Source of the DNA: Phenylobacterium sp.
GTDB taxonomy: Bacteria; Pseudomonadota; Alphaproteobacteria; Caulobacterales; Caulobacteraceae
Direction of reading: 5' to 3'
Length of the DNA stretch: 64,000 bases
Assembly (NCBI RefSeq): GCF_004799515.1
Contig: NZ_SSMX01000030.1
Location: forward strand, 186,001-250,000
Below the pieces are notes generated by a model. The model was given only the letters and a program-made list of their open reading frames with translations, did no database searches and was not told the DNA's origin. Shown in pieces: positions 1 to 64,000 of the stretch. The position numbers and the translations under genes were made by a program. The first letter of the stretch is position 1, and every line of letters starts with the position of its first letter.

Positions 1-153
1 AGCTGCATCGTCTCCAACGGCGAGCTGATCGCGGGGCTGATCGGGCCGCGCCTGGGCAAGCGCATGGGCCGCACCATCTACCGCGCCTTCGTACAGATGA
101 ACGACGACCTGAAGGCCCGCGCCGAACTCCTCTGGCAGCGCCGCAAGGACTAG
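1..153 (+). CDS. C-terminal end of an unrecognised protein (partial)
   Basis: Frame 1 is open from the first base of the window to a TAG at 151-153, giving the last 50 residues of a protein that starts outside the window. The tail is basic and looks helical (GPRLGKRMGR, then RAELLWQRRKD). I do not recognise the family. Its stop overlaps the stop of the convergent TetR gene by four bases, an arrangement common in this window, which supports it being a real gene end. Confidence 0.55.
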   Translation, partial: SCIVSNGELIAGLIGPRLGKRMGRTIYRAFVQMNDDLKARAELLWQRRKD

Positions 154-770
154 CGGCGGGCGGCCTCGGCGAACCGCCCGAGCTGGGTCCAGACCTCGGC
201 GAAGACCGCCTGGACGAAGGTCCCGAGCGCGGCGGGCTGGCCGGCGGCGCGGCCGCGCTCGGCGGTGAGCCGCATGCCGCCGGACACCAGCATGGCCAGG
301 AGGCGCGACGGAAACGGGTCCGCACCCGGCGGCTCTCGGGCCAGGAGGGCGGCGGCCAGGGTGTCCTCGAGGCGGACGTACTTCAGATGCTCGCGGGCCT
401 TCAGCGCCGGGGTGGTCTGGATCAGCGCATCGACGGCGAAGGCGTCGGCCTGGGCGGCGGCGTGGCCTACGGTCTCGACCAGGGCGGCCTCAATGGCCTT
501 GGGCGCGGGCTCGTCGGCCGGACGGGCGGCCAGCGCGGCGGCCAGGGCTTCGCCGAAGGCGTCCTGCCAGGCCAGCACCACCTCCTCCTTGCTCGGGAAG
601 TAGTCGAAGAAGCTGCGCTTGGAGACGACCGCGGCGGCGGCGATCTCGTCGACGGTGGTGGCGTCGTAGCCGCGGGCCAGGAACAGCTTCAGGGCGGCGT
701 CCACGATCCGCGCGCGGGTCTCGCGCCGCTTGCGTTGCCTCAGGCCCTCGATGGCGGGTTCGCCGGTCAC
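150..770 (-). CDS. TetR/AcrR family transcriptional regulator
   Basis: This is a 206-residue DNA-binding repressor of the TetR type. The N-terminal helix-turn-helix covers roughly residues 19-64 and has the typical pattern ARIVDAALKLFLARGYDATT followed by VSKRSFFDYFPSKEEV. The C-terminal ligand-binding half is helical and not diagnostic of a ligand. The start is a GTG at 770, chosen because the helix-turn-helix begins shortly after it and an AGGTG-like ribosome site precedes it. It is divergent from the short-chain dehydrogenase at 838. The 67-base gap holds AT-rich palindromes that are the obvious candidate operator, so control of itself and the dehydrogenase is likely but inferred. Confidence 0.92.
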   Translation of the reverse strand: MTGEPAIEGLRQRKRRETRARIVDAALKLFLARGYDATTVDEIAAAAVVSKRSFFDYFPSKEEVVLAWQDAFGEALAAALAARPADEPAPKAIEAALVETVGHAAAQADAFAVDALIQTTPALKAREHLKYVRLEDTLAAALLAREPPGADPFPSRLLAMLVSGGMRLTAERGRAAGQPAALGTFVQAVFAEVWTQLGRFAEAARR

Positions 771-784
771 AAATATTCACCTAT

Positions 785-808
785 TGCAAATTTGCATTAA
801 ATGCAAAT
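785..808. promoter_or_regulatory. Overlapping palindromes, candidate TetR operator
   Basis: Between the divergent TetR gene and the dehydrogenase lies a strongly AT-rich stretch in otherwise GC-rich DNA. It contains a perfect 12-bp palindrome TGCAAATTTGCA (785-796), overlapped by ATTTGCAT-TAA-ATGCAAAT (790-808), an 8-3-8 inverted repeat. Three TTTGCA half-sites are therefore packed in 24 bp. The position, symmetry and divergent layout are classic for a TetR-family operator; binding itself is inferred. Confidence 0.6.
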
Positions 809-837
809 ATAAGCAGGAACAGATCGAGGAGGACGCT

Positions 838-1764
838 ATGGCGGGTTGGACGACCGAGCAAATGCCGACGCAGGATGGGCGGATCGCGCTGATCACCGGC
901 GCCACCGGCGGCATCGGCTACGAGGCGGCCCTGGCGCTGGCCGGCAAGGGCGCCAGGGTGATCGTCGCCGCGCGCAACCCGGCCAAGGGCGAGGCGGCCC
1001 TGGCGTCGATCCGCGCAGCCCATCCCGGCGCGGACGTCCGCTTCGAGATGATCGACCTCACCAGCCTGGCCTCGGTCGCCGCCTGCGCCGAGCGGGTGAT
1101 GGCCGCCGAGCCGCGCCTGGACCTGTTGATCAACAACGCCGGCGTCATGACCCCGCCCACACGGCAGGAGACCGCCGACGGCTTCGAGCTGCAGTTCGGG
1201 GTCAACCACCTGGCGCACGTCGCCCTGACCGCGCGCCTGCTGCCGCTGGTGCGGCGCGGCCGGAGCCCGCGGATCGTCACCGTCTCCAGCGGGGCGCACC
1301 ACACCGGCAAGATCGATTTCGGCGACCTCAACTGGGTCAAGCGCCGCTACCAGCCCTGGCCGGCCTACAGCCAGTCGAAGCTGGCCAATGTCCTCTTCGC
1401 CTTTGAGCTGCAGCGCCGCAGCCACCTGGGCGGCTGGGGCGTGATGAGCAACGCCTGCCACCCCGGCTACGCCCGCACGGACCTGATCGCCAACGGTCCG
1501 GGCGTTGACTCGCCGATGAGCCGCTACACCCGGTGGCTGCAGCCCTACATCAGCCAGTCGGCGCCGGACGGCGCTCTGCCCACCCTCTATGCGGCGACCT
1601 CGCCGGACGCCCAGGGCGGCGGCTACTACGGCCCCTCGCGCCTGTTCGAACTGGTCGGGCCGCCGAAGCGCGCCCGCGTCGCCGCCCCGGCCCGGCGCGC
1701 GGCCACCGCCAAGCGGCTGTGGACCGTCTCCGAGGAGCTGACCGGAGCCTCGTTCCCAGCCTGA
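838..1764 (+). CDS. Short-chain dehydrogenase/reductase (SDR), retinol-dehydrogenase-like
   Basis: This 308-residue classical-type SDR should be a cytosolic NAD(P)-dependent oxidoreductase of an unknown alcohol or carbonyl substrate. The Rossmann glycine motif TGATGGIG is near residue 20, NNAGVM follows the central strand, and the catalytic Tyr/Lys pair lies in YSQSK. The spacing and the long C-terminal segment resemble the retinol dehydrogenase/WWOX-like branch. ATG 838 is preferred over an upstream in-frame ATG at 730 because GAGGAGG (826-832) sits just before it and the fold begins about 15 residues later. The TetR gene is divergent, so repression from the shared operator is plausible. Confidence 0.9.
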   Translation: MAGWTTEQMPTQDGRIALITGATGGIGYEAALALAGKGARVIVAARNPAKGEAALASIRAAHPGADVRFEMIDLTSLASVAACAERVMAAEPRLDLLINNAGVMTPPTRQETADGFELQFGVNHLAHVALTARLLPLVRRGRSPRIVTVSSGAHHTGKIDFGDLNWVKRRYQPWPAYSQSKLANVLFAFELQRRSHLGGWGVMSNACHPGYARTDLIANGPGVDSPMSRYTRWLQPYISQSAPDGALPTLYAATSPDAQGGGYYGPSRLFELVGPPKRARVAAPARRAATAKRLWTVSEELTGASFPA

Positions 1765-1818
1765 CCGTGGCCGGCGTTGCCCGCGACGACACGCCGTGTA
1801 CTGTCGCCCTCCAGCGGG

Positions 1819-3867
1819 ATGGAGACTGTCTTGGGCGTGAAGGCGTGGATTCTGGCGAGCGCGGCGATCGCCTCGGTGCTGGGCGCGGGCTGCGTGGCGG
1901 AGGCCGCCGGCAAGGCGAAGTTCGGGACCTGGGGCTATGACGCCTCGGCCATGGACGCCTCGGTGAAGCCGGGTGACGACTTCTTCAAATATGTCAACGG
2001 CGCCTGGGACAAACGCACCGAGATCGCCCCGGACAAGACCAGCGCCGGTGTCGACGTGGTGCTGGCCGACGAGGCCGAGCAGCAGGTCCACGCCATCGTC
2101 GAACGCCTGGCCAAGGATCCCGCCGCGGCCGGACCTGGCGGCCAGCGGGTGGGCGACTTCTACGCCGCCTGGATGGACGAGAAGGGGCTGGAGGCCAAGG
2201 GAACCGCGCCGCTCAAGCCCTACCTCGCCAGGATCGCGGCGCTGAAGACCAAGGCCGAGGTCGCCAAGCTGTTCGCCGAGCCTGGCTTCGAGAGCCCGGT
2301 GAACGTCGGGATCAACCCCGACCTCGACAATCCCGACATCTATGTGGTGGCCCTCGAGCAGTCGGGCCTGGGCCTGCCCAACCGCGACTACTACCTGCGC
2401 GAGGGGGCCAAGTACGACGCCTTCCGCAAGGCCTACCGGGACTATGTGATCAAGGTCCAGACCCTGGCCGGCATCCCGGACGCCGCGGCCAAGGCCGACG
2501 CCATCATCGCGCTCGAGCACAGAATCGCCGAGGCGCACTGGGCGCCGGAGCGCACCCGCGACATCGAGCAGATCAACAATCCGATGACGCTGGAAAAGCT
2601 GCAGGCGACGGCGCCTCAGCTGCCCTGGGCGGCGATGATGCAGGCCGGCGGCCTGGGCGCGCCGAAGAAGGTGCTGGTGGCCGAGCCCAGCGAGGTGAAG
2701 GCCGCCGGCGAACTCTTCGCCTCGACGCCGCTTGCGGTGTGGAAGGACTATCTGGCCTACCACTTCATCCGCACCCACGCGGCCTATCTGCCGCACGCTT
2801 TCGACCAGGCGAACTTCGACTTCTTCTCCCACACCCTGCGCGACGTGCCGGTGCAGCGGGAACGCTGGAAGCGGGGCGTGCAGCTCATCAACCGCGGCCT
2901 GGGCGAAGAGGTCGGCCGCATCTACGTCGCCGAGCACTTCCCGCCTGAGGCGGAGCGCCAGACCGGCGAGCTGATCGCCAACCTGACGGCGGCCTACGGC
3001 GAGCGGTTCAAGAGCGCGGCCTGGATGGACGAGCCCACCCGCAAGGCCGCCCTGGTGAAGCTCGGGACGTTCGATCCCAGGCTCGGTCACCCCAAGAAGT
3101 GGATCGACTACTCCAGCCTCAAGATCGACCGCCACGACCTCCTGGGCGATGCGGTGCGCGTCGAGCGGTTCGACTGGAGCCTGCAGCTCTCCCGCTATCC
3201 TAAGCCGGTGGACAAGGGCCTCTGGGACATGGTCCCGCAGGAGGTCAACGCCTACTATAACCCGCTCGCCAACCAGATCACGTTCCCGGCCGCGATCCTG
3301 CAGCCGCCCTATTTCGACCCGGGCGCCGACCCGGCCGCCAACTACGGCGGCGAGGGCGGGGTGATCGGCCACGAGATGGGCCACGGCTTCGACGACGAGG
3401 GCCGCCACTTCGACGAGACCGGCAAGGTGCGCGACTGGTGGACCGCCGACGCCGCCAAGGCCTTCGGCGAGCGCGCCGCCATGCTGGGCAAGCAGTTCGA
3501 CGCCTACGAGCCGGTGCCCGGCGTGCACATCAACGGCAAGCTGACCATGGGCGAGAACCTGGGCGACCTGGGCGGGCTGGAAGCCGCCTACGCCGCGTGG
3601 CGCCGCTACGTGGCCCAGCACGGCGAGCCGCCGCTGATCGACGGCTTCACCGGCGATCAGCGGTTCTTCATCGCCTACGCCCAGTCCTGGCAGGACAAGA
3701 CCCGCGAAGGCGCGCTGCGCCAGCAGCTGCTGACCAACGAGCACAGTCCGCCGGAGTACCGGGTGAACGGCATCGTCCGGAACGTCGACGCCTGGTACGC
3801 CGCCTTCAACGTCAAGCCGGGCGACAAGCTCTACCTGCCGCCCGAGCAGCGGGTGCACATCTGGTAG
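1819..3867 (+). CDS. M13 family zinc metallopeptidase (neprilysin/PepO-like)
   Basis: This exported zinc endopeptidase is about 682 residues, the full family length. The zinc motif HEMGH has its histidines near residues 518 and 522, and the third ligand lies in GENLGD near 579. The substrate-binding NAYYN motif precedes the zinc site. The N-terminus reads as a signal peptide (hydrophobic stretch ending around VAEA) for export to the periplasm. ATG 1819 is chosen; a GTG at 1837 would give a shorter leader starting VKAWIL and cannot be excluded. A C in the leader (GAGC) does not fit a good lipobox because Gly is at -3. It lies 54 bases after the dehydrogenase and ends tail-to-tail with the phospholipase gene. 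Confidence 0.95.
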   Translation: METVLGVKAWILASAAIASVLGAGCVAEAAGKAKFGTWGYDASAMDASVKPGDDFFKYVNGAWDKRTEIAPDKTSAGVDVVLADEAEQQVHAIVERLAKDPAAAGPGGQRVGDFYAAWMDEKGLEAKGTAPLKPYLARIAALKTKAEVAKLFAEPGFESPVNVGINPDLDNPDIYVVALEQSGLGLPNRDYYLREGAKYDAFRKAYRDYVIKVQTLAGIPDAAAKADAIIALEHRIAEAHWAPERTRDIEQINNPMTLEKLQATAPQLPWAAMMQAGGLGAPKKVLVAEPSEVKAAGELFASTPLAVWKDYLAYHFIRTHAAYLPHAFDQANFDFFSHTLRDVPVQRERWKRGVQLINRGLGEEVGRIYVAEHFPPEAERQTGELIANLTAAYGERFKSAAWMDEPTRKAALVKLGTFDPRLGHPKKWIDYSSLKIDRHDLLGDAVRVERFDWSLQLSRYPKPVDKGLWDMVPQEVNAYYNPLANQITFPAAILQPPYFDPGADPAANYGGEGGVIGHEMGHGFDDEGRHFDETGKVRDWWTADAAKAFGERAAMLGKQFDAYEPVPGVHINGKLTMGENLGDLGGLEAAYAAWRRYVAQHGEPPLIDGFTGDQRFFIAYAQSWQDKTREGALRQQLLTNEHSPPEYRVNGIVRNVDAWYAAFNVKPGDKLYLPPEQRVHIW

Positions 3868-3871
3868 GCCG

Positions 3872-5980
3872 CTAAGCCTGCCGCCCCAGCAGCGGGTCGG
3901 AGACGCTGGGCTTGCCGTCCTCACCGTGGCCGGCGAAGCGGCGCTGGAAGCTGGGCGCCTCGACGCAGGTGACGGTGAGGTCGTACCAGTTGCGGCTGGC
4001 CTTCAGGTCCCAGGTGTCCGTGGCCTGTTCGCCGGGCGCGAGGCGGTGCAGCCGCGCCGGAGCGGCGAAATAGGCCGTGGGCGCCACGTCCAGGGCGATG
4101 GGCCTGGTCCCGCTGTTGCGCAGCGTCACCACCAGCTTGCCGCTCCGGGCGTCGAAGCGGGCCGACGCCTCCGGTCCCGCCGCGCCGGCCTCGCCGCGGA
4201 AGCCGCGCAGGAAGCCGTTGGGGCCGTACAGCGTCCAGTCGTAGCGGCCGTCGGCGGGGGCCAGGTCGGTCAGGCTCTTGCCGGCCTCCACGGCGTAGAA
4301 CCGGGGCTCGCCGCCGCGCGGGGCGCGCAGGTCGAAGGCCGCGCCGGCGGTCCCGGTGTTGGCCAGGGTGAGCGCCAGGCCGTCCGGCTTCACCTCGCCC
4401 GCCACGTCGAAGGCGTAGGGCAGGGGCCGCGCGAGCCGCTGGCCGGGCTCCTGCCGCGGATGGCTTTCGGCCACCTCGGGCGCCTTAGGCATGGGCAGCG
4501 CCTTGGCCTTCTCCGCCCGGACCGGCAGCGCCGAGGCGTCGGGCAGGGCCTGGGGGCTGCGGTTCGGGGTCCTGAAGTCGAACAGGCTCGTCAGGTCGCC
4601 GCACACCGCCCGCCGCCAGGGGGAGATCTGCGGCTCCATCACCCCGAAGCGGACCTCCAGGAAGCGGATCACGGATGAGTGGTCATGCAGCTGGGAGTTC
4701 ACGAAGCCGCCCTTGGTCCAGGGCGAGACCACCAGCAGCGGCACGCGGGGACCTAAGCCCACCGGCTCGCCGTGATAGTCCTCATGCGTGGTGGCCACCG
4801 TGCTCTTGCCCGGCGCCGTCCCGACCGGCGGGATCGGCGGCGGCACGTGGTCGAAGAAGCCGTCGTTCTCGTCGTAGTTCAGGATGAAGACGGTCTTGGC
4901 CCAGACCTTGGGGTTCGACGCCAGGGTCGCGATCAGCCGCGCCACCAGATGCTCGCCGTCCGAAGGGCTGGCCTGCGGGTGCTCGGAGAGCTTGTAGTTG
5001 GTGACGATCCAGGAGACCTGCGGCAGGCGGTCGGCGCTGACGTCGGCGGCGAACTGGTCGACCAGGTGCTGGCCATCGCTATCCTTGGCGTTCTCCTTGG
5101 TCGAGCCTGGCGACCAGGCCCGGCCGCGCTGGTAAAGGACCGAGTCCGGGCCGATGCCGCGGAAATTGTCGAAGTAGGCGAGGCCATTGTCGCCGTAGTT
5201 CTCGTACTCCTGGTAGACCTTCCAGGAGACGCCCGCCGCCTGCAGCCGCTCGGCGTAGGTGGGCCATTTCAGGCCCTGGAACTTCGGCGAATCCTCCGCC
5301 GGATTGGAGTTGTTGTTGGTCTCCTCCGGCGGGTTGGCGACCACGATGCGGCTGTCGTCGCCGGCGGCCAGGCCGCTGGTGCCGGAGAACAGGAACAGCC
5401 GGTTCGGGTTGGTCGGGCCGAAGATCGAGCAGTGGTAGGCGTCACAGATCGTAAAGGCGTCGGCCAACGCATAGTAGAACGGGATGTCCGCGCGGGTGAA
5501 GTAGCCCATGGTCAGCGGCGTCTTGGCCGGGATCCAGGCGTCGTGGTGCTTCCAGCGCGCGTGGCTGCCCTTCCAGCTGTGATCCAGGTCGATCATCGTC
5601 TCGGCCCGGGTGGCGCTGGTGTCGAGGTGGAACGGGCTGACGGTGGAGACGCCGTCCTTGGCCGGCTGCTTCCAGACGCTCTGGCCGCTGGGCAGCATCA
5701 GGGGCCGCGGATCGCCATAGCCGCGCACCCCGCGCAGGGTCCCGTAGTAGTGGTCGAAGGCGCGGTTCTCCTGCATCAGGATCACCACGTGCTCCACGTC
5801 CTGGATGGTGCCGGTGACGCGGTTGGCGGGCAGCGCCAGCGCCTTGGCCACCCCCGGAGGAAGCGCCGCCGCGCCTACGGCGCCGGCCGCCAGTTGCAGG
5901 AAATTCCTGCGCCCTTCCCATCGATTTCCCACCAACGGACCCCATTCCTGCGTCCGCCCGACAGCGGCGGAGCGGACCAT
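3872..5980 (-). CDS. Phosphocholine-type phospholipase C, Tat-exported
   Basis: This protein of up to 702 residues belongs to the phosphoesterase family that includes Pseudomonas PlcN/PlcH and hydrolyses phosphatidylcholine or sphingomyelin outside the cytoplasm. A twin-arginine leader (GRRNFLQLAAGAV) is followed by the family signature VEHVVILMQENRAFDHYYGT, and the metal-site segments DENDGFFDHV and HDHSSVIRFLE lie further on. The C-terminal third matches the two beta-rich repeats usual in this group. The start is uncertain: the reading from 5980 puts about 22 residues before the RR, and TTG or GTG codons closer to it are possible. Substrate preference is inferred from family only. Confidence 0.92.
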   Translation of the reverse strand: MVRSAAVGRTQEWGPLVGNRWEGRRNFLQLAAGAVGAAALPPGVAKALALPANRVTGTIQDVEHVVILMQENRAFDHYYGTLRGVRGYGDPRPLMLPSGQSVWKQPAKDGVSTVSPFHLDTSATRAETMIDLDHSWKGSHARWKHHDAWIPAKTPLTMGYFTRADIPFYYALADAFTICDAYHCSIFGPTNPNRLFLFSGTSGLAAGDDSRIVVANPPEETNNNSNPAEDSPKFQGLKWPTYAERLQAAGVSWKVYQEYENYGDNGLAYFDNFRGIGPDSVLYQRGRAWSPGSTKENAKDSDGQHLVDQFAADVSADRLPQVSWIVTNYKLSEHPQASPSDGEHLVARLIATLASNPKVWAKTVFILNYDENDGFFDHVPPPIPPVGTAPGKSTVATTHEDYHGEPVGLGPRVPLLVVSPWTKGGFVNSQLHDHSSVIRFLEVRFGVMEPQISPWRRAVCGDLTSLFDFRTPNRSPQALPDASALPVRAEKAKALPMPKAPEVAESHPRQEPGQRLARPLPYAFDVAGEVKPDGLALTLANTGTAGAAFDLRAPRGGEPRFYAVEAGKSLTDLAPADGRYDWTLYGPNGFLRGFRGEAGAAGPEASARFDARSGKLVVTLRNSGTRPIALDVAPTAYFAAPARLHRLAPGEQATDTWDLKASRNWYDLTVTCVEAPSFQRRFAGHGEDGKPSVSDPLLGRQA

Positions 5981-6165
5981 AGCTCAACTTAGCGCCCCCG
6001 CCGAAGGGCTCAAAAGGCTCTGCGCCGGTTCTGTGTCAGCCGGGCGTCGGTCGATCGGAAGCCGGATTCCCAGTAATTCCCACAATTAACCTCAAATTCA
6101 GATGGAAATGGGAACAGGGCCGCGGAACCCGCCGAGAAACGGTCGGGACGCAATCGAGATTCCCG

Positions 6166-7584
6166 ATGACCCGCAGAGCGACGAACACCTCAAAGACCCT
6201 GGCCGGCCTTGGCGTCCTGGCCCTGATGGCCACGAGCGCCTTGGCCGGCCCGGCTTCCGCCGACACGGCCGCTGAGCCGGCGGCCGGCGCGCCCGCCGCC
6301 GCGGCGCCTGCCGTCGAGCCCTCCAAGGCGAACGACAGCGCCCTGACCTGGAACGGGATCACTCTCTACGGGACCGTCGACATCGGTGTCGCCTATCTGA
6401 GCCACGGCGCGCCGCTGACCCAGTACTACGGGCCGGGCCTGCCGTTCGTGATCCAGAAGAACAGTAACAAGGCGACGACCTCGATCTCGCCCAACGGCCT
6501 GTCGCAGTCGAAGATCGGCGTCTCCGGCGTCGAGCCCCTGACCAGCGACATCGCCGCGGTGTTCAAGCTGGAGACCGGCTTCCAGCCCACCTCCGGCAAC
6601 CTGGCCAACGGCCCGAAGAGCCTGCTCATCGACAACGGCCGCCCGCTCGACCAGCAGATCACCAACGGCGACTCCAGCCGCGCGGGCCAGCTGTTCCAGG
6701 GCGCGGCCTATCTGGGCCTGGCGTCGAAGACCTGGGGGACGCTGACCTACGGCCTGCAGACCTCGCTCTTGCTGGACAACTTCGCCAAGTACGACCCGCA
6801 GTACCAGTCGCAGGCCTTCTCGGTGATCGGCTACTCCGGTTTCGCGTCCGGCGGCGGCGCCACCGAGACGGCGCGCTTCGACAACTCGGTGAAGTACCTC
6901 GTGAGCAAGGGCTGGGCCCGTTTCGCCTACCTGCACAACTTCGAAGGGGGCGACAACTTCCCGGGCCAGGCCGACCAGGTCGACGTCGGCGGCGACTACA
7001 AGGGCTTCTCGGCCGACCTGACCTATTCGCACGTCGCCGACGCGGTGTCGGAATCCTCCCTGACCGCGGCCCAGAACCTGGCCCATCCGGGCACCCTGGC
7101 AGCGACCGTCTCGGACAACACCGCCTACGCCATCGAGGCCCGCTATGTGCTCGGCAAGGCCAAGATCTACGGCGGTTTCGAGAACATCGAGATGGCCAAC
7201 CCGAACCATCCGCTGCCGGTCGGTTTTCAGGGGATCGGCGGCTATGTGCTGAGCGTGGTCAACAACACCGCCTACGCCATCCACCGGGTGGAGAAGGTGT
7301 CTTGGACGGGCCTGCGCTATTCGCTGACCGGCAAGCTGGACCTGACCGGCGCCTACTACCGCTACGATCAGAATAGCTACAAGGGCAACGGCTGCTCCGA
7401 CGCCAGCGCCTCGTCCTGCTCGGGCCAGCTTTGGGACGCCTCGGCGGTCGCCGATTATCGGCTGAGCAAGCGCTTCGATGTCTACGGCGGCGTGAACCAT
7501 TCCGCCGTCGCCAACGGCCTGGCCTCCGGCTTCCTGCAAAAGAGCTCCACCGACCCGGTGGTGGGCGTGCGTTTCACCTTTTAG
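6166..7584 (+). CDS. Gram-negative general porin (Porin_4-like)
   Basis: This 472-residue outer-membrane beta-barrel has a Sec signal peptide (TLAGLGVLALMATSALAGPAS), an Ala/Pro-rich linker, then the porin opening SALTWNGITLYGTVDIGVAY. Blocks such as SKIGVSGVEPL and YLGLASKTWGTLTYG are characteristic of trimeric diffusion porins. The chain ends VVGVRFTF with a C-terminal Phe, the signal used for outer-membrane insertion. The gene stands alone with 185 bases separating it from the divergent phospholipase gene. Substrate is unknown. Confidence 0.9.
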   Translation: MTRRATNTSKTLAGLGVLALMATSALAGPASADTAAEPAAGAPAAAAPAVEPSKANDSALTWNGITLYGTVDIGVAYLSHGAPLTQYYGPGLPFVIQKNSNKATTSISPNGLSQSKIGVSGVEPLTSDIAAVFKLETGFQPTSGNLANGPKSLLIDNGRPLDQQITNGDSSRAGQLFQGAAYLGLASKTWGTLTYGLQTSLLLDNFAKYDPQYQSQAFSVIGYSGFASGGGATETARFDNSVKYLVSKGWARFAYLHNFEGGDNFPGQADQVDVGGDYKGFSADLTYSHVADAVSESSLTAAQNLAHPGTLAATVSDNTAYAIEARYVLGKAKIYGGFENIEMANPNHPLPVGFQGIGGYVLSVVNNTAYAIHRVEKVSWTGLRYSLTGKLDLTGAYYRYDQNSYKGNGCSDASASSCSGQLWDASAVADYRLSKRFDVYGGVNHSAVANGLASGFLQKSSTDPVVGVRFTF

Positions 7585-7624
7585 CCCGCCGAAGCCCGGG
7601 CCGCGGCGATCGGTCGAGAATCAC

Positions 7625-7650
7625 GGCGGCGCTGCGATCGCAGCGCCGCC
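7625..7650. repeat. Perfect 26-bp palindrome (hairpin or operator)
   Basis: The half-site GGCGGCGCTGCGA is followed without spacer by its exact reverse complement, so the 26 bases can form a very stable hairpin with a small GATC loop. It starts 41 bases after the porin stop in the 262-base gap before the OprP-like gene. No T-run follows, so it is not a standard intrinsic terminator. The rest of the gap shows no convincing gene. Confidence 0.6.
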
Positions 7651-7846
7651 GATCCGCCGAGGCGACCGTCGCTGACTTCGAGCCAAGACCGGCGAAACCG
7701 CTCCGCCGAACTCAACGCGCCTATAGATAAACTTGAAGCGTCTTTCCCTAGTGTTCCGATAGGAATTGCCGGGCCGCATCTGCGCGGCGTTATGCCGGCG
7801 CGCATAGCGCTGTCGTCCGGGTGGTGGCTCAACGGGGAAAGCCACG

Positions 7847-9433
7847 ATGCACGACAAGAAACCGACGGTCCGGCGCCTGCTGCTCGCAGCGGCCGCCACC
7901 GGCGCCTTCGCCACCGCCGCCCACGCCCAGACCGCCGCCGACCCGCGCGACGCCGAGATCCAGGCGCTGACGGCGCAGGTGCGGGCGCTGGCCGCCAAGG
8001 TCGACGCGCTCGAGGCGCGCGAGATCGTCCAGACGCCCGGCGCGCCGGCGGCCCCGGCCGCCGCCGGCTCGGGACCCACAGCTGCGGCCACCGGCGGCGT
8101 GGTCAGCATCGCCGATGGTCATCCGAGCATCGCCAGCGCCGACGGCCGCTTCACCGCCAACCTGCACGCGGTGATGCAGTTCGACGCCGCCGACTATGAC
8201 CAGGCGACGCCCGGCCCGATCACCTCGGACTTCCGGCGCGGGGCCGCTTCCACCGACACGTCGCACGCCCGCGACCTGTCCTCGGGCAGCGACTTCCGCC
8301 GCGCCCGGCTGGGCATCGACGGCCGCGCCTTCGGCGACTGGGACTATGACCTCCTGCTGGAATTCGGCGGGGCGGGCGAAGAGGACGCCGGCCACATCCA
8401 GGAGCTCTGGATCCAGTACTCGGGCCTCAAGCCCTTCCACGCCCGGATCGGCGCCTTCGCCCCGTCCGTCGGCCTGGAGGACCAGGGCTCGACCAACGGC
8501 ATGCTGTTCCTGGAGCGGCCCGCCGTCTCCGACATCGCCCGCAGCCTGGCCGGCGGCGACTATCGCGAAGGCGCGGAGATCTGGGGCGGGTCCAGCTGGT
8601 GGTACGTCAACGGCGCGGTGACCGGCCGCGTGGTGGGGGTGGTCAACTCCCAGGCCACCGGCGTCAGCCAGCCCTACGACAGCCAGCTGGGCTTCATCGG
8701 CCGCATCGGCTTCCTGCCGATCCATACCCAGAACGCCATGCTGGAGGTGGGCGTCCACGGATCCTACGTCGACCGTCCGGCCGACAACGGCGGCCCGGAC
8801 ACCGCCGCCACCGGCGTGCGCTACGGCATCACCCTGCAGGAGCGGCCGGAGCTGCGCGTCGACGGCACCCGGCTGATCTCCACCGGCGCCATCAACGCCC
8901 GCCACGCCGACACCGTGGGCCTGGAGGCCGCCGGCGAACTCGGCCGGTTCTTCCTGCAATCGGAATATGAGAGCTTCGGCATCGAACGGCTGAACCCGGC
9001 CGCCGGCGTCACCGACCCGAGCTTCCACGGCTACTACGTCGAGGGCGCCTTCAGCCTGACCGGCGAGCGGCGGCGGTTCAACGCCACGACCTGGGCCTTC
9101 GACGGGCCCTCGGTGAGCCATCCGTACAGCTGGGCCGACGGCGGCTGGGGCGCCTTCGAGCTCGCCGTGCGCTACTCCGACATCGACCTGAACTATCACG
9201 CCGGCGCCCTGGGGACCGCGCCCAGCCCGGACGCCGTGCGCGGCGGAGATCAGCAGATCTGGACCGGCGGCCTGAACTGGTACCCGAACAGCTTCGTGAA
9301 GTTCATGCTGGACTACCAGGACGTGCGCATCGACCGGCTGTCGCCGTCGGCGACCAGCTTCCAGACGCCCACCGGCGTCGAGATCGGCCAGCACTACCAC
9401 GTGGTGGCGCTGCGCTCGCAGTTCGCCTTCTGA
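7847..9433 (+). CDS. OprO/OprP-type phosphate-selective porin family protein
   Basis: This is a 528-residue outer-membrane porin. A signal peptide (LLLAAAATGAFATAAHA) is followed by a short coiled coil (residues ~38-65, EIQALTAQVRALAAKVDALE) that typically trimerises these proteins in the periplasm. The barrel then begins (RFTANLHAVMQFDAADY, SDFRRARLGIDGRAFGDWDY) and ends VVALRSQFAF with a terminal Phe. The architecture matches the polyphosphate/phosphate-selective O/P family. Homologues vary in substrate and I see no Pho box upstream, so phosphate is not assured. Confidence 0.9.
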   Translation: MHDKKPTVRRLLLAAAATGAFATAAHAQTAADPRDAEIQALTAQVRALAAKVDALEAREIVQTPGAPAAPAAAGSGPTAAATGGVVSIADGHPSIASADGRFTANLHAVMQFDAADYDQATPGPITSDFRRGAASTDTSHARDLSSGSDFRRARLGIDGRAFGDWDYDLLLEFGGAGEEDAGHIQELWIQYSGLKPFHARIGAFAPSVGLEDQGSTNGMLFLERPAVSDIARSLAGGDYREGAEIWGGSSWWYVNGAVTGRVVGVVNSQATGVSQPYDSQLGFIGRIGFLPIHTQNAMLEVGVHGSYVDRPADNGGPDTAATGVRYGITLQERPELRVDGTRLISTGAINARHADTVGLEAAGELGRFFLQSEYESFGIERLNPAAGVTDPSFHGYYVEGAFSLTGERRRFNATTWAFDGPSVSHPYSWADGGWGAFELAVRYSDIDLNYHAGALGTAPSPDAVRGGDQQIWTGGLNWYPNSFVKFMLDYQDVRIDRLSPSATSFQTPTGVEIGQHYHVVALRSQFAF

Positions 9434-9464
9434 GCCAGGCGCCGTCGCGGTCGGGCCTCGCGCC

Positions 9465-10868
9465 CTAGACCGCGGCGGCCGCCAGGGCGTCCTCGGCCGC
9501 CGGCTCGACGTGGAAGGCGCCTGAAAAGCGAAGGCCGATCGCCAGCATGATCGCCCCGCCCAGCGCGACGAGGCCGGCGTGCAGGCCCCAGAAGGCGCTG
9601 GCCGACAGGGTCTCGTAGAGCGACCCCATCCGTCCACTGATGGTGCTGCCCAGGAAAACCGCCAGGTTGTAGACCCCGATCATGGTGGCGTTGACGCTGC
9701 GCGGGGCGGCCCGGGAATAGAGCGCCGTCATGGTCGGCGTGAAGTAGAGCCAGCCCAGGTTCGAACCCAGATGAAAGGCGACCGCCCAGATGAGCGGCGT
9801 TCGTCCGTGGGCGTCGGTGACCAGTCCCGCCGCGCCCAGCCAGAGGGTCGCGGCGGCGAAGATGAAGCAGCCGATGGCGACCTTGACGAACTCCGTGGGC
9901 TCGCGGCCGCGCGCGGCCTGCCAGCGCCAGAACATCAGCATCGGCGGCAGGCAGATGAAGGGCGACAGTCCGTCCAGCGCCTGCAGCCAGGGCACCGGCA
10001 CGGTGAAGCTTCCCACCTGCAGCTCGATGTGGTCGCGGACCCACAGGTTGTAGGTGTTCCAGACCTGGCTCTGGGCGATCCAGAACAGCGACGCCACCGG
10101 CACCAGCGCCAGCAGACGCCAGACGATGCGCCGCTCCTTGGCCGTCAGCGGGACGCGGGCGGCGGCGGGCCCGCGCGGCAGGCGCGGGATCAGCTCACCT
10201 TGGCCGGCGACATAGACGATCAGGCCGACCAGCATGCCGAAGCCCGCGAAGGCGAAGCCCACGTGCCAGCCGAAGGCCGCGCCCAGGGCGCCGGTCACCA
10301 GGGGCGCGATGAAGGCCCCCAGGTTGATCATCGAGGCGTAGAGCTGGAAGGCCACGGCGCGGCGGCGGTCGTCCGGCGGATAGAGCTCGCCCACCTGCGG
10401 CACCAGGTTGCCGCGGAAGATGCCGGCGCCGAAGATCAGGAAGGCGAGCGCCAGCAGGAACGACTGGTCGAAGGCCATGCAGAAATGGCCGGCGGTCATC
10501 AGGAGGGCGCCGAGCGTCACGGCGCGGTTGCGCCCCAGCACCCGGTCGCCGAGCCAGCCGCCGAACGCCGGGGTGAAATAGACCAGGCCCACGTAGAGGC
10601 CGAAGATCTGGGTCGCCAGGCCCTGCGGCGTCAGGTGGCCGAACACCGCCTGCACCCCGGCGCTGAACCCCCGGAAGCCCACGATCTTCTCGACGTGGCC
10701 CGGGGTGAACAGCTGGCCCACCATGTAGAGCGTGAGCAGCGCCTGCATCCCGTGGAAGGAGATGCGGTCCCAAAGCTCCGTGCCCGCCAGCACATAGAGG
10801 CCGCGCGGATGGCCGAAGAGTTCGCGGCCCTTCGGCCTCTCGCCCGCCTCGATCACGCCTGCGTCCAT
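9465..10868 (-). CDS. POT/PTR2-family peptide:proton symporter (MFS)
   Basis: This 467-residue inner-membrane protein has about 12-14 hydrophobic segments. Signatures of the proton-dependent oligopeptide transporter family are visible: the N-terminal GTELWDRISFHGMQALLTLY in place of the usual ExxER motif, and the second-signature region TPAFGGWLGDRVLGRNRAV then FGAGIFRGNLVPQVGELY. The first motif has Asp-Arg rather than Glu-Arg, so proton coupling or substrate may differ from the model transporters. It lies next to the M13 peptidase/TonB receptor region, fitting a peptide-scavenging role, but no operon link is seen. Confidence 0.85.
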   Translation of the reverse strand: MDAGVIEAGERPKGRELFGHPRGLYVLAGTELWDRISFHGMQALLTLYMVGQLFTPGHVEKIVGFRGFSAGVQAVFGHLTPQGLATQIFGLYVGLVYFTPAFGGWLGDRVLGRNRAVTLGALLMTAGHFCMAFDQSFLLALAFLIFGAGIFRGNLVPQVGELYPPDDRRRAVAFQLYASMINLGAFIAPLVTGALGAAFGWHVGFAFAGFGMLVGLIVYVAGQGELIPRLPRGPAAARVPLTAKERRIVWRLLALVPVASLFWIAQSQVWNTYNLWVRDHIELQVGSFTVPVPWLQALDGLSPFICLPPMLMFWRWQAARGREPTEFVKVAIGCFIFAAATLWLGAAGLVTDAHGRTPLIWAVAFHLGSNLGWLYFTPTMTALYSRAAPRSVNATMIGVYNLAVFLGSTISGRMGSLYETLSASAFWGLHAGLVALGGAIMLAIGLRFSGAFHVEPAAEDALAAAAV

Positions 10869-10950
10869 GCCGGTCCCCCGCGAGGTCGAACCCTAGGCGG
10901 GCTCGACCAGCGGTGGCAACGACGCAGGCGGCCGCGAGTGAGGCGAAGGG

Positions 10951-13102
10951 TCAGAACGCCTTGGTGACGCCCGCGTAGAAGCCGCGCCGGGGGCCGAACT
11001 GCGGCGCGCCCACGCCGATGCCGGTGCCGTCGCGAATCTCATATTCCTCGTCGAACAGGTTGATGATGTCGCCGCGCAGGGTAAGCGGTCCGCCCGGCAG
11101 GCCCTTGAACTCGTGCAGGACGCTCAGGTTGACCTGCACATAGCCCGGCACGTGGTCGCCGTTGGGCACGGTCCCGTCCTTGCGCAGGCCCGAGCCGTAG
11201 ATCAGGTCGCCGGAGACCCGCGTGCCCTCGTCGAACTTGTAGGCGACGCCCGCCGAGGCGGTGTAGGTCTGGTCGTGGTCCAGATAGATGAAGTGGTTCT
11301 GGATGAAGGCCAAATCGTCGGGGCTGAAGTTGAACTGGCTGGAGATGATGTCCTTGCCCTTTGCCTGGCTGACCGCGAAGTTGCCGTAGGCCGTCCAGGG
11401 GCCGTTCTGATAGTTGCCGCTCAGCTCGACGCCCCGGGCGTAGCCGATGCGGTAGTTGAACGGCGTCAGGATGATCGGCGCGCCGAACTGGCCTTCGTCG
11501 ATCAGGTTCTTGGCCTCCTTGTCGTAGGCGTCGATACCGAGCGTCAGGTCGCCGATCTTCTGCTGCGCGCCCACGTCGAAATAGTTGTCGCGCTCCGACC
11601 GCGGCAGGTCGTTCGCAGTCCCCGGCTGCGCGCCGCTGGTGCCGACGAACTTCAGGACCGCCGTCGAGGCGATCAGCTCGAAGGGCGGTGGCGAGAAGTA
11701 GCGCGAATAGCCGGCGTGGAACGTCGTCCCGTCCCAAGGCGTCCACACCAGGTTCACCCGGGGCGAAACCTGGTTCTCGTCGCGGAACGACTCCAGCTGA
11801 TCGAAGCGCAGGCCGTAGTTCATGGTCAGGCTGCTGGTCAGCTTCCACTCGTCTTCGAGGTAGGCCGAATAGGTCTGGGCGTCGGCGGCGCTGTCGTCGA
11901 CGATAGTCTCCGCCGCGTTGCCGATCTGATTGCCGTTGGCGTCCAGCGGGAAGACCTGGGAGTTGGTGTTGCTGGTGGTGTGGTCGATGGTGACGATCAC
12001 CCCGCCGCGCAGGGTGTGGGTGTCGTTGAGCTTGTAGACCCCTTCGATCTGGGTCCCGAAGGCTGTGTCGGTCTTGTCCGCCGCCTGGGCGATACCGTTG
12101 AACAAGAGCTCGCCGGTGGACGTCGGGCGTGTACTTCAGCTCGGAATAGCGGGCGAAGACCGAGGCCTGGATGGTGAACTGGTCGGTGGTCTTCAGATAG
12201 GTGACGATGGCGTAGGAGGTGCCCTCCTGCTGGTTCTCGTTGAGCTGCGCCGACGGGAAGGTGGAGACGCCGTTCAGGTTGAAGCCCAGGGTAGGCTCCA
12301 GGCCGGGCGTGTTGGGGATCTGGAACTTGTCCTGCGAGGTCCCGGCGATCAGCGAGATGCGGCTGGTGTCGTCGAGGATGTGGTCGAGGTAGCCGAAGGC
12401 CTGGTACTGGTCGGAGTGGTCGTGGACCGGGGTGCCGCGGCCGTCCGGGCTCTCGATGCCGACGTCGGTGCCGGTGTAGCTGCCGGAGAAGAAGGCGCTG
12501 TTGGCGCCGGACGAGCCGCCGTACTCGATCGAGGGCTCGATCATCCCGTGGCTGCCGCCGTAGACACCCACCTCGCCGGAGTTGTCGAAGCCGCTCTTGG
12601 TGGTGATGTTGACGATGCCGGCGTCGCGGATGCCGTACTGCGCGGGCAGGGCGCCGGTGATCAGGTCGACATTGGCGGCGAGGCGCGGCGACAGCGACTG
12701 GCCGAACACCTGCAGGCCCTCGGGCAGGATGACGTTGTTCAGGCGGAACTGGATGTTGCCGTGGTCGCCGCGGATGTGCAGCTGGCCGAAGCTGTCCTGC
12801 GCCACGCCCGGCGCCTGCAAGATCACCTGATTGAGCTCCGCATTGGCGCCGGACGGCAGGTTGTTGATGAACGCCTCGGGCATGGAATAGCTGGTGGCGC
12901 CCAGCGAGGGCTCGACCTCGGACCGCGCCGCGTCCAGCCGCGCGGCGGTGACCACGATCTCGGAGACTTGGCCGGGCGCTGCGGGCGGCGTTGGGGCGGC
13001 GCCGGACTGTTGCGCGGCCCCCGTTTGAGCGGACACGGGGCCGGCGGCGGCGGCCAGGGCGCAAGCGCCCGCAGCCGCCAGCAGAAGCTGTCGGTAGGTC
13101 AT
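10951..13102 (-). pseudogene. TonB-dependent receptor interrupted by a +1 frameshift
   Basis: Two frames together encode a complete ~716-residue outer-membrane receptor. Residues 1-328 (13102 to 12119) contain a signal peptide ending VSAQ, a TonB-box-like SEIVVTA and the plug (AELNQVILQAPGVAQDSFG, LHIRGDHGNIQFRLNNV). The barrel then continues in another frame from 12117 to 10951, ending GFYAGVTKAF. One extra C on the coding strand at 12118/12119 explains the switch: the frame is coherent through TPDV, then TGELLFNG resumes. No slippery heptamer or pseudoknot is evident. It could be a true inactivating mutation or a sequencing error. If intact, the likely job is uptake of a metal chelate or small organic ligand. 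A palindromic operator-like site lies about 80 bases upstream. Confidence 0.85.
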
Positions 13103-13177
13103 GATGATCCTGTCGGGCGGCCGTGGCCGGCGGCCCGCGTGAGGGGTTGGACTTAACGGCCCATGGGTCGAGGCATG

Positions 13178-13197
13178 TGTTATGATATATCATTACG
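13178..13197. promoter_or_regulatory. AT-rich palindrome upstream of the TonB receptor
   Basis: A perfect 12-bp palindrome ATGATATATCAT (13182-13193) sits in a wider imperfect dyad TGTTATGATATATCATTACG. It is about 80 bases upstream of the receptor start and 65 bases before the IscU-like gene on the other strand. The form resembles Fur/Zur-type metal-repressor sites seen before TonB receptors, but it matches no consensus exactly, so the regulator is unknown. Confidence 0.5.
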
Positions 13198-13257
13198 GTG
13201 TCAATCGCCTTTCGCTGAGATTTGACTTCTGTGTCCCGGGCGCCGATCTAGGCGGCG

Positions 13258-13719
13258 ATGATCGACGATCTCTACTCAGGCAGTGTGCTCGCGCTGGCGG
13301 CCAACCTGCCGCGGCTCGGGCGCCTCGCCGCGCCCGACGCCAGCGTCGAGAAGGTGGCCAAGCTGTGCGGCAGCCGGGTGGTGGTGGACGTGACGGTCAA
13401 GGATGGCCGCGTCGCCGATTTCGCCCAGGACGTGAAGGCCTGCGCGCTCGGCCAGGCCGCGGCGTCGGTGCTGGGCGCCCAGGTGATCGGCGCCAGCCTC
13501 GAAGAGCTGGAAGTGACCGCCACGCAGTTCCGCGCTATGTTGAAGGCGGGCGGACCCCCGCCCGACGGACGTTTCTCGGACTTGGCCATGCTCGCGCCTG
13601 TGAAGGACTATCCCGCCCGCCACGCCTCGACGCTGCTCGCGTTCGAGGCGGTGACGGAGGCTGTCCGCACGGCCACAGCCCGGAACGCCGGGCGAACTAG
13701 CCCCGCCGGCGCAGCTTGA
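13258..13719 (+). CDS. IscU/NifU-N-like iron-sulfur scaffold protein
   Basis: This 153-residue protein has the IscU-like fold seen in stand-alone NifU-N proteins of alphaproteobacteria. Cys37 (KLCGSR) and Cys62 (KACALGQAAA) match two of the three scaffold cysteines. At the expected third position the sequence is PVKDYPARHAST, with Ala instead of Cys after the His. That pattern is common in this subfamily as I recall it, and suggests a cluster-handling or regulatory role rather than a standard scaffold. It precedes yidD and thrS in the same direction, with 54 bases to yidD that include a small hairpin (13733-13748). Confidence 0.8.
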   Translation: MIDDLYSGSVLALAANLPRLGRLAAPDASVEKVAKLCGSRVVVDVTVKDGRVADFAQDVKACALGQAAASVLGAQVIGASLEELEVTATQFRAMLKAGGPPPDGRFSDLAMLAPVKDYPARHASTLLAFEAVTEAVRTATARNAGRTSPAGAA

Positions 13720-13773
13720 TCCTCCGCTAGCGGCAGCGTAATCGCTGCGCGCAAGCGGAAGACCTTAGCCGGC

Positions 13774-14064
13774 ATGACCTTCTACGAACGCTGCGTCAGG
13801 GGCGCGCTACGCGCCTACAAGCTGACGCTTTCGCCGCTGATCGGGCGGCAATGCCGGTTCCTTCCGACCTGTTCGGAATACGCCGCAGACGCCCTGATCG
13901 GCCATGGCCCGTGGCGCGGGGGAGCCCTCGCCGTCCGCCGGCTGTGCCGTTGTCATCCCTGGAGCGGGGCATCGGGTTTCGACCCGGTCCCGCCTCCGCG
14001 CCGACCGAAGACCGCCAAGACGGATCTTGGGCCGCCGGCGCGCAAGTGGACCTGTGAATCATGA
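13774..14064 (+). CDS. yidD: Membrane protein insertion efficiency factor YidD
   Basis: This 96-residue protein carries the YidD core [20 protein letters not shown] and the following [20 protein letters not shown]. YidD is a small amphipathic inner-membrane-associated protein that helps YidC-dependent insertion. Its usual partners rpmH, rnpA and yidC are not adjacent; here it overlaps the thrS start by four bases (ATGA), so the two are translationally coupled. The C-terminal tail after DPVPP is extra, basic and probably disordered. Confidence 0.93.
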
Positions 14065-16043
14065 TCGACCTGATTTTCCCAGACGGCTCGAAGCGCCAGT
14101 ACGACGACGGCGCGACGGGCAAGGCCGTGGCCGCCTCCATCGCCCCCTCGCTGGCCAAGCGCGCGGCCCTCGTGAAGCTGGACGGCGAACTGCTGGACGT
14201 CGACCAGCCCCTGCCGCACGGCGGGCATTTCGAAATCCTGACGCGCGACAGCCTGGAGGCGCTGGAGACCCTGCGCCACGACGCCAGCCACATCATGGCC
14301 GAGGCGGTGCAGGAGCTGTTCCCCGGCACCCAGGTGACCATCGGCCCCTCGATCGAGGACGGCTTCTACTACGACTTCGCCCGCGATGAGCCGTTCAGCC
14401 TGGACGACCTGGCCAAGATCGAGCAGCGGATGAAGGAGATCGTCGACCGCGACGAGCCGATCCGCCGCGAGGTCTGGAAGCGCGACGAGGCCATCGCCCA
14501 CTTCAAGTCGATCGGCGAGGCCTACAAGGCCGAGATCATCGAGGGCATCCCGGCCAGCGAGGACGTCAGCGTCTACTACCAGGGCCAATGGAAGGACCTC
14601 TGCCGGGGGCCGCACTTCCCGTCGACGAAGTTTGTCGGCAAGGCGTTCAAGCTGACCAAGCTGGCTGGCGCCTATTGGCGTGGCGATCACCGCAACGCCC
14701 AGCTGCAGCGCATCTACGGTACGGCCTGGTCCTCCGAGGCCGAGCTCGAGGCCTACATCCATCGAATCGAGGAAGCCGAGCGGCGTGACCATCGCAAGAT
14801 CGGCCGGGCCATGGATCTCTTCCACCTGCAGGAAGAGGCCAAGGGGATGATCTTCTGGCACCCCAAGGGCTGGACGCTGTTCCGCACGCTGGAAAACTAC
14901 ATGCGCCGGCGGCTGGACGACGACGGCTACGTCGAGGTCAAGGCGCCCCAGCTGATGGACCGCGAGCTGTGGGAGAAGTCCGGCCACTGGCAGAAGTTCA
15001 GCCACGCCATGTTCACCTGTGAGACGGAGGAAGGCGAGGTCCTGGCCGTCAAGCCGATGAACTGCCCGGGCCACGTGCAGATCTTCAACCATGGCCAGAA
15101 GTCTTACCGCGACCTGCCGCTGCGCATGGCCGAGTTCGGGGCCTGCCACCGCTACGAGCCGTCCGGCGCCCTGCACGGCATCTTCCGGGTCCGTGGCTTC
15201 ACGCAGGACGACGCCCACATCTTCTGCCGCGAGGACCAGATCGAGGCCGAGTCGACGAAGTTCGTGCGCCTGCTGGAGAGCGTCTACCGCGACTGCGGGA
15301 TGGAGCTGCACGCGGTGAAGCTGGCGCTCAGGCCCGAGCTGCGGTTCGGCGACGACGGGGTCTGGGACGTGGCCGAGAAGAAGCTGGAGCGCGCCGCCCG
15401 GAACGCCGGCATCGCCCATGTAGAGATGCTGCCGGGCGAGGGCGCCTTCTATGGCCCCAAGCTGGAGTTCCACCTGCGCGACGCCATCGGCCGCACCTGG
15501 CAGTGCGGCACGCTGCAGCTCGACTATGTGCTGCCGGAGCGGCTGGACGCCGAGTACGTGGCCGAGGACGGCTCCAAGCAGCGGCCGGTGATGCTGCATC
15601 GGGCGATCTGCGGCTCGCTGGAGCGCTTCCTGGGCGTGATGATCGAGAATTTCGCCGGGGCCTTCCCGCTCTGGTTAGCTCCCGTTCAGGTTACGGTCGC
15701 CACGATCACATCGGACGCCGACGACTTCGCCCGCAAGGCGGCGGCGGCGTTGCGGGCAAGGGGGCTGCGCGTGGAAACCGACCTGCGCAACGAGAAGATC
15801 AACCTGAAGGTGCGGGAGCATTCCCTCGCCAAGGTCCCGGTCATCGCCGTGGTCGGACGACGTGAGGCCGACCTGGGGCAGGTGGCGCTGCGCCGGCTGG
15901 GTTCTGACGGCCAGCAGGTGCTGGACCTCGCCGAAGCCGTGAACCTGCTTGCCTTGCAGGCCAGTCCGCCCGATGTTGCACGTAGTGCTGGGGGCGCTGA
16001 ATCGCAGTCTCCTGGTGCGGTCGGCGCCATGGAGGCTGGATGA
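14061..16043 (+). CDS. thrS: Threonyl-tRNA synthetase
   Basis: This 660-residue class II synthetase charges tRNA-Thr. In order it has the N-terminal TGS domain ([17 protein letters not shown]), the second editing domain with [20 protein letters not shown], the catalytic core with the zinc cysteine in [12 protein letters not shown], motif 2 ([17 protein letters not shown]), and the C-terminal anticodon-binding domain ([18 protein letters not shown]). A roughly 30-residue Ser/Gly/Ala tail after the usual end is unremarkable. It overlaps yidD by four bases at the start and the glycosyltransferase by four bases at the end. Confidence 0.98.
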
Positions 16044-16978
16044 ACGGCATCGCCGCCCCGATCATCGCCGTGGAACCCGCGTCGGTTCCAGAGTTCCTCG
16101 CCAAACGCCGAAGCGTCACCGTAGTCATGGTCGTCTACATGACCGGGCCGGCGCTGGAGGAGAGCGTGGCGCGGGTGCTGAGCGACCCGCTGGTCGACGA
16201 ATTCGTCATTGTCGACAATGGGTCCTCCAGCCCGGAAGCCGCCTGCCTGCATGCCCTGGCCGAGCGCGACAGCCGGGTGGTGCTGCTGAGCGGCCACGGC
16301 AATGTGGGCTTCGCCCGCGGCGCCAACCTGGGTGCGCGCAAGGCTGCCGGCGACATCCTGGTGTTCCTGAACCCCGACGCCTTCCTGCAGCCGCGCTGCA
16401 TCGCCGAGCTGGTCCGTGAGATCGAGCCCCGGCCGGTCCCGTGCATCGTCGGCGGCCGGATCCTGAACGCCGACATGACCGAGCAACGCGGCGCGCGGCG
16501 CGGCGAGATCACCCCGATGACCGCGCTGATGTCGCTGAGCCGGCTGGCCGGCAAGACCCGCGGCTGGCGGCGGTTCGAGGTGCACTGGGAAGGCGATGCG
16601 GTGCCCGGCCAGGTGGTGGCGGTGCCGACCATCTCCGGCGCCTGCTTCTGCATGCGGCGCGAGGACTTCGACTGCGTTCAGGGCTTCGACGAGGGTTATT
16701 TCCTGCACGTCGAGGACGTCGACCTCTGCTGGCGGGTGCGCCGGGCCGGCGGCGTGGTGCTGTTCCATCCCAAGGCCGAGGTGGTCCACCTGGGCCATAC
16801 CAGCCTGACCAGTCCCGTGCGGGTTGAGTTCCACAAGGGCGTCGGCCTCGCCCGTTACTTCCGCAAGCGCGCCGTGGGCGTGAGCCAGCGGCTGGCCGCC
16901 TGGGTCCTGTCGCCGGTGGTCGTGCTGGCCGCCGTGGCGCGCCCGGTGATGTGGCGGCTGCGAGGGCGCGCCGGCTAG
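16040..16978 (+). CDS. Family 2 glycosyltransferase, rhamnosyltransferase-like
   Basis: This 312-residue GT-A enzyme should transfer a sugar from a nucleotide donor to a cell-surface glycan. The N-terminal [11 protein letters not shown] opens the fold, followed by [13 protein letters not shown] and the donor-site segment [24 protein letters not shown] and [20 protein letters not shown] are typical of WbbL-like rhamnosyltransferases. A C-terminal hydrophobic stretch ([19 protein letters not shown]) may attach it to the inner membrane. The ATGA overlap with thrS places it in that operon; its acceptor is unknown. Confidence 0.88.
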
Positions 16979-16998
16979 GCGCCTGTGGGCTTTAGGCC

Positions 16999-17832
16999 TT
17001 GGCCCCGCGCTTTGTCCGGAAACTGGCGAGCTTCGCGCCGCCTTCGGTGCGCCGCACCCTGGCGGGCGCGCTCACCGACCTGAAGAGCCTGCCCGCGCGC
17101 CTGGCCGATCCTGCCCGCCGCGGCGAACCCTGGGCCTTTGTCCACAACGTCGGCGACGGCGATTTCGTCGCGGTGGGCGCCCAGCTCGTACGCCATCTCC
17201 GCGACCACGCCGGCCTTCGCCCAAACGACCGGGTGCTGGACATCGGCTGCGGCAACGGCCGTGTCGCCGAGCCGCTCGCCGACCTCTTGGCCGAGGGCGG
17301 CGGAAGCTACGTCGGCTTCGACCTGTCGCGGCTGGGGATCGAGGCCTGCCGCCGCCGTTTCGCCGGTCGGCCGTACATGCGCTTCGAACACCTCGACGTC
17401 TGGAACGGCGAGTACAACGCCCACGGCCGGCTGGCCGAGGCGGACGTGGTTTTCCCGGCGCCGGAGGCCTCCATAGACCTGGTGTTCGCCACCTCGGTCT
17501 TCACCCACATGCGGATGTCGGGGATGCGGCGCTATCTCGCCGAGAGCGCCCGGGTGCTGGCGCCCGGTGGGCGGCTGGCCTTCACGGCCTTCGCCCTGGA
17601 CGCGGACCGCCAGGCCTCCGAGGTCTTCGCCTTCAGGCCCTTCGACGAGACCTCCATGGCCATCGACCTGCGCTATCCCGAGCGCGCCATCGGCCACCAG
17701 CGCCCCGCGATAGAGGCGGCGGCGGCTGACGCGGGCCTGACCCTGCGCGCCAGCCTGAACGGCCTCTGGGCGCCGCCTTCGGCATACGATGGCGGCCAGG
17801 ACCTGTTCGTGGCGGAAAAGCCCGCCGCCTAG
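16999..17832 (+). CDS. Class I SAM-dependent methyltransferase
   Basis: This protein of about 277 residues has a Rossmann methyltransferase domain. Motif I is VLDIGCGNGRVAEPLADLL, and YVGFDLSRLGIEAC is the SAM ribose-binding strand. SIDLVFATSVFTHM and RVLAPGGRLAFTAFAL complete the fold. The TTG at 16999 is the furthest upstream possible start because an in-frame TAG lies at 16993; a later start is possible. It follows the glycosyltransferase by 20 bases and probably belongs to the same transcript, hinting at modification of a glycan or lipid. Substrate not predictable. Confidence 0.85.
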   Translation: MAPRFVRKLASFAPPSVRRTLAGALTDLKSLPARLADPARRGEPWAFVHNVGDGDFVAVGAQLVRHLRDHAGLRPNDRVLDIGCGNGRVAEPLADLLAEGGGSYVGFDLSRLGIEACRRRFAGRPYMRFEHLDVWNGEYNAHGRLAEADVVFPAPEASIDLVFATSVFTHMRMSGMRRYLAESARVLAPGGRLAFTAFALDADRQASEVFAFRPFDETSMAIDLRYPERAIGHQRPAIEAAAADAGLTLRASLNGLWAPPSAYDGGQDLFVAEKPAA

Positions 17833-18734
17833 GCCGGGATCGGGAACACCCCGGCGCGGCTCACGAAGGCGGCAGGCGGCTTGCCCAGAATCCCGGCCAT
17901 CCACTTGGCGGTGGCGATCAGGGCCGGCAGGTCGTAGCCGGTCTCGAAGCCGGCGCGCTCCAGCATGTAGACCAGGTCCTCGGTGCCGATGTTGCCGGTG
18001 GCGTCCGGCGCGAAGGGGCAGCCGCCCAGGCCGCCGCAGCTGGCGTCCAGCACGTCGACGCCCGCTTCGACGCTGGCGTAGGCGTTGGCGAGGCCGGTGT
18101 TGCGGGTGTCGTGGAAATGCATGCGCAGGCGCTGGTCCGGCGCGGCCTCGCGGGTCGCCTCCACGCGCTTTCTCACCAGCCAGGGATCGGCGACGCCGAT
18201 GGTGTCGGCGAGCGCGATCTCGGTCACGCCGGCCTCGGCCGCCGCGCGGACGATGCGCAGCACCTGATCCTCGGAGACCTCGCCGTCGAAGGGGCAGCCG
18301 AAGGCCACCGAGATGGTCACGGTGATCGGCGGGCCGCCCTCGGCCTTCTGCCGCGCGGCGATGGCCTGCATGGCGGCGGTCTGCTCGGCGGCGGAGGCGC
18401 CCTGGTTGCGGATGCCGAAGCCGTCGGTGGCGCAGACCACCACATTGGCCTCGTCACAGCCGGCGGCGACGCAGCGGTCCCAACCCTTCTCGTTCAGCAC
18501 CAGGCCAATGCGCGAGCGGCCGTCCGTGCGCGGCAGGGCGGCGCTGATCTCCTCGGCGCCGGCCATCTGCGGCACGCGCTTGGGATTGACGAAGGAGACG
18601 GTCTCGATCCGCCGCGCGCCGGCGGCCTCCAGGCGGGCGATGAAGTCGAGCTTCTGGGCGACCTCCAGCAGGGCCTTCTCGTTCTGCAGGCCGTCGCGGG
18701 GGCCGACTTCGACGATCTCTATATGGCGGCTCAT
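17829..18734 (-). CDS. mvaB: Hydroxymethylglutaryl-CoA lyase
   Basis: This 301-residue TIM-barrel lyase cleaves HMG-CoA to acetyl-CoA and acetoacetate in leucine breakdown. Family motifs are complete: VGPRDGLQNEK at the N-terminus (metal-binding Asp), TVSFVNPKRVPQM, HFHDTRNTGLANAY (metal-binding His pair) and GGLGGCPFAPDATGNIGTED, which holds the active-site Cys. Length and termini match bacterial enzymes. It is the second gene of a two-gene unit with the upstream glycosyltransferase (four-base overlap), an odd pairing since other leucine-degradation genes are absent nearby. Confidence 0.96.
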   Translation of the reverse strand: MSRHIEIVEVGPRDGLQNEKALLEVAQKLDFIARLEAAGARRIETVSFVNPKRVPQMAGAEEISAALPRTDGRSRIGLVLNEKGWDRCVAAGCDEANVVVCATDGFGIRNQGASAAEQTAAMQAIAARQKAEGGPPITVTISVAFGCPFDGEVSEDQVLRIVRAAAEAGVTEIALADTIGVADPWLVRKRVEATREAAPDQRLRMHFHDTRNTGLANAYASVEAGVDVLDASCGGLGGCPFAPDATGNIGTEDLVYMLERAGFETGYDLPALIATAKWMAGILGKPPAAFVSRAGVFPIPA

Positions 18735-20419
18735 GGCTGGCCTCCCGGGGCTTGCGGACTGCTGGCGTCGGCCTGGTAGACGCGCAGGGTCATCTTCTTG
18801 CCGTCCGAATAGTCGAGGCCCTTCACCGACGCCACCACATGGGCGCTCGCGTGGTAGCCCGCCAGGGCCTGGCGGAAGGCGGCGTCCTGCCGTTGCTCGA
18901 CCACGGCGGGGCGGTGCTCGGAGATCGCCTGGGCGGCGTCCTCGGGCCCGGCGATCTCGGTGGAGGTGCCGAGCGCGAAGACCAGGCTGGGCTCGGCGTA
19001 GCCGGTGACGGTCACCGGCGCGTCGACGATCCCCTGATCCGGCAGGAGCTGGGCCTTGCCCATGGCGTTGGCGACCCGTTCGGAGAGCCAGAGCGGCAGG
19101 AGGCGCGGCGCGAGGCCGGCGGCCAGCACCGCGTGCCCGGCCAGGCCCAGGGCGACGGCGGCGGCGACCGCGCCCTCCGGTGTCCGCCGCACCAGCAGCC
19201 AACCGCCGAAGAGGCCGGCCGCGGCCAGGAACAGCGCCGCGGGGATGGCCGCGGGCAGGTCGGTGGCGTCGCCATAGGCCTTGACCAGGTAGAAGGCCGC
19301 GCCGGCCAGCAGCACGCCGAACAGCCCGGCCAGGACCGCCCCGGTCCAGCGGGTCTTCTTGCCGATCGGCTCGACCAGGGCCCCGGCGGCCAGCCAGGCG
19401 ACCGCCCCGTACATCGGCAGGGTGTAGTGGACGAGCTTGGTCGGCAGGGCCTCGAACACCAGCCAGCTCGGGACCAGCCAGGCCAGCGCGAACCGCACGC
19501 CCGGCTCGCGCCAGCGCCGCCAGGCGGTGACCGCCGCAGCCGGCAGCATCAGGGTCATGGGGAACATCAGGATGGGCGAGAGCAGGGCGTAGTAGCCGGG
19601 CGGCGCGCCGTGGGTCTCCTGGCCGCCAGCCAGCTTGGGCGCGAGGTCGCCGCCCAGGGCCGCGCTCCAGAAGCCGCCGTCGGTGGCCACGGTCACCGCC
19701 CAGGCCCAGGGCCCGCAGATGGCCACCAGCAGGATCAGGCCCCAGGCCCAGTTCAGCCGCGCAAGCCAGGCGGCCTTCCGGTCCAGCGCGATCAGCACCA
19801 GGATCGCCAGCCCCGCGACCATCGGCGCGATGGGGCCCTTGTCGAGGGTCCCCAGCGAGATCCCCAGCCAGAACAGCAGCCAGGCCCGCTTTCCGGCCGG
19901 CGGGCCGCCGTGCGACTCTGCGTAGAGCCGCCCTAACGCCGCCAGCGCCAGCGTCGTGGTCCCGCACAGCACCGCGTCGGTCTTGGCGATCAGGGCCTCG
20001 GTCGACAGCATGAAGGTCGCGCCCAGCATCGCCCCGGCCAGGAGGCCCGCGGGCCGGCCGAAGAAGGCCAGCGCGCCCCAGGCGCAGGCGGCGGCGGCCA
20101 GCATAGCGCCCATCAGGCTCGGGATGCGGTAGGCCCAGATCTGGCGGTCTTCCGGGTTGGACAGCAGGGAGACGCTGGCGGCCTGCAGCCAGTGGATGCC
20201 CACCGGCTTCTTGAAGCGCGGCTGGTCCTGGTAGCGGATCACCGTGAAGTCGCGGCTCTCCAGCATCTGGGCGGTAGCCTGGGTGAAGCGCGATTCGTCG
20301 CGGTCCAGGGGCGGCACGGCCAGCAGGCCCGGCAGGCCGGCCAGGAAGGCCACGAACGCCGCCAGCGCCGGTCCCCGCCAGCCTCGGCTCAGCCTCTGCA
20401 ATTCACCCTCTAGCGTCAT
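18731..20419 (-). CDS. PMT/ArnT-like family 39 glycosyltransferase
   Basis: This 562-residue polytopic inner-membrane protein carries the periplasmic-loop signature of lipid-linked-sugar transferases: PPLDRDESRFTQATAQM then FKKPVGIHWLQAA. Around a dozen hydrophobic helices follow and the C-terminus forms a soluble tail. Such enzymes move a sugar from a polyprenyl phosphate to lipid A or another surface acceptor. ATG 20419 is chosen because it places the catalytic Asp-Arg-Asp-Glu after the first helix; an upstream in-frame extension to 20518 would overlap the divergent glycosyltransferase promoter and has no support. Its neighbour at 20478, a polyprenyl-phosphate glycosyltransferase, is the natural donor-forming partner. 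Confidence 0.9.
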   Translation of the reverse strand: MTLEGELQRLSRGWRGPALAAFVAFLAGLPGLLAVPPLDRDESRFTQATAQMLESRDFTVIRYQDQPRFKKPVGIHWLQAASVSLLSNPEDRQIWAYRIPSLMGAMLAAAACAWGALAFFGRPAGLLAGAMLGATFMLSTEALIAKTDAVLCGTTTLALAALGRLYAESHGGPPAGKRAWLLFWLGISLGTLDKGPIAPMVAGLAILVLIALDRKAAWLARLNWAWGLILLVAICGPWAWAVTVATDGGFWSAALGGDLAPKLAGGQETHGAPPGYYALLSPILMFPMTLMLPAAAVTAWRRWREPGVRFALAWLVPSWLVFEALPTKLVHYTLPMYGAVAWLAAGALVEPIGKKTRWTGAVLAGLFGVLLAGAAFYLVKAYGDATDLPAAIPAALFLAAAGLFGGWLLVRRTPEGAVAAAVALGLAGHAVLAAGLAPRLLPLWLSERVANAMGKAQLLPDQGIVDAPVTVTGYAEPSLVFALGTSTEIAGPEDAAQAISEHRPAVVEQRQDAAFRQALAGYHASAHVVASVKGLDYSDGKKMTLRVYQADASSPQAPGGQP

Positions 20420-20477
20420 CGCGACCCTGATAGCACGATCCTTCCCAACGCCCGCTTTTCCGCTATGGGAGGCGGGA

Positions 20478-21224
20478 ATGGCAAAAGCTCCCGCCTCCGC
20501 CGCGTCAATTCCCGACATCTCCGTGGTCGTGCCGGTCTTCGACGAGGAGGGCGCGGCGCCCGCCCTGGCGCGGGAGATCGCCCAGGCGTTCCAGGGCCGC
20601 AGCTATGAGCTGATCTTCGTCGACGACGCCAGCCGCGACGGCACCCGGGCGGCGCTGAAAGCGCTCTCGGCCGAGATCCCGCAGCTTCGCGTGCTGGCGC
20701 ACCGCAAGAACTCCGGCCAGAGCCGGGCCATCCGCACGGGTATCCTAGGCGCGCGCGGCGCGGTGGTCGTGACCCTGGACGGCGACGGCCAGAACGACCC
20801 GGCCGACGGTCCGGCCCTGGTCGACGCCTTGCTGGCCGGGCCGCCGGAGCTGGCGCTGGTGGGCGGCGAACGGGTCAAGCGCCAGGACAGCCAGGCCAAA
20901 AAGATCGCCTCACGGATCGGCAACGGGGTCCGGAAACGCCTCCTGCGCGACACCGCCAACGACACCGGCTGCGGCCTGAAGGCCTTCCGCCGCGAGGCCT
21001 TCCTGCGGCTTCCCTACTTCGACCATATCCACCGCTACCTGCCGGCGCTGATGCAGCGGGAAGGCTATCTGACGGCTTTCCGGCCGGTGAACCACCGCCA
21101 CCGCCAGACCGGGGCGTCGAAGTACACCAACCTCGGCCGTCTCTGGGCCTCGCTGTCGGACCTGTTCGGGGTGATGTGGCTGCAGTCGCGGGCCCGCAAC
21201 CCGGGCGGCGTGGACGAGGCCTGA
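20478..21224 (+). CDS. Family 2 glycosyltransferase, polyprenyl-phosphate sugar synthase type
   Basis: This 248-residue GT-A enzyme resembles dolichol/undecaprenyl-phosphate mannosyl- or glucosyltransferases: ISVVVPVFDEEGAA, ELIFVDDASRDGTRAAL, and VTLDGDGQNDPAD with the donor-metal acidic residues. DTGCGLKAFRREAF and the late HRHRQTGASKYTN are typical of the family. ATG 20478 follows GGGAGGCGGG. It is divergent from the PMT-type transferase, suggesting one enzyme makes the lipid-linked sugar and the other uses it, as in ArnC/ArnT. No C-terminal membrane helices are seen. The sugar is unknown. Confidence 0.9.
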   Translation: MAKAPASAASIPDISVVVPVFDEEGAAPALAREIAQAFQGRSYELIFVDDASRDGTRAALKALSAEIPQLRVLAHRKNSGQSRAIRTGILGARGAVVVTLDGDGQNDPADGPALVDALLAGPPELALVGGERVKRQDSQAKKIASRIGNGVRKRLLRDTANDTGCGLKAFRREAFLRLPYFDHIHRYLPALMQREGYLTAFRPVNHRHRQTGASKYTNLGRLWASLSDLFGVMWLQSRARNPGGVDEA

Positions 21225-21240
21225 GCCTAAGGGCGGGCGA

Positions 21241-21309
21241 TCAGGTCAGCGCCGACAGGATCAGGGCCACGACCGTGACGTCGACGATGCGGAAGACGGC
21301 TTGCAGCAT
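21241..21309 (-). CDS. Possible 22-residue hydrophobic mini-protein
   Basis: A short open frame encodes a peptide reading MLQAVFRIVDVTVVALILSA plus two residues, which would form one membrane helix. It fills part of the 154-base gap between the glycosyltransferase and the next gene. No clear ribosome site precedes the ATG, and chance hydrophobic frames are common in such DNA. I list it because its composition differs from the Arg/Gly-rich shadow frames around it; function unknown. Confidence 0.2.
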   Translation of the reverse strand: MLQAVFRIVDVTVVALILSALT

Positions 21310-21378
21310 GAACCCGGCCCGTGATGGAAATCCCAAGGCATGGTTAAGCAAGACCGGCGCCAGCTTCGGACCGACTCC

Positions 21379-21693
21379 ATGGCCCTGTTCTTCGACGCCG
21401 ACTGGTTCGACGCCCGCCTCGGCGAGCGGGGGCTTTCGCGTGGAGTCATGGCTGCCTGCGTAGGCATGAGCGCCCAGGATCTGGCGCTGGCCTTCAAGGA
21501 CCAGAGGGAGATTTCAGCCGGGGAGGTGGCGGCTTTTGCCGAGCTGCTGGGGGCGGATCCTGCCGAGGTGGCCGCCCGCGCCGGCGTCTCGACGCCGGTC
21601 CCCGGACGCGACCCCGCGGAAGCGCGGCTGGCGGCGCTGGAACGCCGGGTGGCGGCGCTGGAGGCGGAGGTGGCGCGGCTTAAGAGAAATTAG
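21379..21693 (+). CDS. Small helix-turn-helix protein with C-terminal coiled coil
   Basis: This 104-residue protein is unnamed. Residues ~8-65 resemble a Cro/XRE-like helix-turn-helix (ARLGERGLSRGVMAACVG, ISAGEVAAFAELLGADPAEV). The end is a heptad coiled coil (EARLAALERRVAALEAEVAR). ATG 21379 is chosen over 21340 because the extra N-terminal residues are basic, poorly structured and lack a better ribosome site. Domain content suggests a small DNA-binding dimer. It ends tail-to-tail with the next gene with a four-base overlap. Confidence 0.65.
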   Translation: MALFFDADWFDARLGERGLSRGVMAACVGMSAQDLALAFKDQREISAGEVAAFAELLGADPAEVAARAGVSTPVPGRDPAEARLAALERRVAALEAEVARLKRN

Positions 21694-22025
21694 ACGTCGG
21701 TCTTGGCGGCGCGGCCCTTGGGCGTGCGGCGGTCCTTGGAGCCGGACCATTCGGTCTTGTTGTAGGTGACCTTGGCCTGGTCGATCACCGAAGCGCCGGC
21801 CCGTAGGCCGCGGCGTTCGCCGATCAGCTGGGCCTCGATGGCCGCGGCGCTGGCCACCGGGGTCTTGGGCGGGATGGTGCGGGCCGGCGAGACCGGCACG
21901 GGCAGGTGGGCGGGCTCGGCGGCTTCGACGCCTTCATCCTCGTCGTCCGCCGGCGCCGCGCGGTCGACCTTGCTCGTCTTGCGGACGGGCGGCGATCTGC
22001 GGGGCGGCTCGATCGAGGAGGTCAT
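21690..22025 (-). CDS. Hypothetical basic/acidic low-complexity protein
   Basis: This 111-residue protein has no family I recognise. The first 60 residues are charged and Pro/Ala-rich (DRAAPADDEDEGVEAAEPAH), likely disordered. The C-terminal part is more ordered (AIEAQLIGERRGLRAGASVI, KVTYNKTEWSG) and ends with a Lys/Arg tail. It lies 34 bases downstream of phaR on the same strand, so co-transcription is likely. No signal peptide or membrane helix. Confidence 0.6.
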   Translation of the reverse strand: MTSSIEPPRRSPPVRKTSKVDRAAPADDEDEGVEAAEPAHLPVPVSPARTIPPKTPVASAAAIEAQLIGERRGLRAGASVIDQAKVTYNKTEWSGSKDRRTPKGRAAKTDV

Positions 22026-22058
22026 GACGGACAGACGACTCGCAAGTTCCGCGCCAGC

Positions 22059-22700
22059 CTAGCGCTTGCCGGCCAGTTTCTCGATCTGAGCCTGCATATC
22101 TTCCATCTGCTTGCGCAGCGCGACGAGGGCCTCGTCCGAGGCGGCGGCGGCCGCGGCGGGCGGCGGCGGCTCGGCCTTCGGCGGCGGCTCCTCGGCCTTG
22201 GCGGGGGCGTAGGCGAAGGGCGAGAACATCTTCATCGCCCGGTCGAAGAGGGCGAGGTTCTGGCGCACCTGCTCGTCGAAGACGCCCACGCCCGGCGTGT
22301 GGCCGAGCGCGGAGAACTGCTTGCGCATCCGCTCCTGCTGCTCGGTGAAGCTGGCCAGCGACAGTTCCAGGTAGGACGGCAGGAAGGCCTGCATGGAGTT
22401 GCCGTAGAAGCCGATCAACTGGCGCAGGAACTGGATCGGCAGGAGGCTCTGCCCCTGGCTCTCTTCCTCGAAGATGATCTGGGTCAGGACCGAGCGGGTG
22501 ATGTCCTCGTTGGTCTTGGCGTCATAGACCACGAAATCGACGTTGCGCTTCACCATCTCGGCGAGGTGCTCGAGCGTCACGTAGCTGGAGGAGGCGGTGT
22601 TGTAGAGTCGCCGGTTGGCGTACTTCTTGATGACGACGCGCTCGCCCGGCGTGGCGCTGCTCTGGGCGCTGCCCGGGGGGCTACTTTGGGTGTCGGCCAT
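22059..22700 (-). CDS. phaR: Polyhydroxyalkanoate synthesis regulator PhaR
   Basis: This 213-residue repressor senses polyhydroxybutyrate granules and controls phasin and PHB genes. The N-terminal DNA/PHB-binding domain is clear (VVIKKYANRRLYNTASSSYV, ending VLTQIIFEEE). The second conserved block LLPIQFLRQLIGFYGNSMQ and LPSYLELSLASFTEQQERM follows. The C-terminus is a Pro/Ala linker and a short coiled coil (ALRKQMEDMQAQIEKLAG). ATG 22700 is the first Met before the conserved domain. It is divergent from phaA-phaB across 180 bases containing inverted repeats. Confidence 0.95.
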   Translation of the reverse strand: MADTQSSPPGSAQSSATPGERVVIKKYANRRLYNTASSSYVTLEHLAEMVKRNVDFVVYDAKTNEDITRSVLTQIIFEEESQGQSLLPIQFLRQLIGFYGNSMQAFLPSYLELSLASFTEQQERMRKQFSALGHTPGVGVFDEQVRQNLALFDRAMKMFSPFAYAPAKAEEPPPKAEPPPPAAAAAASDEALVALRKQMEDMQAQIEKLAGKR

Positions 22701-22728
22701 CCCTGATCCTTGTTGACGGAGCCCGCCC

Positions 22729-22816
22729 GCAAGCGTTGCGAACCCCCGGTTTCGGCGCCGCAGTATCGCGGATGCGAGCCGAATGGCAATCGGCCTCCCG
22801 CGCAAGCGGGCTTGCG
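22729..22816. promoter_or_regulatory. Two GCAA...TTGC inverted repeats between phaR and phaA
   Basis: The intergenic region holds GCAAGCGTTGC (22729-22739, arms GCAA/TTGC) and CGCAAGC-GG-GCTTGCG (22801-22816, perfect 7-bp arms). They share the same half-site, GCAAGC or its close variant. PhaR proteins bind short GC-containing dyads near pha promoters, so these are candidate PhaR sites, one near each gene start. Binding is inferred. Confidence 0.4.
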
Positions 22817-22880
22817 GAAACCACACGCGCTCCCAATAGATGGGAAAGGGCCTGCTCTTACCGACCGAGGAACCCCCGCC

Positions 22881-24056
22881 ATGAGCGACATCGTCATCGT
22901 CTCCGCCGCCCGCACGCCCGTGGGCTCGTTCAACGGGGCGCTTTCCAGCCTGCCGGCCCACGAGCTGGGCAAGGTGGCCATCCAGGCGGCCATCGAGCGC
23001 GCCGGGATCACTGCCGCCGACGTGGACGAGGTGGTGCTGGGCCAGGTGCTGCAGGCCGCCGCGGGCCAGGGCCCGGCCCGGCAGGCCAGCGTCAACGCCG
23101 GCATCCCGGTGGAAAGCCCGGCCTGGAGCCTGAACCAGCTCTGCGGCTCGGGCCTGCGGGCGGTTGCGCTCGGCGCCCAGCAGATCCTCGACGGCTCGGC
23201 CGAGATCGTCATCGCCGGCGGCCAGGAGAGCATGAGCCAGGCGCCGCACGCCCAGAACCTGCGGACCGGCCAGAAGATGGGCGACCTCGCCTTCGTCGAC
23301 ACCATGATCAAGGACGGGCTGTGGGACGCCTTCCACGGCTACCACATGGGCCAGACGGCGGAGAACATCGCCGCGCGCTGGCAGATCACCCGCGAGGATC
23401 AGGACAAGTTCGCCGTCGGCTCGCAGAACAAGGCCGAGGCCGCCCAGAAGGCCGGCAAGTTCGCGGACGAGATCGCGCCGGTCACCGTTAAGGGCCGCAA
23501 GGGCGACACCGTCGTCGACCAGGACGAGTTCATCCGCCACGGCGTGACGCTGGAGAGCATCTCCGGACTGAAGCCTGCCTTCACCAAGGACGGCTCGGTC
23601 ACCGCCGCCAACGCCTCGGGCCTCAACGACGGGGCCGCGGCCCTGGTGCTGATGAGCGCCGACGAAGCCAGGAAGCGCGGGCTGAAGCCGCTCGCCCGCA
23701 TCGCCTCCTGGGCCCACGCGGGCGTCGATCCGGCGATCATGGGCACCGGCCCGATCCCCGCCAGCCGCAAGGCGCTGGAGAAGGCCGGCTGGTCGGTGGC
23801 CGACCTCGACCTGGTGGAATCCAACGAGGCCTTCGCGGCGCAGTCGCTCTGCGTGGTCCGCGACCTCGGGCTCGATCCGGCCAAGGTCAACGTCAACGGC
23901 GGCGCGATCGCCATCGGCCACCCGATCGGCGCGTCCGGCGCGCGGATCCTGACCACCCTGCTGCACGAGATGCAGCGCGGCGACGCCCGCAAGGGTCTCG
24001 CCACCCTTTGCGTCGGCGGCGGCATGGGCGTCGCAATGTGCGTCGAAAAGGTCTGA
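22881..24056 (+). CDS. phaA: Acetyl-CoA acetyltransferase (beta-ketothiolase)
   Basis: This 391-residue thiolase condenses two acetyl-CoA to acetoacetyl-CoA, the first step of PHB synthesis. It starts [20 protein letters not shown]; the nucleophilic Cys lies in [18 protein letters not shown]; the catalytic His is in [18 protein letters not shown]; and the second Cys is in [18 protein letters not shown] 22881 gives the standard start, with a purine-rich GAGGAA before it. phaB follows 61 bases later. The polymerase gene phaC is not in the window. Confidence 0.96.
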
Positions 24057-24117
24057 CAGGCAGTTTAGGCGGCGAGCGCCGGATCAACCGGCGCCGCCCA
24101 CCAGGGAGACGGACAGG

Positions 24118-24843
24118 ATGGCCAGGGTTGCGCTGGTCACGGGAGGCACCCGTGGCATAGGTCGGGCGATTGTCGAGCGCCTCGTCGCCGACGGGATAAG
24201 CGTGGCCGCCGGCTACTCCGGCAACGATGAGGCGGCCGAGGCCCTGAAGCGTGAGACCGGCGCCATGGTGGTCAAGGGCAACGTCGGCCATATCGAGGAC
24301 TGCCGGCGCGCCGTCGCCACCATCGAGGCCGAGCTCGGCCCCATCGAGATCCTGGTCAACAACGCCGGCATCACCCGCGACGGCGTCTTCCACCGCATGA
24401 CGCCCGAGCAGTGGAGCGAGGTCATCCGGGTGAACATGGACTCGCTGTTCAACATGACCCGCCAGGTGATCGAAGGCATGCGCGAGCGCGAATGGGGCCG
24501 GATCGTCAACATCTCCTCGATCAACGGCCAGAAGGGCCAGATCGGCCAGACCAACTATTCCGCCGCCAAGGCCGGGATGATCGGCTTCACCAAGGCGCTG
24601 GCCCTCGAGAACGCCAAGAAGGGCGTGACGGTGAACTGCATCGCCCCGGGCTACATCGACACCGAGATGGTGCAGGCGGTGCCGGAAAAGGTGCTGGAGG
24701 GCATCATCAGCCAGATCCCGGTGGGGCGTCTGGGCCGCGGCGACGAGATCGCCGACATGGTGGCCTTCCTAGCCGGCGAGCGGGCCGGCTATGTGACCGG
24801 AACGACACTGTCGCTGAATGGCGGACAGTACCTGGTGGGCTAA
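24118..24843 (+). CDS. phaB: Acetoacetyl-CoA reductase
   Basis: This 241-residue NADPH-dependent SDR makes (R)-3-hydroxybutyryl-CoA for PHB synthesis. It has VTGGTRGIGRAIVERL at the N-terminus, NNAGITRDGVFHRM, the catalytic Ser block IVNISSINGQKGQIGQTNYS with YSAAK, and GYIDTEMVQAVPEKV. These segments are close to characterised PhaB proteins rather than the related FabG. A GGGAGA ribosome site precedes ATG 24118. Gene order phaA-phaB supports the assignment. Confidence 0.96.
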   Translation: MARVALVTGGTRGIGRAIVERLVADGISVAAGYSGNDEAAEALKRETGAMVVKGNVGHIEDCRRAVATIEAELGPIEILVNNAGITRDGVFHRMTPEQWSEVIRVNMDSLFNMTRQVIEGMREREWGRIVNISSINGQKGQIGQTNYSAAKAGMIGFTKALALENAKKGVTVNCIAPGYIDTEMVQAVPEKVLEGIISQIPVGRLGRGDEIADMVAFLAGERAGYVTGTTLSLNGGQYLVG

Positions 24844-24916
24844 GGCTGCGCCGTCTGGCGAAGGCCTCAGCCCGGTCCAAAAAGCGCCCTACTCACTCGG
24901 CATCCCCGTGGGTGTC

Positions 24917-25705
24917 ATGACGGGCAAGCCAGCGGCTTTTTCGAGGGGGCGCGCAGCGGCGGTCAGCGTGGCCACGCTTTGCGCGGCGTTAGCCACCCCG
25001 TACGTGGCGTCGGCGGGGCCCATGGAAAGCCTGCGCCAGGGCCTGTTCGGCCATCACCCGTCCGACCTGCGCCAGTTCCCCGCGCCCCCGGTGGCGCGTT
25101 ACATCTCCGAGGACGGCGACGTCTTCACCCTGGACCGAACCCAGCCCAAACCGTTGCTGAAGTTCGAGAACACGGGCGAGGTCTGGGTCCTGCAGGCGCA
25201 GCCCGCGCCGCGCGGCGACACCATCTACAAGAACGAGCTGGGCGAGCCGGTGCTGCGCGCCACGCGGCTGGGCGGGCTCACCCTCTTCAGCGAGCACCGG
25301 CCGAGCGGCGAGGCCGCAGCGCTGGCCGGCCCTGGCGCGCCGATCCACCTGACGGTCCTGGGGCCGCAGGCGCTGATCGAGAAGCTGGCCCAGGCGAGCT
25401 TCCACGTGAGCCACGCCCTGCACCACACCGTGGCCTTCGACGCCGAGGCCTCGCCCGCGTCCTCGGCCCTGATCGCCGACGCGGCCATGGTCACGACGCT
25501 CGCCATGGTGCGCAGCGCCGACAAGCCGGACGCGCAGGGGTTCTTAGGCAAGCTGCGGCGCGTCTTCCTGATCGAGGGCCGCAAGTCCTCGGCGCAATTC
25601 GACCAGGGGACGCTGAAGATCACCGTCGTCCCTGACGAGGGCATCGCCGGACGGCCGTCGTCGGAACGGATCGTGCAGGTCACCCAGAGCTTCCGGAACA
25701 ACTAG
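24917..25705 (+). CDS. Exported hypothetical protein, DUF4908-like
   Basis: This 262-residue protein has a Sec-type leader (GRAAAVSVATLCAALATPYV, cleavage after VASA) and a mature domain of about 230 residues without membrane helices. The segment ARYISEDGDVFTLDRTQ followed by KPLLKFENTGEVWVL suggests a beta-rich periplasmic protein. I associate it, without certainty, with DUF4908 proteins of Caulobacterales. ATG 24917 is chosen because it starts directly before the leader. It follows phaB by 73 bases but has no obvious link to PHB. Confidence 0.7.
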   Translation: MTGKPAAFSRGRAAAVSVATLCAALATPYVASAGPMESLRQGLFGHHPSDLRQFPAPPVARYISEDGDVFTLDRTQPKPLLKFENTGEVWVLQAQPAPRGDTIYKNELGEPVLRATRLGGLTLFSEHRPSGEAAALAGPGAPIHLTVLGPQALIEKLAQASFHVSHALHHTVAFDAEASPASSALIADAAMVTTLAMVRSADKPDAQGFLGKLRRVFLIEGRKSSAQFDQGTLKITVVPDEGIAGRPSSERIVQVTQSFRNN

Positions 25706-25733
25706 CCGCCGGAACGCCGGCCGGGACCGGACG

Positions 25734-26495
25734 TCAGCCCTTGAACACGTCCTTGGCCGCGCGCACGGCGCCGAAGGCCTTGTAGTCCGGCTCGCCGGCC
25801 ACCCCGACCCGTTCCGCCAACCTGGGCGCGCGCAGGAAGGGGTTGGTGGCCTTCTCCAGGCCGATGGAGGTGGGCACGGTGGGCTCGCCGCGTTCGCGCA
25901 GGGCGAAGATGTGGTCGGCGCGGGCCTTCAGCGCCGGATCGTCATCGACGGAAAGCGCGAAGCGGGCGTTCGAGGCGGTGTACTCGTGCGCGCAGTAGAC
26001 GGTGGTTTCGTCCGGCAGGGCGGCCAGCCGCTGCAGGCTGGTCCACATCTGCTCCGCCGTGCCCTCGAACAGCCGCCCGCAGCCCAGGGCGAACAGGGTG
26101 TCGCCCACGAAGGCGATGGCGTCTGCGGCGTCGAAATAGGCGATGTGGCCCAGCGTATGGCCGCCGGTCTCGATCACCTCGAAGCGGGTCTCGCCCAGCA
26201 TCACCACGTCGCCGCCCTTCACCTCGCGGTCGAGGGCCGAGATGCGGGTGACCTCGGCCGGGCCGACGATGGTCGCGCCGGTGGCGGCCTTGATCTCGGC
26301 GTTGCCGCCGGCGTGGTCGGGATGCCAGTGGGTGTTGAGGATCAGGTCCAGCTTCCAGCCCAGCGTATCCAGCGCCTTCAGGATGGCGCCGGCTTCCGGC
26401 GTGTCGATGCAGGCGGCTAGGCCCGTGGCCTCGTCGCGGGCCAGGAAGCCGTAGTTGTCCTCAAGGCAGGGGAACTGGTGGACGGTGAGCGGCAT
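25734..26495 (-). CDS. gloB: Hydroxyacylglutathione hydrolase (glyoxalase II)
   Basis: This 253-residue metallo-beta-lactamase-fold enzyme hydrolyses S-lactoylglutathione in methylglyoxal detoxification. The binuclear metal motif is THWHPDH; further ligands lie in GGHTLGHIAYF, FVGDTLFALGCGRLF and CAHEYTASNARFAL. The start MPLTVHQFPCLEDNYGFL is the canonical glyoxalase II start, so ATG 26495 is preferred over 26534. It is divergent from the methyltransferase at 26579, a neighbour often found with gloB in alphaproteobacteria. Confidence 0.96.
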   Translation of the reverse strand: MPLTVHQFPCLEDNYGFLARDEATGLAACIDTPEAGAILKALDTLGWKLDLILNTHWHPDHAGGNAEIKAATGATIVGPAEVTRISALDREVKGGDVVMLGETRFEVIETGGHTLGHIAYFDAADAIAFVGDTLFALGCGRLFEGTAEQMWTSLQRLAALPDETTVYCAHEYTASNARFALSVDDDPALKARADHIFALRERGEPTVPTSIGLEKATNPFLRAPRLAERVGVAGEPDYKAFGAVRAAKDVFKG

Positions 26496-26578
26496 GACGG
26501 ACTCCCACGGGGGCGGCCTTACGGGGGCGCACACGATTTAGGTTGGCGGGACGGCCACGTCGAGCATAGCGATGGAAT

Positions 26579-27403
26579 ATGCGCCGCGATGTCCTGGACC
26601 TTCGCCAGTTCTACGCCTCCGACCTGGGGCAGGCGGCGCGCGCCATGGTCGGGCGCAAGGTGATCGAGGCCTGGGGCGACGCCCGCGGCCTGGACGTGCT
26701 GGCCCTGGGCTATGCGACGCCTTTCGTCACCGAGGCGCGCCGCGCCGCGCGCCGGGTGGTGGGCGCCATGCCGGCCCAGCAGGGCGTCGAGATCTGGCCC
26801 GCCGGCGAGCGCAACCTGACCACCCTGGTGGGCGAGGACGCCCTGCCGTTCCCGAACGCCCTCTTCGACCGGATCCTGGTGGCGCACGGCATAGAGGAGA
26901 GCCCCGATCCGCTGGCCTTCCTGCGCGAGGTCTGGCGGGTGCTGGCGCCCTCGGGCCGGGTGGTGGTGGCCGTCGCCGCGCGCAACGGCCTTTGGGCAAA
27001 CTCCGAGCGGACGCCCTTCGGCCATGGCCGCCCCTACAGCCGCGGCCAGCTCGCCGAACTGTTGCGCGAGGCCGAGCTCGAGCCCTCCGGTTGGACCCGG
27101 GCGCTCTACGTGCCGCCGCTGAACTGGATGGCCGGCTGGGCCGAGGGCTTCGAGCAGACCGGCTCGCGGCTGTGGCCCGGATTCGCCGGCCTGCTCCTGA
27201 TGGAGGCGGTGAAACAGACCTTCGCGGTGAAGCCCAAGGGCCACGCCCAGCGGGTGCGCCGGCCCCGGCCCTTGCTGGCGCCGGCGCCCAGCGGGGCGCC
27301 TGTTTCCCAGGCGCCGGCCAAGCTGACGCGGGGACGCCTCTTGGAGGACGTGGGCGAAGGCCTTAGCCTTGCTCCGCAAACCAACCGAAAGGCGGCGCCA
27401 TGA
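26579..27403 (+). CDS. Methyltransferase type 11-like protein
   Basis: This 274-residue protein has a class I SAM-methyltransferase fold with a degenerate motif I (DVLALGYATPFV instead of a Gly-rich loop), a good middle (PNALFDRILVAHGIEESPDP) and LREVWRVLAPSGRVVVAVAA. The weak glycine motif means SAM binding is not assured. The C-terminal 60 residues are basic and Pro/Ala-rich. It is divergent from gloB and overlaps the P-II gene by four bases (ATGA), so it is co-translated with it. Confidence 0.8.
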   Translation: MRRDVLDLRQFYASDLGQAARAMVGRKVIEAWGDARGLDVLALGYATPFVTEARRAARRVVGAMPAQQGVEIWPAGERNLTTLVGEDALPFPNALFDRILVAHGIEESPDPLAFLREVWRVLAPSGRVVVAVAARNGLWANSERTPFGHGRPYSRGQLAELLREAELEPSGWTRALYVPPLNWMAGWAEGFEQTGSRLWPGFAGLLLMEAVKQTFAVKPKGHAQRVRRPRPLLAPAPSGAPVSQAPAKLTRGRLLEDVGEGLSLAPQTNRKAAP

Positions 27404-27744
27404 AGATGATCGTGGCGATCATCAAGCCCAGCCGGCTCGACGCCGTCCTGGATGCGGTCACCGAGGCCGGCGCTTCGGGCCTGACCGTCACCGAGGTGCG
27501 CGGCTACGGCCGCCAGCGCGGCAAGACCGAGGTCTACCGCGGCGCGGAGTACGAGGTGAAGCTGCTGCCCAAGGTGAAGCTGGAGATCGCCGTCCCCTCC
27601 GACATCGTCGACGCCGTGGTCGAGGCGGTGTCGCGCACCGCCAACACCGGCAAGATCGGCGACGGCAAGGTCTTCGTCATGGACCTGGAGCAGGCCCTGC
27701 GCATCCGCACCGGCGACCGCGACGCCGCCGCCATCGCCGGCTGA
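27400..27744 (+). CDS. Nitrogen regulatory protein P-II (GlnB/GlnK family)
   Basis: This 114-residue trimeric signal protein reports nitrogen and energy status by binding ATP/ADP and 2-oxoglutarate. MKMIVAIIKPSRLDAVLDAV opens the fold and the T-loop GYGRQRGKTEVYRGAEYEV retains uridylylation site Tyr51 and Gln39. The C-loop region GKIGDGKVFVMDLEQALRIR is intact. Neither amtB nor glnA is adjacent, so GlnB versus GlnK cannot be decided and no symbol is given. It is translationally coupled to the upstream methyltransferase. Confidence 0.94.
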   Translation: MKMIVAIIKPSRLDAVLDAVTEAGASGLTVTEVRGYGRQRGKTEVYRGAEYEVKLLPKVKLEIAVPSDIVDAVVEAVSRTANTGKIGDGKVFVMDLEQALRIRTGDRDAAAIAG

Positions 27745-27751
27745 GGTCCGC

Positions 27752-28906
27752 CTAAGGCCGCTGGCCGGTCTCGCGCAGGTGGATCAGTTCGTCGGGGCTG
27801 AGCGGCGTCCGGTCCCGGTTGGAGGTGCGGATGAAGCCCGCGTTGATCCCGTGGTCGTGCAGGCGGATGATGTCGTCGGCGGTCACCCGGTCATAGCCCA
27901 TGGCGTGGAGTTCGCTGATGAAGCCGCCCGACACGCCGTGATCGCGCAGCCGGCTGATGTCGTCCGGCGTCATGCGATAACCCGCCTGGCGCACCTCGCC
28001 CATGAAGCCGCTGCTGACCCCATGGTCGCGCAGATGGATGAGCTGGTCGACGGAGAGGCCGGTGTAACCCTCGTCGGCCAGAGCCATGAGGTAGCTGGCG
28101 CTGACGCCGTGGTCGCGCAGGTGCAGCAGCTCTTCGGCCTTCAGGTTGGCGTAGCCGTGAGCGTGGAGGTCGGTGAGGTAGCGGGCCGAAACCCCGTGGT
28201 CGTGCAGGCGGACCAGGGTGTCGAGGTCGCCGAACCGATAGCCGGTGGCGTTGACGGCGGTGAGCTGGCGCAGGCTGACCCCATGCTCCACGGCGCTGAT
28301 CAGGGCGTCGGCGTTCGGGGTGGCGTAGGCGCCGCGCTTCAGCTCGTCGAGGTAGTTGAAGCCGACGTCCGACAGCGCCAGCTCGAACTGTGAAACGCCG
28401 CTGATCGGCCCGGCCACGCCGCGTTGGGCGAGCGCCGCGGGGAAGCCGGCGTTGGCCGCGTAGACGCAGGTCCCGACGCCCTTGCCTTCGCCGGCCACCC
28501 CGTGACAGCGGAAATCGCCCGCATCGCGGTGGACGACGAAGCTCACCTGGCCGCCGGGGCCGGACAGCTGGGCGGGCGAGAGCCCGGCGAGGTCGGTGGC
28601 GATGACCGGTCGGCCCCACCAGCTGGAGTTCAGGAACGACTTGTAGCCGAGCTCAAGCTCGACGGAGCCGGCCGGCGCCTGGGAATCGCGGTCCACCGGC
28701 TCGATCCGCCAGTCCAGCGACGAGGGGATCTCGCCGCGGAACCCAAAATTCAGGCCGAAGGTGACGTGCGTCGGCGCGGGCGGAGCGGGCGGCGCCGGGG
28801 GCGCTGGCGGGGCCGGAGGCGCGGGCGGTGCAGGCGGCGCGGCGAGCGCCGGAGCGGCGGCGAGCGCCAGGAGGCTGGCGGCGGCCAGGGCGGCGGCTTT
28901 GAACAT
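27752..28906 (-). CDS. Exported protein with Pro/Ala tract and 28-29-residue tandem repeats
   Basis: This 384-residue protein has a signal peptide (ALAAASLLALAAAPALA). A strict Ala-Pro-Pro tract (~22-45) is followed by a globular segment (~48-175) with two Cys (134 and 147). Residues ~180-380 are tandem repeats whose core HGVS or HGIN occurs at 208, 237, 266, 295, 323 and 352, period 28-29. Each repeat follows a pattern of HGVS, aromatic-Leu, Gly-Tyr, then acidic-Leu and Leu-Arg-Asp, suggesting paired helices in a solenoid. A degenerate copy precedes the first. I do not recognise a characterised homologue; similar repeats occur, from memory, in proteins linked to BlaR-type or anti-sigma sensors, which are not nearby. 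A periplasmic protein-interaction scaffold is a guess. Confidence 0.85.
   Translation of the reverse strand: MFKAAALAAASLLALAAAPALAAPPAPPAPPAPPAPPAPPAPPAPTHVTFGLNFGFRGEIPSSLDWRIEPVDRDSQAPAGSVELELGYKSFLNSSWWGRPVIATDLAGLSPAQLSGPGGQVSFVVHRDAGDFRCHGVAGEGKGVGTCVYAANAGFPAALAQRGVAGPISGVSQFELALSDVGFNYLDELKRGAYATPNADALISAVEHGVSLRQLTAVNATGYRFGDLDTLVRLHDHGVSARYLTDLHAHGYANLKAEELLHLRDHGVSASYLMALADEGYTGLSVDQLIHLRDHGVSSGFMGEVRQAGYRMTPDDISRLRDHGVSGGFISELHAMGYDRVTADDIIRLHDHGINAGFIRTSNRDRTPLSPDELIHLRETGQRP
28772..28843 (-). repeat. 9-bp-type repeat tract encoding Ala-Pro-Pro units
   Basis: About 72 bases encode consecutive Ala-Pro-Pro units of the repeat protein. Each unit is nine bases with small third-position differences, so slippage could change unit number between strains. 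The reading frame is preserved by any whole-unit change. Confidence 0.7.
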
Positions 28907-29054
28907 CGGTCGGATCCCTCGTCCAACGGCGGATTTGCGCCGATGGAAGAGGCAACCGGCCGGCCGGTCACGTTAATTAATGGACAGGACGGTGTCGGCG
29001 CCGTTTCCGACCTGAAGCGTTGGCGAAACACAGCGCGGCCTCTAACAAGGGCCG

Positions 29055-30128
29055 ATGGTCGCCGCCAAGGACAGCCCGGAACCGGGAAGCCGCTCAGAAT
29101 CGGAAGGCCGCTATGTCTTCCTGGACTATCTCCGGACCGTGGCGGCCTGGTTGGTGGTCTGGGATCACTTGGCCAACATCGTGCCGGAAGCCCTGGGCCA
29201 CCCATTTATCCCGGCGCACTGGGTGCGCGACAACATCACCGGGCCGCTCGGGGTCATCCAGGACTTCGGCTGGTTCGGCGTCGCCCTGTTCTTCCTGATC
29301 AGCGGCTTCATCATCAGCGACCGCGCCGCGGTGGAAAGCCCCTACAAGTTCATCGTGCGCCGGGTGCTGCGCATCTATCCGATGGTGATCCTGGCGGTGC
29401 TGCTGTCGATGGCGCTGGGCCTGCCCACCGTGCGGCCCACCCTGGGGCAGGTGCTGCTGAACTTCAGCCTCATCAACTATCTGATCGCGCCGCAGGTCGT
29501 GCTGCTGGGGGTCGCCTGGACTCTGATCATCGAGGTGGTGTTCTACGCCATCACCGCGCTGACGCAGTTCATGCGCCGCTCGCCGCACCGCATCGCGCTC
29601 AACCTGGTCTTCTCCGCCCTGGTGATCTGGAAGCGCGGCGCGTTCGGCCCCGACTTCGCCCTCCTGGCCACGGTGGCGAGTTATCTGCCGGTGCTGGTGA
29701 TGGGCCAGATCGTCTACTGGTGGCTGGAGAAGAAGCGGCTGTCGTGGATCTGGGGCTTCGCCTACCTGGCGGCGGCCTGCGCGGTCTTCCTCTACGGCCT
29801 GCGCGCGATCCAGCCCGGCTTCCTGGTGGTGACCAACTCCTATTTCATCTCGGTGGCCTACGCCTTCCTGCTGTTTGTGGCCCTGATGCACATCAAGCTG
29901 CCGCAGTGGCCGATCGTGCGCTTCCTGTCCGACACCAGCTATTCGGTCTATCTGATGCACGGGCTGGTGGGTTGGCAGTTGCTGATCGTCCTGACGCAGC
30001 ACCATCTGCCGCTGACCTTCGGGATCCCGCTGTCGGCGGCGGCGTCACTGGCGGCGGCCTGCGTGACCTTCTGGCTCGTGGAGAAGCCGACCCAGCGGCT
30101 GGCGCGGATCCTCACCCGCAACCGCTGA
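29055..30128 (+). CDS. Membrane acyltransferase, family 3 (OafA-like)
   Basis: This 357-residue protein with about ten hydrophobic helices belongs to acyltransferase 3, which moves acetyl or other acyl groups onto surface glycans or lipids. The N-terminal motif YVFLDYLRTVAAWLVVWDHL contains the catalytic-type His, and FGWFGVALFFLISGFIISDR and FIVRRVLRIYPM with its conserved Arg-Arg follow. SYSVYLMHGLVGWQL is the expected late motif. It is divergent from the repeat protein and 17 bases before an SRPBCC-fold gene. Substrate unknown. Confidence 0.9.
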   Translation: MVAAKDSPEPGSRSESEGRYVFLDYLRTVAAWLVVWDHLANIVPEALGHPFIPAHWVRDNITGPLGVIQDFGWFGVALFFLISGFIISDRAAVESPYKFIVRRVLRIYPMVILAVLLSMALGLPTVRPTLGQVLLNFSLINYLIAPQVVLLGVAWTLIIEVVFYAITALTQFMRRSPHRIALNLVFSALVIWKRGAFGPDFALLATVASYLPVLVMGQIVYWWLEKKRLSWIWGFAYLAAACAVFLYGLRAIQPGFLVVTNSYFISVAYAFLLFVALMHIKLPQWPIVRFLSDTSYSVYLMHGLVGWQLLIVLTQHHLPLTFGIPLSAAASLAAACVTFWLVEKPTQRLARILTRNR

Positions 30129-30145
30129 CCGGCCAGGAGGCGCCG

Positions 30146-30700
30146 ATGACCGCCGAAGCTCCGCTCGCGCCGCCGCCCGCCATAGACCCGCTCGCGCCGA
30201 TGATCGCGCGGACCGAGCGGATCGTCGTCGAGCGCCGGCCAGAGGCGGCTTACGCCTATGTCGTCCTGGGTCCGCTGCGGGACATGATCCCGCAGACGCG
30301 CCGTCTGCCCGGTGTGACCGGCGTGACGCCCCTGACGCCCGGCCCCTGGGGCGCGGTCGGCGGGCGGCGCCACGTGCATCTCAGCGACGGCTCGCAGACC
30401 ACCGAGCAGGTGCTGGAGGCGATCCCCGGCGAGCGCTTCCGCTACGAGGTCTGGGACTATTCGACCGCCGCGGCCAAGCCGATCGCCTACGCCCTGGGCG
30501 AGTTCCGGTTTGTGGCCCTGGCGGGCGGGCGGACGGAGATCGTCTGGACCTACGCGTTCCGGCTGCGCGGCGACGTCTTCCCGGGGAATCTGGGCGGCGT
30601 CGGGCGCTGGCTGCTGCGGTTGGCCTTCCTCGACAGCGCCTACGCCCAGCTGATGCGGACGGCGCTGGGGGCGATCAAGGCCAAGGTCGAGCGCGCCTAA
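30146..30700 (+). CDS. SRPBCC (START-like) family protein
   Basis: This 184-residue protein shows features of the SRPBCC ligand-binding fold: IVVERRPEAAYAYVVLGPLR at the start, the alternating strands RRHVHLSDGSQTTEQVLEAI and FRYEVWDYSTAA, and a long C-terminal helix (AYAQLMRTALGAIKAKVER). CAGGAGG (30134-30140) before ATG 30146 marks the start. It follows the acyltransferase directly and is probably co-transcribed. The usual role is binding a hydrophobic ligand; none can be named. Confidence 0.75.
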   Translation: MTAEAPLAPPPAIDPLAPMIARTERIVVERRPEAAYAYVVLGPLRDMIPQTRRLPGVTGVTPLTPGPWGAVGGRRHVHLSDGSQTTEQVLEAIPGERFRYEVWDYSTAAAKPIAYALGEFRFVALAGGRTEIVWTYAFRLRGDVFPGNLGGVGRWLLRLAFLDSAYAQLMRTALGAIKAKVERA

Positions 30701-31422
30701 ACCTTGGCGCGCTTACCGCGCGGACGCGGCGCGGGCTCCGGCTTCGGCAGGGCGACCTCGCCGAACAGGTCCGTGGGCGCCTCGTGCGAGCGGTCCTCCG
30801 GCCGGCGGCTCAGGAGAAAAAGGGCGGTCTCCGACCGCCAGTTCTCGAAGACGCCGTCCGGGCGGATCGGCCGCGCCGGCTTGCCCGCCGACAGCGCCGC
30901 GCAGGCGTCGACCCTGAGGTCCAACTCGCGGCAGAGGTCGATGAAGTCGCGCAGGGTGCAGAGGTGGATGTTCGGCGTCGACCACCAGGGATCGGGCAGG
31001 GCGCGGGTCTCCGGCATCCGGCCGCGCGCCATCAACGAGACCCGCATCCGCCAGTGGCCGAAGTTGGGGACCGAGACGATCGCCTGGTCGGCGATGCGCA
31101 GCAGCTCGGAGAGCACGTGCCGGGGCTCGCGCATCTGCTGCAGGGTCTTCGAGAGGATGGCGTAGTCGAAGGCCCGGGTCGGGAAGTGGTCGAGGTCACG
31201 GTCGCCATCGCCCTGCACCACCGCCAGGCCCTTGGCGAGGCAGGCCGAGACGCCGGCCGGGCTGATCTCCAGCCCCTGGCCGTCGACGCGTTTCTCGCGG
31301 GTGAGGAGCTCCAGCAATTCGCCGTCCTCGCAGCCCACGTCCAGCACCCGCGCGCCCGGGCGCACCAGGCGCAGGATCTCGGTGAAGTCCTCTCGCCCGT
31401 TCTGGCTCCTGGGGGCGCTCAA
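30697..31422 (-). CDS. metW: Methionine biosynthesis protein MetW
   Basis: This 241-residue methyltransferase-fold protein partners MetX in methionine synthesis. [16 protein letters not shown] is motif I. The MetW signature continues with [35 protein letters not shown], and [20 protein letters not shown] then [19 protein letters not shown]. The 40-residue C-terminal extension is Pro/Arg-rich and dispensable-looking. Its start overlaps the metX stop by four bases, the conserved metX-metW arrangement. Confidence 0.96.
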
Positions 31423-32576
31423 CCTAGCCCCCGCGCCAGGGCGGCGGAGGCGAAGAAGCCGCGCAGGGCGGCGTCGAACAGCGGCTCGTCGAGGAAGAAG
31501 GCGTCGTGGCCCTTGTCGGTCTCGATCTCGGCGAAGCTGGCGCGGCAGCCGGCGGCGTTCAGGGCCCGGACGATGTCGCGGCTCTCGGCGGTCGGATAGA
31601 GCCAGTCGGAGGAGAAGGAGAGCACGCAGAAGCGCACGCCGCGCGCCTTGCGGAACGCCTCGGCCAGGGTCCCGCCATGCCGTGCGGCCAGGTCGAAATA
31701 GTCCAGCGCGCGGGTGATGTAGAGGTAGGAATTGGCGTCGAAGCGGTCGACGAAGCTCGTCCCCTGGTGGCGCAGGTAGCTCTCCACCTGGAAGTCGGCG
31801 TCAAAGCCCCAGGAAAGGCCGTCGCGCTGCAACTCGCGGCCGAACTTCCGCTGCAGGGCGGCCTCGGAGAGGTAGGTGATGTGCGCGGCCATCCGCGCCA
31901 CCGCCAAGCCCTTCTCCGGCCGCACGCCGGCGGCCTCATAGGCCCCGCCCTTCCAGTCGGGATCGGCCATGATCGCCTGGCGGCCAACCTCGTGGAAGGC
32001 GATGTTCTGGGCGGAGTGGCGGGGCGCCGCGGCGATGCAGACGGCGCTGAACAGCTTCTCCGGATAGTCCGCCGCCCACTGCAGGACCTGCATGCCGCCC
32101 ATGGAGCCGCCGACCACCGCGAACAGGGTCTCGATGCCCAAGGCCTCGATCAGCATGGCCTGGGCGCGGACCATGTCGGCGATGGTGATCATCGGGAACG
32201 CCAGGCCGTAGGGCTGGCCGGTCTTGGGGTTGGTCGAGGCTGGGCCCGTCGAGCCCATGCAGCCGCCCACCACATTGGTGGCGACGATGAAGTGGCGCTG
32301 CGGGTCCAGCGGCCGGCCAGGGCCGATCACCTGATCCCACCAACCGGGCCGTCCGGTCAGCGGATTGACCGAGGCGGCGTGCTGGTCGCCGGTGAGCGCG
32401 TGGCAGACCAGCACCGCGTTGGTCTTGGTCTCGTTCAGCCGGCCATAGGTCTTGTAGCCGATCTCCAGGGGGGCGAGCGTCGCGCCGGAATCCAGGCGTA
32501 GCGGCTTGCCCGCCGGGAAGCGCCAGGTCCCGCCGCCGGTCTCGCTCTCAGGGCTGGGGTCCGCGCCTGCGTCCAT
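31419..32576 (-). CDS. metX: Homoserine O-acetyltransferase
   Basis: This 385-residue alpha/beta-hydrolase-fold enzyme acetylates homoserine with acetyl-CoA at the start of methionine synthesis. [20 protein letters not shown] is the N-terminal signature, the nucleophile elbow is [12 protein letters not shown], and the acid and base lie in [16 protein letters not shown] and [15 protein letters not shown] 32576 begins about 35 residues before the conserved domain. I looked for a SAM-II riboswitch in the 90 bases upstream and saw no convincing one; TTGACTT there could be part of a promoter. Confidence 0.96.
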
Positions 32577-32666
32577 CTGCGCCTTGGAACCGCCAAGCCC
32601 ACCCCAAGTCAATGGCTTCGCAGCCGACGCGGGCGCCGCTATGACGGGGCACGCACGGGAGCGTCG

Positions 32667-33161
32667 ATGGACCGGCTGATCCTCTTCCGCCACGGCAAGG
32701 CCGAACCGGAGTCCGCCAGCGGCGAGGACTTCGACCGCAGGCTCGCCCCGCGCGGGGTCGCCGAATCCGCCGAAACGGGCGCCCAGCTGGCCGACCTGGG
32801 CTTCCTGCCCGACGTGGTGCTGGTCTCGACCGCGGCGCGCACGCGGGAGACCTGGGCCGCGGCCGAAGCGCACTTCCCCAAGGCTCGCGCCCGGTTCGAG
32901 GACGAGCTCTATCACGCCGATTCCGGCTGTGTGCGGCGCGAGGCCGAGCGGGCCGGCGCCCAGGCCGGCACGGTGATGGTGGTGGGCCACAATCCAGGCC
33001 TGCAGGAACTCACCGTGCGGCTCCTGACCGAGGGCGCGGCGCCGCCCTCGCTGATCGCCCGCGCCAGCCGCCAGTTCCCCACCGCCGCGGCGGCGGTCTT
33101 CCTGTTCGACGCCGCCGGCCGCCCGGCCTTCGACGGCCTGTTCTTCCCGGACCGCGCTTGA
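32667..33161 (+). CDS. Histidine phosphatase family protein (SixA-like)
   Basis: This 164-residue single-domain phosphatase has catalytic RHGKAE near residue 8, a second Arg in [10 protein letters not shown], and the catalytic His in [13 protein letters not shown]. This branch includes SixA, which dephosphorylates phosphohistidine on HPt domains. No HPt protein is nearby, though a sensor kinase lies 1.5 kb downstream. It overlaps the next gene by four bases at TTGA, starting an apparent three-gene unit with DUF952 and pyrD. Confidence 0.9.
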
Positions 33162-33499
33162 GCCGGATCTACAAGATCCTGCCCCGCGCCGAATGGGAGC
33201 AGGCGCTCGCGGCGGGCCGGTTCGAAGGCTCCGGCATCGACCTCCAGGACGGCTACATCCACTTCTCCACCGCCGCCCAGGCGCGGGAGACCGCGCGGCG
33301 CCACTTCGCCGGCCGCGAGGAACTCGTCGTGCTGGAAGTCGAGGCCCTCGACCTGGGCGCGGCGATCCGCTGGGAGCCTTCGCGCGGCGGCGATCTCTTC
33401 CCGCACCTCTACGGCGTCCTCGACGTTGCGCAAGTGCGTGGCGTCGCCGATGCGCCGTTGGGCGCGGATGGCGTCCCGATCCTGGGCGCGCTGGCGTGA
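33158..33499 (+). CDS. DUF952 family protein
   Basis: This small 113-residue protein has the DUF952 pattern: [35 protein letters not shown], then [20 protein letters not shown] and [12 protein letters not shown]. The fold is related to ADP-ribosyltransferase-like proteins in some classifications, but no activity is established. The start is a TTG at 33158 overlapping the previous stop, and its stop overlaps the GTG of pyrD. Such tight sandwiching next to pyrD is common in alphaproteobacteria. Confidence 0.88.
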
Positions 33500-34551
33500 G
33501 CCTGCATGGCCTGGCCACCCGCGCGCTGCGCGGCCTCGATCCGGAGGACGCCCACGGCTGGGCGATCCGCGGGCTGAAGCTGGGGCTGGGGCCGGCCGAT
33601 GGGGGCGACGACCCGATCCTGGCGACCTCGCTCGCGGGGCTCAGCCTGCCCAACGCCGTGGGCCTGGCGCCGGGCTTCGACAAGGACGCCGAGGTGTTCG
33701 GCCCCATGCTGCGCGCCGGCTTCGGCTTCGTGGAGTGCGGGACGGTGACGCCGCTGCCGCAGTCCGGCAATCCGCGCCCGCGGCTGTTCCGGCTCAGCGA
33801 GGACCGGGCGGTGATCAACCGCATGGGCTTCAACAACCGCGGGCTGGAGGCCTTCGCAGAGCGCCTGGCGAAGCGTGGACCCCCAGCGTCAGACATCGGC
33901 GTGGTCGGCGCCAACATCGGGGCCAACAAGGAAGCCGCCGACCGGATCGGAGACTACGTCATCGGCCTGAAGCGCCTCTGGGGGCTGGCCTCCTACTTCA
34001 CCATCAACGTCTCCTCGCCCAACACGCCGGGCCTCCGCGCCCTGCAGACCCGGGCGGCGCTGGAGGAACTGCTGGGCCGGCTCGCCGAGGCGGCCGACGC
34101 CCTGCCGGCGGCGGGCCGGGTCCCGATGTTCCTGAAGGTGGCGCCGGACCTGGAGGCGGGCGAGGTCGAGGCGATCGTCGAGACCTGTGTCGCCAATAGC
34201 CTCGCCGGGATCATGGTCTCCAACACCACCGTCTCGCGCCCGGGCCTCAGGTCGCGGTCGGCCGGCGAGGCGGGCGGGCTCTCCGGCGCGCCGTTGATGA
34301 CGCTTTCCACGCAGATCCTGACCGAATTCGCGCAGGCCGCGGCCGGGCGCCTGGCGCTGGTGGGGGTCGGCGGGATCGCCAGCGGGACCGACGCCTACGC
34401 CAAGATCCGCGCCGGCGCGGGCGCCGTGCAGCTTTATTCGGCCCTGGTCTTCGAGGGGCCGGGCCTGGTGACGCGGATCAAACGCGAGCTCGCCGCGCGC
34501 CTGCGGGCCGACGGTTTTGCGGCCCTGGGCGAGGCCGTGGGCGCGCGATAG
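33496..34551 (+). CDS. pyrD: Dihydroorotate dehydrogenase (quinone), class 2
   Basis: This 351-residue FMN enzyme oxidises dihydroorotate to orotate in pyrimidine synthesis and passes electrons to quinone at the inner membrane. An N-terminal helical extension ([17 protein letters not shown]) marks class 2. [46 protein letters not shown] and [14 protein letters not shown] with the catalytic Ser are present. [20 protein letters not shown] binds FMN phosphate. GTG 33496 overlaps the DUF952 stop (GTGA) and gives the normal family N-terminus. Confidence 0.97.
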
Positions 34552-34625
34552 GGGCGGCGCGGGGCTTGCAGGGGCCATCCGGTCGCGTTGCCGAAGCGGC
34601 GCGGCTGGATTAACTCGGAAGGATC

Positions 34626-36116
34626 ATGGCGGACGCCGCCCCCACGCCGCAGGAGACCGACCGGCCGAGACGGCCCCGCCTCCTTTGGCCGGGCGGCCTC
34701 TCGGCGCGCCTGCTGACGCTCACCATCCTGTTCGTGGCCGCCGCCGCCGCCTTCGCCCTGCCGCCGGCGCTGGCCTCCTTCGAGCAGCAATGGCTGCTGG
34801 ACCGCATCCGCGCCGCCGAGCTCGCCTCGCTGACCCCCGACGCCACGCCGGACCGCAAGGTCTCCCAGGCGATCGCCGCGCAGCTCCTTGAGGGCGCCGG
34901 CGTCAACCGGGTGGGCATCCAGGCCGACGGGGTGCGCCGCCTGGTGCTGGGCGGCCCGGCGCTGAAGCGCACGCCCTATGTGGTGGACCTGCGCTCCCAG
35001 GCGCCGGTGTCCTGGCTGCTGGCGCCGTTCCAGACCCTGTTCGGCGGCGACGGGCGGTTCGTGCGCGTGGTGGCCAGCCCCACCTTCCTGCACGCCGACT
35101 TCGTGGAGGTGGTGGCGCCGGACGCCGAGTTGAAGGCCGGCCTGGTCGCCTATCTCTGGAAGCTGGTGCTGGTGGCGGCCTTCGTCTCCACGGCGGCGGG
35201 CATCCTGGTCTACCTGACGCTCAACTTCTTCCTGGTGCGGCCCATGCAGCGGATCACCTACGCCATGGAGCGGTTCCGCGCCGATCCGGAGGACCCCGAG
35301 GCGCGCGTCCAGCTGTCCGGCCGCCGTGACGAGGTGGGCCGCGCCGAGATGGAGCTCGACCGCATGCAGGCCGATCTGCGCGTGGCGCTGAACTCCCGCG
35401 CGCGGCTCGCGGCGCTCGGCGAGGCGGTGGCCAAGATCAACCACGACCTGAAGAACATGCTGACGAGCGCCCAGATCGCCTCGGAGCGGCTGGCGGCGCT
35501 GAAGGACCCCAAGGTCAGCCAGGCCCTGCCGCGCCTGGAGCGGGCGCTGGACCGGGCGGTGAAGCTGGCCTCCGGCGTGCTGGACTACGGCAAGTCCGAG
35601 GAGGCCGCTCCCGAGCCCCGGCCGATCGTCCTGGCCGCCGCCGTCGCCGCCGCCGCCGACGAGGCCCGGCTCGCCGAGCACCGGATCCGCCTCACCCGCC
35701 AGATCGGCAAGGCCGAGCGGGTCCGCGCCGATCCCGACCAGCTGCACCGCATCCTGGCCAACCTGCTGCGCAACGCCCGCGAGGCCATCGAGCACCAGGA
35801 GGGACGCCGCGCCGCCGGCCGCATCACCGTCACCCTGACCCGGCTCGGCGACTCGAGCCTGGTCCGCGTCGCCGACAACGGCCCCGGCCTGCCGGAGCGG
35901 GTGCAGGAGCGCCTCTTCCAGCCCTTCGCCGGATCCGGCCGGCCGGGCGGCACGGGCCTGGGTCTGGCCATCGCCCGCGAGCTTGCCCAGGGCCACGGCG
36001 GCGACCTGACCCTGGTCGCCACCGGCCCCGACGGCTCGGTCTTCGAACTGCGCCTCCCCGGCGTCCCGCCGCCCGCCGCGCCGGGCCGCCGCGGGCCGGC
36101 GGCGAAGAAGGGCTAG
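34626..36116 (+). CDS. Membrane sensor histidine kinase (orphan)
   Basis: This 496-residue kinase has two membrane helices (~27-50 and ~178-203) flanking a ~125-residue periplasmic sensor. HAMP-like residues 204-257 lead to the dimerisation block with phospho-acceptor His273 in KINHDLKNMLTSAQIASERL, and the ATPase domain follows (LHRILANLLRNAREAIEH, VADNGPGLPERV, GGTGLGLAIARELAQGHGG). The H-box variant HDLKN is typical of a kinase group in alphaproteobacteria. No response regulator is adjacent. The Pro/Arg/Lys tail after the ATPase domain is low complexity. It stands 74 bases after pyrD. Confidence 0.92.
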   Translation: MADAAPTPQETDRPRRPRLLWPGGLSARLLTLTILFVAAAAAFALPPALASFEQQWLLDRIRAAELASLTPDATPDRKVSQAIAAQLLEGAGVNRVGIQADGVRRLVLGGPALKRTPYVVDLRSQAPVSWLLAPFQTLFGGDGRFVRVVASPTFLHADFVEVVAPDAELKAGLVAYLWKLVLVAAFVSTAAGILVYLTLNFFLVRPMQRITYAMERFRADPEDPEARVQLSGRRDEVGRAEMELDRMQADLRVALNSRARLAALGEAVAKINHDLKNMLTSAQIASERLAALKDPKVSQALPRLERALDRAVKLASGVLDYGKSEEAAPEPRPIVLAAAVAAAADEARLAEHRIRLTRQIGKAERVRADPDQLHRILANLLRNAREAIEHQEGRRAAGRITVTLTRLGDSSLVRVADNGPGLPERVQERLFQPFAGSGRPGGTGLGLAIARELAQGHGGDLTLVATGPDGSVFELRLPGVPPPAAPGRRGPAAKKG

Positions 36117-36134
36117 ATCGCCGCAATGCCTCCA

Positions 36135-36198
36135 AGATCCTCCCCCTCAGGGGGAGGTGGCGGCCGGAGCGAAGCGATCGGCAGACGGAGGGGGAAAC
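36135..36198 (+). repeat. Left inverted repeat of the DUF559 unit
   Basis: This 64-base repeat has hairpin arms TCCTCCCCCT/AGGGGGAGG in its outer part, a GAGCGAAGCGA middle, and an inner end GACGGAGGGGGAAAC. It matches the right copy in inverted orientation over its full length with scattered differences in the middle. Confidence 0.8.
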
Positions 36199-36501
36199 CT
36201 AGCCGCCTCCCGCCTCGTGCAGGATCATCCGCACCGCATCGTCGAGCGATTGCAGGACATAGGCAGCCGACAGTCGCAACGTGCGAATCCCCTGCGCCGT
36301 CAGCCAACGATCCCGCCGCATGTCGCGACCGGGTTGGGCCCCAACGCCATGGCTCTGGCCGTCGATCCCGATCGCCAGCTTGGCGCTGTCGCAATAGAAA
36401 TCGAGCACATAGGGACCGACAGGATGCTGCTTGCGGAAGTGCAGCCCATCCGTGCGGCGCCCCTTCAGCCTCCGCCAGATCAGCACTTCTGGCAGGCTCA
36501 T
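36199..36501 (-). CDS. DUF559 endonuclease-like protein
   Basis: This 100-residue protein has the DUF559 pattern related to very-short-patch repair nucleases (PD-(D/E)xK fold). SLPEVLIWRRLKGRRTDGLH is followed by FRKQHPVGPYVLDFYCDSAK with Asp34, GIDGQSH, and the helical end RDRWLTAQGIRTLRLSAAYV. In relatives the strand before DG reads E-x-D; here residue 45 is Gly (GGG codon, one transition from GAG/GGG-type change), so a canonical catalytic Glu seems lost. The flanking 64-bp inverted repeats suggest that gene and repeats travel together. Real activity is unknown. Confidence 0.8.
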   Translation of the reverse strand: MSLPEVLIWRRLKGRRTDGLHFRKQHPVGPYVLDFYCDSAKLAIGIDGQSHGVGAQPGRDMRRDRWLTAQGIRTLRLSAAYVLQSLDDAVRMILHEAGGG

Positions 36502-36551
36502 TGTTCGGCGCAGCGCTCTGGCCCGTTGGCGGGTATTCAGCGGGGCTTCCA

Positions 36552-36615
36552 GTTTCCCCCTCCGTCACGTCTCGCTGCGCTCGCCGCGACACCTCCCCCA
36601 AAGGGGGAGGATTTT
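36552..36615 (-). repeat. Right inverted repeat of the DUF559 unit
   Basis: Read on the minus strand, this 64-base copy starts with a hairpin (TCCTCCCCC TTT GGGGGAGG) and ends GACGGAGGGGGAAAC, like the left copy. The hairpin loops differ (TCA versus TTT) while the stems are kept, which suggests selection for structure. Confidence 0.8.
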
Positions 36616-36629
36616 GCGACGGCGTCCTA

Positions 36630-38357
36630 TCAATACCCCCGTGCGACGCCCTCGCGCCTCGGGTCGGCGCCGCCACGCAGGCCGTTTGGGGTCATCTCGA
36701 TCCCCTGCTCGCCGGAGCCCTCGCCAAAGCCGCCGCCGCGCAGGGCGACGCCCTTGGCGGCCAGGCCAGCCACCACGCCGGGCGGATAGCGCGCCGGCTC
36801 CGAGGCGTAGATGGTGTCGAAGGCGATGAGGTTGGGCAGGTTGATCGCCTCCTGCACCGGCAGCTTCCAGGCCATCAGCCCCACCAGCACCTTGAGGTTG
36901 AAGGCGATGATCGACGGGCCGCCCGGCGAGCCGGCCCCGGCGACGAAGCGGCCTTCCTTGTCCAGCACGATGGCCGGGGCCATGGACGAGCGCGGCCGCT
37001 TGCCGCCGGCCGGCGCGTTGGCGGCCGGGGCGCCGTCCTGGTCCTTCGGCGAGAAGGAGAAGTCGGTGAGCTGGTTGTTCAGGAAGAAGCCCGCGACCAT
37101 CTTGCCGTCGCCGAAGATGCTCTCGACCGTGGTGGTCATGGAGACGGCGTTGCCGTCCTTGTCGACGATCACGAGATGGGTGGTGCCGCCGGGCTCCCGG
37201 GTGCGGTCGGGCGCGCGGACCCCGGCGCCTTTCGGCGTCCCCGGACCGGGCGGCGGGCCGGCGCTGGCCGGATTGATCAGCTTGGCGCGGGCGTCCAGGT
37301 AGTCCGCCGCCAGCAGGCCTTCCATGGGCACGGAAACGAAGTCCGGGTCGCCGTAGTAGCGGTCGCGGTCGGCGTACATCAGCCGGCTCGCCTGGCTGAA
37401 CAGGTACCAGCCCTGGACGTCGTTGGGGTGCTTCTCGATGTCCGTGCGCTGCAGGAGGCCCAAACCCTCCAGCACCGCCGGGCCGCCGGACGGCGCCGGG
37501 GGCACGCAGACGGTGTACTCGCGGTAGGGCCGGCAAACCGCCGGGGTGGCCTTGGGCTTGTAGGACGCCAGGTCCTTCAGCGTCATGGCGGTGGGGTAAG
37601 GCCCCTCGCGAAGCTTGGCCACGATCTCAGCGGCGATCGGGCCCTCCAGGATCGCCTTGGGCCCTTCCGCCGCGAGCCGCTTCAGGGTCGCCGCGTAGGC
37701 CGGGTTCTTCATCAGCTCCCCGGCCTGCACCTTGGTCCCGTCGGGCTTGGTGAAATAGGCGACGGCGTCCGGCTGCCGGGCCTGGGGCGCGCCGGAGACG
37801 GCGGCGTCGGCCATCCGCTTGGGCACGTGGAAGCCGTCGGCGGCGAGGTGCTCGGCGTCCCCGAACAGGTCCTTCCAGGCCAGCTTCCCGTGCTGGCTCT
37901 GCGCCAGGTAGAGCATGGCGATGGCGCCGGGCACGCCGGCCGAGCGGCCGCCGACGATCGCCTGGCCCTTGGGCATGGGCTTGCCGTCCGGGCCGTAGAA
38001 CAGCTCGGGCGTCGCCGCGGCGGGGGCGGTCTCGCGGCCGTTGTAGGCGGTCACCTTGCGGGTCTTGGCGTCGTAGTAGGTCATGAAGGCGCCGCCGCCG
38101 AGGCCGGAACTCTGCGGCTCCTCCAGGCCCAGCACCGCCTGGACGGCGACCGCGGCGTCCACCGCCGAGCCGCCGGCCTTCAGCACCTTCAGGCCCGCGT
38201 CCACCGCGTCCGGTTCGGCGGCGGCGACCATGGCCGTCGGGCCCTTCTCAGGGGCGGCCAGCGCCTGGGTGGCTGGCGCGGAGACGGCCAGGACGGCGGC
38301 GGCGGCCACAAAGAAAGCGGAGGGGCCGAGGGACAGGAAACGCTTGGCGACGGTCAC
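36630..38357 (-). CDS. ggt: Gamma-glutamyltransferase / glutathione hydrolase
   Basis: This 575-residue periplasmic Ntn-hydrolase is made as one chain that self-cleaves before Thr392 (GGTTHLVIVDKDGNAVSMTT). It transfers or hydrolyses the gamma-glutamyl group of glutathione. A signal peptide (FFVAAAAVLAVSAPATQALA) leads. NGRETAPAAATPELF holds the substrate-carboxylate Arg, and SSMAPAIVLDKEGRFVAGAGS then GGPSIIAF supply small-subunit substrate contacts. The lid-loop region GAPAANAPAGGKRP is Ala/Gly-rich. It ends 15 bases from the right repeat of the DUF559 unit, so the insertion may have altered its 3' region. Confidence 0.96.
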   Translation of the reverse strand: MTVAKRFLSLGPSAFFVAAAAVLAVSAPATQALAAPEKGPTAMVAAAEPDAVDAGLKVLKAGGSAVDAAVAVQAVLGLEEPQSSGLGGGAFMTYYDAKTRKVTAYNGRETAPAAATPELFYGPDGKPMPKGQAIVGGRSAGVPGAIAMLYLAQSQHGKLAWKDLFGDAEHLAADGFHVPKRMADAAVSGAPQARQPDAVAYFTKPDGTKVQAGELMKNPAYAATLKRLAAEGPKAILEGPIAAEIVAKLREGPYPTAMTLKDLASYKPKATPAVCRPYREYTVCVPPAPSGGPAVLEGLGLLQRTDIEKHPNDVQGWYLFSQASRLMYADRDRYYGDPDFVSVPMEGLLAADYLDARAKLINPASAGPPPGPGTPKGAGVRAPDRTREPGGTTHLVIVDKDGNAVSMTTTVESIFGDGKMVAGFFLNNQLTDFSFSPKDQDGAPAANAPAGGKRPRSSMAPAIVLDKEGRFVAGAGSPGGPSIIAFNLKVLVGLMAWKLPVQEAINLPNLIAFDTIYASEPARYPPGVVAGLAAKGVALRGGGFGEGSGEQGIEMTPNGLRGGADPRREGVARGY

Positions 38358-38455
38358 GTGACGGGCAGCTCCGGATTGGGGGTCAGCGCCACCATAGCGG
38401 CGCGGCGCGTGCGGACAACAAACTGCCGCTCACGAAATTCTAGGCGCCCGGCGGC

Positions 38456-38483
38456 TTGCGCTTCGCCACGTCCGCGACTAGGT
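38456..38483 (+). promoter_or_regulatory. Possible promoter of tRNA-Arg
   Basis: TTGCGC (38456-38461) and CTAGGT (38478-38483) are 16 bases apart, and the latter ends 27 bases before the tRNA. They resemble the -35/-10 elements of alphaproteobacterial housekeeping promoters only loosely. Confidence 0.3.
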
Positions 38484-38509
38484 TCCGCGCCCTCGCCGTC
38501 AGGCGGTGC

Positions 38510-38586
38510 GCGCCCGTAGCTCAGCTGGATAGAGCATCAGACTACGAATCTGAGGGTCGGACGTTCGAATCGTTCCGGGCGCGCCA
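38510..38586 (+). tRNA. tRNA-Arg (anticodon ACG)
   Basis: The 77 bases fold into a complete cloverleaf: acceptor GCGCCCG pairing with CGGGCGC, D-arm GCTC/GAGC, anticodon stem TCAGA/TCTGA around loop CTACGAA, and T-arm with TTCGAAT. Anticodon ACG reads CGU, and CGC/CGA after A34 deamination. The CCA end is encoded. tRNA-Arg genes are frequent integration sites; no integrase lies just downstream here. Confidence 0.97.
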
Positions 38587-38630
38587 ATTTCTTGCGGAAA
38601 ATCAAAGATCTAAGGCGAGCAACCAATCGC

Positions 38631-38660
38631 CACCGTCCTAATTTTCGAATTAGGACGGTG
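38631..38660 (+). terminator. Hairpin after tRNA-Arg, likely terminator
   Basis: A 13-bp perfect stem (CACCGTCCTAATT and its complement) closes on a stable TTCG tetraloop. It lies 44 bases after the tRNA and is followed by TTTAGG rather than a long T-run, so termination is probable but not textbook. Confidence 0.6.
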
Positions 38661-38673
38661 TTTAGGACGGTGT
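38650..38673 (+). repeat. Tandem 12-bp repeat overlapping the hairpin
   Basis: TTAGGACGGTGT occurs twice head to tail. The first copy forms the 3' arm of the hairpin, so the second provides an alternative pairing arm. Confidence 0.75.
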
Positions 38674-38861
38674 ATTTTGGGCAACATTCCGAGAACGTTG
38701 CCGGGAATGCGAGGGCCTTCGCCGCCCTGCGAAGGCCTGCGATTCATGGTTGGTTCTCCCGCGGTCGCAGCGTTGCCGCAGCGCTGTCGCGGATTGCGGC
38801 GCTTGAAATGCCTGCGCCCCGCCGGATGACCGCGTTTTTTATTCACGCGGTGGGGCGCAAT
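38674..38861. other. Non-coding stretch after the tRNA with small hairpins
   Basis: No convincing gene is present. A perfect 9-bp stem GGCCTTCGC/GCGAAGGCC (38714-38737) and a weaker ACCGCG/CGCGGT pair with a T-rich loop are visible. The region separates core genes from the accessory block on the right. Confidence 0.45.
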
Positions 38862-39482
38862 TTACGCCGACGCTGATGCAGCGGCCGATGCGCCGAGCGG
38901 AGCAGCTTGGCCACGGACGAAGCCCGCCGGCTCGTAGTCATAACCCCGGCGTTGGCTCCCTGACGCCAAGCGACGCTGATGCGCGCACGGCGCAGCAGGT
39001 CCCGAGAGTAACGCCGCCATGGCGTCGACCTCGCGACAGATCCGGTCGAGCTTGCGCCGCATCATGTCGGCGACGCTCTCTTGGTCGCACGCATCTTGTG
39101 CGATCGTCCGGCAATCGACCTCTAGCCAAAGCCGCGTCAATGCCGTGCTGAAGGCCGGATTTCGCACTTCGTAGTGTGGGACCTCGTTCAGGCAGACGTA
39201 GACGATCGTCATGTCAGAACGCCAACCCGCCACCAGGTTGGCGAGATCTTCACAGGCGCCAAGAGCCTTCAGGTCATCGAGATGCGCCTCGGTCCTGGCC
39301 TTCGCTTCGAGGCCGAGATCGCGGCATAGCCGCACCAGAGCATTGAAGTCGTCGGCCTTCTCAAGCCGCACGCGACGGCGCTCAAGGTGGGCCGCGAGCA
39401 CATACCAGCCCAGCAGGATTATCGAGCAGACGGCCTGGACGACAGCGGTCGCGGTTTGCAGTCGGGCGGCTTGATCCATCAC
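38862..39482 (-). CDS. Hypothetical protein with N-terminal membrane helix
   Basis: This protein of about 206 residues has one N-terminal hydrophobic helix (TAVVQAVCSIILLGWYVLAA) followed by a charged, mostly helical cytosolic part (HLERRRVRLEKADDFNALVR). Six Cys are scattered without a clear motif. The C-terminal 45 residues are low complexity. I do not recognise a family. Start could be either of two adjacent Met codons. It is the first gene after the tRNA and 71 bases from the dienelactone hydrolase. Confidence 0.6.
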   Translation of the reverse strand: MMDQAARLQTATAVVQAVCSIILLGWYVLAAHLERRRVRLEKADDFNALVRLCRDLGLEAKARTEAHLDDLKALGACEDLANLVAGWRSDMTIVYVCLNEVPHYEVRNPAFSTALTRLWLEVDCRTIAQDACDQESVADMMRRKLDRICREVDAMAALLSGPAAPCAHQRRLASGSQRRGYDYEPAGFVRGQAAPLGASAAASASA

Positions 39483-39553
39483 GAAGACTCCTGGAGCGGA
39501 AGGCAGGTGCGCCGGCAGCTCAAAGGCTGACGGCGCACCCGATCAGGGGAGCG

Positions 39554-40291
39554 TCAGACCACGGCGGCCTGAGCGTCGGACGAGGTGGCTTTGGCGAGGG
39601 CCAGGCGGTCGGCCAGGAAGGCCCATGTTCGGCCGTTCGCGAGGGCCGCGGCCTTAGCGTCGTAGTGCAGACCGGTATGGCGGGCGAAGGCGTGGTTGCA
39701 GCCGGGATAGCTGAAGACCTCGACGTTCGACTTGCCCGCCAGCGCCGCCTTGATCGCCGCCTGGGCGGGTTTGGAGATGAACTCGTCCTCCTCGGCGAGG
39801 TGCATCAGCATCGGCGCTTTGATGGCGGGAGCTTCGTCCAGGTACTTTTCGGTGTCGCCGCCATGATAGGCGACGACGGCGTCGACCTGGCCGCGCGCCG
39901 AGGTGAGGAAGCCCATCAGGGCGCCCAGACAGAAGCCCTGGATGGCGACCTTGCCGGAGGAGCCCGGCATAAGGCGCGCCGCCTCAATCGCCGCCTGAAT
40001 ATCCTTCACGCCTTGGTCCCGGTCGTAGGCGGTGTAGAGGGCGACGCCCTTTTGCCACTCGGCGTCCGACCACATGCTGAGGCTCACGCCCGGCTCTTGG
40101 CGCCAGAAAAGGTCCGGAGCGATGGCCAGGAAGCCTTTGGCGGCCAGCTCCTCACAGGTCTGCTTGATGTCGGCGTTCACGCCAAACACCTCGTGCAGGA
40201 CGATCACCACCGGCGCGGTCTTCGAGGTGGGCCGGGCCACATAGGCGCTAAAGTCGCCATCGGCGGTGTGGATGATCAGGGTGTCGCTCAT
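39554..40291 (-). CDS. Dienelactone hydrolase family protein
   Basis: This 245-residue cytosolic alpha/beta hydrolase has a cysteine nucleophile: Cys121 in GFCLGA, with Glu34 in VLHEVFGVN and a late His200 in GCNHAFAR. Together with an acidic residue around EEDEF (169) these match the dienelactone hydrolase triad. GLHYDAKAAALANGRTWAFL is the usual C-terminal pattern. ATG 40291 has GGAAAGGAC before it. No aromatic-ring-cleavage genes are near, so the substrate may be another lactone or ester. It is the first of eight alpha/beta-hydrolase-fold genes in this block. Confidence 0.92.
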   Translation of the reverse strand: MSDTLIIHTADGDFSAYVARPTSKTAPVVIVLHEVFGVNADIKQTCEELAAKGFLAIAPDLFWRQEPGVSLSMWSDAEWQKGVALYTAYDRDQGVKDIQAAIEAARLMPGSSGKVAIQGFCLGALMGFLTSARGQVDAVVAYHGGDTEKYLDEAPAIKAPMLMHLAEEDEFISKPAQAAIKAALAGKSNVEVFSYPGCNHAFARHTGLHYDAKAAALANGRTWAFLADRLALAKATSSDAQAAVV

Positions 40292-40513
40292 CGTCTCGTC
40301 CTTTCCGGTTGGGGGTGCGTGGTCGTCTGGGGCCACCAATCTGCTCACTCTCTGCCCGCGCCAATTGAACGATGCCGCACCGTTTGGAGTGATTGCGCCG
40401 CGCGAAGACGGCGTTTCCGTTCAAGTTGCGACGCCGGCAAACAGCGGAATGGAAGGCGCGGCTCTGACGTGCGCTAATCCCGCAGGCGGACCCGCGCACA
40501 CCAGGGAGGGCGC

Positions 40514-41785
40514 ATGTCATCGACGATCCGGATCCTGGCGGCGCTGGTGGTTGGCGTGATCGCGGGCGTCGTGCTTTCAGGCCTCGCGCCGGCCTCCGTC
40601 TCGCCAGCCGTGACCGTCGCCAAGAGCGTCGGCGGACTCTGGCTCGACAGCCTCAGGATGACCGTCGTCCCGATGATCTTCGTCCTGGTTGTCACCGGCG
40701 TGGGCGCGACGTTCGGCGTGGTCACCGCCGGCGGCATGACAGCGCGCACCCTTGTGCTGTTCGCGATCCTACTCCTGGGCGCCGCCATCTTTGGCGTCCT
40801 GCTGATGGACGCCATCCTTATGGTGTTCCCCATTCCCGGCGCTGCAAGCGTCGCAATCCGCGACGCCATGGCTGCCGGGCGCGTCGCCACACCCGTCGCG
40901 CCACCGGCGGCTGATTGGCTGAAAGGATTCATCCCGGCCAATCCCGTTGCCGCTGCGGCTGACGGCGCGATCGCACCTCTCGTGGTGTTCAGTCTGATCT
41001 TCGGCTTTGGCGTAACCCGAATTGCAGCCCCGCTCCGCCAGTCGCTGCTGCAAGTCTTGGACGCCATACTCCAGACGCTGCTGGTGATCGTGGGCTGGGT
41101 CCTTAGGGCTGCGCCCCTTGGCGTGGCGAGCTTGGCTTTCGTCGCTGCGGCGCAAGCCGGCTTGGCTACGGCCGGCACGCTGCTTCACTACGCGCTGACC
41201 GGGGCGCTGTTCTGCGCGATCCTGGTTCTTGTCCTTTATCCTCTCACGGTCGTCTGCAGCGGCGTGTCGGTCATCCGGTTCGCCCGCGCTGCGGCGCCGG
41301 CGCAACTGGTTGCCTTCAGCACGCAGTCCTCTGTCGGAAGCTTGCCGGCGATGGTCGAGGCCACGACGGCGCTGGGCGGCGAACCCGCTGTGGCGCAGGT
41401 TGTACTACCACTTGCGGTCTCACTGTTTCGGCTGGGAAGTGCTGCCTCCGGTGGCGCCATCGCGCTATATGTGGCGCGGCTATCGGGAATCGCGCTGACG
41501 CCGATGCAGATGGGAATCGCGGCTGTCCTTTCCGCCCTGATCAGCTTGGCGGCCGTCGGCCTTCCGAGCCAAGCCTCGTTCGTCACCGTCATGAGCCCGA
41601 TATGCCTTGCGGTGGGCGCGCCGCTCGAAGCGCTCGTGCTGTTGATGGCCGTCGACAGCCTGCCTGACGCCGTTCGCACAGTCGTCAACGTCACGGCCGA
41701 CATTTCGGTCACCGCGATCAGCGATCGCTGGCGCAAGGCACCGGCGTCAGCCGCGCTCGGCCAGGAGGGCGTTGGCGGCTCTTAA
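40514..41785 (+). CDS. Dicarboxylate/amino acid:cation symporter (DAACS)
   Basis: This 423-residue inner-membrane transporter of the glutamate/dicarboxylate family (GltP, DctA) has about eight helices and two re-entrant loops. LWLDSLRMTVVPMIFVLVVT is the N-terminal signature. The first hairpin is Ser-rich (STQSSVGSLPAMVE) as expected, and the last substrate-site helix is MAVDSLPDAVRTVVNVTADI. The usual NMDGT cation-binding motif is altered (RLGSAASGGAIAL), so ion coupling may differ. AGGGAGGG precedes ATG 40514. Its 3' end overlaps the convergent regulator by 39 bases. Confidence 0.88.
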   Translation: MSSTIRILAALVVGVIAGVVLSGLAPASVSPAVTVAKSVGGLWLDSLRMTVVPMIFVLVVTGVGATFGVVTAGGMTARTLVLFAILLLGAAIFGVLLMDAILMVFPIPGAASVAIRDAMAAGRVATPVAPPAADWLKGFIPANPVAAAADGAIAPLVVFSLIFGFGVTRIAAPLRQSLLQVLDAILQTLLVIVGWVLRAAPLGVASLAFVAAAQAGLATAGTLLHYALTGALFCAILVLVLYPLTVVCSGVSVIRFARAAAPAQLVAFSTQSSVGSLPAMVEATTALGGEPAVAQVVLPLAVSLFRLGSAASGGAIALYVARLSGIALTPMQMGIAAVLSALISLAAVGLPSQASFVTVMSPICLAVGAPLEALVLLMAVDSLPDAVRTVVNVTADISVTAISDRWRKAPASAALGQEGVGGS

Positions 41786-44599
41786 GTCGGCGGTATCGAA
41801 TCCCTCGCGGAACCGGCCGACCACGGAGGCGAGGCGCTCGGCCGAGGCTGCCGTGTTGCTCTGACACCGGGCCAGGGACAACGCGGCGCGCAATTCCCAG
41901 GACAGCGCGCCCTGCGCCGAGGATGTTTCCAACGCCTCGGTGAGGCTGTCGACGGCGTCGGACGACCGATCCAAATGATGGAGCGCCTCGCCGCGGATGC
42001 GCAGCAGTTCAGCCCGCGTCCAGCCTTCGCCGGTTCGTTCGGCGCGCGCGATCGCGTCCTCGACGATGCGCAAGCCTTCCGCGGCCTGGCCGTCCCCCAC
42101 GAGGGCCTCGGCCAGCACGCCAAGGAAGGCGGTGTGGTAGCAAACGAACCCAGCTGCCTCGAGCTGGGCGATCCCTGAACGAAGCAGCGCCACGCCCCGT
42201 TCACGCTCCCCGCGCCGCACGCAGACCTCGCCTTCAAAGCAGTCCCCGTAGGTTCGCCAGACATCCAAGGCTTGGAGCCCGGTATGCTGGCGGAGCAGTG
42301 CGATGTAGCGGTCCGCCAACTCCAGGTCGCCGCGCCAGAGCGCGAGGAAGCAGGCCGCGTCGGAGAGCACGTGCGCCAGCGACAAGGTATGGTCATCGGC
42401 CGTCACAGTAGCGATGTTGTCTTCGACGTCCCGCAGAGCCTGATCGGCGTCGCCGCGCAACCACAGAGCGCGCGCAAGCGTGATGCGGGCCGTGCTTCGC
42501 TGGTCGTACTGGAAGCGCGCCACATCGGCCGGCCGGGCCGTTGCACCATAGATCCGCAACATGGCTGTGATGTCAGCTGTGGCGGCTTCGAGATCGCCCA
42601 GCATTAGGCGGGACCAGGCGCGAATCCGCTGTGCAATGAGTGGGTCAGCGGCGTCCGGCGCGCTGGCCGAAAGCCTCGCGAAGCGGTCAGCGAAGTCGAG
42701 GGCTTGGCGAGCTTCACCACTATTCACGCGGTCCGTCCAAAGCGCCCAGAGCGCGCGCGCCTGATAGTCGGCATCGCCAATCTGCTCGGCGATCTCCAGG
42801 ACCGAACGCCAAGCGGCGACCCCGCTAGGAAAGCCGGTGATCGCGCGCATCTGCGGGAATCCGAGGCCCGCATAGAGTCGCATGCGCACCCGCAAGTCGG
42901 GATCTGGTGAGCCGTCCAGCCAGGTGAGGGCGGCCTGCACGCGGCCCAGGCATTCGTCGACCAGCGAGAGCTGGAACCATAGCGGCACGGCGTCGGCCGT
43001 CAGGGCGACACCGATCGATCCATCGCCATCTGGCGAAAAGGCCCAGTCGAGGGCCGCCCGTAGATTGCCAAGCAGGCCAGCGGACTCCGCCAATCCCTCG
43101 GCAGGGCGCGTGGCAAGCACCTCCTCCGCTGCTGCGAAGTGATCACGATAGTAGGTCGCGTGGCGACGCCGGCGCAGGTTGGCCTCGCCAGAGGCTTCCA
43201 GCTTCTCGCGCGCGTAGGCGCGCGTGGTGTCCAGAAGTCTGTAACGGACCTCGTCGCCCTCCACCTCGGCGTTGAGCAGCGACTTTGCGGCCAGATTCAG
43301 CAGGCCGTCTTCGATCGCATCTGCTGCATTGTCGGCGGCTACCGCAATGGCGGCGGCAACGTCGAAGGGACCGTTGAAGACCGCCAGCCGCTGGAGCAGC
43401 AGCTGCTCGGCCACAGGCAAGATCCCGTAGCTCCAATCGACGGCGCCCCGCAGGGTCTGGTGGCGCGGGAGGGCTGTGCGCCGGCCACGCGTGAGCACTT
43501 GAAAACAGTTGTCCAGCGACCGCCCCAGAGCTTCAAGGCTCATACTGTCCAGGCGAGCTGCAGCCAGCTCGATCGCAAGGGCGATCCCGTCGAGGCGACG
43601 GCAGATCTCGACCACCCTTGGCGCGCCGGCCTCGTCGAGGCGGAAGCCGCCCAGCACGGAGGAGGCGCGCGCGACGAAGAGCTGTACGGCTGGAAATGCG
43701 AGCGCGTCAGCCGCCGTAGAATTCGCAGTCTCCGGGGGAAGCGCAAGGGGGCTTAGGCGATGCACCCATTCGCCATCCGCTCTTAGGGCCTCGCGGCTCG
43801 TCGCCAGCAAGGTGAGGTCGGGCGCGAGGCCCAGGAGGCGCTCTGCAAGTGTAGCCGCGGCCTCGATCACATGCTCGCAGCTATCGAGAACCAGCATGAG
43901 GCGGCGGCCGCGCACAGCCTCGGCGATCTCTTGCACCAAGTCCGCTGATCGCACCGCCAGTCCCAAACCTGAGGCCACGGCGCCCGCAACAAGCTCGCCA
44001 TCCGCCAATGGCGCCAGGTCAGCGAAGGCCACGGTTTCACCGGCGTCAGCTAAGCGCTGCGCCAAGGCCACGGCGACGGTGGTCTTGCCCATGCCGCCCG
44101 GCCCGACAATCGTGACGAGCCGCTGCTCGACAAGCACGAGCGACAACTCTTCGATCAAATCGTCCCGGCCAATGATCCGCCCGACAGGCATCGGGAGCCT
44201 TAGCACCGGAAAGGCGGCGTCGGTGGCAGTCGCAGGCGCTGCCGTCGACGCTGCAGTGGTCGTGGTTGAAACTGGCGCGACGAAGGTGTAGCCGCGACCC
44301 GGGACGTTGGTGATCAATCTGACGTCACCTTCGCCGTCGCCCAACGCCTTGCGCAGCGTGGAGATGTGGACGCGAAGCGCGCTCTCCTCGATGACGACGT
44401 CGGGCCAGACCAACGCAATCAGGGCGTCTTTGCTGAGGATCTCGCCGTGGCGTGTCGCCAGCGCGATGAGAATATCCAGCGACCGGCTACCCACGCGGAC
44501 CGGCGCCCCGGCGCGCAATAGTCGCCGCTCTGACGGGATCAGCTGGAAGTCGCCGAAGGCGAGCGCCTCATGTCCCTCGGAGCTAAAAGCCGCAGCCAT
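41747..44599 (-). CDS. Winged-helix/NTPase/helical-repeat regulator, paralog A
   Basis: This 950-residue regulator has three parts. Residues ~14-108 are an OmpR/CadC-type winged helix (VGSRSLDILIALATRHGEIL, ALRVHISTLRKAL, NVPGRGYTFV). Residues ~140-400 form a STAND/NB-ARC-like NTPase with Walker A GPGGMGKTT (166-174) and Walker B LMLVLDSCEH (Asp239), then ATSREALRADGEW and CRRLDGIALAIELAAARL. Residues ~480-950 are helical TPR-like repeats. It is likely a cytosolic DNA-binding switch that assembles on sensing a ligand through the repeats; the ligand is unknown. It resembles AfsR/MalT-style regulators. Two paralogs lie at 50005 and 53960. AraC and haloperoxidase genes are divergent from it. Confidence 0.9.
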   Translation of the reverse strand: MAAAFSSEGHEALAFGDFQLIPSERRLLRAGAPVRVGSRSLDILIALATRHGEILSKDALIALVWPDVVIEESALRVHISTLRKALGDGEGDVRLITNVPGRGYTFVAPVSTTTTAASTAAPATATDAAFPVLRLPMPVGRIIGRDDLIEELSLVLVEQRLVTIVGPGGMGKTTVAVALAQRLADAGETVAFADLAPLADGELVAGAVASGLGLAVRSADLVQEIAEAVRGRRLMLVLDSCEHVIEAAATLAERLLGLAPDLTLLATSREALRADGEWVHRLSPLALPPETANSTAADALAFPAVQLFVARASSVLGGFRLDEAGAPRVVEICRRLDGIALAIELAAARLDSMSLEALGRSLDNCFQVLTRGRRTALPRHQTLRGAVDWSYGILPVAEQLLLQRLAVFNGPFDVAAAIAVAADNAADAIEDGLLNLAAKSLLNAEVEGDEVRYRLLDTTRAYAREKLEASGEANLRRRRHATYYRDHFAAAEEVLATRPAEGLAESAGLLGNLRAALDWAFSPDGDGSIGVALTADAVPLWFQLSLVDECLGRVQAALTWLDGSPDPDLRVRMRLYAGLGFPQMRAITGFPSGVAAWRSVLEIAEQIGDADYQARALWALWTDRVNSGEARQALDFADRFARLSASAPDAADPLIAQRIRAWSRLMLGDLEAATADITAMLRIYGATARPADVARFQYDQRSTARITLARALWLRGDADQALRDVEDNIATVTADDHTLSLAHVLSDAACFLALWRGDLELADRYIALLRQHTGLQALDVWRTYGDCFEGEVCVRRGERERGVALLRSGIAQLEAAGFVCYHTAFLGVLAEALVGDGQAAEGLRIVEDAIARAERTGEGWTRAELLRIRGEALHHLDRSSDAVDSLTEALETSSAQGALSWELRAALSLARCQSNTAASAERLASVVGRFREGFDTADLRAANALLAERG

Positions 44600-44706
44600 G
44601 TCGATCCTGCGTTGGATGGTCTCGGATAGCTAGGCGATGATCTCCTGCAAAGCCATCACGCCAACACCCGATCGGGTAAAATGCGTGAAGCAGCCTCCTA
44701 CACTTC

Positions 44707-44724
44707 TTCACAACCGATAACTCG
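44707..44724 (+). promoter_or_regulatory. Conserved 18-bp motif, copy 1 (upstream of AraC gene)
   Basis: TTCACAACCGATAACTCG ends 75 bases before the AraC-family start at 44800. The copy before the haloperoxidase differs at one base, and a related copy precedes the second AraC gene. Likely a regulator-binding site; the regulator is inferred. Confidence 0.55.
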
Positions 44725-44799
44725 CGCCAGGTGGGAGCCAGGCCCAACCTCCAATCAACGCCCGCGTCCACTGACGCTGCGATCTGAAGGAGACCGGTC

Positions 44800-45429
44800 A
44801 TGTCCCCAGCCCTTTCCCCCATGCCGCCTGTCGCCGCGCCGTCGCCCGGCGCCGTGGTCTTCGGCGCTCAAGGCCGGTCATTTGCCCGGGCGGCGAATGA
44901 CCTCGACGCCCCGGCTGATGTGTTGGGCCGGCTGCTGTCCGAGGCTTTCGAGGCTTTCGAACGCGATCCCGGGGCCGCGCGTCAATCGCTCAGCCGGGCC
45001 TTCGCGTTGCTGGACGTCGAGCCCCGCGAACCCGCGAAGGCGCCTAACCAAGACCTCGGGCAGCTGGCGCCGTGGCAGGCGAAGAAGGCGGCGACCTATA
45101 TCGAGGAGCACCTGGATGCGCCCATCGATATCGGTGAGCTGGCGGCTCTGGTGCGGCTCAGCCAATCCTACTTCTCCCGAGCCTTCAAAGTCTCATTCGG
45201 CGCGACGCCGCAGCCCTACATCCTCGGCCGCCGGATCGCGCTCGCCCAAGACCTGATGCTAACGACCGAACATCCGCTCTGCGGTATCGCGCTCGACTGC
45301 GGCTTCAGCGACCAATCCCACCTATCCAGGATCTTCCGTCGGCTGACGGGCGACTCCCCGAACGCCTGGCGCCGTGCGCGTCGTGCAGCGCCTGGCGAGG
45401 CCGACAGCGGTCGGAGTTTCAACGCCTGA
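44800..45429 (+). CDS. AraC-family transcriptional regulator (short)
   Basis: This 209-residue protein has the two AraC helix-turn-helices at ~95-190: ELAALVRLSQSYFSRAFKVS and IALDCGFSDQSHLSRIFRRL. The N-terminal ~85 residues are short and lack the usual cupin, so effector sensing is unclear. GGAG eight bases before ATG 44800 supports the start. It is followed in the same direction by the haloperoxidase, and both carry the 18-bp motif upstream. That suggests it activates itself and the enzyme gene. Confidence 0.9.
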   Translation: MSPALSPMPPVAAPSPGAVVFGAQGRSFARAANDLDAPADVLGRLLSEAFEAFERDPGAARQSLSRAFALLDVEPREPAKAPNQDLGQLAPWQAKKAATYIEEHLDAPIDIGELAALVRLSQSYFSRAFKVSFGATPQPYILGRRIALAQDLMLTTEHPLCGIALDCGFSDQSHLSRIFRRLTGDSPNAWRRARRAAPGEADSGRSFNA

Positions 45430-45447
45430 CGACGGCCTTCGCAGAAC

Positions 45448-45465
45448 TTCACAAGCGATAACTCG
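45448..45465 (+). promoter_or_regulatory. Conserved 18-bp motif, copy 2 (upstream of haloperoxidase)
   Basis: TTCACAAGCGATAACTCG matches copy 1 at 17 of 18 bases and ends 66 bases before the start at 45532, a similar distance to copy 1. Confidence 0.55.
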
Positions 45466-45531
45466 TGGCCCACCGAGCGTCGCGAGACACTGCCTCACCG
45501 GCCTTTGGGCCCGCCCTCTTCGGAGACTGTC

Positions 45532-46527
45532 ATGTCCGAGACCCCATTCTTCGACCCCCTCGCGGCGTCCCGCCGCAAGGTCCTGTTCACCGGCGCCGGC
45601 GCTGCCGTCGCCATGAGCCTGCCGGTGGCGAAAGCTTTCGGCTCCCCCAGTGACTCCTCCCCCGCGTCCCCCAGCAAAGGAACAACGACGATGGCTAGCA
45701 GCACCTTCAAGACCAAGGACGGCACCGAGATCTACTTCAAGGATTGGGGGTCTAAGACGGCCCAGCCGATCGTCTTCCACCATGGCTGGCCGCTCAGCGC
45801 TGACGACTGGGACAGCCAGATGCTGTTCTTCCTGGCGCAGGGATACCGCGTCATCGCCCACGACCGCCGTGGCCACGGCCGCTCAACCCAGACCGATCTG
45901 GGCAATGACATGGACACCTACGCCGCCGACAGCGAGGCGCTGGTGAAGCACCTCGATCTGAAGAACGCCATTCACGTCGGCCACTCGACGGGCGGCGGCG
46001 AGGTCATCCGCTATGTCGCCGACTACGGCGGCAACGGCCGTGTCGCCAAGGCGGTGATCATCAGCGCCATTCCGCCGGTGATGGTGAAGAAGGCCTCGAA
46101 CCCGGGCGGTTTGCCGACGGAGGTCTTCGACGGCTTCCGGAAAGGCATGTCCAACCGCGCCCAGTTCTACGTCGATATCCCGACCGGGCCGTTTTACGGC
46201 TTCAACCGGCCGGGCGCGAAAGTCAGCCAAGGCATCATCGATAACTGGTGGCGCCAGGGCATGATGGGCGGGACCAAGGCCCACTACGACTGCATCAAGG
46301 TTTTCTCGGAGACCGACCACACCGAGGACCTCAAGAAGATCACGGTCCCGGTGCTAGTCATGCACAGCAAGGACGACCAGATCGTCCCCTACGCGGACGC
46401 CGGGCCTCTGGCGGTCAAGCTGCTGAAGAACGGCACGCTCAAGACCTACGAGGACCTGCCGCACGGCATGCCTACGACCCACTCCGACATCATCAACGCG
46501 GACCTGCTGGCCTTCATCAAGGCCTGA
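45532..46527 (+). CDS. Haloperoxidase-like alpha/beta hydrolase with Tat leader
   Basis: This 331-residue protein is of the cofactor-free chloroperoxidase/esterase type. The triad is Ser152 ([10 protein letters not shown]), Asp281 ([10 protein letters not shown]) and His311 (LPHGMPTTH). [20 protein letters not shown] and [12 protein letters not shown] are hallmarks. A twin-arginine leader ([17 protein letters not shown]) precedes the domain, with a Ser/Pro linker. ATG 45532 has GGAGA before it. A second ATG at 45691 (residue 54), preceded by AAAGGA, would start exactly at the domain and could yield a cytosolic form. A leaderless paralog is at 58718. The natural reaction is probably ester hydrolysis. 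Confidence 0.93.
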
Positions 46528-46552
46528 CCAATCGACCGCCGCGTCGCGTCCA

Positions 46553-46580
46553 TGGCCTTCCCGTCCCCGCGGGGAGGCCA
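46553..46580 (+). terminator. Stem-loop after the haloperoxidase gene
   Basis: TGGCCTTCCC (46553-46562) pairs with GGGGAGGCCA (46571-46580) with one G-T pair around an 8-base loop. It is 26 bases past the stop codon with no T-run, so it may stabilise the 3' end rather than terminate. Confidence 0.4.
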
Positions 46581-46607
46581 TGATCGCGCCGGAAGAAAGT
46601 CAAGCTA

Positions 46608-47120
46608 ATGCGGATCCTGATGATCCTGATCCCCGACCTCGATACGCCGCCGCGAATCCCGCCGGTGCTTCAGTTCGAGCGCTTCCTGTCGCCCTACTAC
46701 TTGTTCATCGACGCCGGCGCGGACGTCGTGCTGGCCTCGCCCTGCGGCGGCGATCCGGCTATGCGCACGGCGACGGGAAGGCGTACCGACGCGACCTCCG
46801 CGATGCAGCGCTTTCAGCAGGATCAGACCGCGAGAGACGCTCTCGCCGACACCCTCGAACTCCATCGGGTAGACCCGGACGATTTCGACGGCGCGTTCTG
46901 CCTTGGGGTCACGGGCGGTGTTTGGCCACCAAACGCCGACAACCCGGGCGGCGCCATGATCGGCGCACTACTTGCCGCTGGAAAGCCTGTCGCAGTCGTT
47001 CCCGCAGAGCTACACCTTGAGCCGGATGGTACTGGCGATGGCTTGCTGATCACTGGTGATCGCGCCGACGCCGCGGCGCTTGCAGCAAGAGCGCTTCTTG
47101 GGGCGCTCGGTCGCCCGTGA
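46608..47120 (+). CDS. DJ-1/PfpI-like protein lacking the catalytic cysteine
   Basis: This 170-residue protein shows the class I glutamine-amidotransferase-like pattern of HSP31/DJ-1 proteins. MRILMILIPDLDTPPR opens, LFIDAGADVVLASPCGGDPA forms the second strand, and DPDDFDGAFCLGVTGGVWPP corresponds to the usual PGGHG segment. Where relatives have a nucleophilic Cys before His-Gly, this protein reads VAVVPAELH with no Cys. Relatives are about 50 residues longer, so it is probably divergent and non-catalytic, or shortened. It lies downstream of the haloperoxidase and may share its transcript. Confidence 0.6.
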   Translation: MRILMILIPDLDTPPRIPPVLQFERFLSPYYLFIDAGADVVLASPCGGDPAMRTATGRRTDATSAMQRFQQDQTARDALADTLELHRVDPDDFDGAFCLGVTGGVWPPNADNPGGAMIGALLAAGKPVAVVPAELHLEPDGTGDGLLITGDRADAAALAARALLGALGRP

Positions 47121-47123
47121 TGA

Positions 47124-47390
47124 GATCCGCCTGAGAGGTCTAGGTCGAGTAGGAGCGTGAATGAAGGCCTCGCGCCCGGAACGGCCAAGGCCTGGGCGCT
47201 GGAGTCCTTCGAGGTGGCGAAGACGACCGCTTATTGGCCCGGAGCGCCAACTGGCTGCGACCACGACGCGGCGCCGGTGACCCTGCCGCCTGGCTACGAT
47301 GGTCCAGCCTCCGCGGCCGTCGCGCAGCAATTTGAGAAGGCCGGCGTGCGGCTCGCCTGGGTCCTCAACACACTGCTCGCCAAGCGCTGA
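47124..47390 (+). pseudogene. C-terminal fragment of an S1/P1 nuclease
   Basis: The frame open from 47124 to a TGA at 47388 encodes a stretch that fits only the end of S1/P1-type zinc nucleases: AKAWALESFEVAKTTAYWPG then VAQQFEKAGVRLAWVLNTLL. These enzymes are normally ~270-300 residues with an N-terminal Trp and several metal-binding His residues, all missing here. A GTG at 47157 could start a 77-residue peptide, but its ribosome site is only one base away. It reads as a 5'-deleted remnant, directly after the DJ-1-like gene. Confidence 0.6.
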
Positions 47391-47447
47391 GGCGTCAGCG
47401 ATCAAAGCCGGTCTCGCCGGCGCGTGAGGGCCCCGGCGCAAAAGCAA

Positions 47448-47473
47448 ACGCCCCGGCGACAAAGCCGGGGCGT
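47448..47473. terminator. Strong hairpin, terminator-like on the minus strand
   Basis: ACGCCCCGGC and its complement form a perfect 10-bp stem with a 6-base loop. Read on the minus strand it is followed by TTTGCTTTTGC; on the plus strand only TAAGG follows, so termination of minus-strand transcription is more likely. Confidence 0.5.
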
Positions 47474-47542
47474 TAAGGCAGCGCGATCAGTCGGGGGGGC
47501 GTCTTCGGCGCTGCTGACTCCCAAACCGGCGGCCAACGCTAA

Positions 47543-47842
47543 GGTTCCGCGACACCCCGCAACGCCGGGCTCAATTCATTCAGGCGCGCGACCTGGGCGA
47601 AATTCCCGGCCGCGCTTGCAGCGCGGCCCGACGTCTTCTCGCATCGGCCCATTCGAAACTGGTTCGCCTATTTCACGCTGGGCGGGGAGCCGGATCACTC
47701 CATCCATCACCTCGACGTTCCCGCCGATCTCCTGGCCGCCTTCGCCGACGCGGTGTCCGATTTCTGGGAGACGGTGGCGGCCCTGCAGCTAAGCGCGAAG
47801 GTCGAGGATCAGGAGAAGGCCGCCGCCGGCGACCCTCGCTAA
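47543..47842 (+). pseudogene. Start-less coding remnant of an unrecognised protein
   Basis: A frame free of stops from 47543 to a TAA at 47840 encodes about 99 residues of normal-looking protein (NWFAYFTLGGEPDHSIHHLD, DLLAAFADAVSDFWETVAAL) unlike the Arg/Gly-rich shadow frames. No ATG, GTG or TTG occurs until late in the frame, and an in-frame TAA closes it upstream at 47540. It is probably a 5'-truncated gene. I do not recognise the family. The stop overlaps the convergent hydrolase stop. Confidence 0.45.
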
Positions 47843-48621
47843 CGCGCTGCTTCCTCAATCAGGGCCGCGACCTCGGTGGGATGCGAGACCATCACGACGT
47901 GGGAGGCGCCCTTGACGACCACCGTGTGTCTGGATTTCGCCCGCTGTGCCATGAAGGCGAGCGCCTTCGGCGGAATGTTGAGGTCGCTGGAGCCGTAGAT
48001 CGACCATGATGGGATCGTCTTCCACGCCGAACCCGTTGCGGGCTCCTCCAGAGCCGCCTGGGTCACCGGGCGCTGCGTGGCCGCCATGATGGCGGCCTGG
48101 CCCGGTGCGACGTCCGCCGCGAACTGGTGCGGAAACTTCTTCGCCTGGATGTAGAGATCCACGCCGCCAGTGGGCAGGCTCACGGGTGGAGCCAAGGTGT
48201 CGCCTAGGCTGGACCCCGGGAACTTGCTGGACAGTGCGAGGCCCGACTCGCCAGTCTCGGGGGCGAACGCCGAGACGTAAACCAACGACTTCACATTGCT
48301 TTTGCCGACGGCGGCGACGCTGATCACGGAGCCACCGTAGGAGTGGCCGACCAGCACGACCGGTCCCTTGATGCTGTCCAGCAGCTTGCCGACATAGGCC
48401 GCGTCGCCTGCGACGCTTCGCAAGGGATTGGCCGCCGCGAGAACCGGGTATCCGTCCTTGCTCAATTTGGCGACGACGCCCGTCCAGCTGGCGGATTCGG
48501 CGAAGGCGCCGTGCACGAGGACGATCGTGGGCTTCGCGGCCGCGGCGGAAGCGGCGTTCGCGGCGCTCGCCGCGGCCAGACCGACGACGGCCATCATGGC
48601 CGCTTGAGTGAAGGTGCGCAT
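47839..48621 (-). CDS. Exported alpha/beta hydrolase (EstC/HNL-like)
   Basis: This 260-residue protein has a Sec leader ending near residue 23 (MMAVVGLAAASAANA). The core begins KPTIVLVHGAFAESASWTGV with nucleophile Ser94 in VGHSYGGSVI and late His in GASHVVMVSHP. Short loops and the HGAF oxyanion motif resemble methyl-esterase/hydroxynitrile-lyase-type hydrolases. ATG 48621 is preferred over 48684 because AGGAG lies just before it and the leader begins there. The periplasmic substrate is unknown. It is divergent from the next hydrolase. Confidence 0.92.
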   Translation of the reverse strand: MRTFTQAAMMAVVGLAAASAANAASAAAAKPTIVLVHGAFAESASWTGVVAKLSKDGYPVLAAANPLRSVAGDAAYVGKLLDSIKGPVVLVGHSYGGSVISVAAVGKSNVKSLVYVSAFAPETGESGLALSSKFPGSSLGDTLAPPVSLPTGGVDLYIQAKKFPHQFAADVAPGQAAIMAATQRPVTQAALEEPATGSAWKTIPSWSIYGSSDLNIPPKALAFMAQRAKSRHTVVVKGASHVVMVSHPTEVAALIEEAAR

Positions 48622-48931
48622 TGTGGGGTCTCCTGCCTGTGGGCCGAGCCGCCCGACGACAGCAGCCCAGGATGCGACGACCATGCGTTGGCGGGGTCGC
48701 GCCGAATTGCAGGCGAAGCTCGTTTTTGCACGACGCAGGCATGTAAGGGACCGCCGACGTTGATTGAGCCGATCACGTCCGGCGCGCCAATAGGGGGCGT
48801 GAATTCTACAATCCGTCAGTCAGGCGGCCCTCTAGCCTAGTCACATGAGCGACCGTCGTGCAGGCCTTACAGCCCTCGACGCCGGTCAGGGCCCACAGTG
48901 CGGACAGGCGAGACCCGAGGAGTTCGAACAA
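48622..48931. other. 310-base divergent promoter region between two hydrolases
   Basis: No convincing gene is seen. Ribosome sites for both flanking genes lie at its ends (AGGAG on each strand). An in-frame ATG at 48845 could extend the right-hand gene, but the added residues look non-coding. I found no copy of the 18-bp motif here. Confidence 0.5.
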
Positions 48932-50008
48932 ATGACCACCATGCCGGCGACCTCGAAGTTCTCGCGCCGATCGCTTATTGCCGGCGGCGTGGCGATCGGC
49001 GCCACCCTCGCGCTCCACGACATTGCAGCCGCGCAGGCGGCGGGAAAGGGCACCATGTTCCCGGTCAAAGAGACGGATATCCAGACAAACGGCATCCGCC
49101 TGCACGTCACCGAGATGGGCGCGGGGCCCGCGATCCTGTTCGTCCATGGGTTCCCGGACACGGCCTACACCTGGCGGCGGCAGATGCAGGTCGTGGCCGC
49201 CGCGGGCTACCGCGCCATCGCGCCCGACATGCGGGGCTACGGTCAAAGCTCAGCGCCGACCGATGCCGCGCTCTACACGCCGTTTCAGACGGTCGGCGAC
49301 CTGGTCGGGATGCTGGACGCCCTGAAAATCCCGCAAGCCATCGTCGTGGGCCATGACTGGGGGGCGACCCACGCTTGGGCGGCGGCAATGATGCGACCGG
49401 ACCGGTTCAAGGGCGTCTTCTGCCTGAGCGTGCCGTACTCGCCCCGCGGCGACGCGAGCACCTTCGACGCCATGCGCGCGGCGGGACATGGGTCTGATTT
49501 CTACATGTTCGAACAGATCCGGCCCGAGGCGGATCAGATCTGGGCGGACGCGAAGGTCACGATTCCAGGCGCGCTCTATTGGGGGTCGGGGTCCGCGCCG
49601 GCCGCTCAGGCCTGGAATATTTTTGACCCGGCGCGCAGCCTTCACCGCGCGCCGCCCGCGACTCTCCCGACGTGGATCGAGCCGGACTACCTCGCCCACA
49701 ACATCGCTTCATTCCAGCGCACGGGTTTCCACGGCGCCTTGAACTACTATCGCGCCGTACAGCCGTATTTCGATCTCTCGCCTGCGTTCAAAGGCGCGAA
49801 GATCTCCGTCCCGGCCTATTTCCTCTGGGGGAAGGCCGATGGCCTGGTGCCCATCTACGCCCTCACCGAAGACAAGATGCGCGACCGCTGCCCTGCGCTG
49901 AAGGGCTACGTCGGACTCGACGGTATTGGCCACTGGGTGCAGCACGAAGCGGCGGCCGAGACGGGCAAGCAGATCCTGGGCTTCGCGCGCGCCGTAAGCC
50001 CGGTTTAG
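48932..50008 (+). CDS. Epoxide-hydrolase-like alpha/beta hydrolase with Tat leader
   Basis: This 358-residue protein has a twin-arginine leader (KFSRRSLIAGGVAIGATLAL). ILFVHGFPDTAYTWRRQM carries the oxyanion motif. The nucleophile is Asp142 (VVGHDWGATHAW) as in epoxide hydrolases and dehalogenases, and the late His is in GIGHWVQHE. Cap-domain Tyr residues (FHGALNYYRAVQPYF) fit epoxide-ring activation. GAGGAG before ATG 48932 supports this start. It meets the regulator paralog B tail-to-tail with a four-base overlap. Location would be periplasmic, folded before export. Confidence 0.93.
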   Translation: MTTMPATSKFSRRSLIAGGVAIGATLALHDIAAAQAAGKGTMFPVKETDIQTNGIRLHVTEMGAGPAILFVHGFPDTAYTWRRQMQVVAAAGYRAIAPDMRGYGQSSAPTDAALYTPFQTVGDLVGMLDALKIPQAIVVGHDWGATHAWAAAMMRPDRFKGVFCLSVPYSPRGDASTFDAMRAAGHGSDFYMFEQIRPEADQIWADAKVTIPGALYWGSGSAPAAQAWNIFDPARSLHRAPPATLPTWIEPDYLAHNIASFQRTGFHGALNYYRAVQPYFDLSPAFKGAKISVPAYFLWGKADGLVPIYALTEDKMRDRCPALKGYVGLDGIGHWVQHEAAAETGKQILGFARAVSPV

Positions 50009-52815
50009 CGCGACGCCGGCGCCGGCCGGCTGGCGCGCTCCGTCAACGCGCCGCGCCGACTGACCGATGCTTTCAAGTCAGTGAGGGCCGCCAGCTCGAC
50101 CTGCGCCCGACGCTCCCAAGTCAAGGCGCCCTGGGCATGTGACAGCGCTAGGGCGTGGATGACGTCGCTACGCGCTTCGGCCAAGCCGTCGCGGCCGAGG
50201 TCGGCGATGCGCGCCCGGCTTCGGAGCCTGAGAAGCTCGGGGGTGTGCCAAGCGTCGCCGACCACCGCGGCCTCTGCGAGTTCGGCCTCCAGCACCGCGC
50301 CGGCTTCGGAGGCCGCGCCAGTGTCCAACAGCGCCGCGGCCAGCGCAGCGCTGAAGGCCGAACGGTGCACCGTGAATCGAAGGTCGGTGAGCTCGCGGAT
50401 CGCGGCGCGCAGGCTCTCCGCCCCCGCCGCTGGGTTTCCCTGGCGATGCAGCAGCTCGCCATGAAAGCCTCGAGAATAGGCGGCCCAGGCGGCGACCCCC
50501 AAGGTCTCCGCTTCCCGCCGCAGATCGCCGATGTAGCGTTCGGCGTTTTCGAAGTCACCAGCGGCAAGCGCGAGCGGGCAGGCGCCGTCCGCCAGGACAT
50601 AGGCCAGCGTCAGGCCGTGGCCGAGGGCTTCCGCCGCGGCCACTGTCTCCCGAAGGTCGGCGTAGGCTTCGATCGGGTTTCCCATGAGCCAGCGAAGCCG
50701 GCTGTGGATGACGCGCGCGTTGAGGGTCTGCTCGTGATGGTAGCGCACGATGTGCGATCGGTTCGGCGGCGCCACATAGTCCGCCAGGACGCGGTCGATC
50801 CCGAGGCGGGCGTCGCGAAGGCGCCCGAGCAGCATCAGGGACCGGGCGCGCATGCGTTCGCCAACGAGCCGTTCATTGGGTTCGCCGGCCTGGTCGGCGA
50901 GGGCGATGAAGGCGTCCGCGAAATCGAGCGCCTCGGCGGGCCGGGCGGCGTTGCCGGCGTTGAGCCACAGGCCCCAGTAGCAGCGCAGCCTGTAGTCGAC
51001 GTCGCCGAGTTCCGTGGCGATCGCGAGCGTTTCGACGAGGTCTGACGCGGCCTGGTCTTCTGTTGTGCGTCCGGCCGGCTTCCAGCCCAGGGCCGCGGAC
51101 AGTTTCAGGCGCGCCTGACGCGTATCCGTCCTCAGGCGGCCGAGGCGCGAAATCGCCGCCTGGACGTGGTTGAGGCATTCTTCGACCAGCGAGAGCTGCA
51201 GGAACAACGGGATCAGAGCGACGGTCAGGCCAACGGCGGTCTCGGCGTCGCCGTCAGCGGAAAACGCCCAGTCCAGGGCGAGGCGGAAGTTTGGGACGTC
51301 GCCTGCGTAGGTCTCGACCCACGCGGTGGTCGGAAGCCGCGCCCATTCGGCCTCCGAGCGGTCGGCCACGACCTTGAAGATCTCGGCATGGCGTCGGCGC
51401 CGTCTGGCGATCTCCCCGGCCTCTTCGAGCTTTGCGTGGGCGTAGGCGCGGGTGATGTCGAGAAGGCGGTAATCGGTCCCGTCGGCGGCGAGATGGGCCA
51501 CCACGAGTGATTTCGCGACGAGGCTCATCAAGGTCTGAGAGACATCGTTGACGGCCTCGTCTTGGAGCAAATCCGCGGCCGCTTGGGCGCTGAATCCTCG
51601 GAAGACCGACAGCGCGCGCAGGGTCATCTGTTCGTCCGGGGTGAGATCGCGATAGCTCCAGTCGAGGGTGGCGTTCAGGGTTTGGTGCCGCGGCGCCACG
51701 CCAGGGAGACCGTCGGACAGGGCTCCCAATCCGTCGTCGAGGGACTGGCCGAGGCCCAGCAACTCCAACCTATCCAGGCGGGCGGCGGCCAGTTCAATCG
51801 CCAGCGGTATCCCTTCGAGCCTGCGGCAGATCTCCGCGATGGGGACCACGTCGTCGGGCGCCAGCACATACCCGCCGGGTTGGCAGTTCGCGCGCGCCAC
51901 GAAGAGCTCGATGGCCCCGAAGCCCAGCGCCGCCGCTGGCGTAAGAGCGGCGCCCGGCGGCGGAACGTCCAGTGGTTCCACGCGGCGCACCCACTCGCCT
52001 TCGGCGCGCAGCGCCTGCCGGCTGGTGGCCAGAATCCGAAGGCGCGGCGCCTGGCGCAACATAAGTTCGGCGACCTCCGCGACAGCCGCCACCAGATGCT
52101 CGCAGCTGTTCAGAAGGATCAGCACCTCGCGGTCGCGAACCGCGGCGATCAAGGCCGACAGGGATGTCGTCTTCGGCGACCCGATCTGTAAGCTGGCCGC
52201 CAAGGCGCCGATCAGCATCGGCGGATCGACGACGACGGAGAGGTCGACCTCGACCGTGGTGTCGAAGCGGTCGCGGACCCGTCGGACGACCTCGGCCGCC
52301 ACGGTGGTCTTGCCAACGCCGCCAGGTCCGACAAGCGTGGTGAGCTGCCGCGACGCCAAGTTGTCGGTAATGGCTTTGAGGATCGGCTCACGGCCGAACA
52401 CGCGGGCATTGGGGTTGGCGTCCTGTCGCGTCTCATCGCCGCCCGCCGCTTCACACCGGCTGACGCCGCCCGCGTCTGACGCCACCTCCGCGAGCGCGTA
52501 TCCGCGACCTGGCACATGCACGATCCACGATGCGCCGCAGGGGTCTGCGCCTAAGGCTTTCCTCAGGTGCGAGATGTGCACTCGCAAGGCCGCGTCCCCG
52601 ACAAGCCGGTCCGGCCAGACCGCGGCGACGAGATCGTCCCGAGCCACGAAATCGCCGCGGCGGGCGAGCAGCGCCAGGAGGATGTCAAACGCCCGGTCGC
52701 CCAGGTGGACGACCTCGCCGCTCTGAAGCAGAGCGCGTCGGGAGGCGACGGCGACGAAGGTCCCGAACCTCTGCCCCTCGGCCTCCGCCAATCCCTCTGC
52801 GTCATCCAGCGTCAT
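50005..52815 (-). CDS. Winged-helix/NTPase/helical-repeat regulator, paralog B (Walker B altered)
   Basis: This 936-residue protein has the same plan as the regulator at 41747. The winged helix (residues ~17-108) is LGDRAFDILLALLARRGDFV with VPGRGYALAEV; the NTPase spans ~140-400; helical repeats run to the end. Walker A GPGGVGKTT (163-171) is intact. At the Walker B position the sequence is VLILLNSCEH with Asn236 (AAC) where both paralogs have Asp, so nucleotide hydrolysis may be impaired and the protein locked in one state. It follows the NmrA-like gene by 9 bases on the same strand, so they form an operon. Signal unknown. Confidence 0.9.
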   Translation of the reverse strand: MTLDDAEGLAEAEGQRFGTFVAVASRRALLQSGEVVHLGDRAFDILLALLARRGDFVARDDLVAAVWPDRLVGDAALRVHISHLRKALGADPCGASWIVHVPGRGYALAEVASDAGGVSRCEAAGGDETRQDANPNARVFGREPILKAITDNLASRQLTTLVGPGGVGKTTVAAEVVRRVRDRFDTTVEVDLSVVVDPPMLIGALAASLQIGSPKTTSLSALIAAVRDREVLILLNSCEHLVAAVAEVAELMLRQAPRLRILATSRQALRAEGEWVRRVEPLDVPPPGAALTPAAALGFGAIELFVARANCQPGGYVLAPDDVVPIAEICRRLEGIPLAIELAAARLDRLELLGLGQSLDDGLGALSDGLPGVAPRHQTLNATLDWSYRDLTPDEQMTLRALSVFRGFSAQAAADLLQDEAVNDVSQTLMSLVAKSLVVAHLAADGTDYRLLDITRAYAHAKLEEAGEIARRRRRHAEIFKVVADRSEAEWARLPTTAWVETYAGDVPNFRLALDWAFSADGDAETAVGLTVALIPLFLQLSLVEECLNHVQAAISRLGRLRTDTRQARLKLSAALGWKPAGRTTEDQAASDLVETLAIATELGDVDYRLRCYWGLWLNAGNAARPAEALDFADAFIALADQAGEPNERLVGERMRARSLMLLGRLRDARLGIDRVLADYVAPPNRSHIVRYHHEQTLNARVIHSRLRWLMGNPIEAYADLRETVAAAEALGHGLTLAYVLADGACPLALAAGDFENAERYIGDLRREAETLGVAAWAAYSRGFHGELLHRQGNPAAGAESLRAAIRELTDLRFTVHRSAFSAALAAALLDTGAASEAGAVLEAELAEAAVVGDAWHTPELLRLRSRARIADLGRDGLAEARSDVIHALALSHAQGALTWERRAQVELAALTDLKASVSRRGALTERASRPAPASR

Positions 52816-52824
52816 GCCGGCATC

Positions 52825-53712
52825 CTACTCCAGCATCCCGCCGTCAGCGAAAGCGCAGCGATGGTCCTCGAGATAGGCCGCCAGGGATCCTGGTGCACGG
52901 CCGGTCAGGGCAAGGACACTGTCCGTAAGCGGCGCAGGCGATTGGGACTCCGTCATCGCGTCGCGGGACACCCAGTCCGCAGCCTGCGCATGGGATAGTC
53001 CTCTCGCTAGGAGGTCTGCGAGCTGATCTTCGGGCGAGACGGCCTCGTAGGTGATCTCGCGGTGAAGAATAGTGCTCAGCGCGCCGGCGACCTCGGCATA
53101 GGACAGGTGGCGAGGCCCGGTGAGTTGAACGCGGCCCAAGCCTCGGCCCTTCATGACCACCGCGCGGGCGCAGGCGACCACGTCGCGCGGATCGATGAAG
53201 GCCGGGGCGCCGCGCGCGGCTGAGCCTCGCCACTGTCCCGTTGTCGCGATCTCGGCCGCATGCTCCAGCATCGTGGAGTCGAGGAGCGTCGGTAAAAGGG
53301 TCGTCGTGGGTATCGCCGGGACGTCCAAGGGTCCAGGTCCTTCACTGTCGCGGGTGGCGGCGTGTCTCCGGCGGACGGCATCCGCCGTGGCGATCTGGAT
53401 GAGGTGAGGCCGCCCGTTCTGGCTGGCGACCGCGATGAGGCGCGTCAGTCGATCCTGCGCTTTGCCAGGACCGCGATCGGCCGCGACGAGGATCGCATCG
53501 AGCCTCGCCAATTGGCCTGGCGCGTCGCCTGCAACGTCCAGCTGGCCGTCGCCGATGACCTGGATGGGGCGGACGCCTGTTCGGTCGAGGAACAGCCGGG
53601 ATGCGGTGTTAGGGCTCAGTCCGAAGACCAGCACGTCCATGCCCTCAAGCTGCAGTTGGCGAACCGCGGCGCGGCCGATCCAGCCTTCGGCCTCAACGAT
53701 GAGTACGCGCAC
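52825..53712 (-). CDS. NmrA-like NAD(P)-binding protein (atypical SDR)
   Basis: This 295-residue protein opens with a Rossmann strand VRVLIVEAEGWIGRAAVRQL. The glycine motif is divergent (EAEGWIG). LDAILVAADRGPGKAQDRL and FIDPRDVVACARAVVM followed by VQLTGPRHLSYAEVAGALS are typical of NmrA/HSCARG-type proteins that bind NAD(P) and act as redox sensors or reductases. GTG 53712 is chosen because GGAGG lies six bases before it and the fold starts at once. It precedes the regulator paralog B by 9 bases, suggesting it feeds redox information to it or is its target; this is inference. Confidence 0.82.
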   Translation of the reverse strand: MRVLIVEAEGWIGRAAVRQLQLEGMDVLVFGLSPNTASRLFLDRTGVRPIQVIGDGQLDVAGDAPGQLARLDAILVAADRGPGKAQDRLTRLIAVASQNGRPHLIQIATADAVRRRHAATRDSEGPGPLDVPAIPTTTLLPTLLDSTMLEHAAEIATTGQWRGSAARGAPAFIDPRDVVACARAVVMKGRGLGRVQLTGPRHLSYAEVAGALSTILHREITYEAVSPEDQLADLLARGLSHAQAADWVSRDAMTESQSPAPLTDSVLALTGRAPGSLAAYLEDHRCAFADGGMLE

Positions 53713-53959
53713 AATCTGCCTCCGCCGGCGAGCGCCCTGCCTGCTGGGCGTCGCGCGATCCGAACCTCGCATTGCGGTCAGACGGGAAGCGCGCGGGGCC
53801 CGGTTATCCCGTCGTATGCCCGGTCACCGGGGGGCGCCGTCTTGCACGATCATGCTGCATCTTGGGGCTCTCTTCGGCGCGAGACGAAGATCGCCCAAGG
53901 TTGGAAAATGCGGGTATTGAGGTTTTACGACGGAACCGTCTCCAAGAATTGGCCGTGCG

Positions 53960-56830
53960 ATGACCGTGACCGAAACCGAGATCCAGACCGAGACGGCGCA
54001 TCTCGACGGCTTGGGCGCGGGGGAGAACGACCTCGCGTTCGGTCCCTTTCGGTTTTCCTTGGACCGGCTCGAACTGACAGAGCAGGGTCGGCCCGTTGCG
54101 CTGGGAAAACGCGCTCTGATGGTGCTGGCCGCCTTGGCCAAACGTCCCGGCGAAGTCATCCCGCACGATCGATTGGTCGCGGAAGCCTGGCCGGGGCTCA
54201 CCGTCGTGCCGGAGAACCTTCGAACGCAGATCGCGGCGCTCCGGCGCGCGCTGAATTCCGGGGGGTCGAAACAGGCCCTCATCGTCAACGTCGCCGGGCG
54301 TGGCTACCAGTTCGTGGGCGCGGTCTCGCGCGCCACGCCGGAGGTCCGACGTCCAACCAGTGCGGGGCGGGCCGTCCCGCGGCCGCTGGTTCGAGTCATC
54401 GGACGGGCGGATTCGATCCGGGCGGTCCGCGACAGTGTGGCGGAGTATCGCCTCACCACGATCGTCGGCCCTGGCGGGATCGGCAAGACGACGGTCGCCC
54501 TGGCCGTCGTGGAGGACGCCGCGTTCGAGCGCGTGTGGTTTGCCGACCTCGGACCGGTTGCGGCGCCCATCGCCGTCTTGGGCGCTATCGCGGCGGCGGT
54601 CGGCGTGGACCTGCCCGCGCGCTCGAGCCTCGGTATCCTCGTCGACTTCTTCCGCCAGGCGCCCGGGCTTCTGGTCCTCGACAATTGCGAGCACCTGCTT
54701 CCCGGCTGCTCGCAAGTGGCCGCGCAATTGCTTGAACAGACAGACGGCCTCCACATCCTCGCGACGAGCCGCAATCCGTTGGACGTCGCCGGGGAGGCCG
54801 TCCGGCGCCTCTATCCGCTCGAGCTGCCGCCGCGCGCCACCCAGGCGCTCGCCGAAGCCCAGGCCTATCCGTCGGTGCAACTGCTCGCCGAACGCACGGC
54901 CATGGCCGGACTCGATATCGACCTCACGGACGAGGACGTTCCGGCGCTCGTGGACATCTGCCGGCGCCTCGACGGGCTTCCCCTGGCCATCGAACTGGCG
55001 GCGGCGACCGTGGCGGTCCTAGGACTCGGCGGGGCCGCCCGGCAGCTCGGCGAACGTCTCGACGCGCTCCGTCAAGGTCGGTCAACCGCGCCGCCGCGCC
55101 AGCGGACCCTCTGGGCCGCGTTTGCGTGGAGCTATGAGCTGCTGTCGGAGCTTGAACGCGCCGTGCTCCGGCGCGTCTCATTCCTCAACGCGCCCACGCC
55201 GTTCGAGGCGATCGTGCGCCTCTGCAATGATCTGAAGCTGACCGACACTGAGATCATGGGCGCGTTGATTCAGCTGGTCGAGAAGTCGCTGATCAACGTG
55301 GATGTCGGCGGCGAGCACACCCTCCACTCGCTTCTGCAAGCGACCAAGGAATTCGCCCGCGCCGCCACCGAGCCGGATGAGGCGCGGACGATCCAGGCAC
55401 GGCATGCCGAGCTGATGATCGACTGGTTGGACGAGGCGACGGAGAACTGGCGCTTCGGCGATCGCGCGGCGTGGATTGCGCGCTATGAGCGGCGGTTCGA
55501 TGACGCGACGGCGGCGTTTGCTTGGAGCATGTCGCCGCGAGGCGACACCTCCATTGCGATCCGCCTGCTGGCCCACGCCTACCCGGTCTTGTTCTATCTC
55601 TCGCGCAGCTACATCGCCGTCGAATGGGTGGAGCAGTTGGAGCAGCGCCTCGCAGGTGCAGCGCCTTTGGCGCCCCGCGATGAGCTCGCGGTGATGGGCG
55701 CGCACGGCGTGTGCCACACCTATGTGCCGGCCGTGACGCCGGCGCTCCGCGAGATGTGGACGGCGATGCTGGCGAAGGCGCAGGCCGCGGACGACCTCAA
55801 CGCGCAGATGCTCGCCCTTTGGGGCCTGTGGATCTGTGCGACCTATCTGGGCGGCAATGCCGCGACACAGACCTGGGCCGGGGCGTTTCTCGACATTGCC
55901 GGGCGGCGTAACGACCCGTCCGATCTGCGGACCGGCAACTACATGATGGCGCAGGCGCGGCTCTCCTGCGGGGACACCACGGGCGCGCGGGAGACCGTCG
56001 AGCGGGCGCTGGCCTTTGGCAAGGTTGCCGATGTCGGTCTGGGCGCGGTCAAGTGCCAGTTCGATCCAGAAACCCTCCAGCGCGCGCTCCGCGCGCGCGT
56101 CGTCTGGCTGCAGGGGTACGTCCGCGAGGCGGTCGTCGATGCCCAGGCGAGCATGGACCTCGCCATGCGCGGCGCCCACGCGATCAGCATCAGCCAAGCC
56201 TGTCTCGATGCGGCCCAGGTGTTCCTTCTGTCCGGTGAGCTGGATGCGGCGGAGCAGGCGCTCGACACACAGGCCATCGTGATCACCAGCGTCGGGCTGG
56301 GCCGAACACCGGGTCAAGCCCGCGGCCTGCGCATCGCCCTTTACGCGGCGCGGGGGCAGACCTTCGATGTGGTGGAGCTGCGCGAGATGCTGACTGTCCA
56401 CCCGACCAACACCTTCCCGCGACGCTTTCCGATCGTGGTCGGTAGCCTCGCGATCGCGCTGGGTGAACGGGGCGAGACCGCGATCCCCTTGGCGCTGATG
56501 GATCATGCCCTGGCGGACACCAACATGTCGCACTGGTGCAGCCCGGAATACCTCCGCGCACGCGCCGCGTTGAAAGGCTTGGCGGCCGGTCGGACCGGCG
56601 ATCCCTCGGCGGCCGAGGACCTGGAACTCGGCCTCACCCTTGCGCGAGAGCGGGGCGCAGCGAGTTGGGAGCTCCGCCTCGCGCTTGATCTCGCCCGGCT
56701 GCGCGAAGCGGCGGGGGACCCGCGCGCGGCCCACGATCTCGCCGTCGCCACCCTGGAGCGTCTTCAGACCCTTGCGGTGAGCGCCGACTTGGGTCCGCTT
56801 CGCGACCTCGGGGCGCGCCTCAAGCCCTGA
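53960..56830 (+). CDS. Winged-helix/NTPase/helical-repeat regulator, paralog C
   Basis: This 956-residue protein has a winged helix at ~27-120 (ALGKRALMVLAALAKRPGEV, NLRTQIAALRRAL, NVAGRGYQFVG). The NTPase has Walker A GPGGIGKTT (170-178), Walker B GLLVLDNCEHL (Asp241) and ICRRLDGLPLAIELAAATVA. The long C-terminal helical region contains GVCHTYVPAVTPALREMWTA and resembles TPR arrays. It is divergent from the NmrA/paralog B operon across 247 bases and co-directional with the epoxide-hydrolase-like gene 155 bases downstream. No strong ribosome site precedes the ATG. Confidence 0.9.
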   Translation: MTVTETEIQTETAHLDGLGAGENDLAFGPFRFSLDRLELTEQGRPVALGKRALMVLAALAKRPGEVIPHDRLVAEAWPGLTVVPENLRTQIAALRRALNSGGSKQALIVNVAGRGYQFVGAVSRATPEVRRPTSAGRAVPRPLVRVIGRADSIRAVRDSVAEYRLTTIVGPGGIGKTTVALAVVEDAAFERVWFADLGPVAAPIAVLGAIAAAVGVDLPARSSLGILVDFFRQAPGLLVLDNCEHLLPGCSQVAAQLLEQTDGLHILATSRNPLDVAGEAVRRLYPLELPPRATQALAEAQAYPSVQLLAERTAMAGLDIDLTDEDVPALVDICRRLDGLPLAIELAAATVAVLGLGGAARQLGERLDALRQGRSTAPPRQRTLWAAFAWSYELLSELERAVLRRVSFLNAPTPFEAIVRLCNDLKLTDTEIMGALIQLVEKSLINVDVGGEHTLHSLLQATKEFARAATEPDEARTIQARHAELMIDWLDEATENWRFGDRAAWIARYERRFDDATAAFAWSMSPRGDTSIAIRLLAHAYPVLFYLSRSYIAVEWVEQLEQRLAGAAPLAPRDELAVMGAHGVCHTYVPAVTPALREMWTAMLAKAQAADDLNAQMLALWGLWICATYLGGNAATQTWAGAFLDIAGRRNDPSDLRTGNYMMAQARLSCGDTTGARETVERALAFGKVADVGLGAVKCQFDPETLQRALRARVVWLQGYVREAVVDAQASMDLAMRGAHAISISQACLDAAQVFLLSGELDAAEQALDTQAIVITSVGLGRTPGQARGLRIALYAARGQTFDVVELREMLTVHPTNTFPRRFPIVVGSLAIALGERGETAIPLALMDHALADTNMSHWCSPEYLRARAALKGLAAGRTGDPSAAEDLELGLTLARERGAASWELRLALDLARLREAAGDPRAAHDLAVATLERLQTLAVSADLGPLRDLGARLKP

Positions 56831-56985
56831 GTTACGACGCCGTACCGGCGGCGCCCATCGGCACATTGAAGTGGTTTCGTTCAATATAGGCCCAAGGCCC
56901 TGCGGCATCGATCGCGGGCCGAGGCGCCTCTCCGCCGGGCGAGACCGCGGGACTGAAGCGACGGCCCGCAAATGGAGCTTGAGCC

Positions 56986-58116
56986 ATGTCGGATCGGTCG
57001 AAACCAGACGGGGTCACGCGGACGCGTGAGACCAGACTCGCGCGACGTACCGTATTGGGTCTTCTTGCGGCCGCGACCCAAGCGCATGTCGCCTTCGGGA
57101 TGCCCAGTATGCTCAGCACCAAGACCTTCAAGTCGCCCCGCCAGACCACCCAGTATCTCGAGGCAGGCCCTGCGGGGGGACCGTTGATGATCTTCCTGCA
57201 CGGCTGGCCGGAAATCGGCCTGATCTGGCGCGCGCAGATGGAAGCCTTCGCCGCGGACGGTTGGCGTTGCGTGGCGCCGGACATGAGGGGCTACGGCGGT
57301 TCGTCAGCGCCCGATGGGGCCGCGCCCTACGCGCTTGAGCAGATCGTCGACGACATGGTCGAACTGCATCGGCACCTCGGCGGCAAGCCAGCCGTCTGGG
57401 TCGGCCATGATCTCGGCAGTCCGGTGGCCGGCGCCTTGGCCGCGCATCATCCGAACCTCAGCCGCGGCGTGGTCCTGGCGTCCATACCCTATTTCCCGCA
57501 GGGCTTTGCCCTGGCGAACCTCGTGCCCCTAGTGGACCGGCAGCTCTATCCGGCCGCCGAATATCCCGACGGCCAGTGGGATTATTGCCGCTTCTACGTA
57601 ACCAATTTCGACACGACGGTTCAGGACTTCAACGCTGACATCCCAGCGACCCTGGCGGCCATCTACCGGCCTGGAAGCCCGGCCGGCGTCGGCAAGGTCT
57701 ACCGGTCCGCTCTGGTGAGCCGTAACGGCGGCTGGTTCGGGTCAGCCCATCGCGCACCGGTGGTGGCGCCAGACCCGTCGCTTTGGCCGCCTGCGGATTT
57801 CGACAAGCTTGTCGCGGCCTTTCGCGTCACCGGGTTCCGTGCGGGTAACGCCTGGTACCTGAACGACGCCGCCAACATCGCCTACGCGCACACTGCGCCG
57901 GATGGCGGTCGCCTGCGCCAGCCCGTGCTGTTCGTGAACGGCGACTACGACGGACTGTGCGACATCCGCACCGGCCGGATCAGCGAGCCGATGCGCGGCG
58001 CCTGTGAGCATCTGTCCATCGCCCACCTGTCGGGCGGCCATTGGCTGCCGGTGGAGCAGAAGGCGGAGCTCATCGACGCCATCCGCGGTTGGCTGAAGGC
58101 CACCGGCACGGCCTGA
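56986..58116 (+). CDS. Epoxide-hydrolase-like alpha/beta hydrolase with Tat leader
   Basis: This 376-residue protein has a twin-arginine leader (TRLARRTVLGLLAAATQ). LMIFLHGWPEIGLIWRAQME is the oxyanion region. The nucleophile is Asp142 (WVGHDLGSPVAG) and the late His is in LSGGHWLPVEQ; PDMRGYGGSSAP is shared with the gene at 48932. It thus belongs to the Asp-nucleophile branch (epoxide hydrolase or dehalogenase). GGAGC precedes ATG 56986. It follows regulator paralog C and precedes a VOC-family gene, probably in one transcript with the latter. Confidence 0.93.
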   Translation: MSDRSKPDGVTRTRETRLARRTVLGLLAAATQAHVAFGMPSMLSTKTFKSPRQTTQYLEAGPAGGPLMIFLHGWPEIGLIWRAQMEAFAADGWRCVAPDMRGYGGSSAPDGAAPYALEQIVDDMVELHRHLGGKPAVWVGHDLGSPVAGALAAHHPNLSRGVVLASIPYFPQGFALANLVPLVDRQLYPAAEYPDGQWDYCRFYVTNFDTTVQDFNADIPATLAAIYRPGSPAGVGKVYRSALVSRNGGWFGSAHRAPVVAPDPSLWPPADFDKLVAAFRVTGFRAGNAWYLNDAANIAYAHTAPDGGRLRQPVLFVNGDYDGLCDIRTGRISEPMRGACEHLSIAHLSGGHWLPVEQKAELIDAIRGWLKATGTA

Positions 58117-58190
58117 TCGGAGCATCCCGGGCGGGCGGGGATTCCTGAAGCACACGCGATCACAGTCAGCCAACCCGTGAGGAACGCACC

Positions 58191-58649
58191 ATGACCGAGC
58201 CCAGCACCCCCGCGGCGTCCGCGTCGCCCTTCGCCTGGACCGCCGACCACACGGCCGTCCGTGTCCCCGACTTCGAAGCCGCCGTCGCCTGGTATTCGGA
58301 GAAGCTGGACTTTCGGATGAAGCAGACTTGGGTGCTCGGCGCGGTCACCTACGCATATCTCCACCCCGAGAACGACGATCGCTTCAGCATCGAGTTGCTT
58401 GCGGGTCCCGGCGCCGAGCCGCGGCCTGCCTTCGCTGACCTGCACGAAAGCTACGGGTTCGCGGGCTGGCACCATGTGTGTCTTCGCGTGGTGAGCGTCG
58501 CGGATACCACCGAGGAGCTGAGACGGCGCGGCGTCAAGATCGTGAGCGAGCCGCATGACGTGGCCGTCGCGGGTCTCACCGTCGCCTTCTTCTGCGACCC
58601 CTGGGGCAACCTCTTCGAGCTCGCCCAGCCGATGGCCTCGGCAGGCTGA
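58191..58649 (+). CDS. VOC superfamily (glyoxalase/dioxygenase-like) protein
   Basis: This 152-residue protein has two beta-alpha-beta-beta-beta modules typical of vicinal-oxygen-chelate enzymes. Candidate metal ligands are His20 (TADHTAVRVPDFEAAV), Glu in RFSIELLAG, His in FAGWHHVCLRVVS and Glu in DPWGNLFELAQ. The complete set suggests a working metal site. GAGGA precedes ATG 58191. Position next to the epoxide-hydrolase-like gene suggests action on the same class of small molecule, but the reaction cannot be told from sequence. Confidence 0.9.
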   Translation: MTEPSTPAASASPFAWTADHTAVRVPDFEAAVAWYSEKLDFRMKQTWVLGAVTYAYLHPENDDRFSIELLAGPGAEPRPAFADLHESYGFAGWHHVCLRVVSVADTTEELRRRGVKIVSEPHDVAVAGLTVAFFCDPWGNLFELAQPMASAG

Positions 58650-58717
58650 CCCGCCGCGATTCCGCGGGCGCGTCGGCGCCCGGCGCCATGGAGCTCCCGC
58701 CCCATGGCGCCGGCTCG

Positions 58718-59548
58718 TTAGGCGTTGATGAACTTGAGGAGGTCGCGGTTGATGACCTCAGGGTGGGTCGTGCACATTCCGTGCGGATAGCCGGGGTAGA
58801 GGATCAGCTGCCCCTGCTTCAGCAGCTTCGCCGAAAGCAGGCCGGCGTCCGTGTAGGGGACAATCTGATCGTCGTCGCCGTGCATGACCAAAGTGGGCAC
58901 GCCGATGGCCTTGAGGTCGTCGGTGAAGTCCGTCTCCGAGAAAGCCTTGATGCAGTCGTAGTGGGCCTTCGCGCTGCCGGTCATGCCCTGACGCCACCAG
59001 TTGAGGATGGTGCCCTCGCTCACCGCTGCGCCCGGGCGGTTGAACCCATAGAAGGGGCCTGACGCCAAGTCCTGGAAGAACTGCGACCGGTTCGCCAGCA
59101 GCGCGGCGCGCTGGCCGTCAAAGACCTCAATGGGCGTCCCGCCGGGGTTCGTCTCTGACTTCAGCATGATCGGCGGAACAGCGCCGATCAGCACCGCCTT
59201 GCCGACGCGGCCAGGCTCGGCGCGGGCCACGTAGCGCGCCACCTCGCCGCCCCCCGTCGAGTGGCCGATGTGGACGGCGTCGCGCAGGTCGAGATGGCTG
59301 GCGAGCGCCAGGACGTCCGAGACGTAGGTGTCCATGTCGTTGCCGTCGACGGTCTGCGTGGACCGGCCGTGACCGCGACGGTCATGCGCGATCACGCGGA
59401 AGCCTTCGCCCAGGAAGAACATCATCTGGGCGTCCCAGTCGTCGGCCGACAGAGGCCAGCCATGGTGGAACACCAGCGCGGGACCCGAGCCCCAGTCTTT
59501 GTAGAAAATCCGGACGCCATCGGGGCGTTCAACATAGCCGTCGGTCAT
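58718..59548 (-). CDS. Haloperoxidase-like alpha/beta hydrolase, cytosolic paralog
   Basis: This 276-residue protein is clearly paralogous to the one at 45532. [20 protein letters not shown] and [20 protein letters not shown] are near-identical, with nucleophile Ser97 in [10 protein letters not shown], acid in [10 protein letters not shown] and His in [10 protein letters not shown]. It starts straight at the domain with no leader, so it works in the cytosol. The pair may serve the same substrate on two sides of the inner membrane, or this may be the ancestral form. It stands alone on the minus strand. Confidence 0.94.
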
Positions 59549-59884
59549 TGCAGCACCTGTCTGTCTGAAAGGGGGTGGGCGTTGTCTCGCATCCGTCAGT
59601 CCCGCAACCGTCAGCGGCGGAGCCGGGGCAGCCGGGCGCAGCGATGGTCCATGGACACCGATCTGTCCTGGATCCGAGACGAGGGATTAGCGCCGCCCTT
59701 GTGGTGGCGCTCTTGAACCGCCTCTCAGGTTTTGAACGATCCTGCTGTCATCGCGCGTGAGGCGCTTCACGGCCCGAAAGACTTCGGGCGCGGTTCATTC
59801 CAATTCGCGGGGTTCCGACAACGCGGCCAACGCGCCGTCAGCCATATTCGCGGCCCGATCAAACGCGTTCCACGGAGCCTTCCC
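59549..59884. other. 336-base gap with two adjacent hairpins
   Basis: No supported gene; a 21-residue frame starting [12 protein letters not shown] at 59651 is too short to call. Two small perfect stems lie side by side: CGTGA/TCACG (59756-59771) and CCCGAA/TTCGGG (59773-59788). They precede the hydrolase start by about 100 bases and could form a leader structure. No T-run or uptake motif is visible. Confidence 0.4.
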
Positions 59885-60754
59885 ATGACCGCGCTCAGCG
59901 CCGCCGCTCAGACCCTGTTCGCTGAGAGCGGCGAGAACTCCTATGCCTATCGCCGGTTCGGTCCGCGATCGGCCTTGCCGCTGATCTGCCTGCAGCACTT
60001 CACGGGCACCCTCGACAACTGGGATCCGGCCGTCGTCGACGTCCTGGCCGGGACCCGCGACGTCGTACTGTTTGAGAATGCGGGGATCGGCCGGTCCAAC
60101 GGCGCGCCGGCGTCCAGCGTCGAGGACATGACCCGCCACCTTCGGAATTTCCTCGAGACCCTGGGCATCGAGGTCTGCGACGTCCTCGGGTATTCGCTGG
60201 GTGGAATGATCGCGCAGCAACTGGCCCTGGAACAGCCGTCCAGCCTCCACCGGCTGGTCCTCGTCGGCACGGCGCCACGGGGCGGGGAGGACATCATGCA
60301 TCTCGACAAGCCGACGTTGGCTCCGCATTTCGCCAATCCGGACCTGGACGGCTTCGCCCGGCTGCAGAAGATTTTCTTCGCGCCAACCGCCTCCAGCCAG
60401 GCGGCCGGCGCGGCCTTCGTGAAACGGCTGGAGACCCGGACCCAGGACCGGGAGCCCGCGGCCGGCGGCGACGTCGCCAAGGCGCAGATCGCGGCGTTTC
60501 GGGCGTGGGAGACAGGGGGCGCAAATCGCTTCGCCGACCTGAAGAAGATCGGCCATCCGACGTTCGTCGTGAACGGCGTGCGCGATGAGATGATCCCGAT
60601 CCGCAATTCCTATTGGCTGGCCGAAAACTTGCCGAACGCCGTGCTGATGGCGCTGCCGGATTCCGCGCACGGATCGCTCTTCCAATTCCACCAGCCGTTC
60701 TGCCGGCAGGTGGAAGCGTTTCTCAGTTCGACGTCGGACTCGGCGGCCTTCTGA
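59885..60754 (+). CDS. Alpha/beta hydrolase, cytosolic
   Basis: This 289-residue protein has Ser104 in VLGYSLGGMIAQQLAL as nucleophile. The oxyanion region LICLQHFTGTLDNWDPAVVD is the variant found in a distinct group of bacterial hydrolases, with FENAGIGRSNG following. An acid in NGVRDEMIPI and His in DSAHGSLFQFH complete the triad. ATG 59885, with GGAG before it, is chosen because upstream in-frame sequence is not protein-like. No leader is present. It is co-directional with the next hydrolase but separated by the minus-strand AraC gene. Confidence 0.92.
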   Translation: MTALSAAAQTLFAESGENSYAYRRFGPRSALPLICLQHFTGTLDNWDPAVVDVLAGTRDVVLFENAGIGRSNGAPASSVEDMTRHLRNFLETLGIEVCDVLGYSLGGMIAQQLALEQPSSLHRLVLVGTAPRGGEDIMHLDKPTLAPHFANPDLDGFARLQKIFFAPTASSQAAGAAFVKRLETRTQDREPAAGGDVAKAQIAAFRAWETGGANRFADLKKIGHPTFVVNGVRDEMIPIRNSYWLAENLPNAVLMALPDSAHGSLFQFHQPFCRQVEAFLSSTSDSAAF

Positions 60755-60811
60755 GATGACCGTGGTCCGGCATCGCACGGGGTTGGCGAGCTGACCTGAT
60801 CGGCGCCCCGC

Positions 60812-61720
60812 TTAGGCAACCAGGCGGTGGTCGCCGCTGTCCCGCCCGCCCAGCCGCTCGCGCCGCGCGATGCAGGCCTGTTCCGTGCGCCACCGGCCGG
60901 GCGTGAGGCCCGTCGCCGTGGCGAAGGTTCGCGTGAAGTGACTCTGGTCCGCGAAGCCGCAGGCCAGGGCGATGTCAGCCAACGGGGTCGCGTCCTTCAG
61001 CAACATCTCTTTCGCCACCTGGACGCGCCGCTGCATCATCCAGCGGTGCGGGGCCAGGCCCGTGCTGCGGGTGAAGGCCCGCGAGAAGTGGCTGACGGAA
61101 AGCCCACACTCGTCGGCCAGCACCTGGAGTGAGATCGTCGCCTCTAGATTGCTCTCGACGATGTCGCACGACCGCCGAAGCTGCCACGGCGCGAGACCGC
61201 CGCGGTGCTTGGCGCGCGGAATCTGCAGGGCGCCGTAGCGCTGCGCGATGTGCAGGTTCAGCGCCAGGGCGATCTGGTCGACCGTGGCCAGATTGTCCTG
61301 AGCGGCCCCCGCCAGGATGTGGGTGAGGCAGGCGCCCAGGTGGGCCATCACAACGTCACCGCGGGCGCCGCCGTGGGCCAAAGACAGGGTGCTGATGCGG
61401 GGCGCGCCGCAATGGTCCGCGGCGCGATCGAACGCGGCGCGTGGCAGGAGCAGCTCGAGTTTGCTGCGACCATCGTAGGCCGCGTCATCGAGCGCCAGAG
61501 CGACGAGCGCGCTGGCGGACCGCCCGAACGGTACGACCGGGGCGGGCTGGCCGTCGACTAGCATCTCCGGCGCGTCGTCAGCGCCCGGCAGTAGCGTGAG
61601 CACGAGACAGCCGGCGGCGCTGGCGAGGGGCGGTGGCGCGACCGCACGGATGACGGCCGGCGCTGGCGCAGTCAGGCAGAAGTAGTCCCGATGGACGCTG
61701 GATTGCGCGCGCTGGAACAT
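60812..61720 (-). CDS. AraC-family transcriptional regulator (full-length)
   Basis: This 302-residue protein has an N-terminal effector-type domain (~1-180, AraC_N-like) and two C-terminal helix-turn-helices: LADECGLSVSHFSRAFTRST and IALACGFADQSHFTRTFATA. The DNA-binding half is related to the short AraC protein at 44800. ATG 61720 is preferred over 61744 because GGGAG lies nine bases before it. A version of the 18-bp motif is present 95 bases upstream on its own strand, suggesting autoregulation and a shared binding specificity with the first AraC gene. Confidence 0.9.
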   Translation of the reverse strand: MFQRAQSSVHRDYFCLTAPAPAVIRAVAPPPLASAAGCLVLTLLPGADDAPEMLVDGQPAPVVPFGRSASALVALALDDAAYDGRSKLELLLPRAAFDRAADHCGAPRISTLSLAHGGARGDVVMAHLGACLTHILAGAAQDNLATVDQIALALNLHIAQRYGALQIPRAKHRGGLAPWQLRRSCDIVESNLEATISLQVLADECGLSVSHFSRAFTRSTGLAPHRWMMQRRVQVAKEMLLKDATPLADIALACGFADQSHFTRTFATATGLTPGRWRTEQACIARRERLGGRDSGDHRLVA

Positions 61721-61815
61721 CGTTCGCGTCTCCCTTGGGGGCACGGGCGCCGTCTCGACGTGAGCGCAGCGACCGCGTTGATGACCCGAAGCTAAATGCG
61801 GTCCGCGTCGCGCCG

Positions 61816-61833
61816 GCCGTTAAGAGTTGTGAA
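61816..61833 (-). promoter_or_regulatory. Related motif copy 3 (upstream of second AraC gene)
   Basis: On the minus strand the sequence TTCACAACTCTTAACGGC keeps the TTCACAA(C/G)...TAAC skeleton of copies 1 and 2 with the same spacing. It lies in the 306-base region between the AraC gene and the Tat-leader hydrolase, so it could act on either. Confidence 0.4.
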
Positions 61834-62026
61834 AATGCCGCGCCGACGCACGTGATCCGCCGACGGGCGCGCGACGGGGCGCGGGCGGCCCGGCACGCGA
61901 CCGGACGATACGGACGTATAGTCGACAGTCCGGGCGCGGGCTTTGAAGATGGAAGGCGCCCCCGGCCGTAAATCGACCCCCGCAGACGCGCGCGGTCGCG
62001 CCCGGAGGCCCAATGGGAGGCCGCCA

Positions 62027-63031
62027 ATGACCCACGATGTGCACGACGCGCCGACGTTTAATCGCCGGGCCCTGTTGGGCGTCGCGGCCGGCTTCGCGGT
62101 GGCGGTCGGCGCCGTTTCCGCGCGCCGCAGTTTCGCCGCTGACGCGCCGGCGGGGGGCGTCAAGTCCGACGCGCCGCCGTTCGTGGCGCACAAGGTCCAG
62201 CGGGGGGCCGGCGTCCTGCAGGCGCGGGACTACCCCGGCGAAGGGCCGGCCTTGGTGATGCTCCACGGGTTTCCCGACAATCTGCACATCTATGACGAGA
62301 TGCTGCCGATGCTCGTGGCGGCCAAGCGCCGGGTGGTCACCTTCGACTTCATGGGGTTCGGCGACTCCGAAAAGCCGAAGGGTTATGTCTACAACTTCGA
62401 CCAGCAACTGGCCGATCTTGATGCTGTCGTTCAGGCGCTCGACCTCAAGACGATCGTTCCCGTGGCGCACGACGCGGGCGGGCCCGCGGCGATCAATTAT
62501 GCCCTGTCGAACCCGCGCCGGATCGCGTCCATGGTGCTGCTGAACACCTTCTATGCCGACGCGCCGACCCTGAAGTTCCCGGAACTGATCGAGCTCTGCG
62601 CGGACCCCGGACTGCACGATCTGGCGCGCGCGATCATCGGCGACCCCGAGAAGGCGCAGTGGCTGCTGAATTTCCAGAATGCCCACTTCGAAGCCAAGGC
62701 GCCCGCCGATCTGCGGAAGCGGTTCGACACGCTCCTGCAGCCGGTAATCAACGAGAACTTCAAGAAGGGGTCGGGCCCGGCGTTCCTCGCGATGACCGCG
62801 GACGCGCGCCGCGCGGTCGCGGCGAACGACAAGCGCGTCGGGGAGCTCGCGACCTTCAAGCCGCACGTGAACGTGGTGTGGGGAATTCAGGACCCCTATC
62901 TCGACGCCGGCGTCGCGAAGGACTTCGCCGGCCACTTTCCCAACGCGACTTACAATCCGATCGAGGCGGGCCACTGGCCGCAGATCGACCGTCCGGAGGT
63001 CGTCGCCAAGGCCATCCTCGCGGGCCTTTGA
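62027..63031 (+). CDS. Dehalogenase/epoxide-hydrolase-like alpha/beta hydrolase with Tat leader
   Basis: This 334-residue protein has a twin-arginine leader (FNRRALLGVAAGFAVAVG). LVMLHGFPDNLHIYDEM carries the oxyanion motif and VTFDFMGFGDSEKP follows. Asp149 in VAHDAGGPAAINYAL is the nucleophile, and the late His is in EAGHWPQIDRPE. The AHDAGG elbow points to the haloalkane-dehalogenase/epoxide-hydrolase branch. ATG 62027 is chosen over 61943 because GGGAGG lies before it and the leader follows closely. It is divergent from the AraC gene, and the response regulator meets it tail-to-tail. Confidence 0.92.
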   Translation: MTHDVHDAPTFNRRALLGVAAGFAVAVGAVSARRSFAADAPAGGVKSDAPPFVAHKVQRGAGVLQARDYPGEGPALVMLHGFPDNLHIYDEMLPMLVAAKRRVVTFDFMGFGDSEKPKGYVYNFDQQLADLDAVVQALDLKTIVPVAHDAGGPAAINYALSNPRRIASMVLLNTFYADAPTLKFPELIELCADPGLHDLARAIIGDPEKAQWLLNFQNAHFEAKAPADLRKRFDTLLQPVINENFKKGSGPAFLAMTADARRAVAANDKRVGELATFKPHVNVVWGIQDPYLDAGVAKDFAGHFPNATYNPIEAGHWPQIDRPEVVAKAILAGL

Positions 63032-63068
63032 CCGCGAGCGTCCGTCGGCGCGCGTACGTCGGTCGGGA

Positions 63069-63767
63069 TCAGCCGACCGCTGCGCGACGGGACGGATCTG
63101 CAGGCTCGCGCTTCGCCCCCGCCGCGGCGGGCCGTCGGGCCAGGACGTAGGCCATGTGCACGAGTTCGGCGACGGAACGCGCTTGCATCATGTGCATCAG
63201 GTGGCTGCGGTGGACCTTGACGGTGATCTCGCTGAGGCCAACGCGATAGGCGATCTGCTTGTTCATCAAGCCGGTGACGACGTGGGCCATCACCTCCTTC
63301 TGACGCTCGGTGAGTTGTGCATATCGCGCGGAGACCTCGGCCTCTTCGAGGCTCAGGACGATCTGACGCTGGCCCAGCTCCACGGCGTCCGAAACCGCCG
63401 ACAGCAAGGCGTCCGCGGTGACGGGCTTGCAAAGGAAGTCCACCGCGCCCGCCTTCATCGCCCTCACCGACATCTGCACGTCGGCGTGCTCGGACATGAG
63501 GATTAGCGGGGTTCCGACGCCGGCGGCGCGAAGTCGGCCCTGCAGCAGCAGGCCAGGATTGTCGGCTAGGCCGACGTCGACCACGAGGCAGGCGGCAGCC
63601 CGGAGGATCTGGAGGTCCAGCGTCGCGGCTCCGGCCGAGGCGAGTGACATCGCCGCCATCCCGTTGGCCTCGAGCAGATCGGCTAGGCTTTCGCGGACGC
63701 GCTGGTCATCGTCGACCACGATGATTGGCTGCAACGCCCGCTGGAGAGGGAAGGCGCTGACTGTCAT
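63069..63767 (-). CDS. FixJ/NarL-type response regulator
   Basis: This 232-residue regulator has a receiver domain with the acidic pair in IIVVDDDQRVRESLADLL, phospho-acceptor Asp in CLVVDVGLADNPGL, and conserved Lys in AVDFLCKPV. A LuxR-type helix-turn-helix follows: LTERQKEVMAHVVTGLMNKQ and YRVGLSEITVKVHRSHLMHM. All phosphorylation residues are intact. No sensor kinase lies in the visible flank, so it is an orphan here. ATG 63767 is the last Met before the receiver; upstream in-frame residues look non-coding. Confidence 0.92.
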   Translation of the reverse strand: MTVSAFPLQRALQPIIVVDDDQRVRESLADLLEANGMAAMSLASAGAATLDLQILRAAACLVVDVGLADNPGLLLQGRLRAAGVGTPLILMSEHADVQMSVRAMKAGAVDFLCKPVTADALLSAVSDAVELGQRQIVLSLEEAEVSARYAQLTERQKEVMAHVVTGLMNKQIAYRVGLSEITVKVHRSHLMHMMQARSVAELVHMAYVLARRPAAAGAKREPADPSRRAAVG

Positions 63768-63963
63768 ACGGCGGAGATCCCGGTCTGCCGTGGCCGCGGA
63801 CGCCGCGCGATTACGCCGATCATGGGGTCTCGCCCAAACGCTGTTCGAGTGATTCTGGAGCCGCCATTCAAGCGACCGGCCCGACCTCGGGATTGCGCCG
63901 GCGCTCCCTTTTGGAACGTTCGGACCGCCGACCGCCTCAAGGCGCGTCATCGGGCGTCGGCAG

Positions 63964-64000
63964 TCAGAAGGGATACCAGCGGAGGCTGGTCATCACGATG
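63964..64000 (-). CDS. C-terminal tip of a gene running off the window (partial)
   Basis: On the minus strand the last 12 codons before a TGA at 63964 read IVMTSLRWYPF. The closing Arg-Trp-Tyr-Pro-Phe is aromatic at the end, as in outer-membrane barrels, but the piece is too short to assign. It lies about 200 bases upstream of the response regulator. Confidence 0.35.
   Translation of the reverse strand, partial: IVMTSLRWYPF

What the first reader, a model, noticed from the sequence alone, without database searches (positions are those of the whole stretch)
36135..36615. DUF559 gene framed by 64-bp inverted hairpin repeats: a possible autonomous REP-like element
Seen: two 64-base copies in opposite orientation tightly frame one gene; the left copy ends at the base before its stop codon, and the right is 50 bases upstream of its start. 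Each copy has a CCTCCCCC/GGGGGAGG hairpin on the outside and GACGGAGGGGGAAAC on the inside; hairpin loops differ while stems are kept. Known: REP/RAYT systems pair hairpin repeats with a Y1-type nuclease. Inference: here a DUF559 (Vsr/PD-(D/E)xK-like) protein may play that part in a different lineage. This is the strongest candidate for an undescribed mobile unit.
Basis: partly seen in the sequence, partly recalled or inferred. Interest (0 to 1): 0.75.

Follow-up and report, generated by a model that had tools for sequence, protein, structure and literature searches.

The report
Triplex-ended mobile element carrying DUF559 nuclease
A tiny jumping unit, made of one nuclease-like gene between two fold-back DNA repeats, is found in very diverse bacteria, and it may explain how a widespread and long unexplained class of bacterial repeats spreads.

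Summary
The two copies are inverted, heads-out repeats of the intrastrand-triplex kind (BoxC/PIT/TM): pyrimidine arm, purine arm, mirror-image third arm. The 0.48-kb unit is an insertion: 0 of 14 relatives that keep the same two neighbour genes together carry it. All four DUF559 genes found in this genome are framed by inverted repeats, each with its own sequence. In samples from several phyla, 192 of 197 DUF559 genes have a triplex-type repeat within 300 bp. Inverted framing: 139 of 198 genes, then 37 of 47 in a further sample, against 0.3% of control intervals and 0 of 30 ParE genes. Copies at different loci are homologous up to the repeats' outer edges, almost never beyond (1 of 344 pairs). 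Repeat and protein covary. TMECO-like motifs co-occur with DUF559, not with Y1 (RAYT-type) transposases. I conclude: a mobile element whose only gene is a Vsr/homing-type PD-(D/E)xK nuclease, with gene-less pairs as likely offspring. That the nuclease acts on the repeats is inferred. The window copy is probably dead (catalytic Glu is Gly). No target duplication was found.

The parts
36133..36616 (-). whole element: repeat - DUF559 - repeat, inserted between a convergent histidine-kinase gene (34626-36116 +) and a gamma-glutamyltransferase gene (36630-38357 -); the two gene names are my reading of the translations
   Evidence: the same two neighbours stand together without DUF559 in 14 of 14 relatives, gap 11-188 bp in 11 of them
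36133..36198 (+). left triplex-type repeat, head outward: Y arm 36139-36146, R arm 36150-36157, second loop 36158-36186, third arm 36187-36194
36552..36616 (-). right triplex-type repeat, head outward: Y arm 36610-36603, R arm 36599-36592, second loop 36591-36564, third arm 36563-36556
36199..36501 (-). DUF559 ORF from its first ATG (100 aa); the first conserved helix lies upstream of this ATG in the same open frame, which runs up to 36564 and holds no ATG, GTG or TTG upstream
   Evidence: Pfam PF04480 75.3 bits, cut-off 20.6; frame
36367..36369 (-). codon GGG (Gly) at the position that is Glu in 195 of 198 DUF559 proteins of the survey (motif IExDG)

Best explanation
It is a copy (probably a dead one) of a miniature autonomous mobile element of about 0.4-0.55 kb. 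Its ends are two intrastrand-triplex repeats, usually heads-out, and its only gene is DUF559, a small PD-(D/E)xK nuclease of the Vsr / I-Bth0305I fold. Most likely mechanism: when the element's DNA is single-stranded (for example at the replication fork) the two inverted repeats fold; the DUF559 protein recognises the folded repeat, cuts at or near its outer edge, and the unit is copied or moved to a new intergenic place by replication and repair. The same protein would serve gene-less repeat pairs in trans, which would make BoxC/PIT/TM repeats its non-autonomous derivatives. SHOWN here: repeats, framing, unit boundaries, occupied, gene-less and empty states of orthologous sites, covariation of repeat and protein, co-occurrence, conserved acidic residues, predicted fold. 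INFERRED: that DUF559 cuts the repeats, that folding in single strands matters, and copying rather than cut-and-paste.
For: Framing: inverted flank score >=36 in 139 of 198 distinct DUF559 genes (46/60, 37/65, 56/73 by set) and 37 of 47 in a further family sample; control intervals 59 of 18,356 and 9 of 2,676; ParE control genes 0 of 30. Triplex-type repeat within 300 bp: 192 of 197; density 3.62/kb beside the gene, 0.11/kb elsewhere in the same loci. Boundaries: of 344 pairs of homologous genes at different loci, DNA homology runs more than 25 bp past the outer repeat edge in 0 (5') and 1 (3'); 35 end within 15 bp of both edges. Two copies in one genome match over 1352-1767 where the repeats span 1353-1766 (L028/L074). 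Insertion: kinase-GGT sites without it; at a second site one species has the element, one a gene-less heads-out pair of the same repeat family, two others neither; at a third site four species have it and others a gene-less heads-in pair or only a head hairpin. Covariation: within-genome protein identity against repeat similarity rho 0.59, 68 pairs; loop type changes 32 times on the tree against 44-64 in 200 shuffles. Co-occurrence: 16 of 19 genomes with TMECO-like motifs have full-length DUF559 against 14 of 95 without (p 7e-9); Y1_Tnp 6 of 19 against 19 of 95 (p 0.36); own genome has no Y1_Tnp. Conserved residues: D45 197/198, E56, D58 and H62 each 195/198. Fold: 3hrl, 3r3p.
Against: No experiment shows DUF559 cutting a triplex repeat. 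No target duplication and no exact empty junction could be read. One genome (G034) has 17 TMECO-like motifs and no DUF559 match. About 30% of the 198 genes fail the inverted-pair test; some have ends of two different subtypes or heads-in pairs, and heads-in repeats are common in the flanks (left 66, right 62 of 197, against heads-out 155 and 146). The gene-less pairs at the L145 site (L280, L281) are heads-in, so they are not simple gene-deleted copies of the heads-out element there. Direct (non-inverted) flank matches are also frequent (21/60, 21/65, 28/77 at >=36), because several repeats often sit on one side. Of 37 genes whose nearest protein is in another genome, 14 have a repeat more like one in their own genome (23 the other way). 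A Caulobacter DUF559 protein (VsrA) has been given a host repair role (PMC12907096, passages read). Co-occurrence is not corrected for genome size or phylogeny.
Confidence: 0.65

Rival explanations
1. Homing-type spread: DUF559 is a free-standing homing endonuclease that cuts duplex DNA at repeat-bearing or hairpin-bearing sites, and the unit is copied into the break by recombination; the repeats serve as recognition site and homology arms rather than as transposon ends.
For: The nearest solved relatives include the homing endonuclease I-Bth0305I (3r3p). Orthologous sites with repeats but no gene beside sites with the gene would fit insertion into a site that already has repeats.
Against: Copies at different loci share both repeats out to their outer edges, so the repeats travel with the gene; orthologous sites in L340 and L341 have no triplex-type repeat anywhere in the fetched 3.9 kb, and the 11 short kinase-GGT gaps show no such repeat by eye.
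Confidence: 0.2
2. Passenger: repeat pairs are moved by some other machinery (or by replication slippage), and DUF559 genes are frequent cargo or host repair genes that sit in them.
For: Repeats also occur away from DUF559 (164 found in the flanks of the sampled loci), and one motif-rich genome lacks DUF559. A DUF559 protein has been tied to host DNA repair in Caulobacter (PMC12907096, passages).
Against: ParE genes are not framed (0 of 30); Y1 transposases do not co-occur; repeat type follows the DUF559 protein within genomes. Whether other genes are framed was tested only for ParE and for shifted intervals.
Confidence: 0.1
3. Static framing: the repeats are terminators or structural spacers that happen to flank a small intergenic gene, without mobility.
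For: The window element lies between two convergent genes, where terminators are expected.
Against: Orthologous sites without it, paralogous copies bounded at the repeats, and repeat sequences that differ from gene to gene within one genome. Holder et al. cite earlier work finding no promoter or terminator activity for PIT motifs (section read).
Confidence: 0.04

Closest known systems
REP sequences / REPINs with RAYT (TnpA_REP) transposases
   Same: Small hairpin repeats, often in inverted pairs and often without a gene; a single small nuclease gene framed by repeats; repeat and protein covary. (Features of REP/RAYT are recalled; papers seen as listing, one word-searched.)
   Different: The enzyme is a PD-(D/E)xK (Vsr-type) protein, not a Y1 HUH transposase; repeats have a mirror third arm; no GTAG/CGTC tag adjoins the window hairpins; no Y1_Tnp in the window's genome.
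BoxC / PIT elements / TMECO intrastrand triplex motifs (Hoyne 2000, seen only as cited; Holder 2015, PMC4666352)
   Same: Same Y-R-mirror R architecture, intergenic, sometimes as inverted pairs. MG1655 motif no. 9 of their Table 1 lies between fabI and ycjD, which encodes an E. coli DUF559 protein.
   Different: That paper reports that no genetic-mobility activities were found around TMECO sites; its text has 0 hits for words beginning DUF or endonuclease. The window repeat has other letters and a 28-29-nt second loop.
Vsr mismatch endonuclease and Vsr-like homing endonuclease I-Bth0305I
   Same: Related fold and sequence (3r3p E 3.8e-4 by profile; 3r3p and Vsr 1vsr by structure).
   Different: Vsr is a repair enzyme that works with a cytosine methylase and I-Bth0305I is intron-associated (both recalled); framing by inverted repeats is not known to me for either.
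RIME elements of rhizobia (recalled; only a listing of papers seen)
   Same: The rhizobial repeats seen here (L145, L371) resemble the published RIME palindromes as I recall them.
   Different: Not compared letter by letter; I recall no gene assigned to RIME.

Membership tests
DUF559 (Pfam PF04480) | score above the curated cut-off | tested here: met
   75.3 bits against 20.6
DUF559 as an active PD-(D/E)xK nuclease | conserved acidic residues of the active site (assigned by me from the profile alignment with 3r3p) | tested here: not met
   window copy: D45 and D58 present, Gly at E56; Glu there in 195 of 198 proteins, window included. Most of the family meets it; activity itself not tested
Intrastrand triplex motifs (BoxC/PIT/TM) | Y arm, complementary R arm, third arm the mirror of R (A may be T) | tested here: met
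   exact 8/8/8 in both window copies. Survey: third arm >=7 of 8 in 229 of 262 copies against 18% with shuffled letters; mirror beats direct copy 137 to 12, 111 equal, of 260
TMECO consensus as published | CCCTCNCCC...GGGNGAGGG...GGGNGAGGG | tested here: not met
   own genome 0 exact matches; the window repeat has CCTCCCCC arms
REP/RAYT system | Y1 HUH transposase encoded in the unit or the genome | tested here: not met
   Pfam scan of the ORF shows only DUF559 and MTES_1575; 0 Y1_Tnp in the own genome
REP/RAYT system | inverted hairpin repeats, also dispersed without the gene | tested here: met
   heads-out pairs without DUF559 in the own genome (L009, L010); of 164 repeats away from DUF559 in the sampled loci, 31 adjacent heads-out pairs (median spacer 41 bp), 15 heads-in, 6 direct, 63 repeats unpaired
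REP/RAYT system | GTAG or CGTC tag at the foot of the palindrome | tested here: not met
   neither tag adjoins the head hairpin in either window copy (read by eye)
Insertion sequence / MITE with terminal inverted repeats | target-site duplication | tested here: inconclusive
   none evident by eye in the 27 copies printed; no exact empty junction available
Homing endonuclease | cuts the allele that lacks the element; copied by break repair | not testable with these tools
   only fold and sequence kinship shown

The most novel reading that the evidence does not exclude
DUF559 is the missing mobiliser of a large share of bacterial hairpin repeats: a class of mobile elements, unrelated to RAYT, DDE or HUH transposons, with triplex-folding ends and a lone Vsr/homing-type PD-(D/E)xK nuclease, present in several phyla. 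It would be the source of BoxC/PIT/TM repeats (E. coli ycjD being a surviving copy beside one) and probably of rhizobial RIME.
Probability: 0.57. Interest if true: 0.93.

Novelty: categorically new. Interest (0 to 1): 0.86.

Why it matters
Triplex-type repeats (BoxC/PIT/TM) have been known in E. coli since the 1990s and one G/C-rich motif is reported in more than 260 genomes, but the 2015 survey found no mobility gene near the E. coli sites and no function for the genes beside them (PMC4666352: abstract, three sections and passages read). Tying them to one small nuclease makes their origin directly testable, gives a role to a common family of unknown function (found in 73 of 99 genomes of this family at E <= 1e-15), and would add an enzyme class to those known to drive bacterial mobile elements. 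It also bears on how the Caulobacter DUF559 protein VsrA, recently given a repair role, is read.

Tried and rejected
REP/RAYT membership was rejected: no Y1 protein and no tag. RAYTs moving these repeats: Y1_Tnp does not co-occur with TMECO-like motifs (p 0.36). Chance or position effect: control intervals and ParE genes are nearly or wholly negative. Target duplication: looked for by eye on 10 loci, 27 copies and two orthologous sites; none clear. Some copies (L146, L329, L330, L334) show bases of inverted match outside the repeats; not explained. Plasmids: 45 of 72,556 records match one query protein at E 1e-5; the locus of one Azospirillum copy is present, element included, in all 7 Azospirillum records that match it, so no empty site there; the Sinorhizobium query mostly hit dispersed repeats and an insertion sequence. 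Rfam has no gathering-level match to these repeats (6 loci; window). Two of my notes are wrong and are corrected here: says 17 loci with the kinase (one search gives 14), and calls the L280 pair heads-out (it is heads-in).

Limits of the counts. Set A: full-length matches. Set B: loci given plus 40 stretches I chose from its list (weaker or partial matches and some others, such as G215:C12, were not fetched). Set C: the best 80 of 580 confirmed places, found with a pattern over the active-site motif, which favours intact genes. Set D: 47 genes, 27 from loci given and 20 stretches I chose; many listed matches were not fetched. Sets A, B and D hold several genes per genome. Dropped before counts: L029 (copy of L085), 4 genes with too short flanks, L191 (N run), duplicates L180, L210, L220, L245, one more with short flanks; in set D L304 and L309 (same places as L322 and L319) and L001 (already counted). 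One search left out pairs in which neither gene reaches 36 (so L028/L074 is not among the 344) and set aside 24 pairs judged to be one locus by flank homology or by homology running >150 bp past the repeats; pairs share genes.

Full report
OBSERVATION. Each is a head hairpin CCTCCCCC-nnn-GGGGGAGG followed, after 28-29 nt, by GGAGGGGG, the exact mirror of the purine arm. That is the architecture of an intrastrand triplex motif (pyrimidine arm, purine arm, third purine arm). Heads point outward. The ORF between them is DUF559 (Pfam 75.3 bits).

THE UNIT IS AN INSERTION. The neighbours are a histidine-kinase gene and a gamma-glutamyltransferase gene, convergent (names from my reading of the translations). 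A search of 60 genomes of the family found the transferase end in 52. Of the 29 relatives fetched besides the window, 14 have the kinase beside it (a weak match to another kinase in L088 not counted), with 11-188 bp between the matches in 11 and longer other sequence in 3; none of the 14 has DUF559 by tblastn. Two of the 11 (L090, L091) are in the same genus.

NOT ALONE. The genome (4.7 Mb, 56 contigs) has four DUF559 genes (one split into two matches). All four are framed by inverted repeats, and each pair has its own sequence (scores 68, 71, 74, 49). The head hairpin pattern occurs at 10 places in the genome; of these, two without DUF559 (L009, L010) are heads-out triplex pairs, and two (L006, L011) are not triplex repeats by the strict scan.

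SURVEY. DUF559 was sought in 114 genomes of the class (42 with a match), 160 of the phylum (55), a pattern scan of one genome per species (best 80 of 580 places kept) and 99 genomes of the family (73). After removing duplicates 198 genes remain from the first three. Inverted flank score >=36: 139 of 198 (46/60, 37/65, 56/73). Same-size intervals in the same loci: 9/4883, 29/5096, 21/8377 (before the last duplicates were removed; a few of these controls fall on other repeat pairs or second DUF559 genes). Family sample: 37 of 47 against 9 of 2676. ParE toxin genes, same class sample, 30 loci: none reaches even 30. A strict triplex scan (8-nt arms, at most one mismatch) finds a repeat within 300 bp of 192 of 197 genes, heads-out at 182, heads-out on both sides at 119; density is 3.62 per kb beside the gene and 0.11 per kb elsewhere. 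In set C framing is also seen outside Pseudomonadota (my assignment from record titles): Chloroflexota (L188, L190, L223), Nitrospirota (L247), sulfate-reducing and related deltaproteobacterial lines (for example L218, L229), Gastranaerophilales (L193), FCPU426 (L254) (titles, scores). L186, L198, L205, L209, L221, L224 and L251, from such groups too, did not reach 36.

BOUNDARIES. Two copies at different places in one genome (L028, L074) match over bases 1352-1767 where the repeats span 1353-1766. Over the samples, 344 gene pairs at different loci were compared, at least one gene of each with score >=36: homology passes the outer repeat edge by more than 25 bp in 0 (5') and 1 (3'), and ends within 15 bp of both edges in 35. 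Many other pairs are too diverged to align to the ends, so the medians lie inside (134 and -94). 24 pairs judged to be at the same locus were set aside.

STATES OF ONE SITE. At the site of L298 (61 genomes, 30 loci fetched) one species has the DUF559 element (L339, heads-out repeats); L342 has at the same stop codon a heads-out pair of the same repeat family with about 130 bp between and no DUF559; L345 has such a repeat at a contig end; L340 and L341 (flanks 94% and 90% identical) have no triplex-type repeat in the whole 3.9 kb fetched; other loci hold other sequence. At the site of L145 in another genus (51 genomes, 30 loci) four species have DUF559 (L260, L266, L271, L274); L280 and L281 have an inverted pair without the gene, but heads-in, so not a simple deletion of the gene; L278, L279, L288 and L289 have only a head-hairpin remnant; L267 has several repeats of another type; others have longer sequence I did not resolve.

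PROTEIN AND REPEAT GO TOGETHER. Protein identity and repeat similarity correlate over 9591 pairs (rho 0.31; 0 of 300 permutations) and within genomes (68 pairs, rho 0.59), where host relatedness is not a factor. Of 37 genes whose nearest protein is in another genome, 23 have a repeat more like that one and 14 more like another in their own genome. Short against long second loop changes 32 times on the protein tree; 200 shuffles gave 44-64. The third arm matches the mirror of its own hairpin arm at >=7 of 8 in 229 of 262 copies with 37 different arms (18% with shuffled letters; mean 7.41 against 6.62 with tails permuted), and better than a direct copy in 137 against 12 (111 equal).

CO-OCCURRENCE. 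TMECO-like motifs occur in 19 of the 114 class genomes, with none for the reversed pattern. Full-length DUF559 (my cut on the rows) is in 16 of these 19 and 14 of the other 95; Y1_Tnp in 6 of 19 and 19 of 95. This is not corrected for genome size or phylogeny. G034 (17 motifs, no DUF559) is an exception. Only one of several letter-types was counted; the window's own type is not in this pattern.

E. COLI. Table 1 of Holder et al. lists a motif at 1,351,204-1,351,239. MG1655 has fabI at 1,350,251-1,351,039 and ycjD (DUF559) at 1,351,407-1,351,760, so this motif lies between them; a partial second motif overlaps the 3' end of ycjD, and none was found on its 5' side. One of the two original BoxC references in that paper is the envM gene sequence; that envM is fabI is recalled.

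ENZYME. Solved relatives by sequence are 3hrl (E 2.7e-36) and the homing endonuclease I-Bth0305I 3r3p (E 3.8e-4). The AF2 model of the window protein (44 rows, mean pLDDT 84) matches 3hrl (E 4.9e-6) and 3r3p (E 5.9e-5) best; weaker matches include a Toxoplasma mitoribosomal protein, PvuRts1I and Vsr 1vsr (E 2.2e-3). D45, E56, D58 and H62 are each in 195-197 of 198 proteins. The window protein has Gly at E56, and no ATG, GTG or TTG stands upstream of the conserved first helix, so this copy is probably inactive; the C20 copy in the same genome keeps the Glu (L075).

LITERATURE. Library searches, listings seen unless said: DUF559 with 'inverted repeats' 0 papers; DUF559 alone 14, one read in passages (PMC12907096); COG2852 4; intrastrand triplex / PIT with endonuclease, any two terms, 8; 'Vsr-like' with repeat, mobile and homing endonuclease 1; very short patch repair with repetitive extragenic palindromic 0; Box C with RAYT and others 0. 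PMC4666352: abstract and outline, sections 12, 15 and the first part of 20, passages. PMC12306157 and PMC3733652: word searches in the text. Listings. The library lacks most subscription papers and all preprints, so a prior report cannot be excluded.

JUDGEMENT. That repeat-DUF559-repeat is a mobile unit is well supported (about 0.9). The components are known; the pairing, the enzyme class and the scale appear new within the searches named.

Noticed in passing
L341 (gap between flanks): A different long palindromic repeat (GTCATCCCGGGCCTTGTGCCCGGGACC...) stands at the site where a relative carries the DUF559 element; perhaps another repeat family with the same taste for sites.
   Followed up: no
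L146, L329, L330, L334: Several bases outside the repeats are also inverted copies of each other, differing from copy to copy, as if the target were palindromic or had been duplicated in inverse.
   Followed up: no
L028 and L074: Left and right ends belong to different repeat subtypes (short against long second loop), as if the element had distinct left and right ends.
   Followed up: partly
L034 and L052: In these two copies of one element the repeats appear heads-in rather than heads-out by eye, yet homology still spans both repeats.
   Followed up: partly
L280 and L281: Heads-in repeat pairs without a gene at a site where relatives carry the heads-out element; origin unclear.
   Followed up: partly
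   Followed up: no
L016, about 2260-2302 (MG1655, 5' side of ycjD): A long hairpin (ACCTCATTCTGACA...TGTCAGAATGAGGT) where the missing second triplex repeat would be expected.
   Followed up: no
window 38510-38583: tRNA gene, the only Rfam gathering-level match in the window.
   Followed up: no
plasmids collection: Relatives of one DUF559 query are rare on plasmids (45 of 72,556 records), which may mean that these units spread mainly within chromosomes.
   Followed up: partly
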